Origin: Anaerolineae bacterium
GTDB taxonomy: Bacteria > Chloroflexota > Anaerolineae > Aggregatilineales > Phototrophicaceae
Assembly: GCA_019912965.1 (NCBI GenBank)
Contig: JAIOHM010000158.1
Coordinates: 1 to 64,000 of the forward strand
DNA length: 64,000 nt
Direction: 5' to 3'
The notes under the pieces: model-generated
What the model was told of the DNA's origin: nothing
Database searches by the model: none
The model's input: the letters and a program-made list of their open reading frames with translations, nothing else
In this document: piece by piece, positions 1-64,000 of the stretch
Layout: each line of letters opens with the position of its first letter
Position numbering within the stretch: position 1 is the stretch's first letter
Translations under genes and position numbers: made by a program

Positions 1-50
1 AATATTGGGCATTGCCACACTTATTGTGTCCATTGCGTATAATATTCTCA

Positions 51-101
51 CTGCCACATGATCGACACGAGTAGGTCATTGTCTCTTCGATCATGTGGCA
101 G
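51..101. repeat. 15-bp perfect inverted repeat
   Basis: The arms CTGCCACATGATCGA (51-65) and its exact reverse complement (87-101) flank a 21-base spacer. No U-run follows on either strand, so a simple terminator is not convincing. The rest of 1-335 shows no gene. The core TGCCACA recurs at 13 and 250. It could be a recombination or IS-end footprint, or an RNA hairpin of a gene left of the window. Confidence 0.6.
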
Positions 102-304
102 ATTCTTATCCACCATCACGTACTTTGCAACCACTACCATAGGGTGACTCTTTGGTAATCCATTTGGTACGTTTTCGAGAGTTGAGTCGCTAACCAAAAT
201 GAGGGAAACTGATTCTGGCGATGGTCAGCAAGCGGTTGGGGATCGGTATGCCACACCTACCGAAATGAAACCAAAGAGCGATTGCGTTATGTTCAATACC
301 AATA

Positions 305-334
305 ACTAAAAACTGATAACTGATAACTAAAAAC
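305..334. repeat. Short tandem AACTGAT heptamer-like repeat
   Basis: Directly upstream of the first gene the sequence repeats AACTGAT and close variants (AACTAAA) back to back. It resembles the short tandem heptanucleotide repeats known from filamentous bacteria. A related stretch of AACTGAAAACTG type lies near 18,436-18,465 between two other genes. It replaces any recognisable ribosome binding site before the ATG at 336. Confidence 0.45.
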
Positions 335-335
335 C

Positions 336-1109
336 ATGAACGATTTAAGTATGCTCCCCGGCCTGAACCGGAAAACCGAAACCGCCATGCGCGAAGCGGG
401 TATCTACACGCTGGCGGATGTGCTGGTCTATAGTGTGACTGATTTATGCAAGATCAAAGGCATTGGCCCAGCCAGAGCGCGAGAATTCCATACCTGTGCC
501 CAAGCCTTCGCCCATAACCGCGCCATTGCCCGCGCAGCACTGCCTGATCTTGCCCGCCGTCCCGGTGTGATGCTCGATCTGGAAACGCGTTTGGATACCG
601 GAATCCCGTGGTGCTTTGGCTATCAGGTCGGCAACGATTTTCAGATCGCTGTCGTGGATGCCTATTATGACGGCGGCGATTTGCTGCTGCCCGGTGGTCA
701 ATCGGTCATCGTCATCGAAGACAGCGATGCCGGCTGGCGGCTGGTGGCGGATGCGTTCCGGCAGTATCCCGGCCCGGTGTATCACTGGGGCGGCTTTGAG
801 ATGGGTGTGCTGAAAGCAACTGCGCCGGAGGATATCATTGAGACGCTAGAAGGGCATCTGCACGATCTGAACCGGACGTTTAAGCAGACTTATGCGATTC
901 CGGTGCGGGGGACGAGCATCAAAAAAGTCGCGCCGTGGTTGGGATTCGGCTGGCCGGAAGGGGCGGATGCGCTGACCGCGTGGGCGGATTACAACGGCTG
1001 GCTGTTGATGAGCGACCGGGATGCTTTAGCGCGTGCCTGTGCTTACAACCGCGCTGATGTGGAAGCGCTCGATCTGATCTGGAAGTGGATGAATCAGCAG
1101 TCGGGTTGA
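336..1109 (+). CDS. HhH plus RNase H-like (DEDD-type) exonuclease-family protein
   Basis: A 257-residue protein. Residues 1-60 look like a helix-hairpin-helix DNA-binding segment (LPGLNRKTETAMREAGIYT, then KIKGIGPARA). The remainder resembles the RNase H-fold domain found at the C-terminus of TM0106/YprB-like RecB-family nucleases. A first acidic motif MLDLET lies near residue 80, and a terminal YNRADVEAL motif near 233 would supply the last catalytic Asp. This predicts a 3'-5' exonuclease or structure-specific nuclease in the cytoplasm. The usual N-terminal Cas4/RecB domain is missing, so it is either a short form or a separate subunit. No clear Shine-Dalgarno precedes the ATG. It lies 80 bases before the TIR-WD40 gene on the same strand, but a promoter in that gap argues for a separate transcript. 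The family call is fairly firm; the substrate is unknown. Confidence 0.75.
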   Translation: MNDLSMLPGLNRKTETAMREAGIYTLADVLVYSVTDLCKIKGIGPARAREFHTCAQAFAHNRAIARAALPDLARRPGVMLDLETRLDTGIPWCFGYQVGNDFQIAVVDAYYDGGDLLLPGGQSVIVIEDSDAGWRLVADAFRQYPGPVYHWGGFEMGVLKATAPEDIIETLEGHLHDLNRTFKQTYAIPVRGTSIKKVAPWLGFGWPEGADALTAWADYNGWLLMSDRDALARACAYNRADVEALDLIWKWMNQQSG

Positions 1110-1124
1110 TTCGTGTTACGTCGG

Positions 1125-1153
1125 TTGTTACATAATCGGACTTCGTGTACTAT
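1125..1153 (+). promoter_or_regulatory. Predicted sigma70-type promoter for the TIR-WD40/helicase pair
   Basis: TTGTTA (1125-1130) and TACTAT (1148-1153) are separated by exactly 17 bases. Transcription would start near 1160, 30 bases before the ATG at 1190. Prediction from sequence only. Confidence 0.45.
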
Positions 1154-1189
1154 CTCAAGAGGCAAAGATGATTCAATAGGTAGGCCAAT

Positions 1190-3226
1190 ATGCGGATATT
1201 CATCAGCTACGCACGCATCCAGCGCAACAAGGTTGAAGAATTAGAAAGCATATTGACGCGCGCCGGACATGACGCATGGTTCGACCGCGAGATTGATGCG
1301 GGCGAAAAATGGTGGAAAGTCATCTGCGAATCCATCGAATCGTGCGAGGTATTTGTATTTGCGCTCTCGCCCGAATCCGCCAACTCGGACGCCTGCCGCG
1401 CAGAATTCCAGTACGCGCTTGATCTGAACAAACCGATTTTGCCCGTTCAGTTGAGCAAGGCCGAACTGCCGATTGGTGAACTGCAAGAACGCCAATTTGT
1501 GGACGCCCGCAACCTCAAAAGCAGCGAAACGATTCTGGAAATGAACCGGGCACTGAACCGTCTGGGGGATCGCATTCGTGCGGGAGAATTTCCAGCACCG
1601 AGTCCACTGCCCCCAAAACCCGCTTTTCCCTTCCCGCCTGATCCGTTAGTCGATATGCGGCAAAAGGTTGAACAAATTCGGCAGCTCCCCGAAGAAGAAA
1701 TCGTCCGGCTGATCTATAACATCCAACTGATTTCGCGTTCCAGCGGTAAAACATCGCAGGAAGCGCGTGATCTGCTGCGGAAAATTGCCGAAAATTCCAG
1801 CCTGCCATATGGCGTGGTTGAACTCGCCAGAGCGACATTGGTATCTATCCCCACCCCGGCCAGCCTTAGCAATATCTGGCCGCAATTGGTCATGCTGGCG
1901 CTGGTGGTCGTGATCGGCGTGGGGGCGCTTTTGTTATTCCGTTCCGCGCCGTCAGCCACTTCTACGACCAATACGCCGAATGAAGGGACTTCTGCCGCTG
2001 TGGTGGTTACTGAATCACCGATTGACAGCAGCGCCCGCCCGGAGGCGACTGCCGAACCGACTGAAGAACCGACGGCGACCGATACTCATACACCGACCAA
2101 AACGCCTTCGCCAACCCGAACGCCGACGACCACCAACACACCCACGCGAACCCCTTCGCCAACCCGAACCCCATCACCCACGCGGACGCCAACCAGTACC
2201 CTCACACGAACCTTATCAGCGCGGGATCGTTTGCTGCTGACGCAAACGGCGCAGGCGATGACTCCTTCCCCTGTCCTGCGCGACCCTTCATCGCTCGAAT
2301 CGTATCCGCCGATTACGATGGAGAATGTGGAGCAGGTTGGGGAAATTGTGGTGCTGCCGCCTGCCCATACATCAACGATTCGCGCCTTAGCTTTCAGCCC
2401 GGATGGCAGCTTATTGGCATCCGCCAGCAGCGATTTCACAGTCAGGGTTTGGGATGTTGAAAGTCAATCGATTCGCCGCCGAATTGCTGAAGATCAGGAT
2501 TGGGTTACCGATGTTGCTTTCAGCCCGAATGGAAGGCTAGTTGCAACTGTGAGCAACGATGGCTTTGCACGGATATGGGGCATTTCGAGCTATGAATTGC
2601 AATTAAACATCATCGAACGGGAAACGCCGATTTGGGCAGTTGCCTTCAGTTCGGATAGCAATATTCTGGCGATGGGGTTGAATAACGGCACAGTCGAACT
2701 TTGGGATATTCCGACGCAGACCACGCTGTTGACGATCAACGCACACGAAAGCGCCGTTCGCAGCCTCGCCATCAGCCCCGACGATTCGCGGTTGGTGACG
2801 GGCGGCGCGGATGGCACAATCCGGTTATGGGATTTGCAAACCGGGGAAAAGCTGCGCGATCTGGCAGGGCATCAGGCGCAGGTGAACGCGCTGGAATTCA
2901 GCGCGGATGGCAATATCATTTTCACGGGCAGTACAGATGGCGCGGTACGCGCACTAGATGCCAACTCAACTGACCGCATTAATGCTTTCGCGGGTGCGGA
3001 TGTGTGGGACATCAGCTTTGATGACCAAAGCGGCATCGTTGCCATTGCCAGTCAAGATGGGCGCGTTTATTTGTGGGATTATGTGAATGATGTGGAATTA
3101 GCCGCGCTGGATGGGCATACTGGCCCGGTTCGCAGCGTGGCCTTCAGCCCGGATGGTCATTTGATCGCGTCCGGCGGCGAGGAAGGTGATAACGCCATTC
3201 GCATCTGGGGCGTGATGGGGTCGTGA
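1190..3226 (+). CDS. TIR-transmembrane-WD40 protein
   Basis: A 678-residue protein. Residues 1-115 form a TIR_2-type domain: it opens with MRIFISYAR, and ACRAEF carries the candidate catalytic Glu at residue 72 expected of TIR NADases. A single hydrophobic helix lies at about 231-250. A Thr/Pro linker (residues 290-340, repeated TRTPSP) follows, and residues 391-678 contain seven WD40 repeats, enough for one closed propeller. The architecture puts TIR in the cytoplasm and the propeller outside the membrane, joined by a stalk typical of Chloroflexota exported proteins. The next gene starts inside its stop codon (GTGA overlap), so the helicase is probably translationally coupled. TIR domains cleave NAD or act as adaptors, and WD40 propellers bind proteins. 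A signalling or defence role is inference. A paralogue with the same order lies at 15,828-18,296. Confidence 0.85.
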   Translation: MRIFISYARIQRNKVEELESILTRAGHDAWFDREIDAGEKWWKVICESIESCEVFVFALSPESANSDACRAEFQYALDLNKPILPVQLSKAELPIGELQERQFVDARNLKSSETILEMNRALNRLGDRIRAGEFPAPSPLPPKPAFPFPPDPLVDMRQKVEQIRQLPEEEIVRLIYNIQLISRSSGKTSQEARDLLRKIAENSSLPYGVVELARATLVSIPTPASLSNIWPQLVMLALVVVIGVGALLLFRSAPSATSTTNTPNEGTSAAVVVTESPIDSSARPEATAEPTEEPTATDTHTPTKTPSPTRTPTTTNTPTRTPSPTRTPSPTRTPTSTLTRTLSARDRLLLTQTAQAMTPSPVLRDPSSLESYPPITMENVEQVGEIVVLPPAHTSTIRALAFSPDGSLLASASSDFTVRVWDVESQSIRRRIAEDQDWVTDVAFSPNGRLVATVSNDGFARIWGISSYELQLNIIERETPIWAVAFSSDSNILAMGLNNGTVELWDIPTQTTLLTINAHESAVRSLAISPDDSRLVTGGADGTIRLWDLQTGEKLRDLAGHQAQVNALEFSADGNIIFTGSTDGAVRALDANSTDRINAFAGADVWDISFDDQSGIVAIASQDGRVYLWDYVNDVELAALDGHTGPVRSVAFSPDGHLIASGGEEGDNAIRIWGVMGS

Positions 3227-4587
3227 AAACCTCGCTGGCTTTCCTCGGTGGGACGTTGGTGCTGTACGGCGTGGAGCAGACAGCCGATGTTCCGGCGGTA
3301 TTCAAATGGGAAAAAGCCCGCTGGCGCTGCGAAGCCTATCACTATCCGGCGGTCATCCATTGGGTGAAAGAGCAAAAAATCCCGGATAATGTGCCACGCT
3401 GGGAACGGCTGGATTTACAGCTTTACGATCAGCGCGAACCGCATGATTATCAGGTAGCCGCGTTGGATGCGTGGGATAAAGCGGAACGACGCGGCAGCAT
3501 CGTTTTACCGACGGGCGCGGGTAAAACCTTTGTCGCCGTTCATGCCATCCATCGCGCGGCGCGTTCGGCATTGGTGGTCGCCCCGACGATTGATTTATTG
3601 CATCAGTGGTACGCTCGGCTGGTGAATGCTTTCAATATCCCGGTTGGCGTGTATTACGGCGGCGAAAAAAACGTCGAAAGTCTGACCATCACCACTTATC
3701 ACTCGGCTGGTGATCTTGTGGCGGGTTACGGCAGCACCTTCAAACTCATCATTTTTGACGAAGTGCATCATCTGCCCGCGCCGAGTTGGGGCGAAACCGC
3801 GCTCATGTCGCCCTCGCCTTTCCGCCTCGGATTAACCGCCACCTATCCTGAAGAATACGAACAAACGGGCGGTCGCTGGCGAGTCGATGACCTGATTGGC
3901 CCGATCCTCTACAGCCAGCGGATTGATGATCTGGTGGGCGAACGGTTAGCCGAATACCGCACCGAACGCATCCGAGTTGATCTGACGCCCGAAGAACGCG
4001 CGGTATACGATGCCGATTTCGCCATTTATGCCAATTTTTTCCGGTCACGGCGTTTGCAGGAACGTTTCGGCCCAAACTGGCTGATGGAACTGATGCGCCT
4101 GAGTGCTTTTGATACCGAAGCACGGCGGGCATTACTGGCGCGTGGACGGCTGAATCGTCTATTGGCGGGCTGCGCGGGTAAGTTCGCCGCGTTGGATAAC
4201 TTGCTGCGCGAATATGCCCATGAACGGGCGCTGATTTTCACCGAAAATAATGCCGTTGCCTACGAAATCGCCCGCCGCCATCTGATTCCGGCGCTGACCC
4301 ACGAAACCAAAGCCGCCGAACGCAAGCACCTTTTGGACGGATTTCAATCCGGGCATTACCGCGCTATCGTCACTTCGAAGGTGCTGAATGAAGGGGTGGA
4401 TGTTCCCGAAGCCAAGATTGCAATTGTGCTGGGCGGCACATCCAGCGCCCGCGAATACATCCAGCGGTTAGGCCGTGTGCTGCGGAAGGTTGGCAATCGA
4501 CAGGCAGTATTGTTCGAGGTCATTGCCCGCAAGACGGTTGAAGAAAGCAAATCCCGCCGCCGTCAGCCGCGCCCGATTGGGAGTTAA
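3223..4587 (+). CDS. XPB-like SF2 DEAD/DEAH-box DNA helicase
   Basis: A 454-residue superfamily 2 helicase. The Walker A motif PTGAGKT is at residues 96-102 and the Walker B/DEVHH box at 179-183. The RecA-like second lobe ends with motif VI QRLGRVLRK near residue 425. Length and motifs match bacterial and archaeal XPB-type 3'-5' helicases, which remodel DNA in repair or transcription and are often paired with a Bax1/DUF790 nuclease. No such partner follows here. The GTG start at 3223 overlaps the TGA of the TIR-WD40 gene, which points to translational coupling. The HhH/RNase H-like nuclease lies just upstream. Its role with the TIR protein is unknown. Confidence 0.85.
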   Translation: MKTSLAFLGGTLVLYGVEQTADVPAVFKWEKARWRCEAYHYPAVIHWVKEQKIPDNVPRWERLDLQLYDQREPHDYQVAALDAWDKAERRGSIVLPTGAGKTFVAVHAIHRAARSALVVAPTIDLLHQWYARLVNAFNIPVGVYYGGEKNVESLTITTYHSAGDLVAGYGSTFKLIIFDEVHHLPAPSWGETALMSPSPFRLGLTATYPEEYEQTGGRWRVDDLIGPILYSQRIDDLVGERLAEYRTERIRVDLTPEERAVYDADFAIYANFFRSRRLQERFGPNWLMELMRLSAFDTEARRALLARGRLNRLLAGCAGKFAALDNLLREYAHERALIFTENNAVAYEIARRHLIPALTHETKAAERKHLLDGFQSGHYRAIVTSKVLNEGVDVPEAKIAIVLGGTSSAREYIQRLGRVLRKVGNRQAVLFEVIARKTVEESKSRRRQPRPIGS

Positions 4588-4613
4588 AATTCTCCGTCAA
4601 CTTTGGATGCCCG

Positions 4614-5930
4614 CTACAACCGATGAACGCGCATTTGAATGCCTCCAGCGGGAACCAGTGTCGCCGCTGCTGATGGTCGTATGGTTTGTCCCGGCAGCAG
4701 TTCAAAGTTCAGCCGGGGGAGCAGAGTCGCCAGAACCAGCATCATGGTATGCAGCGCGAAGGGCTGTCCAATGCACACGCGCGGCCCGCCCCCAAATGGG
4801 AAGTAAGCAAAACGCGGCAGTTGTTTTTCTGCGCTATCCTGAAAGCGTTCTGGCCGGAAAACATCCGGTTCATCGAAATAAGCGGCATTGCGGTGTACCA
4901 GATACGGGCTGATGAACAGCGTTCGTCCGGCAGGAATCGTATAGCCGCCCACCGTAACATTTTCGACCGGTTCGCGGTCAAACAGCCATGCTGCCGGATA
5001 CAAACGCAGCACCTCTTTAAGCACCTGATCGAGAAACGGCATCTGCTGAGGATTGACTTGCCCGCCGTTCTGCCCGATTTCCACCAGCAGTTTTTCGTGT
5101 GCCGCCGGATGCTGGCTCAAGAGATACCACACCCACGCCAGCGTTGTCGTTGTGGTTTCGTAGCCGGCAAAGAAAATCGTCGCAATCTCATCGCGGATTT
5201 CTTTGTCGCTCAGGGGTTGCCCGCTGTCCGCATCCTGTGTATTCAGCAGCATCGTCAGCAAATCAGCCGGAGGTTCAGCCATGCGCCGCCGTTCAGCAAT
5301 CAGCCGATAAACCGTCGCATCCAGTGTCGTGACCGCCTGCCGCAGAATCCGGTTGCCTTCTGTCGGCAGCCAACCGGGAAGCGAAATCGGGCTGCGAACC
5401 CGTAAGTCCAGCGCCTGACTGAACGAATGCAGCGCTGCCCGAATCTGTCCGGTTTCTGCTAAATTGGCGGAAAAGAACGTTGTTACCACAATGTCCAGCA
5501 TCAGATCAGCCAGCGCCGGAACAATATCCAGCGTTTCCCCTTCGGTGCGCTGCTCAAGCCACTTCAGTGTATGCTCGATCACCACCTGCGTATACTGCTG
5601 CACCTGCCGCGTATGGAAGGCGGGCTGCATCACGCTGCGGTGGCGTCGGTGTTCATTTCCCTCCAGCGAAACCAGCCCTGCGCCCAGCAAACCCGCCAGT
5701 AATTTTTTCGTGCTGCCCGTTTTATGAAACAATTCCGGGCGCTTTAACAGAATATCCGCGATAGCCTCCGGGTCGGCGATCAGCACCATGCGGGCAGGGC
5801 CAGCCCGAAATTGGGTAATCGAACCATAATCGCGGCTGGTCGTCACCAGAAATTGCAGGAAATTACCCCGCATGTCGTTGAGACTGCCCAGCAGAGGGTG
5901 ACCAACCGGGCCGGGAATGCTGCCTGTCAC
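4614..5930 (-). CDS. Cytochrome P450 monooxygenase
   Basis: A 438-residue soluble P450. The I-helix oxygen-activation motif AGYETT is near residue 255, the ExxR motif sits in KEVLRLYP near 310, and the heme-thiolate loop FGGGPRVCIGQ near 385 gives the Cys ligand. Length and motifs fit bacterial class P450s that hydroxylate or epoxidise lipophilic substrates, and the HxF-type heme loop is closest to the CYP4/CYP102/CYP110 kind. The start is a GTG eight bases after the stop of the upstream peptidase, with AGGTGA as ribosome binding site, so the two form an operon. No ferredoxin or reductase gene is adjacent. The substrate cannot be inferred. Confidence 0.92.
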   Translation of the reverse strand: MTGSIPGPVGHPLLGSLNDMRGNFLQFLVTTSRDYGSITQFRAGPARMVLIADPEAIADILLKRPELFHKTGSTKKLLAGLLGAGLVSLEGNEHRRHRSVMQPAFHTRQVQQYTQVVIEHTLKWLEQRTEGETLDIVPALADLMLDIVVTTFFSANLAETGQIRAALHSFSQALDLRVRSPISLPGWLPTEGNRILRQAVTTLDATVYRLIAERRRMAEPPADLLTMLLNTQDADSGQPLSDKEIRDEIATIFFAGYETTTTTLAWVWYLLSQHPAAHEKLLVEIGQNGGQVNPQQMPFLDQVLKEVLRLYPAAWLFDREPVENVTVGGYTIPAGRTLFISPYLVHRNAAYFDEPDVFRPERFQDSAEKQLPRFAYFPFGGGPRVCIGQPFALHTMMLVLATLLPRLNFELLPGQTIRPSAAATLVPAGGIQMRVHRL

Positions 5931-5938
5931 GATTTCAC

Positions 5939-7885
5939 CTATGCAAACACCACATGCTGCTTCAGAAAATTCAACGTCGCGTTGTAATAATGTTCAATCG
6001 TCTCCGGCTTGCGCCAGCCGTGTCCCTCGCCTGCATAAACGTGGTACTCGTGCGGAATGCCTTTCCGCCGCAGGGCTTCCACAATCGAATCCGATTGGGA
6101 TTTCACCACCACCTTATCATCCTCACCCTGAAACACGATCATCGGATCAACGATTTTGTCCGCATGGAAAAGCGGCGAACGTTCCCGGTACAGATCAGCC
6201 GCTTCCGGCAGCGGCCCAAGCAGCGAATCGCTGTAGCGTTCCTCAAATTTGTGGGTATCCATCGCCAGCGAAAACTGGTTGCTTACCCCATACAGGCAGA
6301 CACCTGCTTTGTAAAAACCCGGTTTATCCACCAGCGATTGCAGCACTGTGTATCCGCCCGCGCTGCCGCCCAGAATTACGAACCGGCGCGGATCAGCCTT
6401 GCCTTGCGCTGCCAGATATGCCGCCCCGGAAGCCGAATCTTCCACATCGTAAATGCCCCAGTTGCCCCGCAGCTTGTTCATATAGGCTTTTCCGTAGCCG
6501 GTGCTGCCCCGGTGGTTGACCATAAACACCGCGAATCCACGTGTAGCGAAAACCTGTGCTGCCACGCTGAAGCCTGCCCTCACTTGCGAGGTCGGCCCAC
6601 CGTGTACATAAACGATCAGCGGTGGCGCGCCTGTACCTTCAAATCGTTCATTCTTCGGCGCATAATACAACCCGTAGGCCGTTTCGCCGTCGTGTCCTGC
6701 CCATTCAATCGCCTCGGCTTCAGCCAGCGCGGAAGCGGGCAATGTTTCCCCACTCGCACGGCGGTGAATCCGTTCGCGCTTTTCTTCCCCCACCACCACC
6801 GCGATTGACGGCTGCTCGGTTGATTGCAGTGAAAGGGCAGGCGGCGCGGGCGGGCTGAAATCCAGACTCACCACACGCGGCGAGGTCTGTGAATTGGCCG
6901 CGATCACCGCCAGCGTATGACCCTCCGCAGCAACCGCAATCTGCCCCAGATCGGTGTAGGCTTCCAAACCCGGCAGGCGGCTGGATTGCTGACTGGTTAT
7001 ATCCACCCGCCACAGGCTGATGAAACCCTGTTCATTCCGTAAATAAAGGATACTTTTGCTATCTGCCGTCCAGCCGTATACCCGCAAGCCCTGTATCCAT
7101 GCCGGGGTCGCATGATCGGCCTCAACCGTCGTCAGTTGGGTATGTGTTCGGCTCTGGATGTCATAAAAATAGAGTTGATTCCACCCGGTTTGGTCGCTCA
7201 CATAAGCCAGATAGCGACCATCCGGCGAAAACTCCGGCTGGAAAATCGCGTTGTCCACTCCGCCAACAATCGTCTCGGTCGAGGCTGCACCCGGCACACC
7301 TGCCCGATCATATTCCAGCGTCACGAATCGCAGCTCTGTGACATCCCACGGCATATTGGGATGATTCCACGCGATGTAAGCCGCATATTCTCCGACAGGA
7401 TGCCACGCGGGCTGCATGATGAAATCCGTCCCGGTGGCGAACTGGCTTGGCCACGATTTGCCTTCCGCATCCACCAGCGCCAAGCCGTCGTGATGTTCAT
7501 AACTGTAAACGTACAGCAGCCATTTCCCATCTGCCGAAAGGCGCGGTGCAGCCACTTCCCCAAAAGACGGCGTAATCGCTTTGGCAATGCCGCCGTTCAA
7601 AGGCTGACGGTACAGCCGCGACCCGATGCCGAAGTAAACATGCCCATGCCCAACCGTAAACGCGCCGCCGCCATAACCGACCGCGCCGCGTGCCGAAAGC
7701 TCCCCGGTCAAATCGCGTGGGGCTTCCGTTCCAGTCTGCGCCACCAGCACCCCGCGCGGCCCGCGATTTTCATGCCAGACCAGCGTATCGCCGTCCCACT
7801 GCACATCGTTCAGGCTAAGCATTTCGGCATAGGCTTTGGGCGAAAAAGGACTCGACCATGTGCCAAAGGCTTGTTTGGTGGGCAT
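5939..7885 (-). CDS. S9-family (prolyl oligopeptidase/acylaminoacyl-type) serine peptidase
   Basis: A 648-residue protein. An N-terminal beta-propeller of about 370 residues carries TolB/WD-like strands such as PEFSPDGRYLAYVSD. It is followed by an alpha/beta-hydrolase domain. The nucleophile is in GGSAGG near residue 505, with the catalytic Asp in the EDDKV region and the His in GEGHGW. The family cleaves short peptides or acyl-blocked N-termini in the cytoplasm, and no signal peptide is seen. The start chosen is the ATG at 7885, with GGAG seven bases upstream, rather than the GTG one codon earlier. It leads an operon with the P450. Whether the pair acts on a common compound is unknown. Confidence 0.88.
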   Translation of the reverse strand: MPTKQAFGTWSSPFSPKAYAEMLSLNDVQWDGDTLVWHENRGPRGVLVAQTGTEAPRDLTGELSARGAVGYGGGAFTVGHGHVYFGIGSRLYRQPLNGGIAKAITPSFGEVAAPRLSADGKWLLYVYSYEHHDGLALVDAEGKSWPSQFATGTDFIMQPAWHPVGEYAAYIAWNHPNMPWDVTELRFVTLEYDRAGVPGAASTETIVGGVDNAIFQPEFSPDGRYLAYVSDQTGWNQLYFYDIQSRTHTQLTTVEADHATPAWIQGLRVYGWTADSKSILYLRNEQGFISLWRVDITSQQSSRLPGLEAYTDLGQIAVAAEGHTLAVIAANSQTSPRVVSLDFSPPAPPALSLQSTEQPSIAVVVGEEKRERIHRRASGETLPASALAEAEAIEWAGHDGETAYGLYYAPKNERFEGTGAPPLIVYVHGGPTSQVRAGFSVAAQVFATRGFAVFMVNHRGSTGYGKAYMNKLRGNWGIYDVEDSASGAAYLAAQGKADPRRFVILGGSAGGYTVLQSLVDKPGFYKAGVCLYGVSNQFSLAMDTHKFEERYSDSLLGPLPEAADLYRERSPLFHADKIVDPMIVFQGEDDKVVVKSQSDSIVEALRRKGIPHEYHVYAGEGHGWRKPETIEHYYNATLNFLKQHVVFA

Positions 7886-7952
7886 CACAAATCTCCGTCG
7901 TTTTATGCGGTGTAAATTGACTGAATTTTAGCGTCTGTTTACAGGAAGTAAA

Positions 7953-7975
7953 AACGCCCCCGAAGGGGCGTTGGT
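7953..7975 (-). terminator. GC-rich hairpin with U-run on the minus strand
   Basis: AACGCCCC and its complement close over a CGAA tetraloop. Reading the minus strand, the stem runs into TTTTT, a good intrinsic terminator shape. No gene on that strand feeds it from the right, so either a small unrecognised transcript ends here or the hairpin protects the peptidase gene from read-through. Confidence 0.55.
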
Positions 7976-7981
7976 TTGTTT

Positions 7982-8032
7982 GGTGTGGAGGGGGAACAAA
8001 AAACTATTTAAAAAGTATTTTTTCTCCACACC
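7982..8032. repeat. 51-bp A/T-centred palindrome
   Basis: GGTGTGGAG (7982-7990) is mirrored exactly at 8024-8032. The interior is A-rich on the left and T-rich on the right and can extend the stem imperfectly. It sits in the 617-base gap 7886-8502, which shows no convincing protein gene. The rest of that gap is AT-rich and holds a small imperfect repeat around TTGTACAA near 8305 and a TATAAT box at 8463. Confidence 0.5.
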
Positions 8033-8462
8033 GTGTCATTTTTCTGATCGTCAGTATAGGCCGCATCTTTGGGGGCGTCAATCACTTGTTGAAAGCCCTC
8101 TGCATTGTGCAAATCAGAATTAGCGATAATTCCAAAAGGTACAATCACCATTCTTCAAGCATACTTTTATGTGGATTGTGTTAAATCTTGTTTATCCTTG
8201 TTAAAATCCTTGCGAAAGCATTAATCCCTTTACGTGAGTGCACAATTAATTCATCATGAGAGCTTTGTAGCGAACATTTGTCTCAGCCTAAAGTTCGTAT
8301 AACTTGTACAACTTTCGGTGGAGTTTTGCAGGGAAATATGACTGGTTTTTTCATCTGTCTACATGATTTGCCTGATTCACAGCGTTGCAACGACAAATGT
8401 TATATCATTACTGGAACACGCTCCCCCAAAGTGTGAGGGGAAAATGATGAGCCATCCTGAGC

Positions 8463-8468
8463 TATAAT
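8463..8468 (+). promoter_or_regulatory. Possible -10 box of the nfeD-SPFH operon
   Basis: A perfect TATAAT lies 35 bases before the GTG start at 8503. No good -35 hexamer is visible 16-18 bases upstream, so this is only a weak promoter suggestion. Confidence 0.3.
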
Positions 8469-8502
8469 CAGAACTAAAGCAGTCAGACGAGGTAAACTGA
8501 AG

Positions 8503-9141
8503 GTGAACAGCCTCAACGCACTTGTGATGGATCCAAATATTGTTTATGTTGTGCTGGTCGTCGGATTATGGGCAACGGTTACTGCCGCCTACATTCCCGG
8601 CACTGGCATCGTGGAAGGTATTGCGGCGATTGCTGTCATCGCGGCGATGGTGGCGCTGATAGGACTGCCAACGCAGTGGATCGCAGCCATTCTGTTGATG
8701 GTCGGTGTGTTGAGCTTCCTGCTCATCCCCTTCCTCAATCAGCGTTGGGCGCGGCTTGCCGAAGGCGGTCTGGTCTTGCAGGTGATCGGCAGTCTGTTCC
8801 TGTTTAACGGCTTGCAGGTTTCGTGGCTGTTAATCGGCTTTATGATTGTGGTATCAATTGCGTATCATCGTTTAGCCCTGCTGCCGCTGCTGGAAAAAAC
8901 CCGCAATCAGTCCGCCGTGATTGATGATAACGGCCAACTCATCGGTTCGACCGGGCGCGTTGTAAAACCGTCTGAAAAAATCGGCGCGAACCATGTCGGC
9001 TCGGTCAACATTAACGGTGAACAATGGACAGCGTACAGCGATCACCCCCTGCGTGTTGGGGAACAGGTTATGGTGATCGAACGCGAAGGACTGCAACTTT
9101 ACGTCGAAGGTGTTAAACACAAACAGGCACCACAGAATTAA
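8503..9141 (+). CDS. NfeD-family membrane protein
   Basis: A 212-residue protein with four to five hydrophobic helices in residues 10-130 and a soluble C-terminal OB-fold of about 70 residues (GSTGRVVKPS onward). This is the truncated NfeD form, without the N-terminal ClpP-like serine protease of long NfeD. NfeD proteins pair with SPFH/stomatin proteins in membrane microdomains, and the SPFH gene follows here after 14 bases. The start is a GTG with GAGG ten bases upstream; an ATG at 8527 is a possible alternative. Function beyond membrane organisation or stress response is not shown. Confidence 0.85.
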   Translation: MNSLNALVMDPNIVYVVLVVGLWATVTAAYIPGTGIVEGIAAIAVIAAMVALIGLPTQWIAAILLMVGVLSFLLIPFLNQRWARLAEGGLVLQVIGSLFLFNGLQVSWLLIGFMIVVSIAYHRLALLPLLEKTRNQSAVIDDNGQLIGSTGRVVKPSEKIGANHVGSVNINGEQWTAYSDHPLRVGEQVMVIEREGLQLYVEGVKHKQAPQN

Positions 9142-9155
9142 CTTAGGAGGAATGC

Positions 9156-10109
9156 ATGGACGAATTATTGGGTGGTCAGGCATCATTGATCTTGTTGGTC
9201 GTTGGTATTCTGCTGTTATTCTGGCTGCTATCGCGGTTAATCCGCATCGTGCCAGAAACCGAACGGCTGGTCGTGCTCTCGCTGGGGCGCTACGCCGGAA
9301 CGCGCGGGCCGGGGGTTGTCATCGTCATCCCGGCGATTGAGCAGGCGCGCAAAGTGGATGTGCGTGAACGCTTTCTGGACATCCCCTCGCAGACCGCCAT
9401 CACCAAAGACAACGCGCCGATTGCCATTGACTTTCTGGTCTACTACCGGGTGGTTGAACCCAAACTGGCCGCGCTCACCGTTGAAAATGTGGTCAGCGCC
9501 ACCGTCAACATTGCCACCACCACCCTGCGTGCCGTCATCGGTGACATCAGCCTGGACGATGTGCTGGCGAAGCGCGATCAGATTAACGATACCCTGCGGA
9601 TCAAGCTGGATGAAGTGACTGAACGCTGGGGCATGAAGATCACCACCGTTGAAATCCGCGAAATTCAGCCGCCGCGCGATGTTCAGGACGCCATGAACCG
9701 CCAGATGACCGCCGAGCGCGAACGCCGCGCCACCGTTACGCGAGCCAGTGGTGAACGGGAAGCCGCAATTGCTGTTGCTGAAGGTGAAAAGCAGGCTGCT
9801 ATTCTGCGTTCTGAAGGTGTGAAGCTGTCCGCAGTTCTGGAAGCCGACGGTGAACGGGAAGCCCAGTACCTCCGTGCTCAGGGTTTTGCAATGGCCTTGA
9901 AAGCCATTTCCACGCAGGCGAAGGATGTTGATACCAACACGCTGGCACTGCAATATCTGGATGCCCTGCGGGTTGTGGGCAGCAGTCCTTCAACCAAATT
10001 TATCCTGCCGATGGAATTGACTTCTCTGGCGCAGCAGTTAATTGGCACGATGACCAATAACAATAACAACAATCAGACTCCGCGCGAGAATACCCCAAGC
10101 GGGGATTAA
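9156..10109 (+). CDS. SPFH/Band 7 (slipin/stomatin-like) protein
   Basis: A 317-residue protein. An N-terminal hairpin or TM helix (residues 8-28) is followed by the SPFH core (RIVPETERLVVLSLGRY onward). Next is a helical Ala/Glu-rich coiled coil with repeated GEREA/AEGEKQAA units (about 190-240), then a polar Asn-rich tail. A strong AGGAGG precedes the ATG. Such proteins oligomerise into membrane rings and usually partner the NfeD protein encoded just upstream. The gene ends 23 bases before a strong terminator. Confidence 0.92.
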   Translation: MDELLGGQASLILLVVGILLLFWLLSRLIRIVPETERLVVLSLGRYAGTRGPGVVIVIPAIEQARKVDVRERFLDIPSQTAITKDNAPIAIDFLVYYRVVEPKLAALTVENVVSATVNIATTTLRAVIGDISLDDVLAKRDQINDTLRIKLDEVTERWGMKITTVEIREIQPPRDVQDAMNRQMTAERERRATVTRASGEREAAIAVAEGEKQAAILRSEGVKLSAVLEADGEREAQYLRAQGFAMALKAISTQAKDVDTNTLALQYLDALRVVGSSPSTKFILPMELTSLAQQLIGTMTNNNNNNQTPRENTPSGD

Positions 10110-10131
10110 CGCCCCGGATAGAGCCATCATG

Positions 10132-10165
10132 AAGCCCGCCTCTCAATGGAGACGGGCTTTTTGTT
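10132..10165 (+). terminator. Rho-independent terminator of the nfeD-SPFH operon
   Basis: AAGCCCG pairs with CGGGCTT around an inner TCTC/GAGA stem and is followed by a run of T with one G. It sits 23 bases after the SPFH stop codon. Confidence 0.85.
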
Positions 10166-10203
10166 TATAATCGGCGCAGGTTCAATAATTAAGGATACGC
10201 CCC

Positions 10204-10983
10204 ATGTCCCAAGCCCTCACCTACAGCAGTTACCTTCGCGTGGATGAACTGCTCTCCCTTCAGACACCCAAAAGCAGCGGCCCGGAACATGATGAAATGC
10301 TGTTCATCATCATTCATCAGGTCTACGAACTGTGGTTCAAACAGCTTTTGCACGAACTGGATTATGCCGGGGAACTGCTGCGGGCCAACGATACCGCGCG
10401 GGTGAACCATACCATTCATCGCGTGCTGACTATCCTCAAAACCATCGTCGCGCAGATCGATGTACTGGAAACCATGACTCCGCTGGAATTTAACTCGTTC
10501 CGCAATTTTCTGGAAAGTGCCAGCGGTTTTCAGTCGGCACAGTTCCGCGAAGTCGAATTTCTGATGGGTTACAAACGCCCCAATATCGCCCATCATTTCC
10601 CGGACGAGGTGCAGGAACGCTTGCAAAACCGCCTTCACCAGCCATCGTTGTGGGATGCTTTTCTCCGCTATCTGGTGCTGAATGGGTATCCCATTCCCGC
10701 CGAGGCGCTGAACCGGGATGTAACGCAGGCGGTCGCAGAATCGTCGGGGGTACAAGCCGTTTTGATTGATGTCTACCGCCGGGATGCATCCGTCAGCGGT
10801 GTGTGTGAACGCCTGCTTGATCTGGATGAAGGAATGCAGGAATGGCGCTACCGTCATGTCAAGATGGTTGAACGCACCATCGGCATGAAACGCGGTACAG
10901 GCGGTTCGTCCGGTGTTGAATATCTCCGCAGTACCCTCAAATCCTTCTTCCCTGACCTGTGGGCGATCCGGTCGCAGCTTTAG
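10204..10983 (+). CDS. kynA: Tryptophan 2,3-dioxygenase
   Basis: A 259-residue heme dioxygenase that opens the indole ring of L-tryptophan to N-formylkynurenine. Family motifs are the N-terminal HDEMLFIIIHQVYELWFKQ helix, the PLEFNSFRNFL region, a His in YRHVKMVERTIG that matches the axial heme ligand, and the substrate-loop GTGGSSGVEYLR. The length is near the short bacterial TDO forms. The ribosome binding site AAGGA lies eight bases before the ATG. No kynureninase or formamidase gene is adjacent, so the rest of the pathway must lie elsewhere. Confidence 0.93.
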   Translation: MSQALTYSSYLRVDELLSLQTPKSSGPEHDEMLFIIIHQVYELWFKQLLHELDYAGELLRANDTARVNHTIHRVLTILKTIVAQIDVLETMTPLEFNSFRNFLESASGFQSAQFREVEFLMGYKRPNIAHHFPDEVQERLQNRLHQPSLWDAFLRYLVLNGYPIPAEALNRDVTQAVAESSGVQAVLIDVYRRDASVSGVCERLLDLDEGMQEWRYRHVKMVERTIGMKRGTGGSSGVEYLRSTLKSFFPDLWAIRSQL

Positions 10984-11083
10984 GCAAACAACCGGAAAAT
11001 ATGGCCTGTTACCCGATTACAGCTTCGTAACCTGTTCGGGTATCTGCACAAACCACACAATTCCATCTACGCACGAGAACGGC

Positions 11084-11089
11084 TATAAT
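11084..11089 (+). promoter_or_regulatory. Possible -10 box before the ABC exporter operon
   Basis: A perfect TATAAT lies 130 bases upstream of the ABC ATPase start, in the 235-base gap after kynA. The matching -35 position (TTCCAT) is poor. The long leader between it and the ATG shows no recognisable riboswitch. Confidence 0.35.
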
Positions 11090-11218
11090 GCGCCCCCGGT
11101 CGTTCGTGAAAACGGATTCATCAAACGCTCAGGATTTTTTCATCCAGACGCGTTAATTTACCGAGTTGCGTTTTCAAACCTCCTCCAACTTAAAGAAAGA
11201 GTAGGTAGGACTCTTCAT

Positions 11219-12184
11219 ATGATTGAAGTACAGGATTTAGTGAAAAATTATGGCCCGGTAACGGCTGTGAAGGGCATTTCCTTCATCGCCCAGCCGGGAC
11301 AGGTGACGGGTTTCCTGGGGCCAAACGGCGCAGGGAAGACCACCACCATGCGGATGTTGACGGGCTTTTTGCCCCCTACATCCGGTAAAGCGCTGGTCGC
11401 GGGCTTCGATGTGTTCGATCAGAGCATGGAAGTTCGCAAGCGTGTCGGCTATCTGCCGGAAAGTGTACCGCTGTACCGCGACATGACCGCCCTCAGCTAC
11501 CTGATGTATATCGGGGAAATCCGGGGTGTTCCCCGGCGGCGCGACAAAGCGATGGAAACGCTGGAACGGGTTGCCCTCACCAGCCGCGCCAACAGCCGCA
11601 TTCGCACCCTGTCAAAAGGGATGCGGCAGCGTGTCGGTTTGGCCTCAGCGCTTCTCCACGATCCCGATGTGCTGATTCTGGACGAACCCACCATCGGCCT
11701 CGACCCCATTCAGGTGCTTGAACTGCGTGAAGTCGTTCGTGATCTCGGCAAGCACCACACCGTCCTTTTCAGCACCCACATCCTCTCCGAAGCGGAACAA
11801 ATCTGCGACAAAGTGGTCATCATCAATCAGGGACAGATTATTGCTCAGGGTGCGCCCAGCGAACTCCGCAGCAATCTGGAACGCGGCGGGCGTGTGCTGC
11901 TGCGCGTCAATGTCCCGCCGGAAGTGGCCTTGTCTGCTGTTCAGGCCGTGCCGGAAGTTTCTCATGCCGAAGTTAATCTGGATAGCATCGTGGCGGCTCC
12001 GGCTCAGATTGGGATTGATCCCCGTCCGGCCATCGCCCGCGCGATTGTCCAGCAAGGCTGGGATTTGGTCGAACTCCGCCCGTTGGCTGTGAATCTGGAA
12101 GAAATCTTCCTGGAACTGACGCGCCAGCAGGTCGTGGCGGATGTGCCCACCGAACCTGAACTGGAAAGTGAGGTTGTTCAATGA
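11219..12184 (+). CDS. ABC transporter ATP-binding protein (GldA-like)
   Basis: A 321-residue ATPase with Walker A GPNGAGKTT, signature LSKGMRQRV, Walker B LILDEP and the H-loop STHIL. The C-terminal extension of about 90 residues is typical of ABC-2 exporter ATPases. The ATG at 11219 is chosen because GGTAGGA lies just upstream and the protein then opens as the family does (MIEVQDLVKNYG). The open frame extends back into kynA without family similarity. It is the first gene of a four-gene operon with ATGA overlap to the permease. The layout matches the gliding-type GldA/GldF/GldG exporter, although gliding itself cannot be read from it. Confidence 0.9.
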   Translation: MIEVQDLVKNYGPVTAVKGISFIAQPGQVTGFLGPNGAGKTTTMRMLTGFLPPTSGKALVAGFDVFDQSMEVRKRVGYLPESVPLYRDMTALSYLMYIGEIRGVPRRRDKAMETLERVALTSRANSRIRTLSKGMRQRVGLASALLHDPDVLILDEPTIGLDPIQVLELREVVRDLGKHHTVLFSTHILSEAEQICDKVVIINQGQIIAQGAPSELRSNLERGGRVLLRVNVPPEVALSAVQAVPEVSHAEVNLDSIVAAPAQIGIDPRPAIARAIVQQGWDLVELRPLAVNLEEIFLELTRQQVVADVPTEPELESEVVQ

Positions 12185-12933
12185 GACAGATTATCGCGGT
12201 TTATAAGCGCGAACTCGGTTTGTATTTCCGTTCTCCGGTGGCCTATGCCATCGCTTTTGCCTTAATGCTGTTCTTCGGCCTTCTGTTCAGCAACAGCGTG
12301 AACAGCGCCAACGGGCAAGCGCCTGCCGACGGCGTGAACTTCGTGCCAAATTTGCTCACCTTCCTGTTGTTTTTGGTCGGGCCGCTGCTCACCATGCGTT
12401 TGCTGGCGGAAGAAACCCGCGAAGGCACACTGGAAGTGTTGATGACGCTGCCGATGAAAGAATCGCAGTTCATCATCGGCAAGTTCTTCGCCGTCTGGAC
12501 GTATTACACCATCGTCCTGCTGTTGACCGTTATTTACCACATCATTCTGACTGATGTTGGCGTGCCGGATATGGGACGCGCGTTTACCATGTATCTCGGT
12601 GCATGGCTCTACGGTGGCGCAGTGCTGGCGATCACCATGATCTGGTCAGCCGTGACCGAAGATCAGATCGTCGCGGCCTTCCTCGGTGCGGCGACTGTGC
12701 TGGTGCTGTATCTGGCAGAAGTGGCCGCCGCGTGGGTTGCCAGCCTGCCCAATCAGTCCGATGTATCTGGCCTGACCAATTTTGTGCGTGAAATCGGTTT
12801 GCAGGCGCACTATGAAGCCACACTGTTGCAAGGCATCATCCGTGCTGAAGATATTCTGTACTTTGTATTCATGATTATTGCGGCGTTGTTCATCACGACC
12901 CGCATTGTAGAAGTGAGGCGGTGGCGTTCATGA
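12181..12933 (+). CDS. ABC-2 type permease (GldF-like)
   Basis: A 250-residue integral membrane protein with six predicted helices. It opens with the conserved YKRELGLYFRSPVAYA segment of ABC-2 permeases. It overlaps the ATPase stop by ATGA and its own stop overlaps the next start. It should form the membrane channel driven by the preceding ATPase. Confidence 0.88.
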   Translation: MRQIIAVYKRELGLYFRSPVAYAIAFALMLFFGLLFSNSVNSANGQAPADGVNFVPNLLTFLLFLVGPLLTMRLLAEETREGTLEVLMTLPMKESQFIIGKFFAVWTYYTIVLLLTVIYHIILTDVGVPDMGRAFTMYLGAWLYGGAVLAITMIWSAVTEDQIVAAFLGAATVLVLYLAEVAAAWVASLPNQSDVSGLTNFVREIGLQAHYEATLLQGIIRAEDILYFVFMIIAALFITTRIVEVRRWRS

Positions 12934-14612
12934 CCACTCAAAATCCAACCCCCGACCAACAAGAACCCTTTATCCCGCCGTCATACATGCTCATTCTGGC
13001 GGGCGTGGGTTTGTTGATTGCGCTGCTAGTCGCCTTCACACAACCAACCTTCACCGTCATCGGATGGGGTGGCCTTGGCATCATGCTGCTGTCGTTGCTG
13101 GGCTGGGTGTTTATGGCTCCCGATCAGGCACGCGCCATCCTCACCGGACGCACTGCGCTCTATGGCTCAACCACCGTGATCGTTACGGTGCTGGTGCTGG
13201 TCGCCCTGATCGGCATTTACGCCGTCGTCAAAGGGCGCAATATCCGTGTTGACCTGACCCAGCGCGATACCTTCTCTCTCAATGAACAAACGCGGCAGGC
13301 TGTTGCTTCGCTGGCAGTTGAACCGAACATCCCCAGTATCAAAATTCTGGCTTTCTACAGCGCGGCACAGGCCAGCCGCCGCGATCAGGACAGCCTGCTG
13401 TTTGATGACTATCAGGAAACCAGCGGGGGCAAGATCACTTACGAATTTATTGACCCCGACCGCAGCCCGGTGGAAACCCAAACCTACAGCGTGACCCGTG
13501 CCGGGCAGGTTGTTGTTGCCCCGGTGGGTGCGGATGGTCAGCCCGATGCGGCCAAGGCGCAGTTGGTGGATTTCCTGAGTCAGGAAGAACTCTCCAACGC
13601 CATTCTGCGGGTAGCCGCCTCCGGTGATTTCCGTGCCTACTTCCTCTCGGTTGAAGATGGTTTGGCGCTGGAAGATACCGGCGCGACGGGTCTTTCTGAC
13701 CTGAACGACGCGCTCACGGATACCTTCAACTGGAAGACTCAGGAAGTCAATTATGTCGATCTCGCCAACCCGGCGGGCACAATTACCTTGAATGACCCGC
13801 TGGCAAACGGCGAAGTGCTGGTCATCGTGGGCGGCAGCAAACCGTTCAGTGACGAACAGATCAAGTTCATCAGCGATTATGTCGATGCGGGTGGCGATCT
13901 GGTTGTACTGGCCGCACCCATCAACGACGACAGCACTCCCACGCTGGCGACCGCCGATAATCTCAACACCTATCTGTTCGAGAAATTCGGTATGCGGTTC
14001 ATCAATAACGTGGTTGTTGACGAGGCACAGGCTTTCGAGACACCTTTCTCGCCCGTCGTCACCGACCTGGATAGTACCCAGTTCATCACCAGCGTGGTTG
14101 CCGGTCAGTCGCTTCTGGTGTTCGCCCTGCCGCGCTCGATTGAAGTAGCTCCCACGCTGCCGGAAAATGTCACCGTGACTGAACTGGCGCGCAGCGGTGT
14201 GGATTCATATGCCAAGACCGATCCTGCCCTCCTGCAAGCAGATACGCTGGAAGTCGCTGAAACCGACGCGAAAGGCCCGTTTGTGCTGGCCGCCGCCGCG
14301 GAAAACGCCCAGACGGGTGCGCGCGTGGTGCTGATCGGCAGCATGTTCCTTCCGGCTAACCAGTACAACTCCTTCAATGTGGGCAACACCACCGTCATGC
14401 TCCGCAGCATCGCCTGGGTGACGCGCTTTGACGAATTCTTTAACGAAATTCAGCAGTTGGATGCCCAGCAGCGCCCGGAAGATACGCCGATTTTCGTGGA
14501 TTCGCAGAAGAGCCGCAACATCAATTTCGCGGTGATCATCGCGCTCCCGTTCGGCATTCTGGCGATTGGGTTCCTGGTATGGTGGAATAACCGCGAACGT
14601 GCGCGCGCGTAA
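12930..14612 (+). CDS. GldG-like ABC-associated auxiliary protein
   Basis: About 560 residues. Two N-terminal TM segments (about 18-60) and a third near 85-108 are followed by a long extracytoplasmic domain containing RVDLTQRDTFSLNEQT, the hallmark of GldG/DUF4350-like proteins. One TM helix sits at the C-terminus, followed by a short basic tail. The ATG at 12930 is preferred because it overlaps the upstream TGA exactly as the other junction does; a GTG at 12921 is possible. The role in export is by family analogy. Confidence 0.82.
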   Translation: MTTQNPTPDQQEPFIPPSYMLILAGVGLLIALLVAFTQPTFTVIGWGGLGIMLLSLLGWVFMAPDQARAILTGRTALYGSTTVIVTVLVLVALIGIYAVVKGRNIRVDLTQRDTFSLNEQTRQAVASLAVEPNIPSIKILAFYSAAQASRRDQDSLLFDDYQETSGGKITYEFIDPDRSPVETQTYSVTRAGQVVVAPVGADGQPDAAKAQLVDFLSQEELSNAILRVAASGDFRAYFLSVEDGLALEDTGATGLSDLNDALTDTFNWKTQEVNYVDLANPAGTITLNDPLANGEVLVIVGGSKPFSDEQIKFISDYVDAGGDLVVLAAPINDDSTPTLATADNLNTYLFEKFGMRFINNVVVDEAQAFETPFSPVVTDLDSTQFITSVVAGQSLLVFALPRSIEVAPTLPENVTVTELARSGVDSYAKTDPALLQADTLEVAETDAKGPFVLAAAAENAQTGARVVLIGSMFLPANQYNSFNVGNTTVMLRSIAWVTRFDEFFNEIQQLDAQQRPEDTPIFVDSQKSRNINFAVIIALPFGILAIGFLVWWNNRERARA

Positions 14613-14624
14613 GGAGATTCAAAC

Positions 14625-15416
14625 ATGCGTTTAGACCGTAACACGCTGATTTTGATCGGCGTTTGTGCGATTGTGATTATCGCCGTGATCGTCCTCGGTG
14701 GACAGCCCGGTGCTGCGCCGGATGTGACCCCCACTGCACAGGCAGAGGGCGCGGGGCCGCTGTTCCCGGCTATTGCCGATACGGGTACACAGGGCGATAT
14801 TGTCCGCTTTGAAGTCCTCAACAACACCGATGGCTCAAAGGTCGTCATGACCAAAGACGATGCCAATGTCTGGACAATATCCGAAGCCACCAATGCCCGC
14901 GATCTGGCGACCGACCAGACTCAGGCCGTCGGCGCGATGAGCATTCTGGCCTCGCTTTCGGCCATCGACCGCTTCGAATCCGACCAGCCGCTTTCGGCCT
15001 TCGGTTTGGAAACACCCTTCTATACCTTCACCCTGACGGCCAAAGATGGCACGACCTATGTGGTGAAGATCGGCGCTCAGACGGTTGCCAACCCGCGCTA
15101 CTATGCGCTGGTGGGGGATACAACCACACCCATTTACTTGCTGCCGAAAGACTTGGTAGATGGTCTGATCAGCGAGATTTCCAACCCGGCTTATGTCCCG
15201 GCACCCACGCCAACCGCGACCGCCACCAGTACGCCCAACCCCTTCAGTGAGGTTGAGCAGACTGCGACCGCCGCCGTCGAGCAGGCGCAGTTCTTCGCCA
15301 CCCTGACCGCTACCGCGCAGGGTACAGGTGCGCCGGAACTTACCGCTGAAGCCACTGCCGAAGCCACTGTCGAAGCCGCTGCTGAGGCCACCGCCGAAGC
15401 GACCGCCTCGCCGTAA
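14625..15416 (+). CDS. DUF4340 domain protein with Ala/Thr-rich tail
   Basis: 263 residues. An N-terminal TM anchor (7-25) is followed by a DUF4340-type domain (about 45-190, including DGTTYVVKIG). A Thr/Pro linker leads to an Ala/Glu/Thr tail of repeated EATAEAT units encoded by near-identical 12-base repeats (15,340-15,413). AAGGAG precedes the ATG. It follows the GldG-like gene by 12 bases, as in many such exporters. The tail is probably an unfolded stalk, and its repeat number may vary between strains. Confidence 0.8.
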   Translation: MRLDRNTLILIGVCAIVIIAVIVLGGQPGAAPDVTPTAQAEGAGPLFPAIADTGTQGDIVRFEVLNNTDGSKVVMTKDDANVWTISEATNARDLATDQTQAVGAMSILASLSAIDRFESDQPLSAFGLETPFYTFTLTAKDGTTYVVKIGAQTVANPRYYALVGDTTTPIYLLPKDLVDGLISEISNPAYVPAPTPTATATSTPNPFSEVEQTATAAVEQAQFFATLTATAQGTGAPELTAEATAEATVEAAAEATAEATASP

Positions 15417-15433
15417 ATCATCTTTTCTCGCAG

Positions 15434-15499
15434 GGGCGCAGCCTGTTGCGCCCTAAATAATCATCTTCAAAGGGGAGGGCCAAAACCTTCCCCTTTTTT
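15434..15499. terminator. Double-hairpin terminator between convergent genes
   Basis: The first stem, GGGCGCA/TGCGCCC, is at 15,434-15,453. A second, AAGGGGAGGG with a one-mismatch partner at 15,486-15,495, runs into TTTTTT. It ends the exporter operon and lies at the 3' end of the oppositely oriented XRE gene. Confidence 0.85.
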
Positions 15500-15734
15500 A
15501 TTTCCCGGCCTCAGTTTCCACCGCCTCCAAATACAATAAATCCGCGATGGTGCAGTTAAAATACGCACACAACCTGGCGATCACCCGACCGTCGAATTGA
15601 TTCACCTCGTTTTTCATCCACCGGGCAATGACCTGTTCCATTACCCCAATAGCCGCTGCGATTTCCTTTTGGGTAATGCGCCGCCGCAGTTCACGCTCTT
15701 TATCCTTTGTCAGGATACGCGCGTATACACCCAA
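15498..15734 (-). CDS. Small XRE/Cro-type HTH regulator
   Basis: A 78-residue protein that is essentially one helix-turn-helix domain: ITQKEIAAAIGV is followed by QVIARWMKNEVNQFD, then a dimerisation helix. It matches compact YozG/HTH_26-type regulators in size. It is convergent with the exporter operon. No target can be named. It may be an orphan regulator or the antidote-like half of a lost pair, but no toxin gene is adjacent. Confidence 0.8.
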   Translation of the reverse strand: MGVYARILTKDKERELRRRITQKEIAAAIGVMEQVIARWMKNEVNQFDGRVIARLCAYFNCTIADLLYLEAVETEAGK

Positions 15735-15827
15735 TTAGGTTTGCTACAGGTTCATGTGCCGTTCCTGCACGGTTCGTAATACGCGTAATGTAACCTGATA
15801 CCGCCTGTTTATCAGGCGTACAATCAA

Positions 15828-18296
15828 TTATGGCAAAATCGGCTCGACGAAATACTGTTCATCCTGCCCTTCTGCCACCCAGCCCTGCACTGCGCTGATG
15901 CCATAAATGATCTGGAACCACGCCATATTTTCCACACATTGCGGCCCATCAATTACCTGGAAGGTTTGCCCCGGCGAAACCTGCCCGACACGTGGTGAAG
16001 AGGTACCCGGTTCGCGCCGCACATTCAGCGCCGTTGGGTCATCATCGCTGACTCGTCCCCGCGCCCCCGGATATAACCGCGACGGCATCGCTGCCGGACA
16101 GCTTGCGATTTCCGCCGGAGGTGCGACCAGTGTGGGCGTCGGCAAGCCGAATTGAATATTTTCCTCGTCCGTCAGGATGCGTAACGCACAACAGCGTCGC
16201 GCGAAGTTAATCAGATTTTGCGCCGTCGTCCAAACACCCCATAACCGTGCCGTGCCATCCGTGCCGGCCGTAGCGAAGAAACGTCCATCCGGTGACCATG
16301 CTGCGCTGTGAATAAGACTGGAATGCCCCGTGAAAATCATCAACTGCCCGCCGCTGACTGAATCCCAGATGCGGGCGGTGCGGTCTTCACTGACCGTAAT
16401 CAGCCGTTTACCCCCCGGCGACCAGATCAAACCCGTCACATGACCCGTATGCCCAAACATCGTGCGTAAAAGCTCGCCCGTTTGTGCGTTCCAGATTTTG
16501 GCGGTGCCATCTTCGCTGGCGGTAGCGATGCGTTCCCCATCCGGCGACCACACCGCACGGGATACCCGGCGTGTATGCCCGGAAAGGATAAATAATTCCG
16601 TCCCGTTGGTGGCATCCCAAATACGGGCCGTATTATCGGCGCTGGCGGTAACAATCCGCGTCCCATCTTCGGAAAATGCTGCCCGCAGCACCACCGTGCG
16701 ATGCCCCATCAGTGTGAACAATTCCGTCCCATCGGGTGCGCTCCAGATTTTGGCGGTGGTATCGCTGCTGGCGGTCACAATCCGCGTTCCGTCAGCCGAA
16801 AAAACCGCGTTGTTGACTGCTCCGGTATGCCCCGAAAGGGTTGCCATCCACTCACCGCTGATAGCATCCCAGATGCGTGCCGTACTATCGGTGCTGGCCG
16901 TCACGATGCGGCGGTTGTCCGGCGACCATGCCAGATTCACAATGCGGTCGTTATGTCCCGAAAGCGTAAAAACTGCCGTCCCAGTGCTGGCATTCCAGAT
17001 TTTAGCGGTGCCATCCACGCTGGATGTGGCAATCCACTTGCCATCCGGCGACCACAACGCACGGGTCACACTTTCGCTGTGACCACTCAAGGTATACAGC
17101 AGATTTCCCTCGGCATCCCAAATACGTGCCGTGTTATCGTTGCTGGCGGTCACAATGCGGCGGCTGTCTGGTGACCAATCCACAGTGGTGACTTCATTGC
17201 TGTGCCCGGAGAGCGTGAAGCGTCCCAGAAAATCGCGTACCGCATACGCCAGCGCCCGTTCCGCCTGCCATGTATAACGGCTGCGGAAGGCTTCCAGCGC
17301 CAGCAGCGCCGAACGGTCAGGCAGTGGGCCAGTCAGTTCCACCTGCGATTGGCCGGAAAGTGCAATCGACTGCGCCCGATACCGTTCATCAGACACAGCG
17401 GTTGCGGCTTGCTGGGCAGCGTTGCGCTGGACTTCGGCTTCGCCCTGTGCAAAGGTTGCGGTTACGGCGTTATTTTGGGCATCTCGCTCAGCAGTCGCGG
17501 CAGCATTCGCATTATTCTGGGCAATCACCGCTTGCGCTTCGGCCTCATTTTGAGCGGTAGCAGCCGCATTCGCATTTTCCCATGCGATGCCGCGCTGCAC
17601 GTTGGCTTCCCCAAACAGCAGCAGCGATAAAACCGCCAATGCCAGCGAAATAATCAGCGCAACCGTCACCCCGGCCAATAAACGCCGCTGCCGGACAACT
17701 GCTGCCTGACGACTGGCGGTGATATATTCTGCGTGCAGCGTGGTCGGCGCGGGTTCTTTCTCTACCGCTTGAGCCAGCCATGTTTCAGCCATTTTGAGGT
17801 CGTCGCCCTGAAGCAGATAGCTGCCGTTCCGCTGGTTGCCATCCCATTCGCGGGCGCGGATCAACACGCGGGTATGTGTCCGCACATAACTCAGGTCGGT
17901 ATCCAGCGCATCCGAAAGCAGCTTGACCGCCGTATCAAAATCATCCGTATCACGGAAGAAAATCCAGTTATGGGAACTGATGCCCGGATGCATCGCTGCC
18001 CGTTCAGCCGGATCATTGACATCCCGGTACAGCAGCGGAATCAGGCGTTTATTGCTCGTCACCGCGTAATCCACTTCGCGGCGGCAGACTTCGGAGCGCA
18101 CCGAATCCGGGCTGATGACGAAGATGAAACTGTCCGCCGAATCAATCCCGCCTTGAATTTCCCGCCACCAATCCGCTGTCGGGGGAATATCTTCCCAATC
18201 CACCCACGCATCCCGGTTTTGGGCTGCCAGCGCCGCGTGCAGTTTCAGCACGAAATCTTTATCGCGGCGAGAGTAGGAAATGAATACCTGCGGCAT
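15828..18296 (-). CDS. TIR-transmembrane-WD40-SH3b protein
   Basis: An 822-residue protein using the ATG at 18296, which has GGAG eight bases upstream and begins MPQVFISYSRRDK. An in-frame extension of 22 residues has no support. The TIR_2 domain covers residues 1-135, with candidate catalytic Glu74 in CRREVDYA. A TM helix lies at about 207-228. An Ala/Asn/Glu-rich coiled-coil stalk with repeated NANAAAT units follows to about 315. Eight WD40 repeats of 42 residues come next, then a bacterial SH3-like domain at the C-terminus (ALNVRREPGTSSPRVGQVSPG). It is a second receptor-shaped TIR protein, differing from the one at 1190 in stalk type and in the SH3b end, which may bind cell wall. The very regular 126-base repeat suggests recent amplification or homogenisation of the propeller. 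No defence partner is adjacent. Confidence 0.85.
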   Translation of the reverse strand: MPQVFISYSRRDKDFVLKLHAALAAQNRDAWVDWEDIPPTADWWREIQGGIDSADSFIFVISPDSVRSEVCRREVDYAVTSNKRLIPLLYRDVNDPAERAAMHPGISSHNWIFFRDTDDFDTAVKLLSDALDTDLSYVRTHTRVLIRAREWDGNQRNGSYLLQGDDLKMAETWLAQAVEKEPAPTTLHAEYITASRQAAVVRQRRLLAGVTVALIISLALAVLSLLLFGEANVQRGIAWENANAAATAQNEAEAQAVIAQNNANAAATAERDAQNNAVTATFAQGEAEVQRNAAQQAATAVSDERYRAQSIALSGQSQVELTGPLPDRSALLALEAFRSRYTWQAERALAYAVRDFLGRFTLSGHSNEVTTVDWSPDSRRIVTASNDNTARIWDAEGNLLYTLSGHSESVTRALWSPDGKWIATSSVDGTAKIWNASTGTAVFTLSGHNDRIVNLAWSPDNRRIVTASTDSTARIWDAISGEWMATLSGHTGAVNNAVFSADGTRIVTASSDTTAKIWSAPDGTELFTLMGHRTVVLRAAFSEDGTRIVTASADNTARIWDATNGTELFILSGHTRRVSRAVWSPDGERIATASEDGTAKIWNAQTGELLRTMFGHTGHVTGLIWSPGGKRLITVSEDRTARIWDSVSGGQLMIFTGHSSLIHSAAWSPDGRFFATAGTDGTARLWGVWTTAQNLINFARRCCALRILTDEENIQFGLPTPTLVAPPAEIASCPAAMPSRLYPGARGRVSDDDPTALNVRREPGTSSPRVGQVSPGQTFQVIDGPQCVENMAWFQIIYGISAVQGWVAEGQDEQYFVEPILP

Positions 18297-18475
18297 AGAC
18301 CGTCTCCAATCGTATCGGCACGCTACAGGTGAAATTATAGACCTTGTGGAGAGACCGGACAAACGGGGAACGATTTATCTGTTGTTCAAAATACGAACTG
18401 AACCGCTAGGCGGAACGACGAAGCAGTTATTTTCAGGGCATGAACTGAAAACTGTGAACTGATAACCGTCAACCC

Positions 18476-19438
18476 TCAGCGTTCCTGCCAGATGGCACGC
18501 AGGTGCGACCAGAAGCCGATTCCATGATGTTCAACTGCCGGAGATGGCTTGGCTTTGCGGGCGGTGGTGATGAGTACAACCGCAGCGATAATAACCGCCG
18601 CTGCAATAATCGTGCGCGGAGTCAGCAGTTCACCCGCCAGCAGCCAGCCGAGGAAAACCGCCACCACTGGGTTGACATAAGCGTAAGTGCCCAGACTGCT
18701 TGGAGACACATTCGCCAGCAGCCACATGTACGAACTAAAAGCCGTCACCGATGGCCCGATAATCAGATAGCCAACTGCCAGTAACGAACGGGGATCAATT
18801 GCCCCTAAATCCAGCGTTGTCCATTCCCCGGTCACGATGCTTGCGCCCAACAACAGCAGACCGCCCGTGAACAAATTCATGGCTGCGACCATCATCGGCG
18901 AATCCGAAAGGTGCATCTTGCGCGAAAGCAGCGAGGAAATCGCCCATGCCGCCGCCGAAACCAATACTAAAAACGCGCCGAATGGATCAACCGAACCGAT
19001 CTCACCCGCTGGCCCAACCAGCAGCGCTGTCCCCGCAAAGCCCACCAGCAAACCGATCATGACGCGCCAGCTTGGACGGTTTTCGCCGAGCCACAACCAA
19101 CCCAACAGCGCGAACCACAACGGCACAGTGGCATATAAGGTTGCTGCGATTCCTGATGGGACAGTTTTCTGCGCCCACATCAAACAGCCGTTAGCCACCA
19201 GAAACATCAGGATGCCCAACAGCATCGCCGAACGCCACTGCTTGAAACTCGGATTGGGTGCACCACCACGCCGTGCCAGCGCAAACAGAATCAGTCCAGC
19301 AATAGTGAAACGCATCCCGGCGATGAGAAACGGCGGCAGGCTTTCGATGGCAAAATGGATGGCGAGGTAACTTGAACCCCAGATCAGGTACACAGCAGTA
19401 AACGAGGCGATTACACGCCATTTGGGCGGGGTGGACAT
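18476..19438 (-). CDS. EamA/DMT-superfamily transporter
   Basis: 320 residues with ten predicted TM helices in two EamA repeats. It opens with AVYLIWGSSYLAIHFAIESLPP, and the second half contains YAYVNPVVAVFLGWLLAGE, both hallmark segments. The family exports amino acids and other metabolites. AAGGA precedes the ATG. It lies 121 bases after a paralogue, 19,560-20,534, probably a tandem duplication. The 179-base gap before the TIR gene contains only degenerate AACTGA-type repeats. Confidence 0.9.
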   Translation of the reverse strand: MSTPPKWRVIASFTAVYLIWGSSYLAIHFAIESLPPFLIAGMRFTIAGLILFALARRGGAPNPSFKQWRSAMLLGILMFLVANGCLMWAQKTVPSGIAATLYATVPLWFALLGWLWLGENRPSWRVMIGLLVGFAGTALLVGPAGEIGSVDPFGAFLVLVSAAAWAISSLLSRKMHLSDSPMMVAAMNLFTGGLLLLGASIVTGEWTTLDLGAIDPRSLLAVGYLIIGPSVTAFSSYMWLLANVSPSSLGTYAYVNPVVAVFLGWLLAGELLTPRTIIAAAVIIAAVVLITTARKAKPSPAVEHHGIGFWSHLRAIWQER

Positions 19439-19471
19439 AGAATTCCTTGAAGTCGATTGTGGGGCAAGTTA

Positions 19472-19493
19472 AGAGCGCCCCGAAGGACGCTCT
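19472..19493 (-). terminator. Hairpin between the two EamA genes
   Basis: AGAGCGCCC pairs with GGACGCTCT (one mismatch) over a CGAA loop. It lies after the stop of the right-hand EamA gene. The U-run is weak, so termination is likely but not certain. Confidence 0.5.
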
Positions 19494-19559
19494 ATACTCA
19501 TTCTATATCCCTGTTTTACAGTCCCAATAAGACCGTATATAACCATCCAGTCGCGAAAA

Positions 19560-20534
19560 TTACGTCGGTTCCGGTTGGGGTTCAGCAGGGAGAGGCTCGG
19601 CTTTCGGTTGCGGCGCAGGTTGGCGATACAAGGTGATGATAACCACTGCCCCGATGATGATAGCGGCAGCGATCAATGTGCGCGGTGTCAGTTCTTCACC
19701 CCGGAATACCCAACCGAGGAACACCGCCACCACCGGATTGACATAAGCATAAGTTGCGGCGCGGGCGGGTGTAGTCACTTTCAAGAGCCAGATGTAAGCC
19801 GTGAAAGCGACAATCGAGCCAAAAATCACCAGATAGATCAGCGCCAGCAGCGAGTTGGTGGATACTTGGCTTAGGTCGAGCCGTGCCCATTCTCCGGTCA
19901 GTGTTCCCGCCAGAATCAAAACTGCGCCACCGCCGATCATTTCCATGCCTGTCGTCAATAGCGGCGAATTGGGCAGTGGTGCACTCCGCGAATACAAAGA
20001 GCCGTTCGCCCAACAGAATGTCGCCAGCAGCAGCGCCCCCAGACCGAGCAAATCGAGCGCCCCACCGGTTTCACCCGCTGGCACATCCGAAGCGCCGGGA
20101 GCAGCAACCAACAGTGCAATCCCTGCAAGCCCAACCAACAGGCCAGCAAATACGGGCAAACCGGGGCGTGTTCCACCGGGACGCAGCCAATCCAGCAGCA
20201 CCACCCACAGCGGCACAATCGCCACCATCAGCGCGGCTAATCCAGAAGGCACACGCTGTTCCGCCCATGTGACTCCACCGTTCCCACCCATCAGCAGCAG
20301 TGAACCGATAATCAGTGTCGAACGCCAGTGAATCCGCCGAGGTGCTGCTGCCCCGCGCGCCCGCGACCAGATGAAAAGCAGCAAACCAGCGAATAGAAAG
20401 CGTCCCCCGGCCATCAAAAATGGTGGCAGGGTTTCGATGGCATAACTGATCGCCAAATAGGTACTGCCCCAGATGATATACACAGCAGCGAACGCGGCAA
20501 CAAGCTGCCAAGTCGGCGGAGATGTGCGATTCAT
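19560..20534 (-). CDS. EamA/DMT-superfamily transporter (paralogue)
   Basis: 324 residues with ten TM helices, starting at the ATG at 20534 with GGAGG six bases upstream rather than the ATG six codons earlier. The opening AAVYIIWGSTYLAISYAIETLPP and AYVNPVVAVFLGWVFRGEE are nearly the same as in the neighbouring gene, so they are clearly tandem paralogues. The C-terminal tail is Pro/Glu-rich (PQPKAEPLPAEPQPEPT). The substrate is unknown; metabolite efflux is inferred from the family. Confidence 0.9.
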   Translation of the reverse strand: MNRTSPPTWQLVAAFAAVYIIWGSTYLAISYAIETLPPFLMAGGRFLFAGLLLFIWSRARGAAAPRRIHWRSTLIIGSLLLMGGNGGVTWAEQRVPSGLAALMVAIVPLWVVLLDWLRPGGTRPGLPVFAGLLVGLAGIALLVAAPGASDVPAGETGGALDLLGLGALLLATFCWANGSLYSRSAPLPNSPLLTTGMEMIGGGAVLILAGTLTGEWARLDLSQVSTNSLLALIYLVIFGSIVAFTAYIWLLKVTTPARAATYAYVNPVVAVFLGWVFRGEELTPRTLIAAAIIIGAVVIITLYRQPAPQPKAEPLPAEPQPEPT

Positions 20535-20558
20535 GATGGCCTCCATACGCAAAATACT

Positions 20559-20590
20559 GGGGAGGGTTCAAAGCCCTCCCCATATAGTCC
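20559..20590 (-). terminator. Rho-independent terminator of the DUF3179 gene
   Basis: GGGGAGGG and CCCTCCCC form a perfect eight-base stem over a seven-base loop. On the minus strand it is followed by AGTATTTT. It lies 66 bases after the DUF3179 stop. Confidence 0.75.
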
Positions 20591-20646
20591 ATCTTAAAGG
20601 AAGCCCATTACCGATGTATATCCGTTTATTGCCATCTTATTCGTTG

Positions 20647-21849
20647 TTAGACGATCTCCGACTCTGGTACATAAATGTCGGTTTCCGGCTGGAAAGCTGC
20701 CCATGCGAACCAGAAATGCGGCGCGGCCAGAATTTGCTGAAGTTGTTTGCCGATTAATTCACCCTCAACTGCAGTACCGAAAGCATTCCACATACTCCCG
20801 GTCTGATCGTCACGGATGACCCCGTTGGAGTCTGCGTTAAAACTCAAGGTCTGACCATCCAAAATCCGGCTGTAAAGTGCCGCCGTGCCAACATCGCGCG
20901 ATTGGTCAATTGCCTTCTGGTCAAGGGCGCTGCTGCTTCCACCTTGCCAGAACGCGGCCACATCCTCCCCGCCGACCGTATCGTTAATCACGATTTCGGC
21001 ACTCAAGACCGTGAACGGATAGGCTTTAGGCTGTCCGCCAATAACACCCGCTAATACACGTTCGGTGGGGCGCAGACGGCTATCGATTTCATCCGGGAAC
21101 AAAAACGGATCGCCACTGTCATACTCCACATACGGATTCAGGCCGTAATCCCGGCTGATGCCCGTCTCGCGCGAAAGCACCTGTCCCGCTGGATACTGCG
21201 CCGTGAACTGCCCAAAAGCCGTCATGTGTGAAGGCAGCATAGTGAGTATCGTTCCGGTGTATGCCCCGACGATGGCCTCCCCGGTGAACTGCTGCCACCA
21301 GCTTTGCGTCCGGTCATCCCACATCACCATATCGCTTTTACGCAGATTTCCAGTCGTGCCAAAGAACAGGACATCATCCCCAAGTTTTCGCTCAAAGACG
21401 ATGCCGCTGTTGCACAGTGGACAGAAGGTAACAGCCACCGGAACGCCGCCCACTTCATCATTAATGATTTCGTGCCAGATCAGAATGCCGAGTGGATACA
21501 CACGGGCATCACCGTTGATTTCCAGGGCGATCACCGGGGACTGCGCTTGCAGCCAACTACCAGCGGATTCGATGGATTCGAATACCGGGGCGGGTAGTTC
21601 ACCCATTTGCAGATGTGGCTGTGCCGGGAAACCGATAGGCGGGATGCCATTGGGCAGCGGGCCGCCCCCACGAATTTCATCCAGTGAAACGCTGTGGTGG
21701 CAAAAATCGGTCAGGGGCCAGTAGTCCTCGTAAAAGGGGAAATCAACACCGCCGAATGGGTCATCACATGAATTTTGGGCGGCAGCAGGTACGCTCAAAC
21801 ACGACAGAAGATACAACAGAGTTACACTCAACAACCATTTTTTAGCCAT
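20647..21849 (-). CDS. Secreted DUF3179 domain protein
   Basis: 400 residues with a clear Sec signal peptide (LLSVTLLYLLSCLSVPAAAQ). The DUF3179 region carries DARVYPLGILIWHEIIND and VTFCPLCNSGIVFER, the latter with the conserved CPLC pair. The family is exported and of unknown biochemical function. It stands alone between the EamA pair and the partition module. Confidence 0.88.
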   Translation of the reverse strand: MAKKWLLSVTLLYLLSCLSVPAAAQNSCDDPFGGVDFPFYEDYWPLTDFCHHSVSLDEIRGGGPLPNGIPPIGFPAQPHLQMGELPAPVFESIESAGSWLQAQSPVIALEINGDARVYPLGILIWHEIINDEVGGVPVAVTFCPLCNSGIVFERKLGDDVLFFGTTGNLRKSDMVMWDDRTQSWWQQFTGEAIVGAYTGTILTMLPSHMTAFGQFTAQYPAGQVLSRETGISRDYGLNPYVEYDSGDPFLFPDEIDSRLRPTERVLAGVIGGQPKAYPFTVLSAEIVINDTVGGEDVAAFWQGGSSSALDQKAIDQSRDVGTAALYSRILDGQTLSFNADSNGVIRDDQTGSMWNAFGTAVEGELIGKQLQQILAAPHFWFAWAAFQPETDIYVPESEIV

Positions 21850-22029
21850 TCATCCATAACCTCAAACACTAAACCAACGGGGCGGCGTAATTATGCAACA
21901 ATCAGATTAAACGGTAGGACAGCACAAAATGGTGGAAAGGGGTAGAAAAAGAGAAGGATCATCCGGCAAACTGGTTGGAGATGAAGCAATCAAATGACAA
22001 GATGAACCTTCAAGCGATATTTTGTCAGA

Positions 22030-22257
22030 ATGGTGCCTGTCGTGACAAGTACAAAAAAGGGGCAGCCAAGCGAAAAGAAAAGAGCCAACTCAAAAGCTGG
22101 CTCATTTCAGATCATCCAATGTGACCCGTCGAACATCCAAAGTGAACCCCTAGATGACTTTATCCCCTTCTCAACCGATGATGTGGTGCAATTCCTCGAA
22201 CTGATTAGCTTTCCTCAACAGACTGCTCTCGAATACCTTCTTACTGACGAACAGTAA
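22030..22257 (+). CDS. Small hypothetical protein upstream of parA
   Basis: A 75-residue open frame without recognisable family or convincing ribosome binding site. The C-terminal half (FIPFSTDDVVQFLELISFPQQTA) could form amphipathic helices. It lies 157 bases before parA on the same strand and may be part of the element. It could equally be a chance frame. Confidence 0.3.
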   Translation: MVPVVTSTKKGQPSEKKRANSKAGSFQIIQCDPSNIQSEPLDDFIPFSTDDVVQFLELISFPQQTALEYLLTDEQ

Positions 22258-22277
22258 CAACCCGTCTTGTACTTTGC

Positions 22278-22367
22278 GGTGGACAGGGAGAGATATCGCC
22301 CTCTCCCAGCCACCATAAAGTCTCGCTGGCGCTGGCAGCGCGACCCTGCCCTGAGTGTAACAGGGTC
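22278..22367 (+). promoter_or_regulatory. Structured leader upstream of parA
   Basis: Two strong hairpins are visible. GGTGG plus GGGAGAG pairs with CTCTCCC plus CCACC (22,278-22,314). GACCCTG pairs with CAGGGTC (22,342-22,367). They occupy the gap before the parA ribosome binding site. They could be a terminator/attenuator, an antisense-controlled leader or a partition site; the sequence does not decide. Confidence 0.45.
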
Positions 22368-22414
22368 GGCAGCCTCTCGGCGAACCGTTCGTCAATTTTG
22401 TAAGGAGGTTTTCC

Positions 22415-23239
22415 ATGACCCACGTTTTTGTTCTAACCAACCATAAAGGGGGTGTCGGGAAGTCAACATCCGCCACCAATATCGCCTTCGGGTTAACCGG
22501 GCTGCTTCGTCGCGCTGGTGCATCCAACTGCCGGGTGCTGCTGATCGACACCGACAGCCAAAGCCATGCCACCCTCGTCACAACCGGACGTAATGACTTT
22601 GGCACGGATGACAGCTTGTACTCGGTGCTGATGGCAGATCGCCAAACCGCGCCGCAAGTTCTGGCAAGTGTAATTGTCCAGAGTCACTGGGATGCTGATC
22701 TGCATGTGCTGCCCGCTTCTCCCTTACTCGAAGGCGGTGAACGCGAACTGATGGGTGTGGCAGGTGCGCCCTATCGTCTAGCAGATCCGCTCTCACGCAT
22801 CGCCGGACATTATGCAGCGGTAGTGATCGATACCCGCCCGTCGTTCTCGCTCATGACCGAGATGGCTTTGGTCGCGGCGACCGATGCCATCATCCCGGTT
22901 GAGCCACGTTATCTGGAAACAGTCGGTTTGCTCAGTGTGATGAGCAAGATCAACGATGTGCGTGAGGGCTGGCGGCGGCCCGATCTGCGGGTGAGCGGCA
23001 TCCTCGTAACGAAGATGGACAGCCGGGTGAAAGGACATAATCACCTGTTCGATGAACTCAAGGGACATAACATTCTAGGACGCCTGCTGTGTGGCGTGAT
23101 CCCCGCCAATGAAGCAGTGTCCTATGCTCACCGTGAGCATGTCAGTATCTTCTCCCACGATCCCAAAGCGCCTGCCAGCAAAGCGTATGCTCAACTGATT
23201 GGGACGCTGGTGAAGCGGCTGAAAGGCAGCGCAGCATGA
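22415..23239 (+). CDS. parA: ParA-family partition ATPase
   Basis: A 274-residue Walker-type ATPase with the deviant Walker A KGGVGKST at residues 10-17 and LLIDTDSQSHATL as the A' motif. ParA positions plasmids or chromosomes by ATP-dependent binding to nucleoid DNA, with ParB as partner. A strong TAAGGAGG precedes the ATG. The downstream parB overlaps by ATGA. It has no N-terminal HTH, so autoregulation would need ParB. Its company with a primase-helicase rather than chromosomal genes points to an integrated plasmid or similar element. Confidence 0.9.
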   Translation: MTHVFVLTNHKGGVGKSTSATNIAFGLTGLLRRAGASNCRVLLIDTDSQSHATLVTTGRNDFGTDDSLYSVLMADRQTAPQVLASVIVQSHWDADLHVLPASPLLEGGERELMGVAGAPYRLADPLSRIAGHYAAVVIDTRPSFSLMTEMALVAATDAIIPVEPRYLETVGLLSVMSKINDVREGWRRPDLRVSGILVTKMDSRVKGHNHLFDELKGHNILGRLLCGVIPANEAVSYAHREHVSIFSHDPKAPASKAYAQLIGTLVKRLKGSAA

Positions 23240-24447
23240 GCGGCAAACGTGACAACACCGCCAAACTCGATGCACTGCTGGCTTCTGTCACGGAGGATTT
23301 GCTCGGTGGAGAAATGCTGGCGGAATTTCAGGAACATGGGCTACGTGTTGAACGCATTCTGCTCGAACTGGTACGCCCTGATCCTATTCAACCCCGGCGT
23401 GTGCTGCCGGAACGCATCTACCATGCCTTCCATGACAATCGGCTCACACCGACACAAGCACTTCGGGAGTTAGTGCAGATGGCCCAGTTGGCAGCGCGAC
23501 AGAAGGGACGGCCATTCGATGGATTGCTTGATCTCTTGCCTAATCCTGATGATGAAGGTGATGACGAGCAAAAATCCATATGGTCGCCGGAAGAAACGCT
23601 GTTGCGCGATCTCGTCAACTTGGCGATCACCATCCGCGATGATGGACAGGTCAACCCGTTGACTGTGGTGGATGTTTCACAGGGGGTGATGCGCCAGTTT
23701 CGGATTGAGACAGGAGAGCGTCGCTATTGGGCGACGTGGCTCTTGCGTGACTTTATCCCCGGCTATACTGGCGATGGAATGATCCCTTGCATCATTATTT
23801 CAGCAGAATCCTACTCTCCATTCCGACAGGCAAAAGAAAACACCGCACGTACCGGATTGTCCGCCATAGCAATGGCTCGGCAGGCGGCACTGCTCCTGCT
23901 TACAGTTCATGGTTACGAATTGCCCGCTACCTCAGTCGCTAACGATTTCTACCGTCAGGCACTCGATCTGGATTTGCGGAGCAGGCAGGAATTCACGGGT
24001 GAAATCCTGATTGCAATGGGTGGTATCAGCCGATCTTACCTAAGCCGCTATAAGGCACTACTGAAGTTGGCTGATGAAGCTCTTGAGTTGGCAGATCGAT
24101 ACGACATTGATGAAAAGAAGCTACGCTACGTGATTGGCTTGCCATCAGAGTATCACGTAGAAGTTGTTCGACAGATTATTGATCTGAATCTGACCAGTAA
24201 ACAAGTTCGGGATATATGTGAAGGCGGGAATGCCGAAAAGTCCTCAGAAACAGAGGATACTGAACCAACGCTCCCACGTACTGCGCTACAAATTGCAAGA
24301 GTTGCGCGACAGAGTGGTGAGATGACAGGATCAGACCTCGCGAAGGCTTTACTTCATCAAGAGGGCAACAAAGATATTGCGCGAGCACGTTTGCAAACGA
24401 TGCGCCGCTTGTTGGATGACGCTGAACAACATTTATCGAGTGAATAA
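23236..24447 (+). CDS. parB: ParB-family centromere-binding protein
   Basis: A 403-residue protein. The N-terminal ParB/Srx-like segment carries the conserved GERRYWATWLL box near residue 160, preceded by the LVRPDPIQPRRVL strand. The middle helical part (RSYLSRYKALLKLADEA, about 270-290) is likely the HTH that reads the centromere. A long insertion of about 80 residues between the two ParB boxes contains an acidic stretch (NPDDEGDDEQ). It overlaps parA by ATGA. Two palindromes sharing a half-site lie within 160 bases after its stop and are candidate binding sites. Confidence 0.85.
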   Translation: MSGKRDNTAKLDALLASVTEDLLGGEMLAEFQEHGLRVERILLELVRPDPIQPRRVLPERIYHAFHDNRLTPTQALRELVQMAQLAARQKGRPFDGLLDLLPNPDDEGDDEQKSIWSPEETLLRDLVNLAITIRDDGQVNPLTVVDVSQGVMRQFRIETGERRYWATWLLRDFIPGYTGDGMIPCIIISAESYSPFRQAKENTARTGLSAIAMARQAALLLLTVHGYELPATSVANDFYRQALDLDLRSRQEFTGEILIAMGGISRSYLSRYKALLKLADEALELADRYDIDEKKLRYVIGLPSEYHVEVVRQIIDLNLTSKQVRDICEGGNAEKSSETEDTEPTLPRTALQIARVARQSGEMTGSDLAKALLHQEGNKDIARARLQTMRRLLDDAEQHLSSE

Positions 24448-24472
24448 GATTGTTGACCCGGGTCAACAATCT
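24447..24472. promoter_or_regulatory. 26-bp perfect palindrome at the parB stop (candidate parS)
   Basis: The arm AGATTGTTGACCC is mirrored exactly with no spacer, beginning on the last base of the parB stop codon. No U-run follows, and an unlooped palindrome is better suited to protein binding than to termination. A related interrupted palindrome with the same ATTGTTGA half-site lies at 24,578-24,606. Confidence 0.6.
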
Positions 24473-24530
24473 GAGGAAAGTGAATGATGTTTAGAATCAG
24501 AGATCCACCTTATAGCCAATAAACCAAAAA

Positions 24531-24551
24531 CCCACCGGCGGGTACGGTGGG
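24531..24551 (+). terminator. Hairpin behind parB
   Basis: CCCACCG pairs with CGGTGGG over a seven-base loop. No U-run follows, so it may be a weak terminator or another structural element of the partition region. Confidence 0.4.
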
Positions 24552-24577
24552 TGGGCGCTTGAGCGCGGCTGACAATG

Positions 24578-24606
24578 ACATTGTTGAACTGGACACTCAA
24601 CAATGT
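24578..24606. promoter_or_regulatory. Interrupted palindrome, second candidate ParB site
   Basis: ACATTGTTGA (24,578-24,587) and its exact complement (24,597-24,606) flank a nine-base spacer. The half-site ATTGTTGA is shared with the palindrome at the parB stop. It lies 92 bases before the primase start. Confidence 0.55.
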
Positions 24607-24697
24607 ATCACGTCCCGACTCTCCGCGCAAGTGAATTTCAGCATTTTTGGCCATGTTTTTCGCACGACTTCTATTCAATACGCCTGGAGATAGGATC

Positions 24698-27274
24698 ATG
24701 AGCATTGATCTGGAACACATTCGCAGTCGCAACCCGATTGAGGATGTGGTGAATGAGAAATTTACGTTAAAGAAGCAAGGCAGTCGTTTTGTCAGCCTGG
24801 AACACGACAGTTTAGTCGTGACACCCCGCACCGGCTTCTACTTTTGGAACTCGAAGGGCGAACACGGGGATGTATTTGATTTTGTCGGACGCTATATCCT
24901 CGGCTACGGCACGAGTTGGAACAATCGGGATGCCACCCAATTTATGGAGGTTGCAAAGTATCTTGCCCAACGAGCTGGGATCACGATTGAAGAGGATAAG
25001 GAGTTTCGACGGTCTCATAATTGGGCTGAACGTCAGTTGGTGACACGCCTGCATGAGGCGCTGCTCAAACATAAGCCTGCATTGGAATATGCTACTCAGA
25101 TACGCGGATGGCAGCTTTCAACCGTGCGGGCAGCCCGGCTGGGTTTTATGCCGGTTGATAAGCGTTCGCTGGTAGCGGATCTCAATCTCTCGGATAACTG
25201 GCGCAAAGTTATTCGGGATTTTCCCGGCGATATGATGGTCTACCTTCATCTGGATCAGGGACGGTTGATGTATCTCAGTGGTCGCTCTATCACTGCGAAG
25301 AAACACTACAATCCGCCGCGTGAAGTAATCGGGGAACGTCAGCCATATTTCAACGCACTTTATGCCGCTGATGCCGATCAGGTTGTGGTGGTTGAAGGGC
25401 AAGCCGATGCAGTGACGTTCGCAGAATGGGGAATTGCGGCCGTCGCCCTGGGTGGGATGAGCCTGTCGGATGAGCTACTTGCCAGACTGAAGCCGCACCG
25501 CCGCCTCTTCATTGCCCTCGATAATGTGCCGGAGACTGTTGAGAAAACACGCACACTCTGCCAGAGCGTTGGTGTTTCCGCTCATATTCCTCGCTTGCCC
25601 GGTGAAGTGAAAGATGCCAATGAGTGGCTGGTCAAGCTAAATGCTGCCCCTGAACAAGCAGCAGCGCTGCTCAATCACGCCACGCCTTGGCTGGAAGCCG
25701 AGGTGCAGCGTGTTGGCAATCTGATGGGACTGGCGCGAGAAGACGGTATTCGAGAGCTGTTTCAGTATGCCGTCCAGCTTGACGAATTCGGCATGGCGAA
25801 CTTCAAGAACCAGATGGCGAAGATTGGCGTGAAAGCACGCATGTTTAACGACTTGTTTAGGGCTGGGCAAGCTGTTCGACAGGCTGGTGTGAGTACAACG
25901 GAGGAGGAAGTGCCAGAAATTTTGAGTGATGATGTGCCGTTGCTTTCTCCCGCGCTTGGGTTTCACCGTGACGTAGCGATGTTAACCATAACCATCATTG
26001 AACGCACCAAAGCGAATAGGCTCAATACGCAGCCCTATCTCGTTACCAGTACCCGCGAGCTGCGGCGTTTAACCGAACAGCAGATCATTCAGCTGAACGG
26101 ACAGGACGTGGCCTTGCGGACGCTCCCGGATGCCTGTGAGTTTCTGATGCGCTGGCGTTACCGAGATGTGCAGCGGTTCCTGAGCGGGGAAGCCGTTGAA
26201 CCGGGAACGGTGTTCAACGCCGTCCATGATGTCTTCACGCGCTATGTCGATTTTCGTTCTCCGGTGGAGAGCCGCATTCTGACGCTGTGGATCATCGGCA
26301 CCTACTTCTATACCATGTTCCCAGCCTATCCCTATCTCGCGTTGAACGGCCCGAAAAACAGCGGCAAGAGTACTGTTTTACGAGTGGCCCAGCCATTGGG
26401 GTTTAACATGGTCAACACTTCCGACCCGACTGGGCCGAGTATGTTTCGCCTGATCCATACGACGAGTTGTACGGTAGGTATTGACGAAGCAGAGCGGTAT
26501 CACAATCCGCGTGATCCGGGGATGCAGCAAATTCGACAGCTGCTCAACAGCGGTTACAAGGCAGGGATGCCTGCTATCCGGCTGATGGGTGATGATATGA
26601 AACCGCAGGCCTTTGATGTCTACTCGCCGAAAATTCTGGCAGCGATTGCTGGATTGGAGGATATCCTAGCATCCCGCTGCATTGCTATCCCCATGCGGCG
26701 GACGGATTGTAAGATGCAGGCATTTCCTGCCGACTTTGATGCTGCCGTTATCCGCCACCAACTCTACACCCTCGCTCTGACCCATTTCACTGACATTCAT
26801 CGCAATTATTTCGAACGGCCAGACTTGCACCGATTACACAATCGGTCTGGTGAACTCTGGTCGCCGCTGGTCGCCCTCGCAGCTTTCTTTGAAGAGGAGG
26901 GATCTGTTGCCGGTTTGCTGCAAGCCATTTCGGAAGCGGCGGAGTGGGATGAGCAGGTCAGTGAAGGCAAAGCGCTTAGTGATCGGGAAGAAGCGGTGCT
27001 GGAAGCGTTGGATGTTATGACACGCACCCAGAGTGAAACGGTCTGGTTAAAGGCGGCGGCTGTCCGTGAGGAAGTCGCCAAACTGCTGGGGCAACCGAGT
27101 GACAAGCTGGGTGATGCCCAATGGATCGGGCATATTCTCAAACGTCTGCATCTGCTCGACGATGGCCGCCGCAAACGCACACCTGAAGGCATGACCTATG
27201 CGGTGCAACCAGCGGAAGTACGCGACATGATGCGCCGCTACGATGTCGCGCCAATTGACAGCGGGAAGCGCTGA
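24698..27274 (+). CDS. Primase-helicase replication protein
   Basis: An 858-residue protein starting at the ATG at 24698 (GGAG upstream; the family-like sequence begins MSIDLEHIRSRNPIEDVV). Residues 1-95 align in pattern with the DnaG CHC2 zinc-binding domain, ending GDVFDFV, but the zinc cysteines are absent. A TOPRIM-type domain follows (VVVVEGQADAVTF near 230, LDNVPE near 273, where the usual DxD is reduced to one Asp). Residues 530-640 hold a P-loop ATPase with GPKNSGKST and Walker B GIDEAE. The C-terminus carries a winged-helix-like segment. Such fusions prime and unwind DNA for plasmids, phages and integrative elements. With ParAB it forms a replication and segregation core; no integrase, relaxase or origin is obvious. 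Confidence 0.8.
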   Translation: MSIDLEHIRSRNPIEDVVNEKFTLKKQGSRFVSLEHDSLVVTPRTGFYFWNSKGEHGDVFDFVGRYILGYGTSWNNRDATQFMEVAKYLAQRAGITIEEDKEFRRSHNWAERQLVTRLHEALLKHKPALEYATQIRGWQLSTVRAARLGFMPVDKRSLVADLNLSDNWRKVIRDFPGDMMVYLHLDQGRLMYLSGRSITAKKHYNPPREVIGERQPYFNALYAADADQVVVVEGQADAVTFAEWGIAAVALGGMSLSDELLARLKPHRRLFIALDNVPETVEKTRTLCQSVGVSAHIPRLPGEVKDANEWLVKLNAAPEQAAALLNHATPWLEAEVQRVGNLMGLAREDGIRELFQYAVQLDEFGMANFKNQMAKIGVKARMFNDLFRAGQAVRQAGVSTTEEEVPEILSDDVPLLSPALGFHRDVAMLTITIIERTKANRLNTQPYLVTSTRELRRLTEQQIIQLNGQDVALRTLPDACEFLMRWRYRDVQRFLSGEAVEPGTVFNAVHDVFTRYVDFRSPVESRILTLWIIGTYFYTMFPAYPYLALNGPKNSGKSTVLRVAQPLGFNMVNTSDPTGPSMFRLIHTTSCTVGIDEAERYHNPRDPGMQQIRQLLNSGYKAGMPAIRLMGDDMKPQAFDVYSPKILAAIAGLEDILASRCIAIPMRRTDCKMQAFPADFDAAVIRHQLYTLALTHFTDIHRNYFERPDLHRLHNRSGELWSPLVALAAFFEEEGSVAGLLQAISEAAEWDEQVSEGKALSDREEAVLEALDVMTRTQSETVWLKAAAVREEVAKLLGQPSDKLGDAQWIGHILKRLHLLDDGRRKRTPEGMTYAVQPAEVRDMMRRYDVAPIDSGKR

Positions 27275-27332
27275 AAAACCGTTCCAACCCTGCAAACCAT
27301 TCATACCGTACATGTAAGGAGTGAAAACGAAA

Positions 27333-27662
27333 ATGAAAGAAAGATCCATGATGGAAGCCCGCTTGTTGATGTGGGTATCTGGTGAGAATAGTTATGATTT
27401 GAAACCCTATCAACAGGCAACTGGGAAAGAGAAACACGATGTCCAACGCGGAATATGGGCTGAAATCGCCCTGCCGTATCATCCAACTGATGCCAATGAA
27501 CCCATCTATAGTTTTCTCGTCTTTGTTGTGGGTAAGCCACAGCATGAAGCGGCGCTACTGGAGATGACGACGCTTGAGGCAAACAAGGAACACATCTATC
27601 AAACGTTCAAAGCATTCGCTATTCCTTTTTTCGACTGGGAATGGGAAACGCCGATGGGATAA
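27333..27662 (+). CDS. Small hypothetical protein of the element
   Basis: A 109-residue cytoplasmic protein, no family recognised. The ATG at 27333 is chosen because TAAGGAG lies 11 bases upstream; the GTG at 27321 overlaps that site. It is acidic and aromatic-rich at the C-terminus (FKAFAIPFFDWEWETP). It follows the primase by 58 bases in the same direction and so probably belongs to the same transcript. Confidence 0.6.
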   Translation: MKERSMMEARLLMWVSGENSYDLKPYQQATGKEKHDVQRGIWAEIALPYHPTDANEPIYSFLVFVVGKPQHEAALLEMTTLEANKEHIYQTFKAFAIPFFDWEWETPMG

Positions 27663-27743
27663 GCATCTATGCCATATTCAATGAACAAAGAGAGGTAAGC
27701 TGGTTAGTGAAACCAGTGAAAAGGATTGACTGACGTTATAGCT

Positions 27744-27788
27744 TTGAGGCTCGTCTGTAGAAATCCTCATTCAGCAGATGAGCCTCGA
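27744..27788 (+). terminator. Imperfect inverted repeat closing the element transcript
   Basis: Fifteen-base arms (TTTGAGGCTCGTCTG and a complement with two mismatches) flank a 15-base loop. It sits 80 bases after the small hypothetical gene and may terminate it. The following 300 bases up to 28,090 contain no convincing gene. Confidence 0.45.
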
Positions 27789-28090
27789 ATTAAATGTAGC
27801 GCACGCAGCGAAGAGCTAATCAGTCAGATCCATCTCTAAATTTGACCCTCGGCTGGTAAAAAATGACATCCTACGTTCCTTAAACAAAGGGCAGAATCCA
27901 GCAAAACTGTAACATCCACGATGGGCAGCGTTTGGAGCAGGGCGTACTGATCGGGAAATGCGAAGTGACAGACGTTCTTTGGCTATAAGGTTCGTGTTAC
28001 TGAAAGCGAGGTATCCCCGCCCTATTGCCGAGATAGACGAGAATCTATGAACTCCCCGTGATGCTGCCTGTCGGCAACTGGCGTTACTCA

Positions 28091-28119
28091 TTGACAATCA
28101 GCTAAAGCTGGTATAGTAT
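28091..28119 (+). promoter_or_regulatory. Promoter of the arsR-rhodanese operon
   Basis: A perfect TTGACA (28,091-28,096) is followed by TATAGT at 15 bases spacing or TAGTAT at 17. The -10 region overlaps the left arm of the operator palindrome, as expected for repression. Confidence 0.6.
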
Positions 28120-28140
28120 TCAATAAATCAATTGAATACT
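28115..28140. promoter_or_regulatory. ArsR-type operator palindrome
   Basis: AGTATTCAAT (28,115-28,124) and its exact complement (28,131-28,140) are separated by AAATCA. It covers the -10 box and the start region and ends 11 bases before the ATG of the ArsR-rhodanese gene. Position and symmetry argue for autorepression. AT-rich palindromes of this kind are known for BigR/SqrR-type sulfide-responsive ArsR proteins. Confidence 0.7.
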
Positions 28141-28151
28141 TGAGTTTAACG

Positions 28152-28814
28152 ATGGATCACCGCACCTTCAAAACGGAAATTAATGAGCAGTTCGCCCGCA
28201 TTGCCAAAGCGATTGCCAACCCACACCGGCTGGAGCTGGTTGACCTGCTGGCACAGGGCGAACGCAGTGTCGAGGAGCTGGCAACCGAAGCTGTCCTCTC
28301 CATTGCCAATGCTTCGCAGCACTTGCAGGCACTCCGGGAAGCCCATCTTGTCGCTGCCCGCAAAGAGGGGCTGCGCGTCTACTACCGGCTGGCGGATGCT
28401 TCGGTGTATCACCTGATCCAGCTTCTGCGTGAAATTGCCGAGCGCCAGCTTGCCGAGGTCGAGCGCATCGTCAATACCTATCTAACCGAGCGTAAGGCGA
28501 TGGAGCCAGTTACCCTCAACGAACTCATGACGCGCCTGCGTGAGCCGGGGTTGATCATTTTGGATGTGCGTCCGGCGCTGGAGTATACGCAGGGACATAT
28601 CGCTGGAGCGCGTTCGATGCCGATAGATGAGCTTCAACAGCGTCTTCACGAACTGCCGCGCGATCAGGAGATTGTCGCCTATTGCCGGGGCGCGTACTGC
28701 GTGTTTGCCGATGAAGCCGTCGAACTGCTGACGACACAAGGCTATCAGGCACGCCGGATGCAGCAGGGTTATCCCGACTGGCAGCTTGCCCTTTTACCCA
28801 CTGAAACTGAATAA
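28152..28814 (+). CDS. ArsR-family repressor fused to rhodanese domain
   Basis: 220 residues from the ATG at 28152 (a TTG at 28140 would extend it by four). Residues 1-100 are a winged HTH (VEELATEAVLSIANASQHLQALREA). Residues 115-215 form a rhodanese domain with active-site loop CRGAYC, and GHIAGARSMP before it. The HTH half contains no Cys, so a persulfide or sulfane sulfur signal would have to be read by the rhodanese cysteines. It heads an operon with an MBL persulfide-dioxygenase-like gene 16 bases downstream. Repression of a sulfide/persulfide detoxification operon is the likely role, by analogy with BigR/SqrR systems. Confidence 0.85.
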   Translation: MDHRTFKTEINEQFARIAKAIANPHRLELVDLLAQGERSVEELATEAVLSIANASQHLQALREAHLVAARKEGLRVYYRLADASVYHLIQLLREIAERQLAEVERIVNTYLTERKAMEPVTLNELMTRLREPGLIILDVRPALEYTQGHIAGARSMPIDELQQRLHELPRDQEIVAYCRGAYCVFADEAVELLTTQGYQARRMQQGYPDWQLALLPTETE

Positions 28815-28830
28815 CTCTGAGGAGAACCGC

Positions 28831-29589
28831 ATGATTTTCCGACAAATTCTGCACTCGCAAACCGGATGCGCGTCATACGTGTTTGGCTGCACAGGCAAAG
28901 CAAAACTGGCGGTGGTTGACCCCCACCTTGACCACATCGCCGATTATCTCGAAGTGGCACGACAGGCAAATTCACCCATTGTCGCCATCTTCGAAACCCA
29001 TGTGCAGGCGGATCACCACTCTGGCGCAGCGCTACTTGCCGCTGCCACTCATGCGCCTATCTATCTGCACGAGTCAGCACAGGTGACATTTTCCTTCACC
29101 CCATTGAAAGACGCTGATGTGGTCGAGCTTGGCAACGACTATGTGCGGGTGCTGCATACCCCCGGTCATTCTGCCGACAGCATCAGTCTGGTCGTTGGGG
29201 ATAGAGTGCGAACCGAAACACCCTGGTTGGTATTTACCGGAGACACATTGTTTGTAGGAGATGTGGGGCGACCCGATCTGCATGGCGATGCGAACACGGC
29301 TCTGTATGCGGGGCAATTGTATGACAGTCTTTTCAACAAACTCCTCAAATTGGACGATATGGTCGAGGTTTATCCAAGTCACTTTTCCGGCTCAGTTTGT
29401 GGGCGTAACATGAGCGGCAAACCGAGTTCGACCATTGGTTTTGAACGCCGTTTCAATGCTGCCCTACAACATACAGATCGGGAGGCATTTATCGCTTTTG
29501 TTCAGAAGGATCAGACCCCCGCGCCACCGGAATTCACCACCATCCGTCAGACGAACCTCAGCCTACAAATGCGTGAAACCGCAGGATGA
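28831..29589 (+). CDS. MBL-fold persulfide-dioxygenase-like hydrolase
   Basis: 252 residues, ATG at 28831 with GAGGAG. The metal motif reads THVQADHHSG, where the second His of the usual HxHxDH is Gln, a variant seen in rhodanese-linked MBL proteins. HTPGHSADS, DTLFVGDVGRPDL and the C-terminal SGKPSSTIGFERRFN follow, as in ETHE1/BlhA relatives. Such enzymes oxidise glutathione or other persulfides to sulfite with a mononuclear iron. It overlaps the next methyltransferase by ATGA. Confidence 0.85.
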   Translation: MIFRQILHSQTGCASYVFGCTGKAKLAVVDPHLDHIADYLEVARQANSPIVAIFETHVQADHHSGAALLAAATHAPIYLHESAQVTFSFTPLKDADVVELGNDYVRVLHTPGHSADSISLVVGDRVRTETPWLVFTGDTLFVGDVGRPDLHGDANTALYAGQLYDSLFNKLLKLDDMVEVYPSHFSGSVCGRNMSGKPSSTIGFERRFNAALQHTDREAFIAFVQKDQTPAPPEFTTIRQTNLSLQMRETAG

Positions 29590-30161
29590 AAGCACGCGAA
29601 AGTGGGATGCCCGAAGAAACCTACTGGGAGCGCTTCTTCGATGCGGATGCCGTCCTGAAACTCCTCTTCAAAGCCAGTGGATTAACTGGTCATTTAGTCG
29701 AGTTTGGCTGTGGTTATGGCACGTTCACCGTGCCAGCCGCGTTGCGAACGCAGAGCATTGTGACCGCGCTGGACATCGACCCGCAGATGGTAGAGCGTGT
29801 ACGGCAGAAGATCGAGGCGCAAGGGCTGTCGAATGTACAGGCTGAGGTCAGGGATTTTGTGGCAGATGGCACTGGATTGGATAGTGGAACACAGGATCAT
29901 GCTCTGATTTTTAACCTGCTACATCTGGAACAGCCCGTCGCGTTGTTACAGGAAGCGCACCGGGTACTGCATGACGACGGGATGTTGTTTATCATGCACT
30001 GGCGCAGCGACATCCCAACCCCGCGCGGTCCGTCGCTCGCTATCCGTCCACGACCCGAACAATGCCAGAGCTGGCTGGAAGAAGCGGGTTTTCGGAACGT
30101 CGAATCGGTCAATTTGCAACTGTGCTGCCCCTATCACTTTGGTCTGCTTGCCCGGAAGTGA
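29586..30161 (+). CDS. Class I SAM-dependent methyltransferase
   Basis: 191 residues. The SAM-binding motif I is HLVEFGCGYGTFTVPAA near residue 37, followed by ALDIDPQMVE. The C-terminal strand set is GMLFIMHWRSD. It overlaps the MBL gene by ATGA, so it belongs to the sulfur operon. The substrate is unknown. Methylation of a thiol or a metalloid is conceivable from context only. Confidence 0.8.
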   Translation: MKARESGMPEETYWERFFDADAVLKLLFKASGLTGHLVEFGCGYGTFTVPAALRTQSIVTALDIDPQMVERVRQKIEAQGLSNVQAEVRDFVADGTGLDSGTQDHALIFNLLHLEQPVALLQEAHRVLHDDGMLFIMHWRSDIPTPRGPSLAIRPRPEQCQSWLEEAGFRNVESVNLQLCCPYHFGLLARK

Positions 30162-30206
30162 TTCCTCAACGCTGATGCAGGTCAATCCTGCGATGGGAAG
30201 GACATA

Positions 30207-31496
30207 ATGAATAGTCAATCAATACAGTTGGGACTGCTTGCCAACTGGCGGCAGTTTACGCTGCTGGTGATCGTCAATGCTTTTGTCGGGGCAATGCTGG
30301 GGTTGGAACGCACCGTTGTCCCACTCATCGCCGCCGAGGAATTTTCGCTTACCTCGGTGAGCGTCACACTGACCTTCATCATCAGCTTCGGCATCGTCAA
30401 GGCGCTGGCGAACCTGTTTGCCGGACGTAACGCGGATCGGGTGGGACGCAAACCGCTGCTGGTGGCAGGCTGGCTAATCGGACTGCCTGTTCCGTTGATC
30501 ATTATTCTCGCGCCCAGTTGGGGCTGGATTGTGTTCGCCAACATCCTGTTAGGCATTCAGCAGGGCTTGTGCTGGTCGTCGGCAGTCATCATGAAAGTCG
30601 ATTTAGTCGGTCCGGTTGGACGCGGACGCGCCACCGGGTTGAATGAATTTGCGGGTTATCTGGCGATGGCACTTTCCACTGCTGGCGCGGGCTGGATTGC
30701 CGCACAAACGGCGCTGCGTCCCTACCCGTTTTATCTGGGTATCGTCTTCGCCGTCAGCGGACTGCTGCTGTCGTTGTTCTTTGTCCGTGAGACACGGGGA
30801 CATGCGCTTCAGGAAGCGGCTCAACATCATCAGACCGGGGAAATGCTTTCGTTCTGGCGCATTTTCCAGCGGGTAAGCTGGCAAGACAAAGCCTTTTTCA
30901 GCCTGTCGCAGGGCGGACTGGTCAACAACCTGAACGATGTCGTGATCTGGGGACTGCTGCCGCTGCTGGCAGTGAGTATGGGTGTATCCGTGGCGGAGGC
31001 GGCGGCTGTAGGTGGCACCTATCTGGGGGTGTGGGGATTTAGCCAGCTCTTCACCGGAGCGCTGAGTGACCATATCGGGCGCAAGCCGCTGGTGACAGGC
31101 GGGTTGTGGGTGCAATCGGCAGGTATTGGGCTGTTTGTCGTTGGAGCCGATGCGTCAGTCTGGCTGCTGGCGGCAGTTGTGATGGGACTGGGTACAGGGA
31201 TGGTGTATCCGACTCTCCTGGCAGCGATCAGCGATTTGGCGCACCCCTCATGGCGTGCTTCCGCGCTGGGGGTCTATCGCCTCTGGCGTGACAGCGGTTA
31301 TGCTGTCGGCGCAATCGTGGGCGGTGTTCTGGCTGACCTGTTCACCATCCAGGTGGCGGTGCTGGTCATCGCAGCGCTCACTGCTATATCCGGGTTGGTG
31401 ACCTTTTTCCTGCTCCCCGAAACACTGATTAAACATCAACACGCACAGCCATCTGCCATCCCGCATTTGGAACCGCCTTTATCGGAAACACGCTGA
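30207..31496 (+). CDS. MFS transporter
   Basis: 429 residues, twelve predicted TM helices. The MFS loop motif GRNADRVGRKPLLVAGWLIG lies between helices 2 and 3, and a second copy, GALSDHIGRKPLVTGG, in the C-terminal half. GGAAGGA precedes the ATG. It lies 45 bases after the methyltransferase on the same strand, presumably exporting or importing a compound linked to the operon. Confidence 0.88.
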   Translation: MNSQSIQLGLLANWRQFTLLVIVNAFVGAMLGLERTVVPLIAAEEFSLTSVSVTLTFIISFGIVKALANLFAGRNADRVGRKPLLVAGWLIGLPVPLIIILAPSWGWIVFANILLGIQQGLCWSSAVIMKVDLVGPVGRGRATGLNEFAGYLAMALSTAGAGWIAAQTALRPYPFYLGIVFAVSGLLLSLFFVRETRGHALQEAAQHHQTGEMLSFWRIFQRVSWQDKAFFSLSQGGLVNNLNDVVIWGLLPLLAVSMGVSVAEAAAVGGTYLGVWGFSQLFTGALSDHIGRKPLVTGGLWVQSAGIGLFVVGADASVWLLAAVVMGLGTGMVYPTLLAAISDLAHPSWRASALGVYRLWRDSGYAVGAIVGGVLADLFTIQVAVLVIAALTAISGLVTFFLLPETLIKHQHAQPSAIPHLEPPLSETR

Positions 31497-31507
31497 CAGG
31501 TATATAG

Positions 31508-32290
31508 ATGCAGTCTCCTATTCTCGACAACAAAATTTATGATGCACCCTCCGTTTTCACAGCTGAGAATCTACTGCGTGAGGCGCGGCGGCAGAAAGCT
31601 ATCGTTGAGGGCAGTATCCCGATGGTCTGCATTCTCGACCCGGATGGGGACATTGCCGCCCTTTTGATTGCGACAGGTCAGGCAGCCGTTCATCCGCACT
31701 GGGCCTGTTATCACACGAAACTGTATACCTTTCATCACGATGGGATTGAGTACGGCATTATCCCGCATGTCGTCGGCGCATCCTTCGCGGTGTTGGTGGC
31801 AGAGGAGTTATTCGTCTCCGGGTGTAAGCTGCTCATCAGTATGACCTCTGCCGGGCAAATCATGCCGATGGGAAAACCACCATATTTCGTGCTGATTGAA
31901 AAGGCACTGCGCGATGAAGGCACGAGCTACCATTACTTGCCCCCTGCACCTTACAGCCAGCTTGCCCCAACACTGCTCACCTGTTTGGAAGGTGCTTTTG
32001 ACGGGGCATCGGTGCGGGTATTGCGCGGTGCGACCTGGACAACCGACGCGCCGTTCCGCGAAACGGAACATGCTATCGCTTATGCCCGGTCTGAGGGTAT
32101 TCTGGGAGTCGAAATGGAAGCGGCTGCCCTCTACGCTTTTGCTCAGGTGAAGGGCAAAGCAGTCGTGTGCTTCGCCCATATCACCAATCAGATGGCACAG
32201 ATTGAAGGGGATTTTGAAAAGGGACGCGATCAGGGCAGTCATGATGCGCTGGCAGTCATTAGCCTGACCGCCCAACGCTGGTTGAGTTAA
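31508..32290 (+). CDS. Nucleoside phosphorylase (PNP/UDP family)
   Basis: 260 residues. The C-terminal signature GILGVEMEAAALYAFAQVKG and the mid-strand LISMTSAGQI place it in the purine/uridine phosphorylase family (PNP_UDP_1). It would split a nucleoside to base and ribose-1-phosphate, or act on methylthioadenosine-like compounds. It starts 12 bases after the MFS gene, so co-transcription is likely. Why a nucleoside phosphorylase sits in a sulfur operon is unclear. Confidence 0.82.
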   Translation: MQSPILDNKIYDAPSVFTAENLLREARRQKAIVEGSIPMVCILDPDGDIAALLIATGQAAVHPHWACYHTKLYTFHHDGIEYGIIPHVVGASFAVLVAEELFVSGCKLLISMTSAGQIMPMGKPPYFVLIEKALRDEGTSYHYLPPAPYSQLAPTLLTCLEGAFDGASVRVLRGATWTTDAPFRETEHAIAYARSEGILGVEMEAAALYAFAQVKGKAVVCFAHITNQMAQIEGDFEKGRDQGSHDALAVISLTAQRWLS

Positions 32291-32320
32291 ACCTGTTCAG
32301 TCAGCCAACAATATGAATTC

Positions 32321-33634
32321 TCATGGTTTGGGAAGACTCCATTCGACAGCGCATACCCTTTCAATCGCTTTGGAACTGCTACCGTTAGCCATGTTCTCTA
32401 TTGCCTGACAGGTTCGCAACAATGCCTGGTCCGAATCGATGCTTGCTTTTGCCAGCAGGCAGGCTTCTCTAACTCTGCTGGAAGTTAAGAGATAGTCGAG
32501 TTTCTCGGCAACATTTTTCCCCGTGTAGTGGTTTGGAGCCAGACGTGCTGCTACCCCAAGTTGTTCTAATCGGACAGCACTATCGGGCTGATCCTGTGCC
32601 ACTGGACGAATGAGTTGAGGTACGCCAGCCTTGAGCGCCTGTGCCAATGTTCCCACTCCGCCATGATGGACTAACGCTGCCGTGTACGGTAAAAGGGTTC
32701 CGAACGGCACATACTCAACATGACGCACGCTACTCGGCAAGTTTTTCGGTATTTGCGCCCTGTGTCTGGTGAGCAATAGTCCACGCTTATTCAACACCTG
32801 GCAGGCTTCAACGGACGCAGTAAAAAAATCTGCGCCATGTTGAAAAGATGTACCGGGCGTAAACACAATCGGCGATTCTCCGGCATCCAGGAATTCCTGT
32901 ACCTCTTCGGGTAATTGGGCATCCTGATTGGGGTCATATAACACAAACCCGGTGAGTTCTGTTTGAGGCGGCCAGTCGGGTTGGATTTGGGCAAACCAAT
33001 CATTGAATAAACCAATCGTTTTCTGTGGGGAATGAATCCATTTGTCCATGAGTTTTTTCACAGGTTCTAACCCAAGTTCTGCACGGAATTCATTCAAACT
33101 GGGGGTTAAGGCTGGATCCAATACAAACTTATCCAGTGCGTGAAAGATCGCCCTTTTTATGGGTCGTGGCAACCACGCAGGCAGTAATGGAAAATCGTAC
33201 ACAGTGCGAAAAGCGGCTGGCTGCAAATGAAGGGTGACAAATGGGTAGCCATGTTTTTCGTGGGCAGTCTGCGCCGCAAATACGGTTGCCTGTGCAATCA
33301 GAAGCGCGTTCTTATGTTTCTCCATATAGTCCGTAATGATGTGATAGATCGGTCTGATTAACTGTCCCAACACCACCGTTCCATAAAACTTCAGACTTTG
33401 CTGTGGATCCCATAAATCCGGGTTTTGCACGATCTTCAGATAATCTTCTCGGGTGCCAACGGGAATAAAATCCAACCCTTCCTGTTTGACGATCTCCTCA
33501 AAATACAGGCTGGTGACTAACGTAACCTGGTGTCCCCGTCGTTTTAACTGCGCCCCCAGCGCCAGAAATGGATAAACGTCTCCGGCGCTGCCAATCGTCA
33601 CCAGCAGCATGTGATGTTTTTTACCTGTGTCCAT
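32321..33634 (-). CDS. GT1-family (UGT/sterol-glucosyltransferase-like) glycosyltransferase
   Basis: 437 residues with the GT-B fold. The N-terminal GSAGDVYPFLALGAQLKRRGH and the C-terminal donor-binding motif HHGGVGTLAQALKAGVPQL are characteristic of the MGT/UGT family. These transfer sugars to lipophilic acceptors such as macrolides, carotenoids or sterols. It is convergent with the phosphorylase gene. It could glycosylate a membrane lipid, but the acceptor is unknown. Confidence 0.88.
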   Translation of the reverse strand: MDTGKKHHMLLVTIGSAGDVYPFLALGAQLKRRGHQVTLVTSLYFEEIVKQEGLDFIPVGTREDYLKIVQNPDLWDPQQSLKFYGTVVLGQLIRPIYHIITDYMEKHKNALLIAQATVFAAQTAHEKHGYPFVTLHLQPAAFRTVYDFPLLPAWLPRPIKRAIFHALDKFVLDPALTPSLNEFRAELGLEPVKKLMDKWIHSPQKTIGLFNDWFAQIQPDWPPQTELTGFVLYDPNQDAQLPEEVQEFLDAGESPIVFTPGTSFQHGADFFTASVEACQVLNKRGLLLTRHRAQIPKNLPSSVRHVEYVPFGTLLPYTAALVHHGGVGTLAQALKAGVPQLIRPVAQDQPDSAVRLEQLGVAARLAPNHYTGKNVAEKLDYLLTSSRVREACLLAKASIDSDQALLRTCQAIENMANGSSSKAIERVCAVEWSLPKP

Positions 33635-33747
33635 GATTTGCCCTTAAAATCCCCATAACAGATTGCCGCCCCATTCAGAATGCCTTTGGGAGAGTTGATT
33701 TGCTATGGGGGATGTTTCTGCATCCTCCATAAACCCTCCCGTCGTTC

Positions 33748-34104
33748 TCATGCGCGGCGTATGCCAATTTGCCTCAGCAGATGATCCAGTAAAGTGACCC
33801 AGGCAGGTTTTTGAAACGCATAACCCATCAATGTCAGCTTGTTACGCAGCGTTCGGTTCGATGACTCGGTTAAAACAGCGCCATCAGGAAACACCAGTGT
33901 GGGGACACTTTCATGCCCATGATTCACGTCACGCACAAACAATCGTCCTGCCTCATTTGAGTGAATATCGACATATTCAAAGGGAGCGCCACTTTGCTCC
34001 AGCACAACGCGAACACGCGGAACCAATGGACAGTCTGCATGTCCATAAAGAGTTATTTTTTCGGCATCACTTATGGGTTGAGCAGGTAGACAAAAGTTCG
34101 CCAT
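33748..34104 (-). CDS. Glutaredoxin-like protein with one active-site Cys
   Basis: 118 residues from the ATG at 34104 (AAGGAGG upstream; longer starts lack support). The thioredoxin fold is visible in KITLYGHADCPLVPRVRVVLEQSG and ESVPTLVFPDGAVLTE, with the cis-Pro in VPT. The usual CPYC is reduced to CPLV, so only a monothiol mechanism is possible. It lies 31 bases after a methyltransferase on the same strand. Confidence 0.78.
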   Translation of the reverse strand: MANFCLPAQPISDAEKITLYGHADCPLVPRVRVVLEQSGAPFEYVDIHSNEAGRLFVRDVNHGHESVPTLVFPDGAVLTESSNRTLRNKLTLMGYAFQKPAWVTLLDHLLRQIGIRRA

Positions 34105-34135
34105 AATCCCTCCTTGCATCCTTTTCTGTCCTTCC

Positions 34136-34762
34136 TCAACCAGATTGAGCTTCAATCGTATGGAAGATGCCGAGAAAATGACGCTGGGAAGCTAAGATTT
34201 TCAGACCCGCGGCTTGCACGATGTCCAGTGGATCCTGATTCCAGCGACACCCTGCTGTCTGAAAATGGTCATGCGCGTGACGATCCTGATAATCTGCCAA
34301 CCACGACCAGCGGCTGTGTCCATGTTCAATCAACAGGATGCGCCCATTAGGGTGACAAACACGGCGCATCTCACGTAAGGACGCAACCGGGTCGTTAAAG
34401 GTGCAGGTAGACATCGTTGAAATCACAGTATCAAAACTGGCATCCGCGAAGTGCAGATCCTCAGCCTGCATCACCTGAAAATCCACGCTCAACCTGAGTT
34501 GTTGCGCCACCTGTTTTGCCAGTTCCAGCATAGCGGGTGACAGGTCAACGGCAGTTAAGGATGTGGTTTTGGTCAGATATTGAAAATTCTCGCCTGTGCC
34601 ACAGGCAACTTCCAGAGTGCGCCCTTGAGCGCGGGTCAGAAGTGATTTACGCAGCCGTTTGACACCCAGAATATTTTCATTGAACCAGGATTTCTGTCGG
34701 TACTCTGTAGCAAGCACGGCGTATTTCTGGCGTACTTCTTCATTTGTTGTGTTGAGTTGCAT
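34136..34762 (-). CDS. Class I SAM methyltransferase (UbiE/PEMT-like)
   Basis: 208 residues. Motif I is GRTLEVACGTGENFQYL near residue 48, then TAVDLSPAMLELAK and the methyltransferase-11 strand FDTVISTMSTCTF. AAGGAG precedes the ATG. It is followed by the glutaredoxin-like gene, forming a two-gene unit. The pattern is close to phospholipid or quinone methyltransferases. The substrate is not determinable. Confidence 0.82.
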   Translation of the reverse strand: MQLNTTNEEVRQKYAVLATEYRQKSWFNENILGVKRLRKSLLTRAQGRTLEVACGTGENFQYLTKTTSLTAVDLSPAMLELAKQVAQQLRLSVDFQVMQAEDLHFADASFDTVISTMSTCTFNDPVASLREMRRVCHPNGRILLIEHGHSRWSWLADYQDRHAHDHFQTAGCRWNQDPLDIVQAAGLKILASQRHFLGIFHTIEAQSG

Positions 34763-34835
34763 CGTGTGAACCGCTCCTTGAGGTTACAGTTTGGCTTAAA
34801 AGTACAGACTAAAGCGCCCAACGTAGGCTGCGATG

Positions 34836-35903
34836 TCATTTAGTCGGATGAGTCAGAAAACTGAGCAGCAGCCCGACAACACCTGCCAGAAACACTGCGC
34901 CAGTCCAGAGATGCACTGACCACCAGATCCCCGCTGTGGTAATGAGAATGACGAAAAACAGGGCAAACAGGAGGGCTGGCAGGGCAAAGGCGAACATCCG
35001 CAGCGCCTGGACTCGGACAGCCGAAGGCTTAAGCAGCTGGTAGAGGGCATCGGCAGCAATACCCGTCAGGGCGATAGCGAAGAATATCTGCGGATACAGA
35101 TAAACTTCCTTCAGATGAAACCAGGTCATCAATAAGCCGTTCCCAACGATCAAGACGGTCAGGCTGCCTGGCGGGAGCGTCCAGTGGCGGAGCGCGAACA
35201 GGATCACACCCATCAGCAGCGCCGAGGGAATCAGCACACTGGCGAGCGCATGGGTGTCATAAAAGAAGGTGTCGCTTCCCGGCGGACGAATTGCCATGTA
35301 GTTTGGGTAGGTGATAATGGCAAAGTCGCCGTTAAAGAACGTCAACACCGACAGGATGCCCAGCAGCGACAGCACAGCAGGCAGCAGTTCGTGCCAGCCC
35401 TTGACCGCCTGCTGTGAACTGCGATACAGCGTCCCCCGCAGCGGACCGGAAATCATCAATACGCCACCGACTGCCAGCGCCAGATGTGATGGGCTGACCA
35501 GTGCCTCTAACCCGACCTCGAAACCAAAGGCAGTATGCCAGAGGAAATCCGCGCCGCCGGAAAAAAGGAAGATGACCGATCCGAGCAGAGAGGTCATATA
35601 GCCCTGCGGCAGCGAGTGTGACCATCGGTAGCCTCTCGACACGTTGCGCCACTGCGTCATCAGCAGCAGTCCGGCGCTGACCGCAAAACCGGAATACAGA
35701 ACCGCGTGCCAGGGTGTGAAAAACGTTTCAATCAGGTCGGGAATATGATGGTGGGCAGACCCATCCAGATATAATCCGGCAAGTATCCACAACGATAACA
35801 CCGCGACGATGAGATCAAAACCCCGCCCGCCTGCGGGATAATGTGCCGCTTTTTGACCCGCCGACATTGGCTGAATCTCCTGCCTGGCGTGAGTAGTTGC
35901 CAT
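34836..35903 (-). CDS. Integral membrane protein of unknown function
   Basis: 355 residues from the ATG at 35903 (CAGGAG upstream). About nine hydrophobic helices. Helices begin after a polar N-terminus and include His-rich turns (LDGSAHHHIPDLIETFFTPWHAVLYSG, DFLWHTAFGFEVGLEALVSPSHLALA). Repeated His/Asp at membrane edges could bind a metal or heme. No family recognised. It diverges from a TetR gene with shared operator-like repeats between them, so TetR control is likely. Confidence 0.75.
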   Translation of the reverse strand: MATTHARQEIQPMSAGQKAAHYPAGGRGFDLIVAVLSLWILAGLYLDGSAHHHIPDLIETFFTPWHAVLYSGFAVSAGLLLMTQWRNVSRGYRWSHSLPQGYMTSLLGSVIFLFSGGADFLWHTAFGFEVGLEALVSPSHLALAVGGVLMISGPLRGTLYRSSQQAVKGWHELLPAVLSLLGILSVLTFFNGDFAIITYPNYMAIRPPGSDTFFYDTHALASVLIPSALLMGVILFALRHWTLPPGSLTVLIVGNGLLMTWFHLKEVYLYPQIFFAIALTGIAADALYQLLKPSAVRVQALRMFAFALPALLFALFFVILITTAGIWWSVHLWTGAVFLAGVVGLLLSFLTHPTK

Positions 35904-35920
35904 TTCGTTAACTCCTGTTA

Positions 35921-36026
35921 TGAGATAGAATGTCTCAAAATAGATCATCTATATCATAAAATGAGAAATAGTCGGGTCAACGAGCAATCGACGCAGACTA
36001 TAGCATAATAGACAGGTGTCTCAAAA
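35921..36026. promoter_or_regulatory. TetR operator-like repeats in divergent promoter
   Basis: TGAGA-N7-TCTCA lies at 35,921-35,937. The identical ten-base word TGTCTCAAAA occurs at 35,931 and again at 36,017. The interval is the shared upstream region of the membrane-protein gene and the TetR gene. Confidence 0.45.
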
Positions 36027-36042
36027 CGTGGAGGCAGTCATG

Positions 36043-36630
36043 ATGGAAAAAACGGATCGAAGGATACGAAAAACCCGGCAGCAGCTTGGTGAGGCACTGG
36101 TATCCCTGATTTTGGAGAAGGGATACGATACCATCACCATCAAAGAGATTACAGCTCGTGCAGATGTCGCTCATGCCACGTTTTACCGCCACTACCGCAA
36201 TAAAGATGAATTATTGGCTCGGAGATTGGAAGAAGTGGTTCAGGAAATTGAGGTGATGACCCGCGAACCCAGCTTGCAGGATGCGGAAGGGTATCTCATT
36301 TTCAAACACGCACAGGAGAACAGCATCCTCTATCATATTCTGTTAAGCAGTCCAGGCACGACACAGGTCCGCAAGCGTATTCAAGCGACCATTGCGGCCA
36401 ACGTCTTGAGAACTTGCACGCCCTTACGCTCGGCTCAAAGAGGGATTATTCCACCACAGGCTGCCGCTAATCACATTGCCGGATCGATGCTGCTGCTGAT
36501 CGAGTGGTGGTTAGACCAGAAGATGCCGCACCCGCCGCATCAGATGGCAAAGGTCTATGAGCAGTTGGTGACAGGCGCGACAGTGAATGCGGTACTCAAT
36601 GGGACAACACAGTCCGATATGGGTTTGTGA
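36043..36630 (+). CDS. TetR/AcrR-family regulator
   Basis: 195 residues. The N-terminal HTH is TIKEITARADVAHATFYRHYRNKDELL, and the C-terminal ligand-binding half is TetR_C_11-like. GGAGG lies eight bases before the ATG at 36043; an ATG three bases earlier is equally possible. It diverges from the membrane protein gene at 34,836-35,903, its most likely target. Confidence 0.87.
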   Translation: MEKTDRRIRKTRQQLGEALVSLILEKGYDTITIKEITARADVAHATFYRHYRNKDELLARRLEEVVQEIEVMTREPSLQDAEGYLIFKHAQENSILYHILLSSPGTTQVRKRIQATIAANVLRTCTPLRSAQRGIIPPQAAANHIAGSMLLLIEWWLDQKMPHPPHQMAKVYEQLVTGATVNAVLNGTTQSDMGL

Positions 36631-36650
36631 AATGCCTCATTCGACCTGGA

Positions 36651-36725
36651 CAGGCAAAGGACGCTTTGCCTGCTTCCGGTGCTCCGCCTTAACCCGGAAC
36701 CCACTTGCGGCACATCAAAGTGGGT
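36651..36725. terminator. Two hairpins between convergent tetR and osmC
   Basis: CAGGCAAAG pairs perfectly with CTTTGCCTG over GACG (36,651-36,672). ACCCACTT pairs with AAGTGGGT (36,699-36,725) and ends four bases from the OsmC stop. Neither has a long U-run, but the position suggests bidirectional termination. Confidence 0.55.
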
Positions 36726-36728
36726 ACG

Positions 36729-37295
36729 TCAGGCTTCCAGTGTAACGGTGACTGGCACAGGATTGCGAATGATGTCCAGCACGGGGGATGTCTTCTGGAC
36801 ATACTCACACAGTTGCTCCAGTTTTTCGCGCAGCGCATCCGCCTTGACTCGGTAGGAGACCCGGATATTCTCGTACCCTGGACGCATGGTTTCGGACAGT
36901 CCCAGGAACGCATGGAGGTCCAAATCTCCTTCTAAACTGAAATCGAGCTTCTCTACGTTGATACCCTGAGCGGCAGCATTGTAAATGAAGCCAACACCGA
37001 GACAGGAAGCCAGCGCGTACAAGATAGCCTCAACGGCATTTGCGCCTGCGTTCTGACCCAGCAGGACAGGCGGTTCGTCCCCTTCAATAATGAGGGGCTG
37101 CGTGCGGGATGTATCCTCAGACCCTGCGCCATAAAAACTCTGAATCGTGGTGCGGGAATGTCCACCGCTAATCCACTCCGTTTGTGACCGGAACGTAAAC
37201 TTTGCCAGGTCAGGATTTCCCTTGATGGCATTCACCATCCCGACGAGTTGATCGACATTAACACCATTAACCATAGTTACTGTTTGCTGTACCAT
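36729..37295 (-). CDS. OsmC/Ohr-family protein
   Basis: 188 residues. The first redox Cys lies in AILYALASCLGVGF and the second in EQLCEYVQKTSPVLD, the OsmC pattern. The first 40 residues are longer than in minimal OsmC. The family reduces organic hydroperoxides using the Cys pair, and some members handle persulfides. It is the third gene of a unit with the methyltransferase-TusA fusion and DsrE genes, 47 bases after DsrE. Confidence 0.87.
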   Translation of the reverse strand: MVQQTVTMVNGVNVDQLVGMVNAIKGNPDLAKFTFRSQTEWISGGHSRTTIQSFYGAGSEDTSRTQPLIIEGDEPPVLLGQNAGANAVEAILYALASCLGVGFIYNAAAQGINVEKLDFSLEGDLDLHAFLGLSETMRPGYENIRVSYRVKADALREKLEQLCEYVQKTSPVLDIIRNPVPVTVTLEA

Positions 37296-37342
37296 TTTCT
37301 TGCTCCTTCTTCGTTTAAAAACTCAAATCTTGCTTCGGATGA

Positions 37343-37702
37343 TTAAAAGCACAGGGTCTGCGCGCCGTTCACCAGCGCTTCGACAGCAGTAGCTGCACCG
37401 ACAATCTGTGCGCCGCCGATTAACTGCTCGTGGGTGATGTTACGCGGCTTGGCGCAAGCACCGCACACCCATAGTTTCCCGCCACTGGCAACAAATTGAC
37501 TGATAAGGTCGCTCAGAGGCGCAAAACCATTCGCTTGTAAGCCATCGGTATAACCCTGAGTTGCCACCCACACCCCCTCAATGGTAAGCAAGACGGTTGC
37601 CTGCTGGTTGGAATTCAGAGCGGTATTGGCAACCACAAACGTCAGCGATGCCCGTTCGATGTCATCCTTGCCGTGCGTGTTGTGAACCATGACGTGTGCC
37701 AT
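37343..37702 (-). CDS. DsrE-family sulfur-relay protein
   Basis: 119 residues. The DsrE/F fold is shown by the N-terminal AHVMVHNTHG and LTFVVANTAL. The candidate sulfur-carrier cysteines are in KLWVCGACAKPR near residue 85. AAGGAG precedes the ATG. It lies 16 bases after the methyltransferase-TusA gene, so the two proteins could pass sulfane sulfur between them. The partner set matches DsrE/TusA combinations known in sulfur trafficking. Confidence 0.85.
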   Translation of the reverse strand: MAHVMVHNTHGKDDIERASLTFVVANTALNSNQQATVLLTIEGVWVATQGYTDGLQANGFAPLSDLISQFVASGGKLWVCGACAKPRNITHEQLIGGAQIVGAATAVEALVNGAQTLCF

Positions 37703-37718
37703 GAATTAGACTCCTTCA

Positions 37719-38798
37719 CTATTTGCGCCGAACCAAGTAGCGATCCCCTTCATGGGTGACAAGTTCATGTTTCGCCAATCTGCACCAGGCGGGCAAATCG
37801 GTGGCGACGCTCGGCTCGGTTGCCCGAACTTCCAGCGTTTGTCCGGGTTCCAGACCGTGCAGCAGTGCCGCGATTTCGTCGAGCGGGCCGTCCGCACAGC
37901 CTTTGTCGCCAGCATCGTAGAAGGCATCCGCTCCAAAAATAGAAACCGGATGTGCTTCGGCTAATTCCACGACGGGAAGTGCCGCTAGCGCCGCATCCCA
38001 TTCCGCTTGATTGACCGCTTTCCGGGCGCGAAAATTGATGCCCAACGTACCAAAGTTCGCCGCACTGGATTGCTGTGGCGCGCCGTCGAAAACGACATCC
38101 TGCCAGGTAATCTCGAAACCCACAAAGCCTGCCTTCACAACGGTGGCATATAACTCGGTTTCCAGCACAGCACCAGCAATGCAGCCTGTCCAGAGTTCAA
38201 TCTTTTGTTTGGCGCTGGTCGGTACTGCTTTCTGGACGACGAGATCCCCAATTTGCAAGCGTCCACCCGGCTTCAATACCCGCGCCATCTCCTTCAATGC
38301 TGCCGCTTTGTCTGGCATTAAGTTCAGCGCGCCGTTGGAGATCACAATATCCGCCCAGCCGTCTGGGACAGGTAAAGACTCAGCGTATCCTTCACGGAAC
38401 TCAACATTGGCAAATTGCGCTTCGGCGGCACCGCGCCGCGCCTTCGCCAGCATCGCCGGGGTCATATCAACGCCAATGACCCTGCCGCCAGTCCCCACCA
38501 TTTTGGCGGCGATCAAACTGTCAATGCCTGCGCCGCAGGCTACATCCACCACTTGCTCGCCGACCTGTATTTCGTCAATGCTGAATGGATTGCCTGTGCC
38601 AGCGAACGATTCGATGGACGTTTCCGGGATGCCTTCCAGCCACGCATCGCGGTATCCCAGCATTTGGGCGAGTGGACGACCTGTATGGAAATGGAAGCCC
38701 TGCTGTGGATTCAGCGCGACGGCTCCATATTCTTCTTGAATAGCAAACCGCAGTGCTTCCAGATTGAGACCGAGATCCTGGATAACGTTATCACTCAT
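37719..38798 (-). CDS. SAM methyltransferase fused to TusA-like domain
   Basis: 359 residues. Residues 1-270 are an ArsM/UbiE-like methyltransferase (VVDVACGAGIDSLIAAKMVG near 85, GVDMTPAMLAKARRGA). Residues 295-359 form a TusA/SirA-like sulfur-carrier domain with CADGPLDEIAALLHGLEPGQ and a second Cys in PAWCRLAKHEL. TusA normally has CPxP; here Cys is kept and the spacing is changed. An arsenite-methyltransferase-like activity with thiol delivery by the C-terminal domain is plausible. The three Cys of ArsM were not confirmed. GGAG precedes the ATG. It heads the unit with DsrE and OsmC and diverges from the LuxR-hydrolase gene. Confidence 0.82.
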   Translation of the reverse strand: MSDNVIQDLGLNLEALRFAIQEEYGAVALNPQQGFHFHTGRPLAQMLGYRDAWLEGIPETSIESFAGTGNPFSIDEIQVGEQVVDVACGAGIDSLIAAKMVGTGGRVIGVDMTPAMLAKARRGAAEAQFANVEFREGYAESLPVPDGWADIVISNGALNLMPDKAAALKEMARVLKPGGRLQIGDLVVQKAVPTSAKQKIELWTGCIAGAVLETELYATVVKAGFVGFEITWQDVVFDGAPQQSSAANFGTLGINFRARKAVNQAEWDAALAALPVVELAEAHPVSIFGADAFYDAGDKGCADGPLDEIAALLHGLEPGQTLEVRATEPSVATDLPAWCRLAKHELVTHEGDRYLVRRK

Positions 38799-38839
38799 GT
38801 CTATCGCTCCTATTGGCTTCTTCGTGCTCCTATCTCTAA

Positions 38840-38918
38840 GAGTAGGTAGAACGCTTCTACTCGTCTCCCCTCATTTGAGTGGAAACATGAGTGGAAAAGT
38901 TCATTCAGATAGAGTAGG
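38840..38918. promoter_or_regulatory. Repeat-rich divergent promoter region
   Basis: GAGTAG (38,840) is mirrored by CTACTC (38,857), and GAGTAGG recurs at 38,912. Two direct copies of TGAGTGGAAA occur 12 bases apart near 38,876 and 38,888. The 120-base gap separates the methyltransferase-TusA and LuxR-hydrolase genes, so these are probable regulator sites. Confidence 0.4.
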
Positions 38919-40103
38919 ATGAATGGTCGCAGCGATAAGTTCACAAAGAAGGTCATCAATTGGGACGCAATCATGGAGGAGAAACCGACATCACCGGATG
39001 ATCTGACGGAACGTGAAAGAGAAATCCTGGAACGACTGGCAGCCGGACTCTCCGACCACCAGATCGCCGACGAATTATTCCTCAGTTGGAATACGGTCAG
39101 ATGGTACAATCGCCAAATTTACAACAAACTAGGGGTCGGCAACCGGACCCAGGCTATCGCTCAGGCGCGAGCATTAGGACTCTTGGACACGAAAGATACT
39201 CCCACTTCTCAAGCCGTTCATTCAACTGATCCACCCCCCGCCTTAGAACGCCGGAAGAGGGAACAGCGCGTTTATTTCACCAACAGTTTTGATGGAACGC
39301 GGATTGCTTACTCGATTGCCGGGAACGGTCCGCCGCTGGTCAAAGCCGCCAATTATATGAGCCATCAGGAGCATGATTGGGATAGCCCGGTATGGCGGCA
39401 CTGGCTAGAAGAACTGACTCACGAACATACCCTGATCACGTCCGATGAGCGCGGCTCTGGACTGTCAGACTGGGATACCAAAGATGTATCATTTGAAGCG
39501 TGGGTGCATGATCTCGAAGCGGTGGTGAATGCAGCAGATGTCCGACAGTTTCCTGTCTTTGGGATGTCACAGGGCGGTGCAGTTGCCGTTGCTTATGCCG
39601 CGCTTCACCCCGAAAAGGTCAGCCACCTGATTGTACACGGGGGTTATGCGCGGGGCTGGTTGAAGCGTGACTTAACCCCAGAGCAGCTTGAAGAAGAGAA
39701 GTTAATGATTGATTTGATGCGGGTTGGCTGGGGAAAGGAAAATCCTGCCTTTCGCCAGGTGTTCGCCATGCAGCTTTTTCCCCAGGCACCCTCCGAACAA
39801 ATCTACGCTCTGGAAGCGCAAATGCGCCTCTCGATTTCTCCCGAAAACGCAGTCCGGTTGGAGAGTGAAATGCATCGCATTGACGTGCGCCAGCTTGCGA
39901 CGCAGATCAAAGTCCCTACCTTGATTTTGCATTCCCACGGGGATGAAGCCGTGCCGTTTGACGAAGGGCGTCTCCTTGCTTCGTTGATTCCCAATGCTCA
40001 GTTCGTTGCGTTGGATAGCAAAAATCACCTTTTGACGGAACACGAACCCGCCTGGCAAAAATTTGTTGCTGCCTTCCGCAGCTTCCTAAGCGATGAAAAA
40101 TAG
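38919..40103 (+). CDS. LuxR-type HTH fused to alpha/beta-hydrolase
   Basis: 394 residues. Residues 28-90 are a GerE/LuxR HTH (LTEREREILERLAAGLSDHQIADELFLSWNTV). Residues 120-394 form an alpha/beta-hydrolase with nucleophile motif GMSQGG, acid in HSHGDEAVPF and His in KNHLLTEH. The fold suggests a regulator that hydrolyses or senses a small ligand. The same fusion order occurs in adenylate-cyclase-linked regulators of other bacteria. The start is uncertain: no good ribosome binding site precedes 38919, and the HTH would remain intact from 38973. It is divergent from the sulfur unit and is the natural candidate regulator. Confidence 0.8.
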   Translation: MNGRSDKFTKKVINWDAIMEEKPTSPDDLTEREREILERLAAGLSDHQIADELFLSWNTVRWYNRQIYNKLGVGNRTQAIAQARALGLLDTKDTPTSQAVHSTDPPPALERRKREQRVYFTNSFDGTRIAYSIAGNGPPLVKAANYMSHQEHDWDSPVWRHWLEELTHEHTLITSDERGSGLSDWDTKDVSFEAWVHDLEAVVNAADVRQFPVFGMSQGGAVAVAYAALHPEKVSHLIVHGGYARGWLKRDLTPEQLEEEKLMIDLMRVGWGKENPAFRQVFAMQLFPQAPSEQIYALEAQMRLSISPENAVRLESEMHRIDVRQLATQIKVPTLILHSHGDEAVPFDEGRLLASLIPNAQFVALDSKNHLLTEHEPAWQKFVAAFRSFLSDEK

Positions 40104-40165
40104 CGATTAAGACTGTACTGCGGGCGGAATCATGGACAGAATTAACCGGTAGAAAAGAGGGGATT

Positions 40166-40490
40166 CAAACCCGCCAGAGCGACACCTCAAATTCAGTCGG
40201 TGTCTGGTAGTTCAGCGACGAATGAACCCGCTCGGTCATGTATTCCACATCCAACCAGTGCTTCAACTGGTTGAAAGCATCGTCAAAATCCGGTAATCGG
40301 CATAGTCCACATGCTCTTCCTTCACGGTTCGCATAAAACGCTCGACAATGCCGTTTTGGGTCGGACTGGCTTTGTCCGACATACTAATCTTCACGTCCGC
40401 TTCGAGTAGGAGGCAGGTGTGGGCGAAAGAAGCGTATAGGATACCCTGGTCGGAAAGGAACATGAAGGGAGTGGCTTTCGCCAACGTCAT
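40166..40490 (-). pseudogene. Truncated, frameshifted rve-type transposase remnant
   Basis: The minus strand encodes SDQGILYAS, then SMSDKASPTQNGIVERFMRT, both hallmarks of the integrase core of IS3-type OrfB. A one-base frameshift near 40,270 separates this from the C-terminal part (FDDAFNQLKHWLDVEYMTERVHSSL). The first half of the gene is missing. It is a dead fragment. The gap 40,491-40,809 holds nothing else I can name. Confidence 0.75.
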
Positions 40491-40809
40491 GAATGTGCGG
40501 AAGCCCCCAAATCAGGGCAAGATCATTCTGCTTACACCCTTGCTACAGTAGAAGTGCATTCTGCTTGCCATACACGATCCATAGATTTAGTGGCAGTTCG
40601 TGCTTAATTTCACCAGATAAAAATCAATATTTTACTCAAGATTTTATCGACTCTCTCGAAACGGGAAAAAGCATCACTCCTCCAGTTAATTTGTAATTGC
40701 CTCCCTGAAACAAAATGGTTAACTCACTACGTGGACATTTGCTGACAGTCTGTGTCATTTTTGCCGGTGGTTGTCACCCGTCATTCAATTATCATGAAGA
40801 TGGAGAAAT

Positions 40810-43161
40810 ATGTTACGTCACTTCTGGATTGTGATTATTTGTCTTACCATCATAGGCCTCTCCGGCGCAATTCAAGCACAAGAAACCACAGTATGGCAAA
40901 CAGGGGAAGGCATTAGTAGCACATTATTTGACGCCCAGAGATTACTATTCACAATCAATCGAGCTGATGATCCTAATGCCGTCTATATTGAAGCACAGGC
41001 ATTGCTGGGTCAGGCAAGAACAGCCTACACAGACCAACTACAACAGACAGCAAACGATTATTCACCTGAAGCAGCCTCTGCGGTCACTGAGGCTTTAGCA
41101 GATGCTCAATTCGCGCTGAATTCTGAGAATCCAATCGCATTTGCTGCGGCACGTGGACGTGTCTGGGCAAACCTGCTATGGGTTAGTTATGAGGTGGTGG
41201 AAGGGACACTCACCGCCGGAGATATCAACACAGCACAGGAATGGTTACTCTTGCGTGAGTATCGACAGGCTACCGTAGTGAGCTTCGTAGATAGTTCTGC
41301 GACACTCGCTATTCGCGCCGCCGCAGAGGGTGGTTCCATATCAGGCGAAACGGCGGTGCTTGTTCTTAACGATCTGCGGGATACGTACTACTTCCGGCTA
41401 CGAGATGCGCTCAGCGAACTGGAAGATGCCGCTGGCGAAGGCCATACCATTCGAGCGGCAGAGTGGGCAGGACAGGCTGGCGGTTACTTCCAAATCCTGC
41501 GGGCAGATTTTGTGCAAAAACAGGGCAGCACGTCAGCTACCGCAGTCGATGAAACCTTCGTGCAGATGCAATCCGATACACTAGAGCAGAACTGGGACGC
41601 AGTGCGGGAACACATCGTCGGCGTGCGAGATTTACTCGCGGATTACCAACCGGTCGAACTCTCACCGGAATTAATCGCTGAACGTGGACGACTGCTCTAT
41701 CTATTCCTCAAGCTGGTGTACATCGAATACCGTGACGGAGTCCGCAATGGCGCAATCACCATCCCGATTGAATACCAGGAAGCGACGACTTTCCTCGCTC
41801 AGGCACGCAGCATCTATGAGGAACTGCGCCCGGTCATTGCCGCGTCTGACCCGGAAGCGGCGCAGAGCCTAAATGAACTACTGGCAGCGATTGATACCAC
41901 CATACACGACCTGGGCGATGCGGCAGCCGTGCAGACCGCCGTCAACGAGAGTCTGTCACTGGTGCAGCGCACCTTGCAGGTAGAGGTGAACGGCGGCGAC
42001 ATCGCGGCGACTTTCACGGTGATTGATACCCTGCTGGATGAAGTCATCATTGCGGCGGAAGATGGGCGTTATGCCGAAGCAGAACGGACTCGCATCGAAG
42101 CCTATGGCTTGTTCGAGAGCGGACCAGAACTGCGGCTTGCTAACCGTGCCCCCATCCTGAGCCGGGAACTCGAAGGCTTGTTCTGGGAGGGCAGCGGCGG
42201 ACAACTAGGGTTATACACCCTGCTGGATCAGGAAGCCGACAGCGCGACGCTGCAAACGACCGTGGCAGCAGTGCGCGTCAAACTCGCCGAAGCGGAAACT
42301 TTCCTCGGTGGCGCTCTGACCACCCCGCTGGCGGCACTAAACAGCGCCATCATCATCATCCGCGAAGGGTTAGAAGCGGTACTGATTATCGGCGCGATCC
42401 TGGCATACATGTTCAAGACCAGGGTGCAACGCCGTTTTATCGTCTGGGTGTTTGCCGGGGTTGTCGGGGCAATTGCACTGAGCATTGCAACCTGGTTTGC
42501 CGCTGAAACCATTCTTACCATCACTCCCGTGCAGCGTGAACTCATCGAAGGCATTACCAGCCTGATCGCGGTTGCCGTGTTGTTCTATGTCACCAACTGG
42601 CTGTTTCATAAAGTCTATGTGGTGGACTGGATGCAGTTCGTCCGTGAGCAGACAGACAGGTCGCTGAATAACGGACGGGTTGTTGGATTGGCGGTTCTCG
42701 GATTCACGGTGGTCTACCGTGAAGGGCTGGAAACGGTGCTGTTCTACCAAGCGCTGTTGTTCGATGCCGAACCTGCCCCGGTGCTGCTCGGCTTTGCCGT
42801 CGGTTTGGTGTTTATCCTGGTCGTCGCCTATGCGATCCTCTCCCTGAGCAAGCGCCTGCCGCTTAAACCACTCTTTACTATCACGACGATCCTGCTGCTG
42901 GTGCTGGCATTCAGTTTTACCGGCTCAGGCGTGCGGGAATTGCAGGAGGCGGGTGTGGTCAGTGCCACCCTACTGCCCTGGTTCCCGGAAAATCTGCTCC
43001 TGATGGAGCTGTTTGGCTTGTTCCCAACCCTTGAGACTGTCTTGGCTCAGGTGATCTTTACCGCGCTGATTGTGCTGACCTTTACCTTTAGTCGCTGGCA
43101 GGGCAGACGGGAAACTGCTGCTGCTACCCAAAAACCTAAATCACAGGAGGTTCATTCATGA
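40810..43161 (+). CDS. FTR1-family iron permease with large N-terminal domain
   Basis: 783 residues. A signal peptide (residues 1-23) precedes about 490 residues of helical extracytoplasmic sequence. The C-terminal FTR1 domain of seven TM helices follows. The two iron-binding REGLE motifs are at about 518-522 (IIREGLEAVL) and 637-641 (VYREGLETVL), as required for ferric or ferrous iron transport. E. coli EfeU lacks the long N-terminal domain, which here may replace or bind an EfeO-like partner. It overlaps the next gene by ATGA. No clear Fur box was found, only a weak TTCA-N7-TGAA near 40,780. Confidence 0.9.
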   Translation: MLRHFWIVIICLTIIGLSGAIQAQETTVWQTGEGISSTLFDAQRLLFTINRADDPNAVYIEAQALLGQARTAYTDQLQQTANDYSPEAASAVTEALADAQFALNSENPIAFAAARGRVWANLLWVSYEVVEGTLTAGDINTAQEWLLLREYRQATVVSFVDSSATLAIRAAAEGGSISGETAVLVLNDLRDTYYFRLRDALSELEDAAGEGHTIRAAEWAGQAGGYFQILRADFVQKQGSTSATAVDETFVQMQSDTLEQNWDAVREHIVGVRDLLADYQPVELSPELIAERGRLLYLFLKLVYIEYRDGVRNGAITIPIEYQEATTFLAQARSIYEELRPVIAASDPEAAQSLNELLAAIDTTIHDLGDAAAVQTAVNESLSLVQRTLQVEVNGGDIAATFTVIDTLLDEVIIAAEDGRYAEAERTRIEAYGLFESGPELRLANRAPILSRELEGLFWEGSGGQLGLYTLLDQEADSATLQTTVAAVRVKLAEAETFLGGALTTPLAALNSAIIIIREGLEAVLIIGAILAYMFKTRVQRRFIVWVFAGVVGAIALSIATWFAAETILTITPVQRELIEGITSLIAVAVLFYVTNWLFHKVYVVDWMQFVREQTDRSLNNGRVVGLAVLGFTVVYREGLETVLFYQALLFDAEPAPVLLGFAVGLVFILVVAYAILSLSKRLPLKPLFTITTILLLVLAFSFTGSGVRELQEAGVVSATLLPWFPENLLLMELFGLFPTLETVLAQVIFTALIVLTFTFSRWQGRRETAAATQKPKSQEVHS

Positions 43162-44216
43162 AACATGTGTTGATTGTTCTATCGCTTTTGCTCTTTGTCG
43201 TACTACCGGCTGCTGCACAGGATGCAGCAGAAGCTGACCTGGCTGGTATCAGAGACTATCTGATTGTGCATGGTGACCAGATGCAGGTCAGTACAGATGC
43301 TATTCAAGCGGACGCGCAAGCGTATTTTGATCGCGTCCAGCAGGTTATCGATGAGCATCCAAATGAAGACCCCTACGCGTATCTTTGGAATGAATATTCG
43401 GATGAACTTGTGCCGCTGCTGCTTCACGCTAAACAAAGCTGGATTCTTGCCCACAACGATTATGAACTGGTCGAAGGCATTGTCGCCGGGGTGCCATCAT
43501 TGGCATTCTACGACACCTGGATTGATGCCGGCTCATCCTGTGAGGAAGCGCCTGACGAATGTGTAGAGTGGACGCTGGAACTAAACGACGGGCGTGTGTA
43601 TGAAAGCCCTGGCAATATCTTCCACAACCTGCTGGAAACAACCTTGTGGGGCACAGTGGAAGAATATACGTCCATGCAGGCGGATTTGGACGGAGACGGA
43701 CAGATCGAACTGGGTGAAGCGCTGCCTGAAGCCAATATGTTCCTGGCCGTTGCCATGGCGATGAACCAAGCGACGGCAGAGATGAACCAGGCCATCGCCG
43801 CCTGGGAGCCGACGCTGGAAGATACTTTCACCGCCCTGTTGACGATGCTCCCCACCATGGGTGAATACTTTGAGGAATGGAAGCTCTCGTCGTTCATCAC
43901 CGGGGAAGATCCTCGCTTTGTAGCACAGACGCGCCTGGTGGACATCAAGGGTATCGCTACCAGCCTGGATGTGATCTACTCATACGTCGATCCGCTGGTT
44001 GCGGCTCAGGATGCAGCACTGGATGAACAGATTGAGAGCGGTTTTGACGAACTGCTGGACTTCCTGGATCAGGTCTATACTCAGGAGCAGGTAGGTGTCG
44101 AGTTCAGCCCCGAAGAAGCCGACTTCCTTGGGACTGAAGCACAGGGTATGGCACAATCATTAGCAGCACTGGTTGCACAGGCGGCAGCCGCACTGAATCT
44201 GGATCTGGAACCCTGA
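43158..44216 (+). CDS. Secreted helical protein with EF-hand loop, FTR1 partner
   Basis: 352 residues with a Sec signal peptide ending PAAAQ. Mostly helical. A perfect 12-residue EF-hand calcium loop, DLDGDGQIELGE, lies near 176-187. Two Cys (SSCEEAPDECVEW, near 125) may form a disulfide. It overlaps the FTR1 gene by ATGA with CAGGAGG upstream, so it is surely part of the iron transport unit, in the position of EfeO/imelysin-type proteins. The imelysin GxHxxE motif is not evident, so the family call is tentative. Sequence near HNDYELVEGIV could hold metal ligands. Confidence 0.75.
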   Translation: MKHVLIVLSLLLFVVLPAAAQDAAEADLAGIRDYLIVHGDQMQVSTDAIQADAQAYFDRVQQVIDEHPNEDPYAYLWNEYSDELVPLLLHAKQSWILAHNDYELVEGIVAGVPSLAFYDTWIDAGSSCEEAPDECVEWTLELNDGRVYESPGNIFHNLLETTLWGTVEEYTSMQADLDGDGQIELGEALPEANMFLAVAMAMNQATAEMNQAIAAWEPTLEDTFTALLTMLPTMGEYFEEWKLSSFITGEDPRFVAQTRLVDIKGIATSLDVIYSYVDPLVAAQDAALDEQIESGFDELLDFLDQVYTQEQVGVEFSPEEADFLGTEAQGMAQSLAALVAQAAAALNLDLEP

Positions 44217-44229
44217 GCTTCCGTGTAAA

Positions 44230-44277
44230 AAGTGAGTTGTCAGCCATGAACGCGGCTGGCGACTCGCTTATTTTATT
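44230..44277 (+). terminator. Rho-independent terminator of the FTR1 operon
   Basis: A 16-base stem (left arm AAGTGAGTTGTCAGCC, 44,230-44,245; right arm 44,254-44,269) pairs fully if three G-U pairs are allowed. It is followed by TTATTTTATT. It separates the iron permease unit from the cytochrome pair. Confidence 0.88.
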
Positions 44278-44321
44278 ATGCAATATGATGTTGCACCCAC
44301 CAAGTGAAGTACGAGGTTTCC

Positions 44322-44891
44322 ATGAGTGTTGATACCCCTGTTCCCGTCACCGCAAGATCACAACCTCAAGTACGTGCCGCACGATACCGGCGACCTGCTG
44401 CTTTCCTGGCAGCCTTCGCCGTACTGTTCGGAACCGCGCTGACCAGTGGTTTATATTATTATTTGGTCCCGCACGATAAAAACTGGAATGTCTCGCAGGT
44501 GATGTTGATATTGCACATTATCAGCGGCACATTGGCCTTTCCAGTGCTTATTCCCTTTGTTATATCTCATCAACGGTATCAAGAAGGTCGCTCCTTATTG
44601 CTGCTTATGCCCTGGCTGGCTTTCCGGCATCGGCAGGATGAACCGACTCGGAAATACCACCAGCGCCTATTGGGTCATACCCTGAATGGAAGTATTCTCG
44701 TGCTGATTCTGAGTGGCTTTCTTATGGTGGTACCCGGTTTGTTGTGGTTCGCCGGGATCATCTGGATACCAGATTATCTAGCTTACCAGGTCAGCAACGC
44801 CATTCATCTGGGAACTGCGCTTGTGGCTGTGGGGTTATTGCTGGTACACCTGCGAGGGCGTCGCAACGCCAATAGAGGAGGTGGGCGATGA
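44322..44891 (+). CDS. Four-helix membrane protein, probable b-type cytochrome
   Basis: 189 residues from the ATG at 44322 (GAGG five bases upstream). Four TM helices. His residues lie at helix edges: LILHIISG (helix 2), KYHQRLLGHTLNGSILV (helix 3) and SNAIHLGTALVAVGLLLVH (helix 4). This spacing resembles cytochrome b561 or formate-dehydrogenase gamma-type heme b subunits. It overlaps the pentaheme cytochrome gene by ATGA. A quinone-linked membrane partner for that cytochrome is the likely role. Confidence 0.65.
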   Translation: MSVDTPVPVTARSQPQVRAARYRRPAAFLAAFAVLFGTALTSGLYYYLVPHDKNWNVSQVMLILHIISGTLAFPVLIPFVISHQRYQEGRSLLLLMPWLAFRHRQDEPTRKYHQRLLGHTLNGSILVLILSGFLMVVPGLLWFAGIIWIPDYLAYQVSNAIHLGTALVAVGLLLVHLRGRRNANRGGGR

Positions 44892-46405
44892 CCCGCCCTA
44901 TTCGTCTTATGCTGTTTAGTGGCTTGGTGTGCCTTGCACTGGGTATTGTTTTAAGCCTGATTATGCCTGAGACCGAGAGCGATGGACTGATTCTCGGCGA
45001 AGATATCCCATACTACTCGCTGCCCTGGAACGACAATCCGTTTTTTCCCGGCGAAATCACTACCAGTGACGGGCTGCTGGCAAATTGGGAGACCGTGCCT
45101 TCTTCCGAATTCTGCGCGCAGTGTCACTATAGAGAATATGAGGAATGGGTTGTTTCTATTCACGCTGTCTCGGGTCCAGACATCATTTATGAAACGGCCA
45201 TAAATGCGAATGAACATGCTCACGACAACCGTCACGGCACCGAGAAAATCCGCTGGTGTGATAGTTGCCATGAACCGCTGCTCACGCTGATGGGCGGGGT
45301 GAACCCCCTACCCGTTGTCGGTCCCAACGATGCTGCCGCCGAAGGAACCAGTTGTATTGTTTGCCATACCGCCGTTGCTTCCAAACCACTGGCTGGTAAT
45401 GGGGCATTGACGCTGGCGATCAATAACATCAATAACTACGAGCCGGCATTGATACTGGCCGCGCCTGCGGAACATGCCAGGGCGATGCAGGCGAGAACCT
45501 ACAACCCATTGATGGGGCAATCTGAACTCTGCGGAGCCTGTCATACCGAGATCCGCCCACTTGCCATAAATGGTGATGAACCGATGAATTTGCAGGATAC
45601 CTTTGACGAGTGGCGGCGCAGCGAATACGCCGAAATGAACATTCAGTGCCAGGACTGCCATATGAGTTCTAACCCTGCTGAGTACATTGCCGCTCTCAAC
45701 CGGGGCGAACAACCGGAGCGCGTCGTCTCACACCGTTTTGTCGGTATCAATTATCTGCTGACTGCCGCCGACCTGCCGGATAATCTGGTTGTCTTCTTAC
45801 GGGGTGGGCATCCGCCTGGCGACATCCCGCGCGACGAATGGCGCGCATCGCTGCTTGAACAGCAACACCTGATTCTATCGCTATTGCAAGAGGCTGCCGA
45901 TTTAGCTCTGGAAGCCCCGGAAACCGCCGTGCCCGGCGAAGAGCTTGCGTTCGATGTGACTATCACCAACAGTGGAGCCGGGCATGATCTGCCGACCGGA
46001 CCACGCGATCAACGCTATATGTGGCTGGAAATTCGGGTTACTGATGTCAACGGCGATGAGATATATCACAAGGGCTGGTTCAACGAGCAAACCGGCGAAG
46101 TAGACCCGGAAGCCATCATGTATCTCAAACTCCTTTATGACGAGCAAGACGAGCGGATCACCGAACATATTCTGTTCGATGTTGATCACATTGAATATAC
46201 CCGTAACCCTATTCCGGCGCGGAGTAGTGACACCATCCCCTATGTCTTCACTGTGCCGGTTGACAGTCAGGGGCCGTTGCGGGTCGAGGTGCGGCTGTGG
46301 TATAGGCTGGCTTTGCAGGAATTGGCAACCTATCTGCTGAAGATTGATGTTGTGATACCACCCGTCGTGATGGCAGAAACCGCTGTTGAGATCCCTTTGC
46401 AGTGA
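44888..46405 (+). CDS. Pentaheme c-type cytochrome
   Basis: 505 residues with an N-terminal signal or anchor helix (LMLFSGLVCLALGIVLSLI). Five CxxCH motifs occur at about residues 75 (CAQCH), 124 (CDSCH), 156 (CIVCH), 215 (CGACH) and 254 (CQDCH), with extra His in between for bis-His ligation. The C-terminal 200 residues form a beta-rich domain (AFDVTITNSGAGHDLPTGP). The pattern resembles cytochrome c554/NrfA-relatives and other multiheme electron carriers. The extracytoplasmic location and b-type partner suggest electron transfer from the quinone pool to an external acceptor, or the reverse. The proximity to iron permease genes allows an iron-redox role, but a terminator separates them. Confidence 0.88.
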   Translation: MTRPIRLMLFSGLVCLALGIVLSLIMPETESDGLILGEDIPYYSLPWNDNPFFPGEITTSDGLLANWETVPSSEFCAQCHYREYEEWVVSIHAVSGPDIIYETAINANEHAHDNRHGTEKIRWCDSCHEPLLTLMGGVNPLPVVGPNDAAAEGTSCIVCHTAVASKPLAGNGALTLAINNINNYEPALILAAPAEHARAMQARTYNPLMGQSELCGACHTEIRPLAINGDEPMNLQDTFDEWRRSEYAEMNIQCQDCHMSSNPAEYIAALNRGEQPERVVSHRFVGINYLLTAADLPDNLVVFLRGGHPPGDIPRDEWRASLLEQQHLILSLLQEAADLALEAPETAVPGEELAFDVTITNSGAGHDLPTGPRDQRYMWLEIRVTDVNGDEIYHKGWFNEQTGEVDPEAIMYLKLLYDEQDERITEHILFDVDHIEYTRNPIPARSSDTIPYVFTVPVDSQGPLRVEVRLWYRLALQELATYLLKIDVVIPPVVMAETAVEIPLQ

Positions 46406-46580
46406 CAGCAGCCCGTTTGGCAGTTGGTTTTGGAAGAAGGGTTGTCATCTTGAAATCACAAATTGTTGTAGCCATTCTATATGGAAAACCGAAAAGACTC
46501 CGCCTGATGTTTTGTACGGCAAATTTGTTTTGGGTCATCCATAAGTACATCGAAAAAGGACGCACCCGATATATGCTGTA

Positions 46581-46602
46581 GGGGCGCGATGCATCGCGCC
46601 CC
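46581..46602. repeat. 22-bp perfect REP-like palindrome
   Basis: GGGGCGCGATG is mirrored exactly with no spacer. A related copy, GACGCGAT with its complement two bases later, lies at 46,977-46,994. Flanking GTAGGG is shared. Such palindromes are scattered in many filamentous bacterial genomes and often mark mobile DNA ends. Here it abuts a transposase fragment. Confidence 0.6.
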
Positions 46603-46889
46603 ATCTGCACCAAGTTAAGGACAAAAGGTGTAAAAAGCCTCCCAAAGTTGAAAAGCAAGCGGGCGTGTTTACGACGAGAAAGACGGGATGAAGCGTCAAA
46701 GTGCGCTTTGAGGCGGTAAAGGTGCCGGTTAAGGGAATGACGAAAAGGAAAAACGTGTAAGAGGACAGGAGCAGCCCGCTGGATGAGGTGGAAAGCGTCG
46801 AGGGCACTCAAGGCGAGGTGTTGCCAACCACTGACCAACAGTACCCAATGGGCAACCAGAACAGCCAGAAGTTTGGCATTGACATGCCC
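46603..46889 (-). pseudogene. C-terminal remnant of a DDE (IS4-like) transposase
   Basis: The minus strand reads GHVNAKLLAVLVAHWVLL, then SGWQHLALSALDAFHLIQ and a basic helical tail to LNLVQMGRD. This pattern is typical of the C-terminus of IS4-like transposases in Chloroflexota. Upstream sequence is closed by stop codons and the catalytic core is absent. It is a fragment only. The stretch 46,406-46,580 shows nothing recognisable. Confidence 0.5.
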
Positions 46890-46930
46890 TCCAGGAAATT
46901 AGTACATTGACAAGATTAAACTGACCAGCG

Positions 46931-46994
46931 AACAGCATTCATGCTGTCCCTACACCAACACCAATTTCCACGTAGGGACGCGATGAATCGCGTC
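46931..46994. repeat. Compound inverted repeat, second REP-like copy
   Basis: ACAGCAT/ATGCTGT, GTCCCTAC/GTAGGGAC and GACGCGAT/ATCGCGTC nest or follow each other here. The last is a diverged relative of the palindrome at 46,581. Confidence 0.5.
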
Positions 46995-47087
46995 TGTGCA
47001 GCTTATCATTCTCATCTTGCCGTTGTACTCGTTCATTCGTGAAATCTATCACTTCATATAACCAGGGACACATCGAGCTGATCTACC

Positions 47088-47600
47088 CGCAGTTTTTTGG
47101 AGTAACAGTGTCTCAAGCTGCCATGCTGGCCGGGGCAACCAGTCCAATGCTGGAGGGCAGGCGCTGCCGATTGTAGAGTACCTCGATGTAATCAAAGATT
47201 GCCATGCAAGCTTCAGTGCGAGTGGTAAACACAGTGCCTTGAACTGGCAACGGGTCAAGATGAAAGAAGTCTTTGAGCATGGCGAAGAACGGCTCAATGC
47301 TGGAAGCACACTGCTGATAGCGGGCTTTGCCTGATGGAGAGGACTGATAAGCCGCTCGGTCTCACCGGGCTTGCGGCGTAGATTTGCCAACCGACTTCGA
47401 CACCGGAGCCAAGACCTCGATACCCCGTTTGGCCGCTTGTGCAATCAAGTCAGCAGCATAGCCCGCATCCAATAGCAAGGTTTTCAGCAATGGTGGCAAG
47501 TTGTCAAGACACGCTTGCAAGACATAGCTTTCACAGGTGTTACCCGTCACATAGGCATCCAGAACGACCCATACCGTTGTGGGCGCAACGCTATGTGATT
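47088..47600 (-). pseudogene. Degenerate, possibly chimeric transposase remnant
   Basis: The right part (47,360-47,590) encodes TTVWVVLDAYVTGNTCESYV and LPPLLKTLLLDAGYAADLIA, a DDE-type core. After a stop codon the left part encodes SIEPFFAMLKDFFHLDPLPVQ and then DYIEVLYNRQRLPSSIGL, which resembles the C-terminus of IS3-type OrfB. Two families appear joined, or one diverged element is misread. It ends directly at the stop of the DUF418 gene. Confidence 0.55.
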
Positions 47601-48750
47601 ATGGTTGCTGGATAGGTGTTGAGGTACTTCTTCGGATCATTGGCTGCCACTTGCCGTAGGTAAGTGATCGCCACAACCATTCTATCGGGCCGAACCGGAA
47701 ATATTGCAACCACACTCGACTGAATATGACCTGTAAGCTGAAGATTACCAGGACGAGTGCCAACGTCAACATGGGACTGAGGCGATCATACAGCCCAAAT
47801 CCGTAGCCGTAAAAAAGGGTAGTGCAGACCAGCGAATGGGTCAGATAGTTCGTGAGCGCCATCTGCCCTACGGGTGCTAGCCAACCAAGCCGTTCTGCAA
47901 GCTGTAAGATCATTGACCCGTAGAATACAGCAAGCGCAGGCGCTCCAAGCGTCATACCAATCGCCGTCAGCAGCGGGTCTTCTATCGACAGTCCGGTTAC
48001 AAATGCCAGATTTGCAGGCAGCCCAATGATTAGTCCGATCCCCCCGGCACGCTGGATCATCGGGCGCAGGCTATCTCGCTTTTCGAGGTATCCACTGCGT
48101 CCGACCATCAGGCCGATCAGGAACATGGCGAACACACTTGGCACTTGCACGATCATAAGCGCGATCTGGTCGGCACTATCCACACGAAACTGCACCATCT
48201 GTATCCACGATGAATTCTGGATAATCCGCGTCATTTCGGTAGCATTGATCGTTGCTCTCTGCCATTCGGAAAACTCAGCGGACGCAGCAATGAATGCGAA
48301 CGAGATCATCATACTCAGTGCAACCAGCACCCACAGCCACCTATTGTTCCAGTGACGCAACGCCAGAAGTGCCACGCCTGCCAGGGCGTAAGTACTGAGA
48401 ATATCCCCATGCCAGAGCAGGACACCATGCAGTATGCCGATTACCAAAAGGATAAACAACCGTCGTAAATAAAATGGCACAAATGCCTGTTCCGTTTTAC
48501 TGGTACGGCGCATCTGTGTCACAAATCCAAGACCAAACAAGAACGAGAACAACAGATAGAATTTTCCGGTGGCGAAGAACAGGATCACACTCTGGGCAAG
48601 GGATTCCAACGGCGAAAAAGCTGGCGCAACATACCCTGGCATGAACATCGGCGAACTGAAATCAAGGATATTCACCGCAAGAACACCAAACAGGGCAAAT
48701 CCCCGCAGAATGTCCAGAACAGCAATACGTTCAGATATAGGCTGTAACAT
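47599..48750 (-). CDS. DUF418 (YeiB-like) membrane protein
   Basis: 383 residues from the ATG at 48750 (CAGGAGAG upstream; the longer frame is unsupported). Eight to ten TM helices. It opens with RIAVLDILRGFALFGVLAVN and ends with FRFGPIEWLWRSLTYGKWQPM, both DUF418 hallmarks. The family is distantly related to acyltransferase-3 proteins and is of unknown function. A TetR gene lies upstream on the same strand, and its operator-like repeats may control both. Confidence 0.9.
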   Translation of the reverse strand: MLQPISERIAVLDILRGFALFGVLAVNILDFSSPMFMPGYVAPAFSPLESLAQSVILFFATGKFYLLFSFLFGLGFVTQMRRTSKTEQAFVPFYLRRLFILLVIGILHGVLLWHGDILSTYALAGVALLALRHWNNRWLWVLVALSMMISFAFIAASAEFSEWQRATINATEMTRIIQNSSWIQMVQFRVDSADQIALMIVQVPSVFAMFLIGLMVGRSGYLEKRDSLRPMIQRAGGIGLIIGLPANLAFVTGLSIEDPLLTAIGMTLGAPALAVFYGSMILQLAERLGWLAPVGQMALTNYLTHSLVCTTLFYGYGFGLYDRLSPMLTLALVLVIFSLQVIFSRVWLQYFRFGPIEWLWRSLTYGKWQPMIRRSTSTPIQQP

Positions 48751-48897
48751 AATCTCTCCTGAAAATAGATATACGAAACAGACATTGTTCAGAATTGAGC
48801 AACGGAGCGAAACCGAGATTGGCAAACAAAAATCTATGGTCGGCTGTCTAGGCTGCCAGTAAAACTGATCAGGTTGTCGGAACCAACTAATGAGCGC

Positions 48898-49455
48898 TTA
48901 GGGCTGTTTTCCAAATCCTTGCAAGAGCGTTGTCATGACCAATCCCGGCGCGTCATTTTTCGCCAGTTCTCCTTTATAAACGGCGTGCCATGTCGCGTAT
49001 AGCAGATAATCCAGTACATGCAAAATCCATTTGACGGGAATGTCCGTGCGTAGTTCGCCAGATTGCTGCCCGCGCTCTACCAACTTTTCAACAGGTAGGC
49101 CAACCTCCTGCTCAGCTTTGGCTAGATGTGGATCATAATTGACAACAGGTTCACTGAGCAGGAAGAAGAATTTATCTGCCAGCGGGATCAATCCTTCAAC
49201 CAGTCGCTCGAATGCTTGGGTAAAACTGCCTTCGCCCAACCGTGCTGATGTAATTACCTCTTCCAAAAGAGTGAGGGAACGGATCGCTAACGCCAGAATC
49301 AGATCATCGCGAGATGCGAAGTAGCGATGCAGCGTTGCTTTACCAATCCCGGCGTGCGCCGCGATCTCTGCCAACGATGCTGTTGGATTTATCGCCAGCA
49401 ACGCACTGGCGGCATCCAGCAGTTCATGTTTGCGCTTTTCCAACAGGCTGCTCAA
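48898..49455 (-). CDS. TetR/AcrR-family regulator
   Basis: 185 residues starting at a TTG with AGGGGG seven bases upstream. The N-terminal HTH is SLAEIAAHAGIGKATLHRYFASRDDLI. The C-terminal domain is all-helical. A palindrome TCTCGATCGAGA (49,480-49,491) and a half-site at 49,500 lie just upstream, consistent with autorepression. The DUF418 gene downstream (147 bases) is the likely target. Confidence 0.85.
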   Translation of the reverse strand: MSSLLEKRKHELLDAASALLAINPTASLAEIAAHAGIGKATLHRYFASRDDLILALAIRSLTLLEEVITSARLGEGSFTQAFERLVEGLIPLADKFFFLLSEPVVNYDPHLAKAEQEVGLPVEKLVERGQQSGELRTDIPVKWILHVLDYLLYATWHAVYKGELAKNDAPGLVMTTLLQGFGKQP

Positions 49456-49479
49456 TCTGAACCCCCTAAGATGTTTTTA

Positions 49480-49506
49480 TCTCGATCGAGACTATTTTAT
49501 CTCGAT
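49480..49506. promoter_or_regulatory. TetR operator palindrome
   Basis: TCTCGATCGAGA is a perfect 12-base palindrome. The word TATCTCGAT is repeated 20 bases further right. The pair straddles TATTTTAT, which could serve as a -10 box for the TetR gene. Confidence 0.6.
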
Positions 49507-49554
49507 TCAGAAAGAAAGCAATAGCGAAAATTACGTGAGAGTTTCTGGGGCTAT

Positions 49555-49569
49555 ATTCTCGTTGAGAAT
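49555..49569. other. Short hairpin in an otherwise empty gap
   Basis: ATTCTC and GAGAAT flank GTT. The gap 49,507-49,770 contains no gene that I can support. Confidence 0.3.
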
Positions 49570-49770
49570 CAGTTAGGCTCTCGGTTCGTGTATTTGAAGA
49601 TCGATAGGCCAGAGTAAGCGAGCAAGACCATAATAATCAACTATTGGAGGGTGGGGCATAAAGCCACCTGAACGGAAAAGCCAATTCGGGTAGAGTCTGG
49701 AGTTGTCACGCTCGAACTCAAATGAAAAAGCTCAAGACAATAATAACGACGAGTCATCCATTGATCCCAT

Positions 49771-50046
49771 TCAGATGGGGAAAGTATCTCTTAACTTTAC
49801 CGCGTTTTGTGTCTCATAGGCTCTGAAGTCGTATACCTGAACCACAAAGATACACTCCGCCCATCCATAATCGTCCACGAGATGGTGGTAGAAATGTGAC
49901 GAGCGGGGCAGGGTAATTTTGCTGTGCTGTTCGTAGGTGAGTTGCCCGGTGAGGGCATTGAGCACGCCAATCCCTCGACACTGCGTGTTCTGCGACAGCT
50001 GCGCCGGGCTAAGGGGAAATTGCTTCCTCGTTGGCCGTAGGCCCAA
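49771..50046 (-). pseudogene. IS630-like transposase remnant
   Basis: The frame contains RGIGVLNALTGQLTYEQHS followed by SHFYHHLVDDYGWAECIFVVQ, similar to the DDE core segment of IS630-type transposases just before the second Asp. The terminal catalytic part and the N-terminal HTH are missing. Dead fragment. The 125 bases to the Crp/Fnr stop codon are empty. Confidence 0.55.
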
Positions 50047-50172
50047 CTGAGGCTCGGTAGGCGTTCAAAGCCGAACTCATAAAATTATTTGAATAATGTA
50101 ATGAAGCTGAAATTCATTGACGCTCGATGTGTTCTTGGTTACATGGAGTGATAGATTGAACGAATGAAGTAG

Positions 50173-50892
50173 TTAATGGGCTTCTTGGAGGGCAATTGCG
50201 CGGAGAGTGTCAAGATCGTAGATAAGAATGCTGCTGCGGGTCATACGAACCAGTCCGTCATCTTCAAATTTCTTGAAGGTACGATAGACGACTTCACGAG
50301 CTGTACCCACCATATCGGTAAACTCCTGTTGGGACAGTAGTCGATCAAAGATGATACCATCATGGTGAGGTAGTCCCTCAATCTCAGCGCGGATACTCAA
50401 AACGGTTGCGAGGCGCGAAGTGACATCGCGGAACGCCAGATCATGTACCAGCGTGACAAACTGTTTGAGTCGGCTTACAATGAGCTGGAGAAAAACATCC
50501 TGGAAATCCGTGTGTTCATCCAAAAGCTCTTGCAAGATATCATGTTGCAACTGAATAGTAACAGCGGGAACCAGCGTAGTTGCTGAGTACGGGCTGGGTG
50601 CGCCTGTGGGTAGCGACTCCGCACCGAAACAATCTCCCGGCATCGTCACCGCCAGAATCTGACATTTCTTTTTCGATTGGCGGTACAACTTGACCCGACC
50701 AGATTGCAGTGCAAATAATCCGGTTGGTGGACCGGCTTGCTGGTAGAGATTTACTCTCGCTGGATATTCGACCTGCACCGCTTTTTCTGCAATACAGCGC
50801 TGCGTTTGTGGACTAAGCCCCTTGAAGAGTTGAATTTTAGATAATGAGTCTTCTGTAACTATTGCGCAACGACCATCATCATAGGTTGCCAT
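50173..50892 (-). CDS. Crp/Fnr-family transcription regulator (downstream copy)
   Basis: 239 residues from the ATG at 50892. The cyclic-nucleotide-binding-like barrel (residues 20-130) carries FALQSGRVKLYRQSKK. The C-terminal winged HTH contains LSQQEFTDMVGTAREVVYRTFKKFEDDG. There are no Fnr-type N-terminal Cys. The start is set by a TATAGT box and a consensus CRP site placed exactly for a transcript beginning at this ATG; longer in-frame starts would overlap the upstream Crp/Fnr gene by up to 50 bases. Autocontrol or control by the neighbour is likely. Confidence 0.87.
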   Translation of the reverse strand: MATYDDGRCAIVTEDSLSKIQLFKGLSPQTQRCIAEKAVQVEYPARVNLYQQAGPPTGLFALQSGRVKLYRQSKKKCQILAVTMPGDCFGAESLPTGAPSPYSATTLVPAVTIQLQHDILQELLDEHTDFQDVFLQLIVSRLKQFVTLVHDLAFRDVTSRLATVLSIRAEIEGLPHHDGIIFDRLLSQQEFTDMVGTAREVVYRTFKKFEDDGLVRMTRSSILIYDLDTLRAIALQEAH

Positions 50893-50898
50893 GCTGTC

Positions 50899-50941
50899 AC
50901 TATAGAGGATAGTGAAATAAGCCGATGTGACCGAAATCACA
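50899..50941 (-). promoter_or_regulatory. CRP-box promoter, probable leaderless start
   Basis: TGTGA-N6-TCACA (50,926-50,941) is a perfect CRP-type site. TATAGT lies at 50,904-50,899. Both fit a start of transcription at the A of the ATG at 50892: the box centre is at -41.5 and the -10 box at -12 to -7. No ribosome binding site is present. Confidence 0.65.
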
Positions 50942-51646
50942 TCAGGTAAGTACCCTATCATCTTCGCGGGCACAGGGGGGTAGTAGCGCATCAGGGTTCA
51001 GAATGATAATGTGTCCATTTTCATTTCGCACAATACCCTCTCTTGCCAGCAGATTAAGATGACGTGTAACCACCTCGCGGATTGTGCCAGACAGAGCTGC
51101 CAGCTTTTCATGGGTCAGTTTAACCGTCGGTTGCTGTGTGTCACAATTGGCATATGTGAGCAGGCAGTCGTTAATGCGGTCTGGGACCGTCCATGTCCCC
51201 AACACATCACTCACTCGTGCAAGATGACCCAATCGCTGGCTGTAGATATGCAGCAATGCTTTGCCAAGCTGCGGATTACTCGCTTTCAACTGCTGTAGGT
51301 CACCCTCTGGCAGCACAAACAACGTTACATGATCGAGTGCCTGGGCAGTTGCGGGGTTTTTCGCCATATTAAACAGCGGGCAACTTCCGAAACACTTGCC
51401 CTGATTCATCAAGCATAACCCTTGAATACGCCCATTGAGGGATTGCTTGATGATTTTGACCCTCCCCCGAAATACAAACCACAGCGAACTAGCTTGCTCA
51501 CCTTCTATAAAGATAATTTGTCCTGGCGCGTAATGCCGTCGCACCAAAACAGTCACGAGACTCTCGATTTGCTCATCAGGTAAATGGCGGAACGCGGGGA
51601 TTTCGCGCAGTTCATCCAGTTTAACCGGTAAAAATTCGGTCAGCAT
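50942..51646 (-). CDS. Crp/Fnr-family transcription regulator (upstream copy)
   Basis: 234 residues with a cNMP-binding-like barrel and a winged HTH (KLTHEKLAALSGTIREVVTRHLNLLAREG). A Cys-rich loop, CLMNQGKCFGSCPLF (about 78-92), inside the barrel could bind a metal, an Fe-S cluster or heme, unlike classic Crp. It is followed directly by the second Crp/Fnr gene, with the CRP box at its stop codon. TTGTTG and TATACT at 18 bases spacing upstream (near 51,705-51,675) could be its promoter. Confidence 0.85.
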   Translation of the reverse strand: MLTEFLPVKLDELREIPAFRHLPDEQIESLVTVLVRRHYAPGQIIFIEGEQASSLWFVFRGRVKIIKQSLNGRIQGLCLMNQGKCFGSCPLFNMAKNPATAQALDHVTLFVLPEGDLQQLKASNPQLGKALLHIYSQRLGHLARVSDVLGTWTVPDRINDCLLTYANCDTQQPTVKLTHEKLAALSGTIREVVTRHLNLLAREGIVRNENGHIIILNPDALLPPCAREDDRVLT

Positions 51647-51810
51647 ATTTCCGAAACTGCTAATCTTGATTTCTTATCAGTATATCTCATTGCATAGTTG
51701 ATCAACAATCCGCTTTACATGGCGAAATTCCCAGTAGTCGATTGTCTGAGAATGCGCTCCAGATTATACCGTCTGCTACAGTCTGATCGACCGATTAAAC
51801 GTGTAAACCT

Positions 51811-51965
51811 TTGAGGCTCAATCGGTGATTCAAGGAGCTAACAGTAAACAAAGCAACCAAGGCAACAATGCTTTGCCGCGCCGACGAACATGATGGCTAA
51901 ATTCAAAGAATCCCAGTCGCCTGTTCCCGCAAAATGCCGCGATGTGGCCGCAATCACGAGCGCGG
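51811..51965 (-). pseudogene. IS1595-type transposase tail fragment
   Basis: Imperfect copy of the sequence at 53,762-53,927. The minus strand encodes LGFFEFSHHVRRRGKALLPW and LLAP then stop, the tail of an ISXO2/IS1595 transposase. Everything before it is lost. The rest of the gap 51,647-52,012 holds only the promoter region of the Crp/Fnr gene. Confidence 0.6.
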
Positions 51966-52012
51966 GGTGAGGTAGTCACATCACCAGAGGGAACCTATGG
52001 GTGAGGTTCAAG

Positions 52013-53023
52013 TTATGCGCGCGAGGCGACCACTCCATAAAACGGCTGCCCAGGAAAAAGCCTCTGATATTGAACTGTTGCGAATCCCGATTGGCGGAGC
52101 TGATCCCTGATCTCGTCGAGACGGGGCAGCGCAAAACAGCCAGCCGTTGCTCTCAAGATCAGATCGAAGTTGGCCGACTCCGGACCTGCCCCGGCAAACA
52201 TCGAAATAATCGCCAGTATCCCTTTCTCTGATAGCCGTTCATACAATGCGCGCAGCAGAGCAGGTCGTTCCTCTGTCGCAAAATAGTAGATGTTGTTGTA
52301 AAGGGTGATCAGGTCAAACATCCCGGAAAGTTCCGCCGTCCGAATATCTCCCTGACACACCACGAAGCGCCCGTTCAGCCCCCACGCTTTGAGCCATGCA
52401 GTAGTGCTGTTCACCACATAGGACTGCAGGTCGATGCCAATCCCGGTCACTTGGGGATTGGCTTCAGAGGCATAGCGCATGTATACCCCCGATCCACAGC
52501 CAATTTCCAGCATCCGGATCGGACCGCGATGAGCGGCGCGTGCCTGCACGAAATCCTTCATGAAAGGTTCGAGAATTCTAGACGATTGGGCGATCATCAG
52601 GCCACCCTGTCCGAGATAATCCCCGGACTGTCCGAGCGCCATATGCTGGCCGAAATCCCGATACACCACCTGATGATAAGTCATCATTTCTTGAAGTAGT
52701 GCGATCAGCGCCTCGCCATCTTCGGCCATGAGCGCACGGGCACGGGCGCCCGATGCACGGAACTGACCCTTCGACGTTGAAAGCTCCTTGACTGCTACCC
52801 CAACTTGCAGTAGCGCGTCCAGCAGATCAGGGCGCGCCACATCCAGAGTCTCCAGCAACGCATCCCGGCTCGTCCAATCTGCGAGCTGTTTCAGCAGGCC
52901 GCAGGTTGAGGCAGTGTAGAGAAAATTGGCACGGGTCAGGGCAACAGTGTCCTGGCGAATGAGCATCTGTCCGATCAGGTTCGGGTTCATGAGGAGCTTA
53001 GCGAGCGTTTGAAGTTTCATCAT
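52013..53023 (-). CDS. SAM methyltransferase with N-terminal winged-helix domain
   Basis: 336 residues from the ATG at 53023 (AAGGA upstream; TTG one codon earlier is possible). The N-terminal 120 residues are helical, like the dimerisation/winged-helix part of plant-type O-methyltransferases. Residues 170-280 hold motif I RMLEIGCGSGVYMRYAS and GIGIDLQSYVVN. It resembles O-methyltransferases that act on aromatic or polyketide substrates. It lies 42 bases after a TetR gene and is probably its target. Confidence 0.8.
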   Translation of the reverse strand: MMKLQTLAKLLMNPNLIGQMLIRQDTVALTRANFLYTASTCGLLKQLADWTSRDALLETLDVARPDLLDALLQVGVAVKELSTSKGQFRASGARARALMAEDGEALIALLQEMMTYHQVVYRDFGQHMALGQSGDYLGQGGLMIAQSSRILEPFMKDFVQARAAHRGPIRMLEIGCGSGVYMRYASEANPQVTGIGIDLQSYVVNSTTAWLKAWGLNGRFVVCQGDIRTAELSGMFDLITLYNNIYYFATEERPALLRALYERLSEKGILAIISMFAGAGPESANFDLILRATAGCFALPRLDEIRDQLRQSGFATVQYQRLFPGQPFYGVVASRA

Positions 53024-53065
53024 CAATGTCCTTTATGAAGAGAAAAGTCAAGCGGAGTCAAATAG

Positions 53066-53677
53066 TTACTGGGTGTCTCGCAGCCCAGTCAATGCGATAG
53101 AGAGCACGGAAAGCAGTGATTCTGGCAGCGGACGTTCAGGCTGGCTGGTGCCCCAGGCCAGTACCGTCGCCACATATGCCCCGATAAGCGCTAGTGCCGC
53201 ATCATCCGTTCGTACATCTGATCGGAATTCGCCCTGTTCTTGCCCGGTACGGACGATCATTTGGACAACCTCCATCATCTGCTGCCAGTTTGGGGTATCT
53301 GCATCTGCGACTGCGCTGGAGTGCAGACCGGCAAGGATCACGGGCCGCGAGAGGGCGCGGTTTTGCTCATGCCATTGAGCGGCGGACATCAGCGATTGTT
53401 CCAACACTTTTGCTGCTGGAAGGCTGGAATCCAGACTTTGCAGGGCAGTAGCAGATATGATCTGCATCAACATTTCCCCCAAATGGCTAAAAATCGCCTC
53501 TTTAGAGGGGAAGTACAGAAAGAACGTGCCTTTGCCAATATCAGCCGCCTCGGCGATGTCCGCGATAGTCGTCTGCTCGAACCCGTTGCGTTCAAACAGT
53601 GTCATCGCGGCTCGGAAGATCCTTTCGCGTGTTTCACGCTGCCGTCTCTGCACACGGCTCATGTCTTGGTTAGACAC
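53066..53677 (-). CDS. TetR/AcrR-family regulator
   Basis: 203 residues. GTG start at 53677 with AGGAGG six bases upstream; TTG 53683 and ATG 53662 are alternatives. The N-terminal HTH is TTIADIAEAADIGKGTFFLYFPSKEAI. It is co-directional with the methyltransferase gene. The two genes together lie between two IS1595 tail fragments and may have travelled as a unit. Confidence 0.86.
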   Translation of the reverse strand: MSNQDMSRVQRRQRETRERIFRAAMTLFERNGFEQTTIADIAEAADIGKGTFFLYFPSKEAIFSHLGEMLMQIISATALQSLDSSLPAAKVLEQSLMSAAQWHEQNRALSRPVILAGLHSSAVADADTPNWQQMMEVVQMIVRTGQEQGEFRSDVRTDDAALALIGAYVATVLAWGTSQPERPLPESLLSVLSIALTGLRDTQ

Positions 53678-53775
53678 CTGCAACCTCCTAGGATTACCTG
53701 ACCGAAATCATGAATAGTGTATCTCCATTAATGACCACAGTCAATATCCTATTGAATTTGGCTCGATAGTCGATT

Positions 53776-54388
53776 CAAGGAGCTAAAAGTAAAGAGCGCA
53801 ACGAAGCCAACAACGCCTTGCCTCGCTGACGAACATTATAGACAAATTCAAAAAATCTCAGGTAAAGCGGTAAGAGTTCCTGCGAAATGTCGCGATGGGG
53901 ACGAAGCCACAATTACAGGAGCGACCACGAACCTTCCATCGTATTGATTATTGATATGGACCTCGCGGAAGCCATCGCGTCTTCGTCACGAGCATACTCA
54001 GCTTGGGCTTGATTGACGGTTTTATGAGCATAGCCCCAGGCTTCCAACAGGTTATAGATGGCGTATTCATCAGTATAAATGAGTGTGCCGATAGTTTGTT
54101 GTTGCACATTGGCAAACATCCGTATCGCGACCCCTCCGCCACGCTGAATCATGCCCAAGATTGGCGGTTTTTCTTTGTCGAGGGTGCCGCGCCCTGGCGT
54201 TCCTTTTAGTCGGTGGCGGCATCCGCGTCGCCCTTGTTGCAGTGCGGCTTCGGGGTATCCTTTATGCCCAACCGCAATGTACACCTCGTCACATTCCACT
54301 TCTCCGGTCAACTCGACAGGCTTTTTTGACCACAATCCCTCTGCTCAGTTGGGTTGTCGTGTCCTGCACCACGCCCTGATCTAAATCC
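53776..54388 (-). pseudogene. IS1595 (ISXO2-like) transposase pseudogene
   Basis: The minus strand encodes KPVELTGEVECDEVYIAVGH, then RGRGTLDKEKPPILGMIQRGG, LIYTDEYAIYNLLEAWGY and TMEGSWSLL, the ISXO2 domain with its catalytic Asp and Glu. An in-frame TAA at 53,913 interrupts it before the tail WLRPHRDISQELLPLYLRFF. A frameshift near 54,330 separates it from N-terminal fragments. It cannot be functional. It has truncated the small gene to its right. Confidence 0.75.
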
Positions 54389-54391
54389 AGT

Positions 54392-54586
54392 TCAGTGGCG
54401 TTCTGTTGGTTGGGGAAGTGTCGGGCGATAGTTCGGTGTCTGACTGACCCACAGCGCCTGGTTATCATCTATTTCCAGGGTTTCTGGAAAGACGTACCTT
54501 GCAATCGGCCATATTTTTGAAACCAGTCGGGTTGTCTCAAATAGCAGTTTATCTGAGAGACTTTTATCCTGAGTAGACGATGACAT
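54392..54586 (-). pseudogene. Truncated gene behind the FG-GAP cytochrome
   Basis: Begins with ATG 11 bases after the FG-GAP-cytochrome stop, AAGGG upstream. The 64 residues (MSSSTQDKSLSDKLLFETTR onward, WPIARYVFPETLEIDDN) match no family I know. The frame runs into the IS1595 remnant, so the gene is probably cut. Its close spacing suggests it was part of the cytochrome operon. Confidence 0.45.
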
Positions 54587-54597
54587 TACTTTTACCC

Positions 54598-56757
54598 TTA
54601 TCGTTGACGGATAAACTGGCGTAGATAGGCAATTACGTCCCAGAGTTGTTGATCGCCCCAATCTGTGCGTCCGCCATAAGCGGGCATCGTTACGCCTGTT
54701 ATACTACCTGGATCATCGGCAGACCGCCCAACCTGAAGAAAGCTGAGTAATCCCTCATCACTACTATTCAGGACAAATTCCGAATCGACAAGTGGCACAC
54801 CGACCCCTTCGCCAAGCCCGGTGGGTCCATGACACCCCGCACAACTCTGGAGATAATAGGTCTCACCACGTTCTACATTACCTGATTGCGATGTGTCAAA
54901 AGCCGGAGAGGGTACTGATATGAGGGTTTGAGTTGCGTTTGGAGAAGGACTGGCGGGTGTTGCCGGGCTGCTGCTTTCATATTCATGATCGGGGGATAGA
55001 AACTCCAATCCGCTTATGACATAGATTTCTCCGGCATTTGGCTGCGTATTGTAAGCGCCATCACCGCCCATCCCATTGGGTGCAATATCCACGTAACCGT
55101 CACCGTCCACATCGTAGACCGCCATCGCATAAGCCATCATGTCGTTTTCATCTGCACCCACAACGTAAAGAATCCGTACTCCAACTGGCGCTCCAGAAGG
55201 CAATATGAGCTGTCCATCGGTATTTGGAACCCCGCCGATTTCACCAAAGATGACGGCTAACAGACCGGCGTTGCGACGCGCCTGCAAATCGTAACCGATA
55301 GGGTCATAGTCCGGGGCACCGTAAAATAGATCGTCGATGCCATCGTTATCCAGATCAGCCACCCGCAGGGTATCCGCACCTTTACTGGATGCCTGATCGA
55401 CGTAGATCGCTGTCATTCGGGTTGGGTCGGGATGAGCGAGATCAAACATTTGCCCGGCAAATGGCTCACCGGTATAGATGATCCAGGCTTCGCCAGAGTC
55501 CTCCATGCGATTGCCAGCGCCATCGCCAATCAACGTCCCAACCACCAGGTCTTTGCGATTGTCCCCATTGAGCTCACCGCTGGCAATTTCTTCACCTGAC
55601 AAATCGTTGCTGTCTGCCCCATAAATAACGGTAATCGTTTCATCTAATGGATGTCCTTCAGCATCAATCCGTGTGGTGAGATCAATCGTTTGCCCGCGTA
55701 GTTCTGGCATTCCAAAAACAACATAGATTTCCCCACTGTTGTAACGATGGTTGCCGGGACCATCGCCGCCGCCAAATGATAATCCCTCTACACCGGCGGA
55801 CCCGCGCCACAGTGCCGCACTGACAATCGCATCATCATAGCCATCATCGTTCAGATCATCACCCCAGGTACACGCCCCCAGTAAGTCATCGTAATCTGCG
55901 CCAATAATGCGGGTTGCATCTGCCGGGGGCTGACGCAGATCGGTTACAGCACCATAGCGTTGTGTCATCTCCTGTGTGCCATAAATGACCCACGCTTCGC
56001 CCGCGTTGATACGTGCATCAGCTTCCCCATCCGCCTGAGTTGCGCCAATCAGCATATCGGCGAAGCCATCCCCATCAAAATCACCCCCGGCAACCCAGAT
56101 GCCGAAGCGATCTTCGGGGTCTGCTCCGTAGAAAGTAAGGACATCCTGGGGCGGGTGGCGAAGATCAATATCTGTGCGGCTGGCAAAATCAGGGCTGCCA
56201 GGCACAAGATAGACGCTGCCCGAATTGAAACGATGATTACCTGGACCATCGTTGTTTTGTGCTCCCAGCAGCAAATCATCGTAACCATCCCCATTAAAAT
56301 CAGCTACATAGGTCTCCGTCCCGGCCATGTCGCCGCTGTAAGCCCCGAAAATAGTTATCACAACATGACCTGGTTGTACGTTATCTTCGAGGGCAATACG
56401 CCCTTCGACGTGGCATAGATTCATCAGGATACGAATATGACCGGCTTGATTGCGCCAGCCTTCTGCCATACCAAAACTTGCATTCTGTCCGGTAACGGCC
56501 ATGTCGCCACAGCCATTACCATCCAGATCACCAATATCCAACGGCTTCCCGGTAAGCGCTGCCCCGGCTGGCGTATCGTAAAAGACGAACAATCCAGACT
56601 GTGAGGTATTCCGTAAATCCCACGGACGACCGCCTGTAGGCTCAACAGTTTCCTGGACAGCACCTAGAGTTAGAAAACTAATGGGACCAATACCCAACAG
56701 TATTGCCAGCAGCAAACTCATCGCTAACAATCTGGAGGAGGTGGTTGTATTAGACAT
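54598..56757 (-). CDS. FG-GAP (integrin-like) propeller fused to cytochrome c
   Basis: 719 residues from the ATG at 56757 (AGGAG upstream). A signal peptide (residues 12-35) is followed by about seven FG-GAP repeats with calcium-type loops such as DLDGNGCGD, DFNGDGYDD, DFDGDGFAD and DVDGDGYVD, making an extracytoplasmic beta-propeller to about residue 580. After a Ser/Pro linker, residues 620-719 form a class I cytochrome c with CAGCH at about 639-643 and a distal-Met candidate in TMPAYGG. FG-GAP propellers bind partners or calcium, and the cytochrome could carry electrons at the outer surface. The fusion is uncommon in my experience. Confidence 0.85.
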   Translation of the reverse strand: MSNTTTSSRLLAMSLLLAILLGIGPISFLTLGAVQETVEPTGGRPWDLRNTSQSGLFVFYDTPAGAALTGKPLDIGDLDGNGCGDMAVTGQNASFGMAEGWRNQAGHIRILMNLCHVEGRIALEDNVQPGHVVITIFGAYSGDMAGTETYVADFNGDGYDDLLLGAQNNDGPGNHRFNSGSVYLVPGSPDFASRTDIDLRHPPQDVLTFYGADPEDRFGIWVAGGDFDGDGFADMLIGATQADGEADARINAGEAWVIYGTQEMTQRYGAVTDLRQPPADATRIIGADYDDLLGACTWGDDLNDDGYDDAIVSAALWRGSAGVEGLSFGGGDGPGNHRYNSGEIYVVFGMPELRGQTIDLTTRIDAEGHPLDETITVIYGADSNDLSGEEIASGELNGDNRKDLVVGTLIGDGAGNRMEDSGEAWIIYTGEPFAGQMFDLAHPDPTRMTAIYVDQASSKGADTLRVADLDNDGIDDLFYGAPDYDPIGYDLQARRNAGLLAVIFGEIGGVPNTDGQLILPSGAPVGVRILYVVGADENDMMAYAMAVYDVDGDGYVDIAPNGMGGDGAYNTQPNAGEIYVISGLEFLSPDHEYESSSPATPASPSPNATQTLISVPSPAFDTSQSGNVERGETYYLQSCAGCHGPTGLGEGVGVPLVDSEFVLNSSDEGLLSFLQVGRSADDPGSITGVTMPAYGGRTDWGDQQLWDVIAYLRQFIRQR

Positions 56758-57089
56758 AGCTCCTCGCAACAAGAGTAGAAGAAATAAAATGTTCTTGAGT
56801 CGGGTTGTGTGACCTGGCGCACAGCCCGAACACCAATCGAATGTAATAATCTGGGGGATACTTCTGCCGTAACGATCTTGCTTTAACAGCTCCCGTGACT
56901 AAATCGAAAAACCATACATGATAACCGATAGATTTTGCTCGCATCGCTTTCAACTTCCTGGCAACTGGCAGGTTCGCCCGCTTCCGCTGAATACGGTGAT
57001 CTCCCCCGCGAATATTTCCTTTGACGATGCGCTCCTTGCAACCTGTGCTTTATCTCGATCAACCTTACTGGGGTGAGCATCTGCGTACA

Positions 57090-57735
57090 ATCAACGAGAT
57101 CGTTCCAGACGCAACCCACAGGCCTGGGTATATCGACGTAGTTTCACTGTACAAGACATCCCCCATCGACGGGCACGCCTGTATTTCGAAGGCGTTGATT
57201 ACTTTGCCTCTCTCTGGCTCAACGGGCATTGGCTCGGACAGCACGAAGGACACTTTACATCCTTTAGCTTTGATGTGACCGGTGTGCTACGCCTTGCTGA
57301 AGAAAACAACCTCGTTGTACGGGTGAGTGCCTCCTAGGATCACCCCAATCTAAACGGAAGCTATCCATCGGATCACGTCCTGCGCAATCTCGTAAAGGGA
57401 CAGTATGAACATGGTGAGGGATTGATTCCCCCTAACGTCAATCCTATTGGCACTTGGCATCCGGTTTATCTCCTTTTAGATCAAGGTATCAGGCGCTTCT
57501 GCTCAGTTATCCCTTTGTATACCCGCTGGCACTTATGATATGGAATATGAACTGCGCGTCTGTGACCCAGGTCTCTGGTGGCCCTGGGATCATGGCGATC
57601 CGCACTTATATCGACTGACTGTTTCTCTGCTCGATCAGGCGGATCGCCATCTGGCAGACATCATCGCTAATATGGCTTATCTCGACTTTACATAGGCGGG
57701 GTTATCAGGCTTTTCGAACATTGGGATTTGACAAC
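57090..57735 (+). pseudogene. Glycoside hydrolase family 2 remnant
   Basis: The plus strand encodes AWVYRRSFTVQDIPHRRARL, YFASLWLNGHWLGQHEGHF and TSFSFDVTGVL, the sugar-binding domain of GH2 beta-mannosidase/galactosidase-like enzymes. A TAG at 57,335 stops it. The frame continues as [20 protein letters not shown], then shifts to [20 protein letters not shown] and FRTLGF. The catalytic TIM barrel is absent. The 330 bases to its left show no gene. Confidence 0.7.
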
Positions 57736-57822
57736 GATGTTCGGGAAATAGTATCAGATGCTCTCGGTGAGTGAAGAGGAGCAACCAGAGTTGAGAGCTG
57801 CAAAGTCAAGATGAGGATCGCG

Positions 57823-58509
57823 TCACTCTGCCGCGAGTTTGCGGGCAAGAACGATTTCTTGCCCCCACAATCGGTCAACCGGAAAACCGCGACTTGGCCG
57901 GTATAGCCTCTGAATGTCCATAAAACCGGTTGCTTCCACAAAAGGACTCATCAAAACAGGGCGGCAAGGGGCCACCGCCAGTCCCTTCTCGTAGATGGCT
58001 TCATAGAAGGATTTTCGTTCGTCTGGTTTGCTCATATTAAGCAGAACAAGTTTCCCGCCCGGTTTCAGAACGCGCTCGAATTCCCTCAATATTGGAAGAA
58101 AACCATCCAGCGGAATCAGATCGAACATGTAGCCGTTGTAGAGAATATCAAACGTTGCCTCCGGGTAAGGCAAATCTCTGGCGTTCCCATGTTTGAAGTG
58201 AACACGGGTGCTCAGTCCAAGCTTTTCGATCTTCGCACGCGCCTGGTTCAACATTGCTTCCGTCAAATCCAAGGCATCGAGTCTGCCTGTGGTATCGACG
58301 GCACTGGCAAGATCGACGGTCGCTCGTCCAGTGCCGCAAGCAACTTCCAGCACTCGCTGACCTTCATGGATATTTGCCATTTGGATGGCTTCCAGGTGAT
58401 GTTCAGCCTCGAATCCGGTACCTGCATCATAGTTTGATGCCCGCCATGTGTAATACTTTTGGATTTTCTCCGCCGTTTGATGGGTTGCCTCGACTATTGA
58501 TCGTTTCAT
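57823..58509 (-). CDS. Class I SAM methyltransferase (UbiE-like)
   Basis: 228 residues. Motif I is QRVLEVACGTGRATVDLAS near residue 53, then DALDLTEAMLNQARAKI, and the post-motif strand GKLVLLNMSKPDERK. AAGGGGA precedes the ATG. It lies downstream of an ArsR gene on the same strand. An ArsR-type palindromic site at 58,639 lies in the intervening 173 bases, so it is likely induced when ArsR is released. With an ArsR neighbour, metalloid or thiol methylation is possible, but the ArsM cysteines are not seen. Confidence 0.83.
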   Translation of the reverse strand: MKRSIVEATHQTAEKIQKYYTWRASNYDAGTGFEAEHHLEAIQMANIHEGQRVLEVACGTGRATVDLASAVDTTGRLDALDLTEAMLNQARAKIEKLGLSTRVHFKHGNARDLPYPEATFDILYNGYMFDLIPLDGFLPILREFERVLKPGGKLVLLNMSKPDERKSFYEAIYEKGLAVAPCRPVLMSPFVEATGFMDIQRLYRPSRGFPVDRLWGQEIVLARKLAAE

Positions 58510-58638
58510 TGTATTATTCCCCTTTTTGTCTAATTGTCAGCAGGATTGGCTTCCTGGTAAATCACCACTGAAGGTCTGGCGCGACATTACCTTTTCAACT
58601 TTCCCTGGCGGGTGTTGTCACGCCCGTCAAAACAACCA

Positions 58639-58668
58639 TTCATCGGTATATCCCGATATAACGATGAA
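58639..58668. promoter_or_regulatory. ArsR-box-like palindrome before the methyltransferase
   Basis: TTCATCG and CGATGAA flank CGGTATATC and CGATATAAC. The word CG(A/G)TATATC recurs twice upstream of the ArsR gene (59,005 and 59,019). The site is 130 bases before the methyltransferase ATG. Confidence 0.6.
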
Positions 58669-58682
58669 TAGGTGCAAAAAAA

Positions 58683-58982
58683 TCACTCCTGGCAGCATTT
58701 CTTTAGGATATTGCTTAATGTCTCCAGTTGGCGTGCAATTTGCACGCGGTCGGGACGATAATAGACTTCTTTGCCCCGTTTTTCCGAAACGAGCACCCCC
58801 GAACGTCTCATAATCGCAAGGTGTTCAGAGGTCGTAGGCTGGCCCAGTCCCAGGATTTCAGTAATCTGGTTGACTGTCCGCTCTTGCCCATCCAGAAACA
58901 GCAGCAGAATGTTCATTCGGGATTCGCTACCAATCGATTTCACGAAATCGAGCAGTTCTTGGGAGACAGCAAATTCATTCAT
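58683..58982 (-). CDS. ArsR-family HTH regulator
   Basis: 99 residues. Winged HTH TVNQITEILGLGQPTTSEHLAIMRRSGVLVSEKRGKEVYYR region. The only cysteines are a pair at the C-terminus (KKCCQE), which could bind arsenite or another thiophilic metal, though the classical ELCVCDL motif is absent. CG(A/G)TATATC boxes upstream suggest autorepression. It is followed by the methyltransferase. Confidence 0.85.
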   Translation of the reverse strand: MNEFAVSQELLDFVKSIGSESRMNILLLFLDGQERTVNQITEILGLGQPTTSEHLAIMRRSGVLVSEKRGKEVYYRPDRVQIARQLETLSNILKKCCQE

Positions 58983-59004
58983 AAACCATCACATCGTCAT
59001 TTAC

Positions 59005-59028
59005 CGATATATCCTACTCGGTATATCG
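59005..59028. promoter_or_regulatory. Twin ArsR-box half-sites upstream of arsR
   Basis: CGATATATC (59,005) and CGGTATATC (59,019) are direct repeats 14 bases apart. The outer CGATATA and TATATCG are also mirrored. They lie 23-46 bases before the ArsR start. Confidence 0.6.
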
Positions 59029-59225
59029 TCTACTGTCAAGGGGCGACAGTTTAGACATCTCCCGCCAGTTGCGCGCGAAATGGCAATCGAGTGAGATGCG
59101 GCAGCACCTATCCCTCTGGCTGGTGTGGCTGATTGCCCATCTCGTTTAACTACGCTTTTGAGCTTGCCCCGATTCAGTGGAGGAAAAAAGAAGAGACAGG
59201 TACACTGAATCGAGGAGTGGAAAAA

Positions 59226-59516
59226 ATGGCAGTCGAGCGTAGAAAGTACACGGAAGAGTTCAAACGCGAAGCAGTCGGGCTGATGGAAACCAGTGGCAAA
59301 GCCATCGCCGAGATTGCGCGTGATCTGGGGATCAATGACAACAACCGGTATCGGTGGCGGGAATTGTACGGCAGTCAACGTCCGAGTGTCACCAACGGTA
59401 GCGTAGCCGAGATGGAAGCAGAATTGAAACGCCTGCGGCGCGAGGTGGAGGTGCTGCGGCAGGAGCGGGACATTCTAAAAAAGGCTATGAGCATTGTCAG
59501 CCGGAGCCAGCCATGA
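59226..59516 (+). CDS. IS3-family transposase OrfA
   Basis: 96 residues. The HTH_Tnp_1 helix region is YTEEFKREAVGLMETSGKAIAEIARDLGIN and the C-terminus is a leucine-zipper-like coiled coil (MEAELKRLRREVEVLRQERDIL). ATG at 59226 with GAGGAG; the longer frame is not supported. It overlaps OrfB by ATGA. It binds the IS ends. Confidence 0.93.
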   Translation: MAVERRKYTEEFKREAVGLMETSGKAIAEIARDLGINDNNRYRWRELYGSQRPSVTNGSVAEMEAELKRLRREVEVLRQERDILKKAMSIVSRSQP

Positions 59517-60382
59517 GCTACCAGATCATCGAGACTAACCGCCAGGTGGGGGGTGTCGAGTGGATGTGTGGGGCATTAGGGGTCTCGGCGAGCGGTTACT
59601 ACGCCTGGCGCAGTCGAGAGCCGAGCCAGCACCAGCAGACCGATGCGGTGCTGCTGAAAGCCATTCAGGCGGCACATCAGGCAAGTCGCGGGTTGTACGG
59701 CAGTCCGCGCATCCATGCTGCCTTACGGCAACAGGGTGTGTGCTGCACACGCAAGCGGGTCGCTCGCCTGATGCGGCAGCACGGTATTCACTCACGTCGT
59801 CGTCCGAAACGGCGGGCGCGTACCACTGATAGTCAGCACAATCGCCCGGTTGCGCCCAACCTGCTCAAGCGCGATTTCAGTGCTGATGCGCCCAACGAGA
59901 AATGGGTAGGCGACATCGTGGGCATCTGGACAGACGAAGGCTGGCTGTATTTGGCGGCGCTGCTGGATACCTACTCGCGCTTGATTGTCGGCTGGGCGAT
60001 GAGCTGCTACCGGGACGAAGCGCTCGTGACGGATGCCCTGTGCATGGCGCTGACGCAGCGTGACATCGCTGAGGCAGCGGAACTGATCCACCTCACGGAT
60101 CGTGGTAGCCAGTACACAGCCGATGACTACCTGGCGCTCTTGAAGGCAAACGGCATCCATGTGAGCATGAGCGACAAGGGCAATCCCTATGACAATGCTA
60201 TGATGGAAAGCTTCTTCAGCACCTTGCGGGCAGAATTGACCGATCTGGAACGCTTTCCCACTCGGCAAATGGCGCGCACGGCGGTGTTTGAGTTTATTGA
60301 GGTGTTTTACAATCGTCAGCGTCTACATTCGTCTCTGGGCTACCGCAGCCCACTGACGTTTGAAACCGCTCATTTATCCTGA
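59513..60382 (+). CDS. IS3-family transposase OrfB (DDE integrase)
   Basis: 289 residues. The N-terminal HTH_21 segment (ASRGLYGSPRIHAALRQQG) is followed by the rve core with WVGDIVGIWT (first Asp), LTDRGSQYTADDY (second Asp) and NPYDNAMMESFFSTL (Glu). The C-terminal FYNRQRLHSSLGYRSP is complete. All three catalytic acids are present, so the element may be active. Confidence 0.94.
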   Translation: MSYQIIETNRQVGGVEWMCGALGVSASGYYAWRSREPSQHQQTDAVLLKAIQAAHQASRGLYGSPRIHAALRQQGVCCTRKRVARLMRQHGIHSRRRPKRRARTTDSQHNRPVAPNLLKRDFSADAPNEKWVGDIVGIWTDEGWLYLAALLDTYSRLIVGWAMSCYRDEALVTDALCMALTQRDIAEAAELIHLTDRGSQYTADDYLALLKANGIHVSMSDKGNPYDNAMMESFFSTLRAELTDLERFPTRQMARTAVFEFIEVFYNRQRLHSSLGYRSPLTFETAHLS

Positions 60383-60476
60383 AGGTGTCTCTTATTCATC
60401 CTCCACCAAAACGGGTCAAGTCCAAAATCAGTTAAGCATCCAACCTTTCATCATCTAACAAAGATGATAGCTATCA

Positions 60477-60490
60477 GTGACTTGAGTCAC
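60477..60490. promoter_or_regulatory. CRP-like site upstream of the kinase
   Basis: GTGA-N6-TCAC, flanked by A on both sides, lies 167 bases before the kinase ATG. It is similar in shape to the site between the two Crp/Fnr genes. The remaining gap 60,406-60,656 shows nothing else. Confidence 0.4.
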
Positions 60491-60656
60491 AATCCGCCCG
60501 CTGTATGTGGCGTACACTGATTGAAAGAAATACAGACTCTTCGATAAGTGACTTCACCTTCCCTGGGATCCGCACTACCTGAATTCTCCAGCCCGACTTA
60601 ATTGCGGCTCCAGCGGTGGTGGGTTAGTGCGGCTGTGCGCGGACGGCGGAAGCAGA

Positions 60657-62762
60657 ATGTTACCCTCATTGATTGGATGCACGCTGGGCAAGTACGAAAT
60701 CGTCGAGCTGTTGGGCCAGGGCGGTATGGCGACCGTTTACAAGGGCTATCAGCAGGACATCGACCGGTATGTCGCAGTCAAGGTGTTATCATCCCAACCC
60801 GGTCTGGATCCTCAGTTCATTGAACGCTTCCACCTGGAGGCTCGCACCATCGCTCGCCTGCAACATCCCCATATCTTACCCTTATACGATTATGGTGTTG
60901 AGCGTGATATCCTGTACCTGGTCATAGCTTATGTGGCAGGCGGTTCGCTTGGGGACCAAATTGATCAGGGTCCAATGGCGCTGGCTGAAGTTGAGCAGGT
61001 GCTACGCCAGATCGCGTCTGCGCTCGACTATGCCCATCGGCAGGGGGTTATTCACCGGGACATCAAGCCAGATAATATCCTGCTCGATAGCGAGCGCCAT
61101 GCGTTGCTGGCGGATTTCGGCATTGTCAAGACCGTAGAAGGAAACAGCAAACTCACCGCGACCGGTGGTCTGGTCGGAACGCCGATTTATATGTCGCCAG
61201 AGCAGGGGCGAGGTGATCCTATCACGGGAAGTACCGATATTTATTCACTCGGCGTGGTTGTCTATCAGATGATTACCGGTCAACAGCCCTATACAGCGGA
61301 TACTCCGGTGCAGGTGATCGTCAAACACATAAGTGACCCGGTTCCCCGCATCAACCAGGCTATGGAAGGATTGCCCTTAGGACTAGAGCCGGTCATGCAG
61401 CGGGTACTCGCTAAGGATCCCCAGCAACGTTACCAAACCGCCAGCGAATTTGCCGAAGACTTTGCGCGCGCTGTCCGTGGTCATGAAATCTCAACCGGGA
61501 CACAGACTGAACTCATTTTACCGGCCAGCAAAAATCTACTACCCCAAGCAACCGAATCTGCCCTCGAAACCCGACAAATAGTTACTAGGCAGACTAGTAG
61601 AAGCACGCTTCTTCTGCTGGGCACGTTCGTCGTCATCGCGGTGACACTTGTCGCAATCGTGACACTGGTGTTGAACAACGCCTACCTGGTTGAATCTATC
61701 AGCACTCCTGCTGCGCCATTTGAAACTCCGTCCGGCTCTATAGCAGGGACCATTGCCACTGAACCGACCACCATTCCGATGCCGACGTTTGGAACCTTGA
61801 GCTTCAGCACTGCCAATGCTAGCGGTGATACGGTCGCGCTGCGATTGGAGAATCTGAGGCAACCGACTACAGGCAGGGTGTACGTTGCCTGGTTACAAAA
61901 CACAAGCAACAGCAGTCTGCTCAACTTGGGCGAAGTGCGCATTGATGCGTTGGGTAACGGAGCACTGGTATTCACCGATCCTGACGAACGCAATCTGCCC
62001 GCTATATTTAATGTCGTCATTATCACGGCAGAGCAAAATTCCGGCGATGCTCCCTCACAGCAGGCGATCTACCGCGGTAGCGTTCCAGAAACAGTAGCCC
62101 AGGCACTCAGCCAAATTCTTGTCAGCTCCCCGTTCGGGATTGTTGTCAGTGAAAACGCCCACAACTCGACGTATGGGTACGGCGACGAACAGGATACTAC
62201 AGGCTCGAGTGCCGGATTATTGGAGAGCGCACTGTTCGAGGCGGGAATTGCCCGGCAGCACGCTGGACTAGCCGCCGAGGCGACCAGCATAGCCGGGATG
62301 CACTCCCATGCCGAACACACCATCAACATCCTGCTTGGTACCGAAATGGATTATGATGGCAATGGGCGAGGCGAAAACCCCGGCATGGGTTCTGGCATCC
62401 TGCGCTTCTCCAACAGGATTGAAGAACAACTCGACCAAATCTTCAGCCGGGACATCCCTTCCGGGAACGAAGCACTGCAATACAATGCCGAATTGATCCG
62501 CGTCTGCTTGACGAATGTTGAGGGCTGGGTAGAGCAGATAGTCACTTTGGAAGAAGAACTGCTGGACTCGGATAATATTGCGGCTGTCGAGGCTCAGGCG
62601 GCTGAAGCACAACAACTCACCTCTGCGTTAACGACAGGCGTGGATTTGAACCGTAACGGACAGGTCGAACCGTTTGAAGGCGAATGCGGTCTGCAACAAA
62701 TCTCAACCTATAGTCTGCTGCTTAACAGCATCAATATTTACGAGGGCGCGCGCCCGTCGTAG
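60657..62762 (+). CDS. Transmembrane Ser/Thr protein kinase with sensor domain
   Basis: 701 residues from the ATG at 60657. Residues 12-275 are a Hanks-type kinase: GQGGMATVYKG glycine loop, VAVKV Lys, HRDIKPDN catalytic loop, DFG, and GTPIYMSPEQ activation-segment end. One TM helix (about 318-340) leads to an extracytoplasmic part. Residues 370-470 resemble anti-sigma-factor RskA-type beta domains (GRVYVAWLQN). The last 200 residues are helical with a His cluster (GMHSHAEHTINILLG), a DYDGNGRGENPG loop and an EF-hand-like DLNRNGQVEPFE near 662. It has no PASTA repeats. The outer domain may sense metal or a cell-wall signal and control phosphorylation inside. Confidence 0.88.
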   Translation: MLPSLIGCTLGKYEIVELLGQGGMATVYKGYQQDIDRYVAVKVLSSQPGLDPQFIERFHLEARTIARLQHPHILPLYDYGVERDILYLVIAYVAGGSLGDQIDQGPMALAEVEQVLRQIASALDYAHRQGVIHRDIKPDNILLDSERHALLADFGIVKTVEGNSKLTATGGLVGTPIYMSPEQGRGDPITGSTDIYSLGVVVYQMITGQQPYTADTPVQVIVKHISDPVPRINQAMEGLPLGLEPVMQRVLAKDPQQRYQTASEFAEDFARAVRGHEISTGTQTELILPASKNLLPQATESALETRQIVTRQTSRSTLLLLGTFVVIAVTLVAIVTLVLNNAYLVESISTPAAPFETPSGSIAGTIATEPTTIPMPTFGTLSFSTANASGDTVALRLENLRQPTTGRVYVAWLQNTSNSSLLNLGEVRIDALGNGALVFTDPDERNLPAIFNVVIITAEQNSGDAPSQQAIYRGSVPETVAQALSQILVSSPFGIVVSENAHNSTYGYGDEQDTTGSSAGLLESALFEAGIARQHAGLAAEATSIAGMHSHAEHTINILLGTEMDYDGNGRGENPGMGSGILRFSNRIEEQLDQIFSRDIPSGNEALQYNAELIRVCLTNVEGWVEQIVTLEEELLDSDNIAAVEAQAAEAQQLTSALTTGVDLNRNGQVEPFEGECGLQQISTYSLLLNSINIYEGARPS

Positions 62763-62827
62763 CAAGAACGATTATGGATAAGCATGAGGCATTTTCGACG
62801 ATTTTACACTATAGAAGCGCGCTACAA

Positions 62828-63226
62828 CTAGAGCGACGATCCAGAAAATCTCGATGCCCACCAGCCTGCTAGTAGCAATGCAATTGCCAACATGTAATAC
62901 AAGAAGATATTGACGATGCTGACAGATGATGGATTCGTGATGACATCTTCAAGAACATGATTCGTCGCGTGGCATAGGCTGCCGATGCCTACCAACGTGA
63001 TCATGATATGGTGACGCGCAGGATTCCGCACCGCCCAGAGAAGCATCAGACCCAATACGAGTAGAAAACTCCCGGCATCTCCCACATAATGCTGATTATA
63101 TGGCGGGTAGTTACCCATATGCTCGAAAAACCATTGTGGAACCAACAGCATCAAAAACGCCCCCACGCCATAAGATATGCCGACACTCAATGCGAGTATA
63201 CGTACAAACGTTTGTTTCCAGTACAT
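62828..63226 (-). CDS. Small four-helix membrane protein
   Basis: 132 residues, four hydrophobic helices, AAGGGAAA before the ATG. His/Asn-rich loops between helices (GNYPPYNQHYVGDAG, SLCHATNHVLED). Resembles small DoxX-like or DUF-type proteins but I do not recognise a family with confidence. It is 81 bases downstream of the oxidoreductase gene on the same strand. Confidence 0.65.
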   Translation of the reverse strand: MYWKQTFVRILALSVGISYGVGAFLMLLVPQWFFEHMGNYPPYNQHYVGDAGSFLLVLGLMLLWAVRNPARHHIMITLVGIGSLCHATNHVLEDVITNPSSVSIVNIFLYYMLAIALLLAGWWASRFSGSSL

Positions 63227-63307
63227 CGTTATTTCCCTTCATCCGCTTGGTGTTACAGTTGGGTGAAAATATGACGGGCTGAGGCTGCCTGTGTGCTTAT
63301 AGCGCTT

Positions 63308-64000
63308 TTAGTAGCTGCCGTATCTGCGTTCCACCCATTCGGCCCAGGTGACCTTGCCAATAACCTGTGTTGGCACAGTGTTCATACCGCGTCGATAAGC
63401 GTTTACCGTTGCTCCCCACACTGGTAGACGGATGATTGGTTTTCGTATATGACGGGTCGTTAGCCAAGTATACGCCATGTCGCTGAGTCGTAGTCGATCT
63501 GGACCTGCCAGATCCGGTACGCGCCCTTTCGCACCTTCCTCACCAAGTTGAATCAGGTGTGCAGCAACCTCACCTGAATCAATGGGCTGACTTTGAAAAT
63601 CAGTTGGCAGTAACAGAAACGGCAGGCGGTTCGCAGCTCTAAGTATCATATCTATGAGGGAATGGAATTGCGTAGCACGCAAAATTGTGTAGGGTACTCC
63701 CGACGACTCAATCAATCGTTCCACTGAGAGCTTGCTTTTGTAGTAACCCATTTTCGGGAAATGCTCAATCCCGACAATGGAGATATACACAAAATTCTTA
63801 ATCTGTTCCCTGCACGCCGCTTCAAGCAAGCGTCGCGTTCCCTCCATATCCACGGTTTGCATATGGATGGGGTTCGTGGCAAGATGCAAAATCGTCTGCG
63901 TGCCCCTCACCGCCTCGGCTAGTCCGTTCCCGCTGCTCAGATCAGCCTGTGCCCATTCAAGACGGGCGTCGAGATTTTCGGGACGGCTACGCCGACTCAT
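63308..64000 (-). CDS. NmrA/NAD(P)-binding oxidoreductase, 5'-truncated by the window
   Basis: 230 residues visible. The N-terminal GxxGxxG nucleotide loop would lie beyond 64,000. What remains starts with a strand typical after it (MSRRSRPENLDARLEW). ILHLATNPI, FVYISIVGIEHFPKMGYYKSKL and GVPYTILRATQFHSLID follow, as in NmrA/SDR-atypical proteins. The YxxxK pair is present (YYKSK). Such proteins act as NAD(P)H sensors or reductases. The true start is outside the window. Confidence 0.8.
   Translation of the reverse strand: MSRRSRPENLDARLEWAQADLSSGNGLAEAVRGTQTILHLATNPIHMQTVDMEGTRRLLEAACREQIKNFVYISIVGIEHFPKMGYYKSKLSVERLIESSGVPYTILRATQFHSLIDMILRAANRLPFLLLPTDFQSQPIDSGEVAAHLIQLGEEGAKGRVPDLAGPDRLRLSDMAYTWLTTRHIRKPIIRLPVWGATVNAYRRGMNTVPTQVIGKVTWAEWVERRYGSY

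Follow-up and report, generated by a model that had tools for sequence, protein, structure and literature searches.

FTR1-type permeases are oxidase-coupled in yeast, where Ftr1 needs the ferroxidase Fet3 (PMC11966278). In the bacterial EfeUOB (YcdNOB) system the FTR1-family permease adjoins a secreted M75/imelysin protein and works together with this protein and a peroxidase (PMC9174327), the DyP-type heme protein EfeB being the third partner. For the four-gene FTR1 system FtrABCD of Brucella and Bordetella it was proposed that iron import is powered by ferrous oxidation, and the ferroxidase was still called unknown in 2025 (PMC11966278). The power source and the redox partner of bacterial FTR1 permeases are the open question to which the locus described here relates. 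A c-type cytochrome tied to FTR1 is found in the fusion permease of a Sphingomonas plasmid, which is located among heavy-metal genes and contains one CXXCH motif and a Cytochrome_CBB3 domain. The present analysis also revealed a pair in Aeromonas caviae (L162), where a CYC-type pentaheme domain with 29% identity to the Shinella cytochrome discussed below is encoded directly upstream of FTR1.

The window, by which we mean the whole analysed stretch of 64,000 nucleotides of an Anaerolineae genome, contains the four genes FTR1-M75-CYB-CYC as one operon (Table 1). Like EfeUOB it combines an FTR1-family permease with an adjoining M75/imelysin protein, but the place of the peroxidase is taken by a membrane-bound, predicted di-heme cytochrome b and a pentaheme cytochrome c; furthermore, the permease carries a large outer domain, and the proteins lie far below the equivalog cut-offs of EfeU and EfeO. 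With FtrABCD it shares the number of genes and the logic proposed here, whereas none of FtrA, the cupredoxin FtrB and FtrD is a multiheme or b-type cytochrome, and the Pfam analysis of the four window proteins revealed neither a cupredoxin family, as expected for FtrB, nor a P19-type FtrA. The Sphingomonas fusion differs in having a single class-I heme inside the permease and no M75 protein or cytochrome b annotated beside it, whereas CYC is a separate pentaheme protein. The Aeromonas protein has an N-terminal extension with a sixth heme, its FTR1 is short (279 aa), and no CYB or M75 was seen. The sequence-only reading had regarded an uptake-coupled redox system of this kind as not described as such. 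This is too broad with respect to redox coupling of FTR1, which is already known from EfeUOB, FtrABCD and the cytochrome c/FTR1 fusions; the novelty would lie in the all-heme b/c version, and no description of such a four-part system was found in the open-access papers searched.

Table 1. Features of the FTR1-cytochrome locus in the window.
Feature	Position	Strand	Remarks
FTR1 permease	40810-43161	+	783 aa; ORF list, Pfam
M75/imelysin protein	43158-44216	+	352 aa; 4-bp overlap with FTR1
M75-CYB intergenic hairpin, T-rich tail	44230-44269	+	16 pairs
CYB, four-helix b-type cytochrome, b561/DUF4405-like	44322-44891	+	GTG 44304 is an alternative start
CYC, pentaheme cytochrome c	44888-46405	+	505 aa; 4-bp overlap with CYB

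All four open reading frames were confirmed at the coordinates given by the sequence-only reading, which had also recognized a four-helix membrane protein overlapping a pentaheme cytochrome; these are CYB and CYC, the latter with five CXXCH motifs. A terminator proposed between M75 and CYB corresponds to a real hairpin, which is terminator-like or attenuator-like. It does not have to divide the operon, because the four genes are one conserved unit in the relatives. An Rfam search yielded no matches. The genome encodes a second M75-FTR1 pair, on contig C31, which has no cytochromes, so not every FTR1 here requires them.

The overlap of FTR1 with a secreted helical protein carrying an EF-hand was also noted before. 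Overlap and EF-hand loop (DLDGDGQIELGE) are real, but the protein is an EfeO-like imelysin with a Sec signal (Pfam Peptidase_M75/imelysin, 48.2 bits, cut-off 23.5, E 1.4e-12; NCBIfam EfeO equivalog, 26 bits, cut-off 270), and most relatives have a lipoprotein-type N-terminus. The loop was rejected as a hallmark of the cassette, being common in EfeO proteins without a cytochrome partner. At the position of the GxHxxE motif of M75 proteins we found a GNxFHxxxE region with an invariant Glu160 and a shifted or absent histidine; GxxxxE variants of this motif are known (PMC3143127). In the M75 tree the window protein groups with non-cassette EfeO, and only FTR1, not M75, therefore tracks the cytochromes cleanly.

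The permease consists of a signal peptide, an extracytoplasmic helical domain of about 480 aa and a C-terminal FTR1 membrane domain (PF03239, 95.2 bits, cut-off 25.3, E 5.5e-27; NCBIfam EfeU equivalog, 109 bits, cut-off 255). A profile search with the outer domain gave no match, and the idea of a fused M75 domain was rejected. REXXE motifs are located at residues 518, 576 and 637, and none of the three varies among the 14 cassette permeases compared, which come from three phyla. The 18 EfeO-FTR1 permeases that belong to the same class but not to a cassette have GE[RK]LE or GQRLE instead of the middle motif, and these 18 proteins make up one side of a fully supported branch; the position of two long rows from outside Chloroflexota in this tree calls for caution. 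Judged from motifs and tree, the cassette permeases are one FTR1 lineage with a third REXXE motif, which is absent from ordinary Chloroflexota EfeO-FTR1 permeases.

The pentaheme protein carries its CXXCH motifs at residues 76, 124, 156, 215 and 254, and five such motifs are present in all 15 CYC orthologues compared. Across three phyla, exactly five further histidines (92, 196, 282, 366 and 427) are invariant in addition to the five motifs, and by their number a second His ligand could be available for every heme. If all hemes were ligated in this bis-His manner, there would be no open catalytic heme, which would suit an electron relay better than a classical oxidase. An N-terminal transmembrane helix (3-25) is predicted for CYC as putative membrane anchor, and a beta domain forms the C-terminal part; the heme region of the AlphaFold model is unreliable (mean pLDDT 48) and only the C-terminal domain and the helix were used. 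The nearest solved structure is the pentaheme c552 of Thermochromatium tepidum (5ze8; profile E 2e-7, fold E 1.7e-9), with the match spanning heme region and C-terminal beta domain, but identity is only 19% and the predicted membrane anchor of CYC sets the two apart. CYC matches multiheme c families in Pfam, and the best NCBIfam model is ExtKL with 51.7 bits (equivalog cut-off 250), a family of multiheme proteins associated with the reduction of metals or selenium. Pentaheme cytochromes related to CYC, including c552, are low-potential proteins. Many respiratory relatives occur among the CYC-type cytochromes.

For CYB, the true start is probably ATG 44322 rather than GTG 44304, because the homologues begin at this methionine. 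The match to the cytochrome b561-type model of Pfam (24.6 bits, E 2.5e-5) is below the cut-off of 30.1, weak DUF4405 matches were obtained for 10 of 13 members, and the Nitratiruptor CYB passes the DUF4405 cut-off. The AlphaFold model shows four long helices. In an alignment of 15 sequences from three phyla, with 22% as the lowest identity to the window protein, the ligand-type residues that never vary are His 71, 89, 168 and 182, Trp 61 and the start Met (numbered from GTG 44304). The histidine pairs are on helices 2 and 4, which is the pattern of a transmembrane di-heme cytochrome b, and two bis-His hemes are predicted. In a VIA structure comparison the best hit was cytochrome b6 with a Z of 11.7, which is too low to be firm for helical bundles; such fold matches are in the range of any helical bundle and were set aside as evidence of identity, and Foldseek returned nothing significant for CYB. 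Heme b binding was shown with a purified DUF4405 protein. Its relative FezC is found in ferrosomes and was proposed to cycle iron there (PMC11334425). These cytochromes share the helix histidines with CYB, but CYB matches the Pfam model weakly and the partners of DUF4405/FezC proteins are flavinylated proteins or the ferrosome and not FTR1.

When genome contigs were scanned with the CYC alignment, 14 close orthologues (59-83% identity) were found, all in Chloroflexota, and a genome search added one more Chloroflexota orthologue, giving 15 other genomes. The order FTR1-M75-CYB-CYC is kept in all 13 Chloroflexota loci with a sufficiently long contig, the window included, mostly with short gaps or 4-bp overlaps; the three remaining loci end at contig ends and are outside this count. 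Apart from the cassette, no gene is common to more than four of the 16 loci in the flanking regions. With the order conserved while the flanks are unshared, a chance neighbourhood of the four genes was rejected. In one family, 11 of 150 genomes contain CYC; ten of these 11, and no other genome of the family, encode a cassette-type FTR1 (at least 50% identity), and in the eleventh the contig ends within the locus. A cassette-type FTR1 that is accompanied by M75 but not by CYC was found in two genomes (G256 and G200). G200 is fragmented, whereas G256 is 98% complete, and therefore a genuine loss of CYC in G256 is likely.

The partnership is not restricted to Chloroflexota. When plasmid records were searched with the FTR1 domain, a cassette was found in Nitratiruptor sp. 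(Campylobacterota). Here a ferritin gene is followed by genes for imelysin, a small membrane protein, a multiheme cytochrome and FTR1, and the identities to the window proteins are 37% for M75, 35% for FTR1, 37% for CYC over the full length and 24% for CYB (E 6e-5). Searching with the Nitratiruptor CYC led to Shinella sp. HZN7 (Alphaproteobacteria), where overlapping genes for imelysin, a DUF4405 protein, a multiheme cytochrome and FTR1 are located downstream of nos genes and apbE; a second Shinella also has all four genes. The Nitratiruptor and Shinella cassettes are plasmid-borne with the order M75-CYB-CYC-FTR1, which differs from that in Chloroflexota, so the partnership survives rearrangement. 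Synteny of FTR1 and multiheme genes, a check suggested by the sequence-only reading, is thus conserved at the loci found in Chloroflexota and two other phyla. In two distant relatives (L063 and L064, at most 31% identity) a CYB-like four-helix segment with paired histidines is fused to a CYC-like heme region, and this supports a putative single electron path through CYB and CYC. These fusions have other neighbours and no FTR1 nearby, so the b-c module as such is not confined to iron uptake. A cytochrome pair without FTR1, named earlier as the finding that would speak against the proposal, thus occurs only in the form of these distant fusions and not among the true CYC orthologues on sufficiently long contigs.

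That the cytochromes serve the FTR1 system, as the sequence-only reading had proposed, is strongly supported by the synteny in three phyla, by the co-occurrence with a single FTR1 lineage and by a palindrome shared in relatives (see below), whereas substrate and direction, like heme loading and the electron path, are what we infer from sequence. We consider it likely that the cytochromes perform the redox step of iron for FTR1 in one direction or the other. In detail, iron would be gathered on the outside of the membrane by the EfeO-like M75 protein together with the large outer domain of the permease, and CYC, held there by one helix, would exchange one electron with it; through the four-helix di-heme CYB this electron would cross the membrane, either towards the quinone pool or coming from it, and iron would pass FTR1 via the REXXE motifs. 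In the direction that we favour, CYC would oxidise Fe(II), the electron would flow via CYB to menaquinone and the nascent Fe(III) would be handed to FTR1. Oxidation is our first choice because of the permease family. The full assumption, a single iron-import machine of four genes in which a b/c heme chain replaces EfeB, Fet3 or FtrB and which preferably works by oxidation, appears to us evenly balanced. Points that speak against it are the cytochrome-free M75-FTR1 pair of the same genome, the predicted lack of an open catalytic heme, the low potential of related pentaheme cytochromes, the missing palindrome in the window (see below) and the G256 permease without CYC. The opposite flow, in which menaquinol would reduce Fe(III) on M75 or on minerals via CYB and CYC and soluble Fe(II) would reach FTR1, is less likely but a serious alternative. 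Yeast offers a parallel, with Fre1 acting as ferric reductase ahead of Fet3/Ftr1. In line with such a flow, the pair of a membrane b-type and a multiheme c-type cytochrome resembles quinol-linked reductases, all-His ligation is predicted for the hemes, and both the low-potential c552 as nearest structure and ExtKL as best NCBIfam model point to reduction. On the other hand, the general view is that oxidation and not reduction feeds FTR1 permeases (PMC11966278) and the EfeUO system of B. subtilis was reported to take ferric iron directly (PMC9174327).

It is also conceivable that the cytochromes form a respiratory branch for a non-iron acceptor and that the iron genes are co-expressed to supply iron for heme. 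The b-c fusions without FTR1, the position of the Shinella cassette after nos genes and apbE and the respiratory relatives of CYC would fit, but true CYC orthologues are always accompanied by FTR1 and M75 where the contig allows, the linkage persists in three phyla with two different gene orders, and both the lineage and the motif of FTR1 go along with the cytochromes, which makes this explanation unlikely. Least of all do we expect that the FTR1 homologue moves another metal, like a PbrT-type transporter for lead or copper, or that the unit detoxifies ferrous iron; the Sphingomonas fusion among heavy-metal genes hints in this direction, whereas the M75/EfeO partner, the ferritin neighbour in Nitratiruptor and the palindrome, which in relatives is also found at EfeO-FTR1 and DtxR-family genes, point to iron. 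If the oxidative reading is true, iron import would be coupled to respiration, with no ATP and no direct use of oxygen or peroxide. That it represents a widespread and undescribed class of importers, which passes electrons from incoming iron through a b/c heme wire to the quinone pool, is a tentative assumption, rather less likely than not. The four-gene unit, intact in three phyla and with a proposed membrane electron path next to the permease, offers a defined system for studying the coupling of redox and transport. It would also be a caution that multiheme cytochromes next to iron genes are not always there for mineral respiration.

No DyP/EfeB was found in 12 of 12 cassette genomes, and the genome of the window has no Dyp_perox match, but EfeB is likewise missing from 18 of 20 EfeO-FTR1 genomes without the cytochromes. 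As nearly all tested genomes lack EfeB, its absence is not discriminating and was dismissed as a sign of its replacement. Genes of the heme-copper oxidase family are present in all 32 genomes, and an anaerobic niche as reason for the heme wiring is therefore unsupported.

A palindrome close to TTTTCAANNNNNTTGAAAA (0-2 mismatches) is located 100-127 bases before the FTR1 start in eight of nine relatives tested, and at most 4 of 500 shuffled sequences matched as well; in the window it was sought upstream of the operon and is absent. Only nine exact copies occur in seven genomes, three of them before the cassette and three elsewhere. The remaining three are found at DtxR-family genes: one separates such a gene from a cytochrome-free M75-FTR1 operon, one immediately precedes a second such gene, and one follows yet another at a distance of about 100 bases. 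The palindrome resembles a DtxR operator in sequence and is a candidate operator. The DtxR-family regulators contain Fe_dep_repress, Fe_dep_repr_C and FeoA domains, and NCBIfam ranks MntR nearer to them than DtxR.

The genome that carries the cytochrome cassette has, on another contig, a second M75-FTR1 pair, whose permease contains only two REXXE motifs and which is not accompanied by cytochromes. This EfeO-FTR1 pair is an internal control supplied by nature for the cassette. A palindrome, TTTTCAANNNNNTTGAAAA, is common to the cassette, an EfeO-FTR1 operon of relatives and DtxR-family regulator genes within one Anaerolineales family and is a candidate operator.

As CYC was not found in the two same-genus genomes sampled, the operon in the window may have arrived with mobile DNA, and a broken transposase remnant lies directly upstream of it. 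The EfeO-like M75 protein of the window contains an EF-hand loop insertion, possibly a calcium or iron site. EfeO-like proteins from three groups, Chloroflexota, Campylobacterota and Alphaproteobacteria, carry this insertion, which is not confined to the cassette and was rejected as a cassette-specific trait.

A second, simpler FTR1-multiheme pairing is present in Gammaproteobacteria: in Aeromonas caviae, a gene for a 279-aa FTR1 protein shares an overlap with that of a six-heme cytochrome of 989 aa, which includes a pentaheme part resembling CYC. Furthermore, a CYB-like four-helix segment is naturally joined to a CYC-like multiheme domain in two fusion proteins, one of which ends in TPR repeats; FTR1 is absent from the neighbourhood of both genes. 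The first heme motif of these fusions looks like CX3CH.

Coordinates of the features discussed
Feature	Locus	Position	Strand
Arsenite-methyltransferase-like protein, fused C-terminal TusA-like domain	window	37719-38798	-
Alpha/beta hydrolase fused to LuxR-type DNA-binding domain	window	38919-40103	+
Integrase-core (rve_3) transposase remnant	window	40165-40490	-
M75 of cassette	window	43158-44216	+
M75, EfeO-FTR1 pair	L044 (G000:C31)	8924-9979	
FTR1, EfeO-FTR1 pair	L044 (G000:C31)	10078-12423	
Six-heme cytochrome and FTR1, Aeromonas caviae	L162	4369-8177	
Palindrome	L169	1501-1519	
Palindrome	L173	1501-1519	
Palindrome	L043	5723-5741	
CYB-like/CYC-like fusion	L063	8672-11608	-
CYB-like/CYC-like fusion	L064	9043-11274	-
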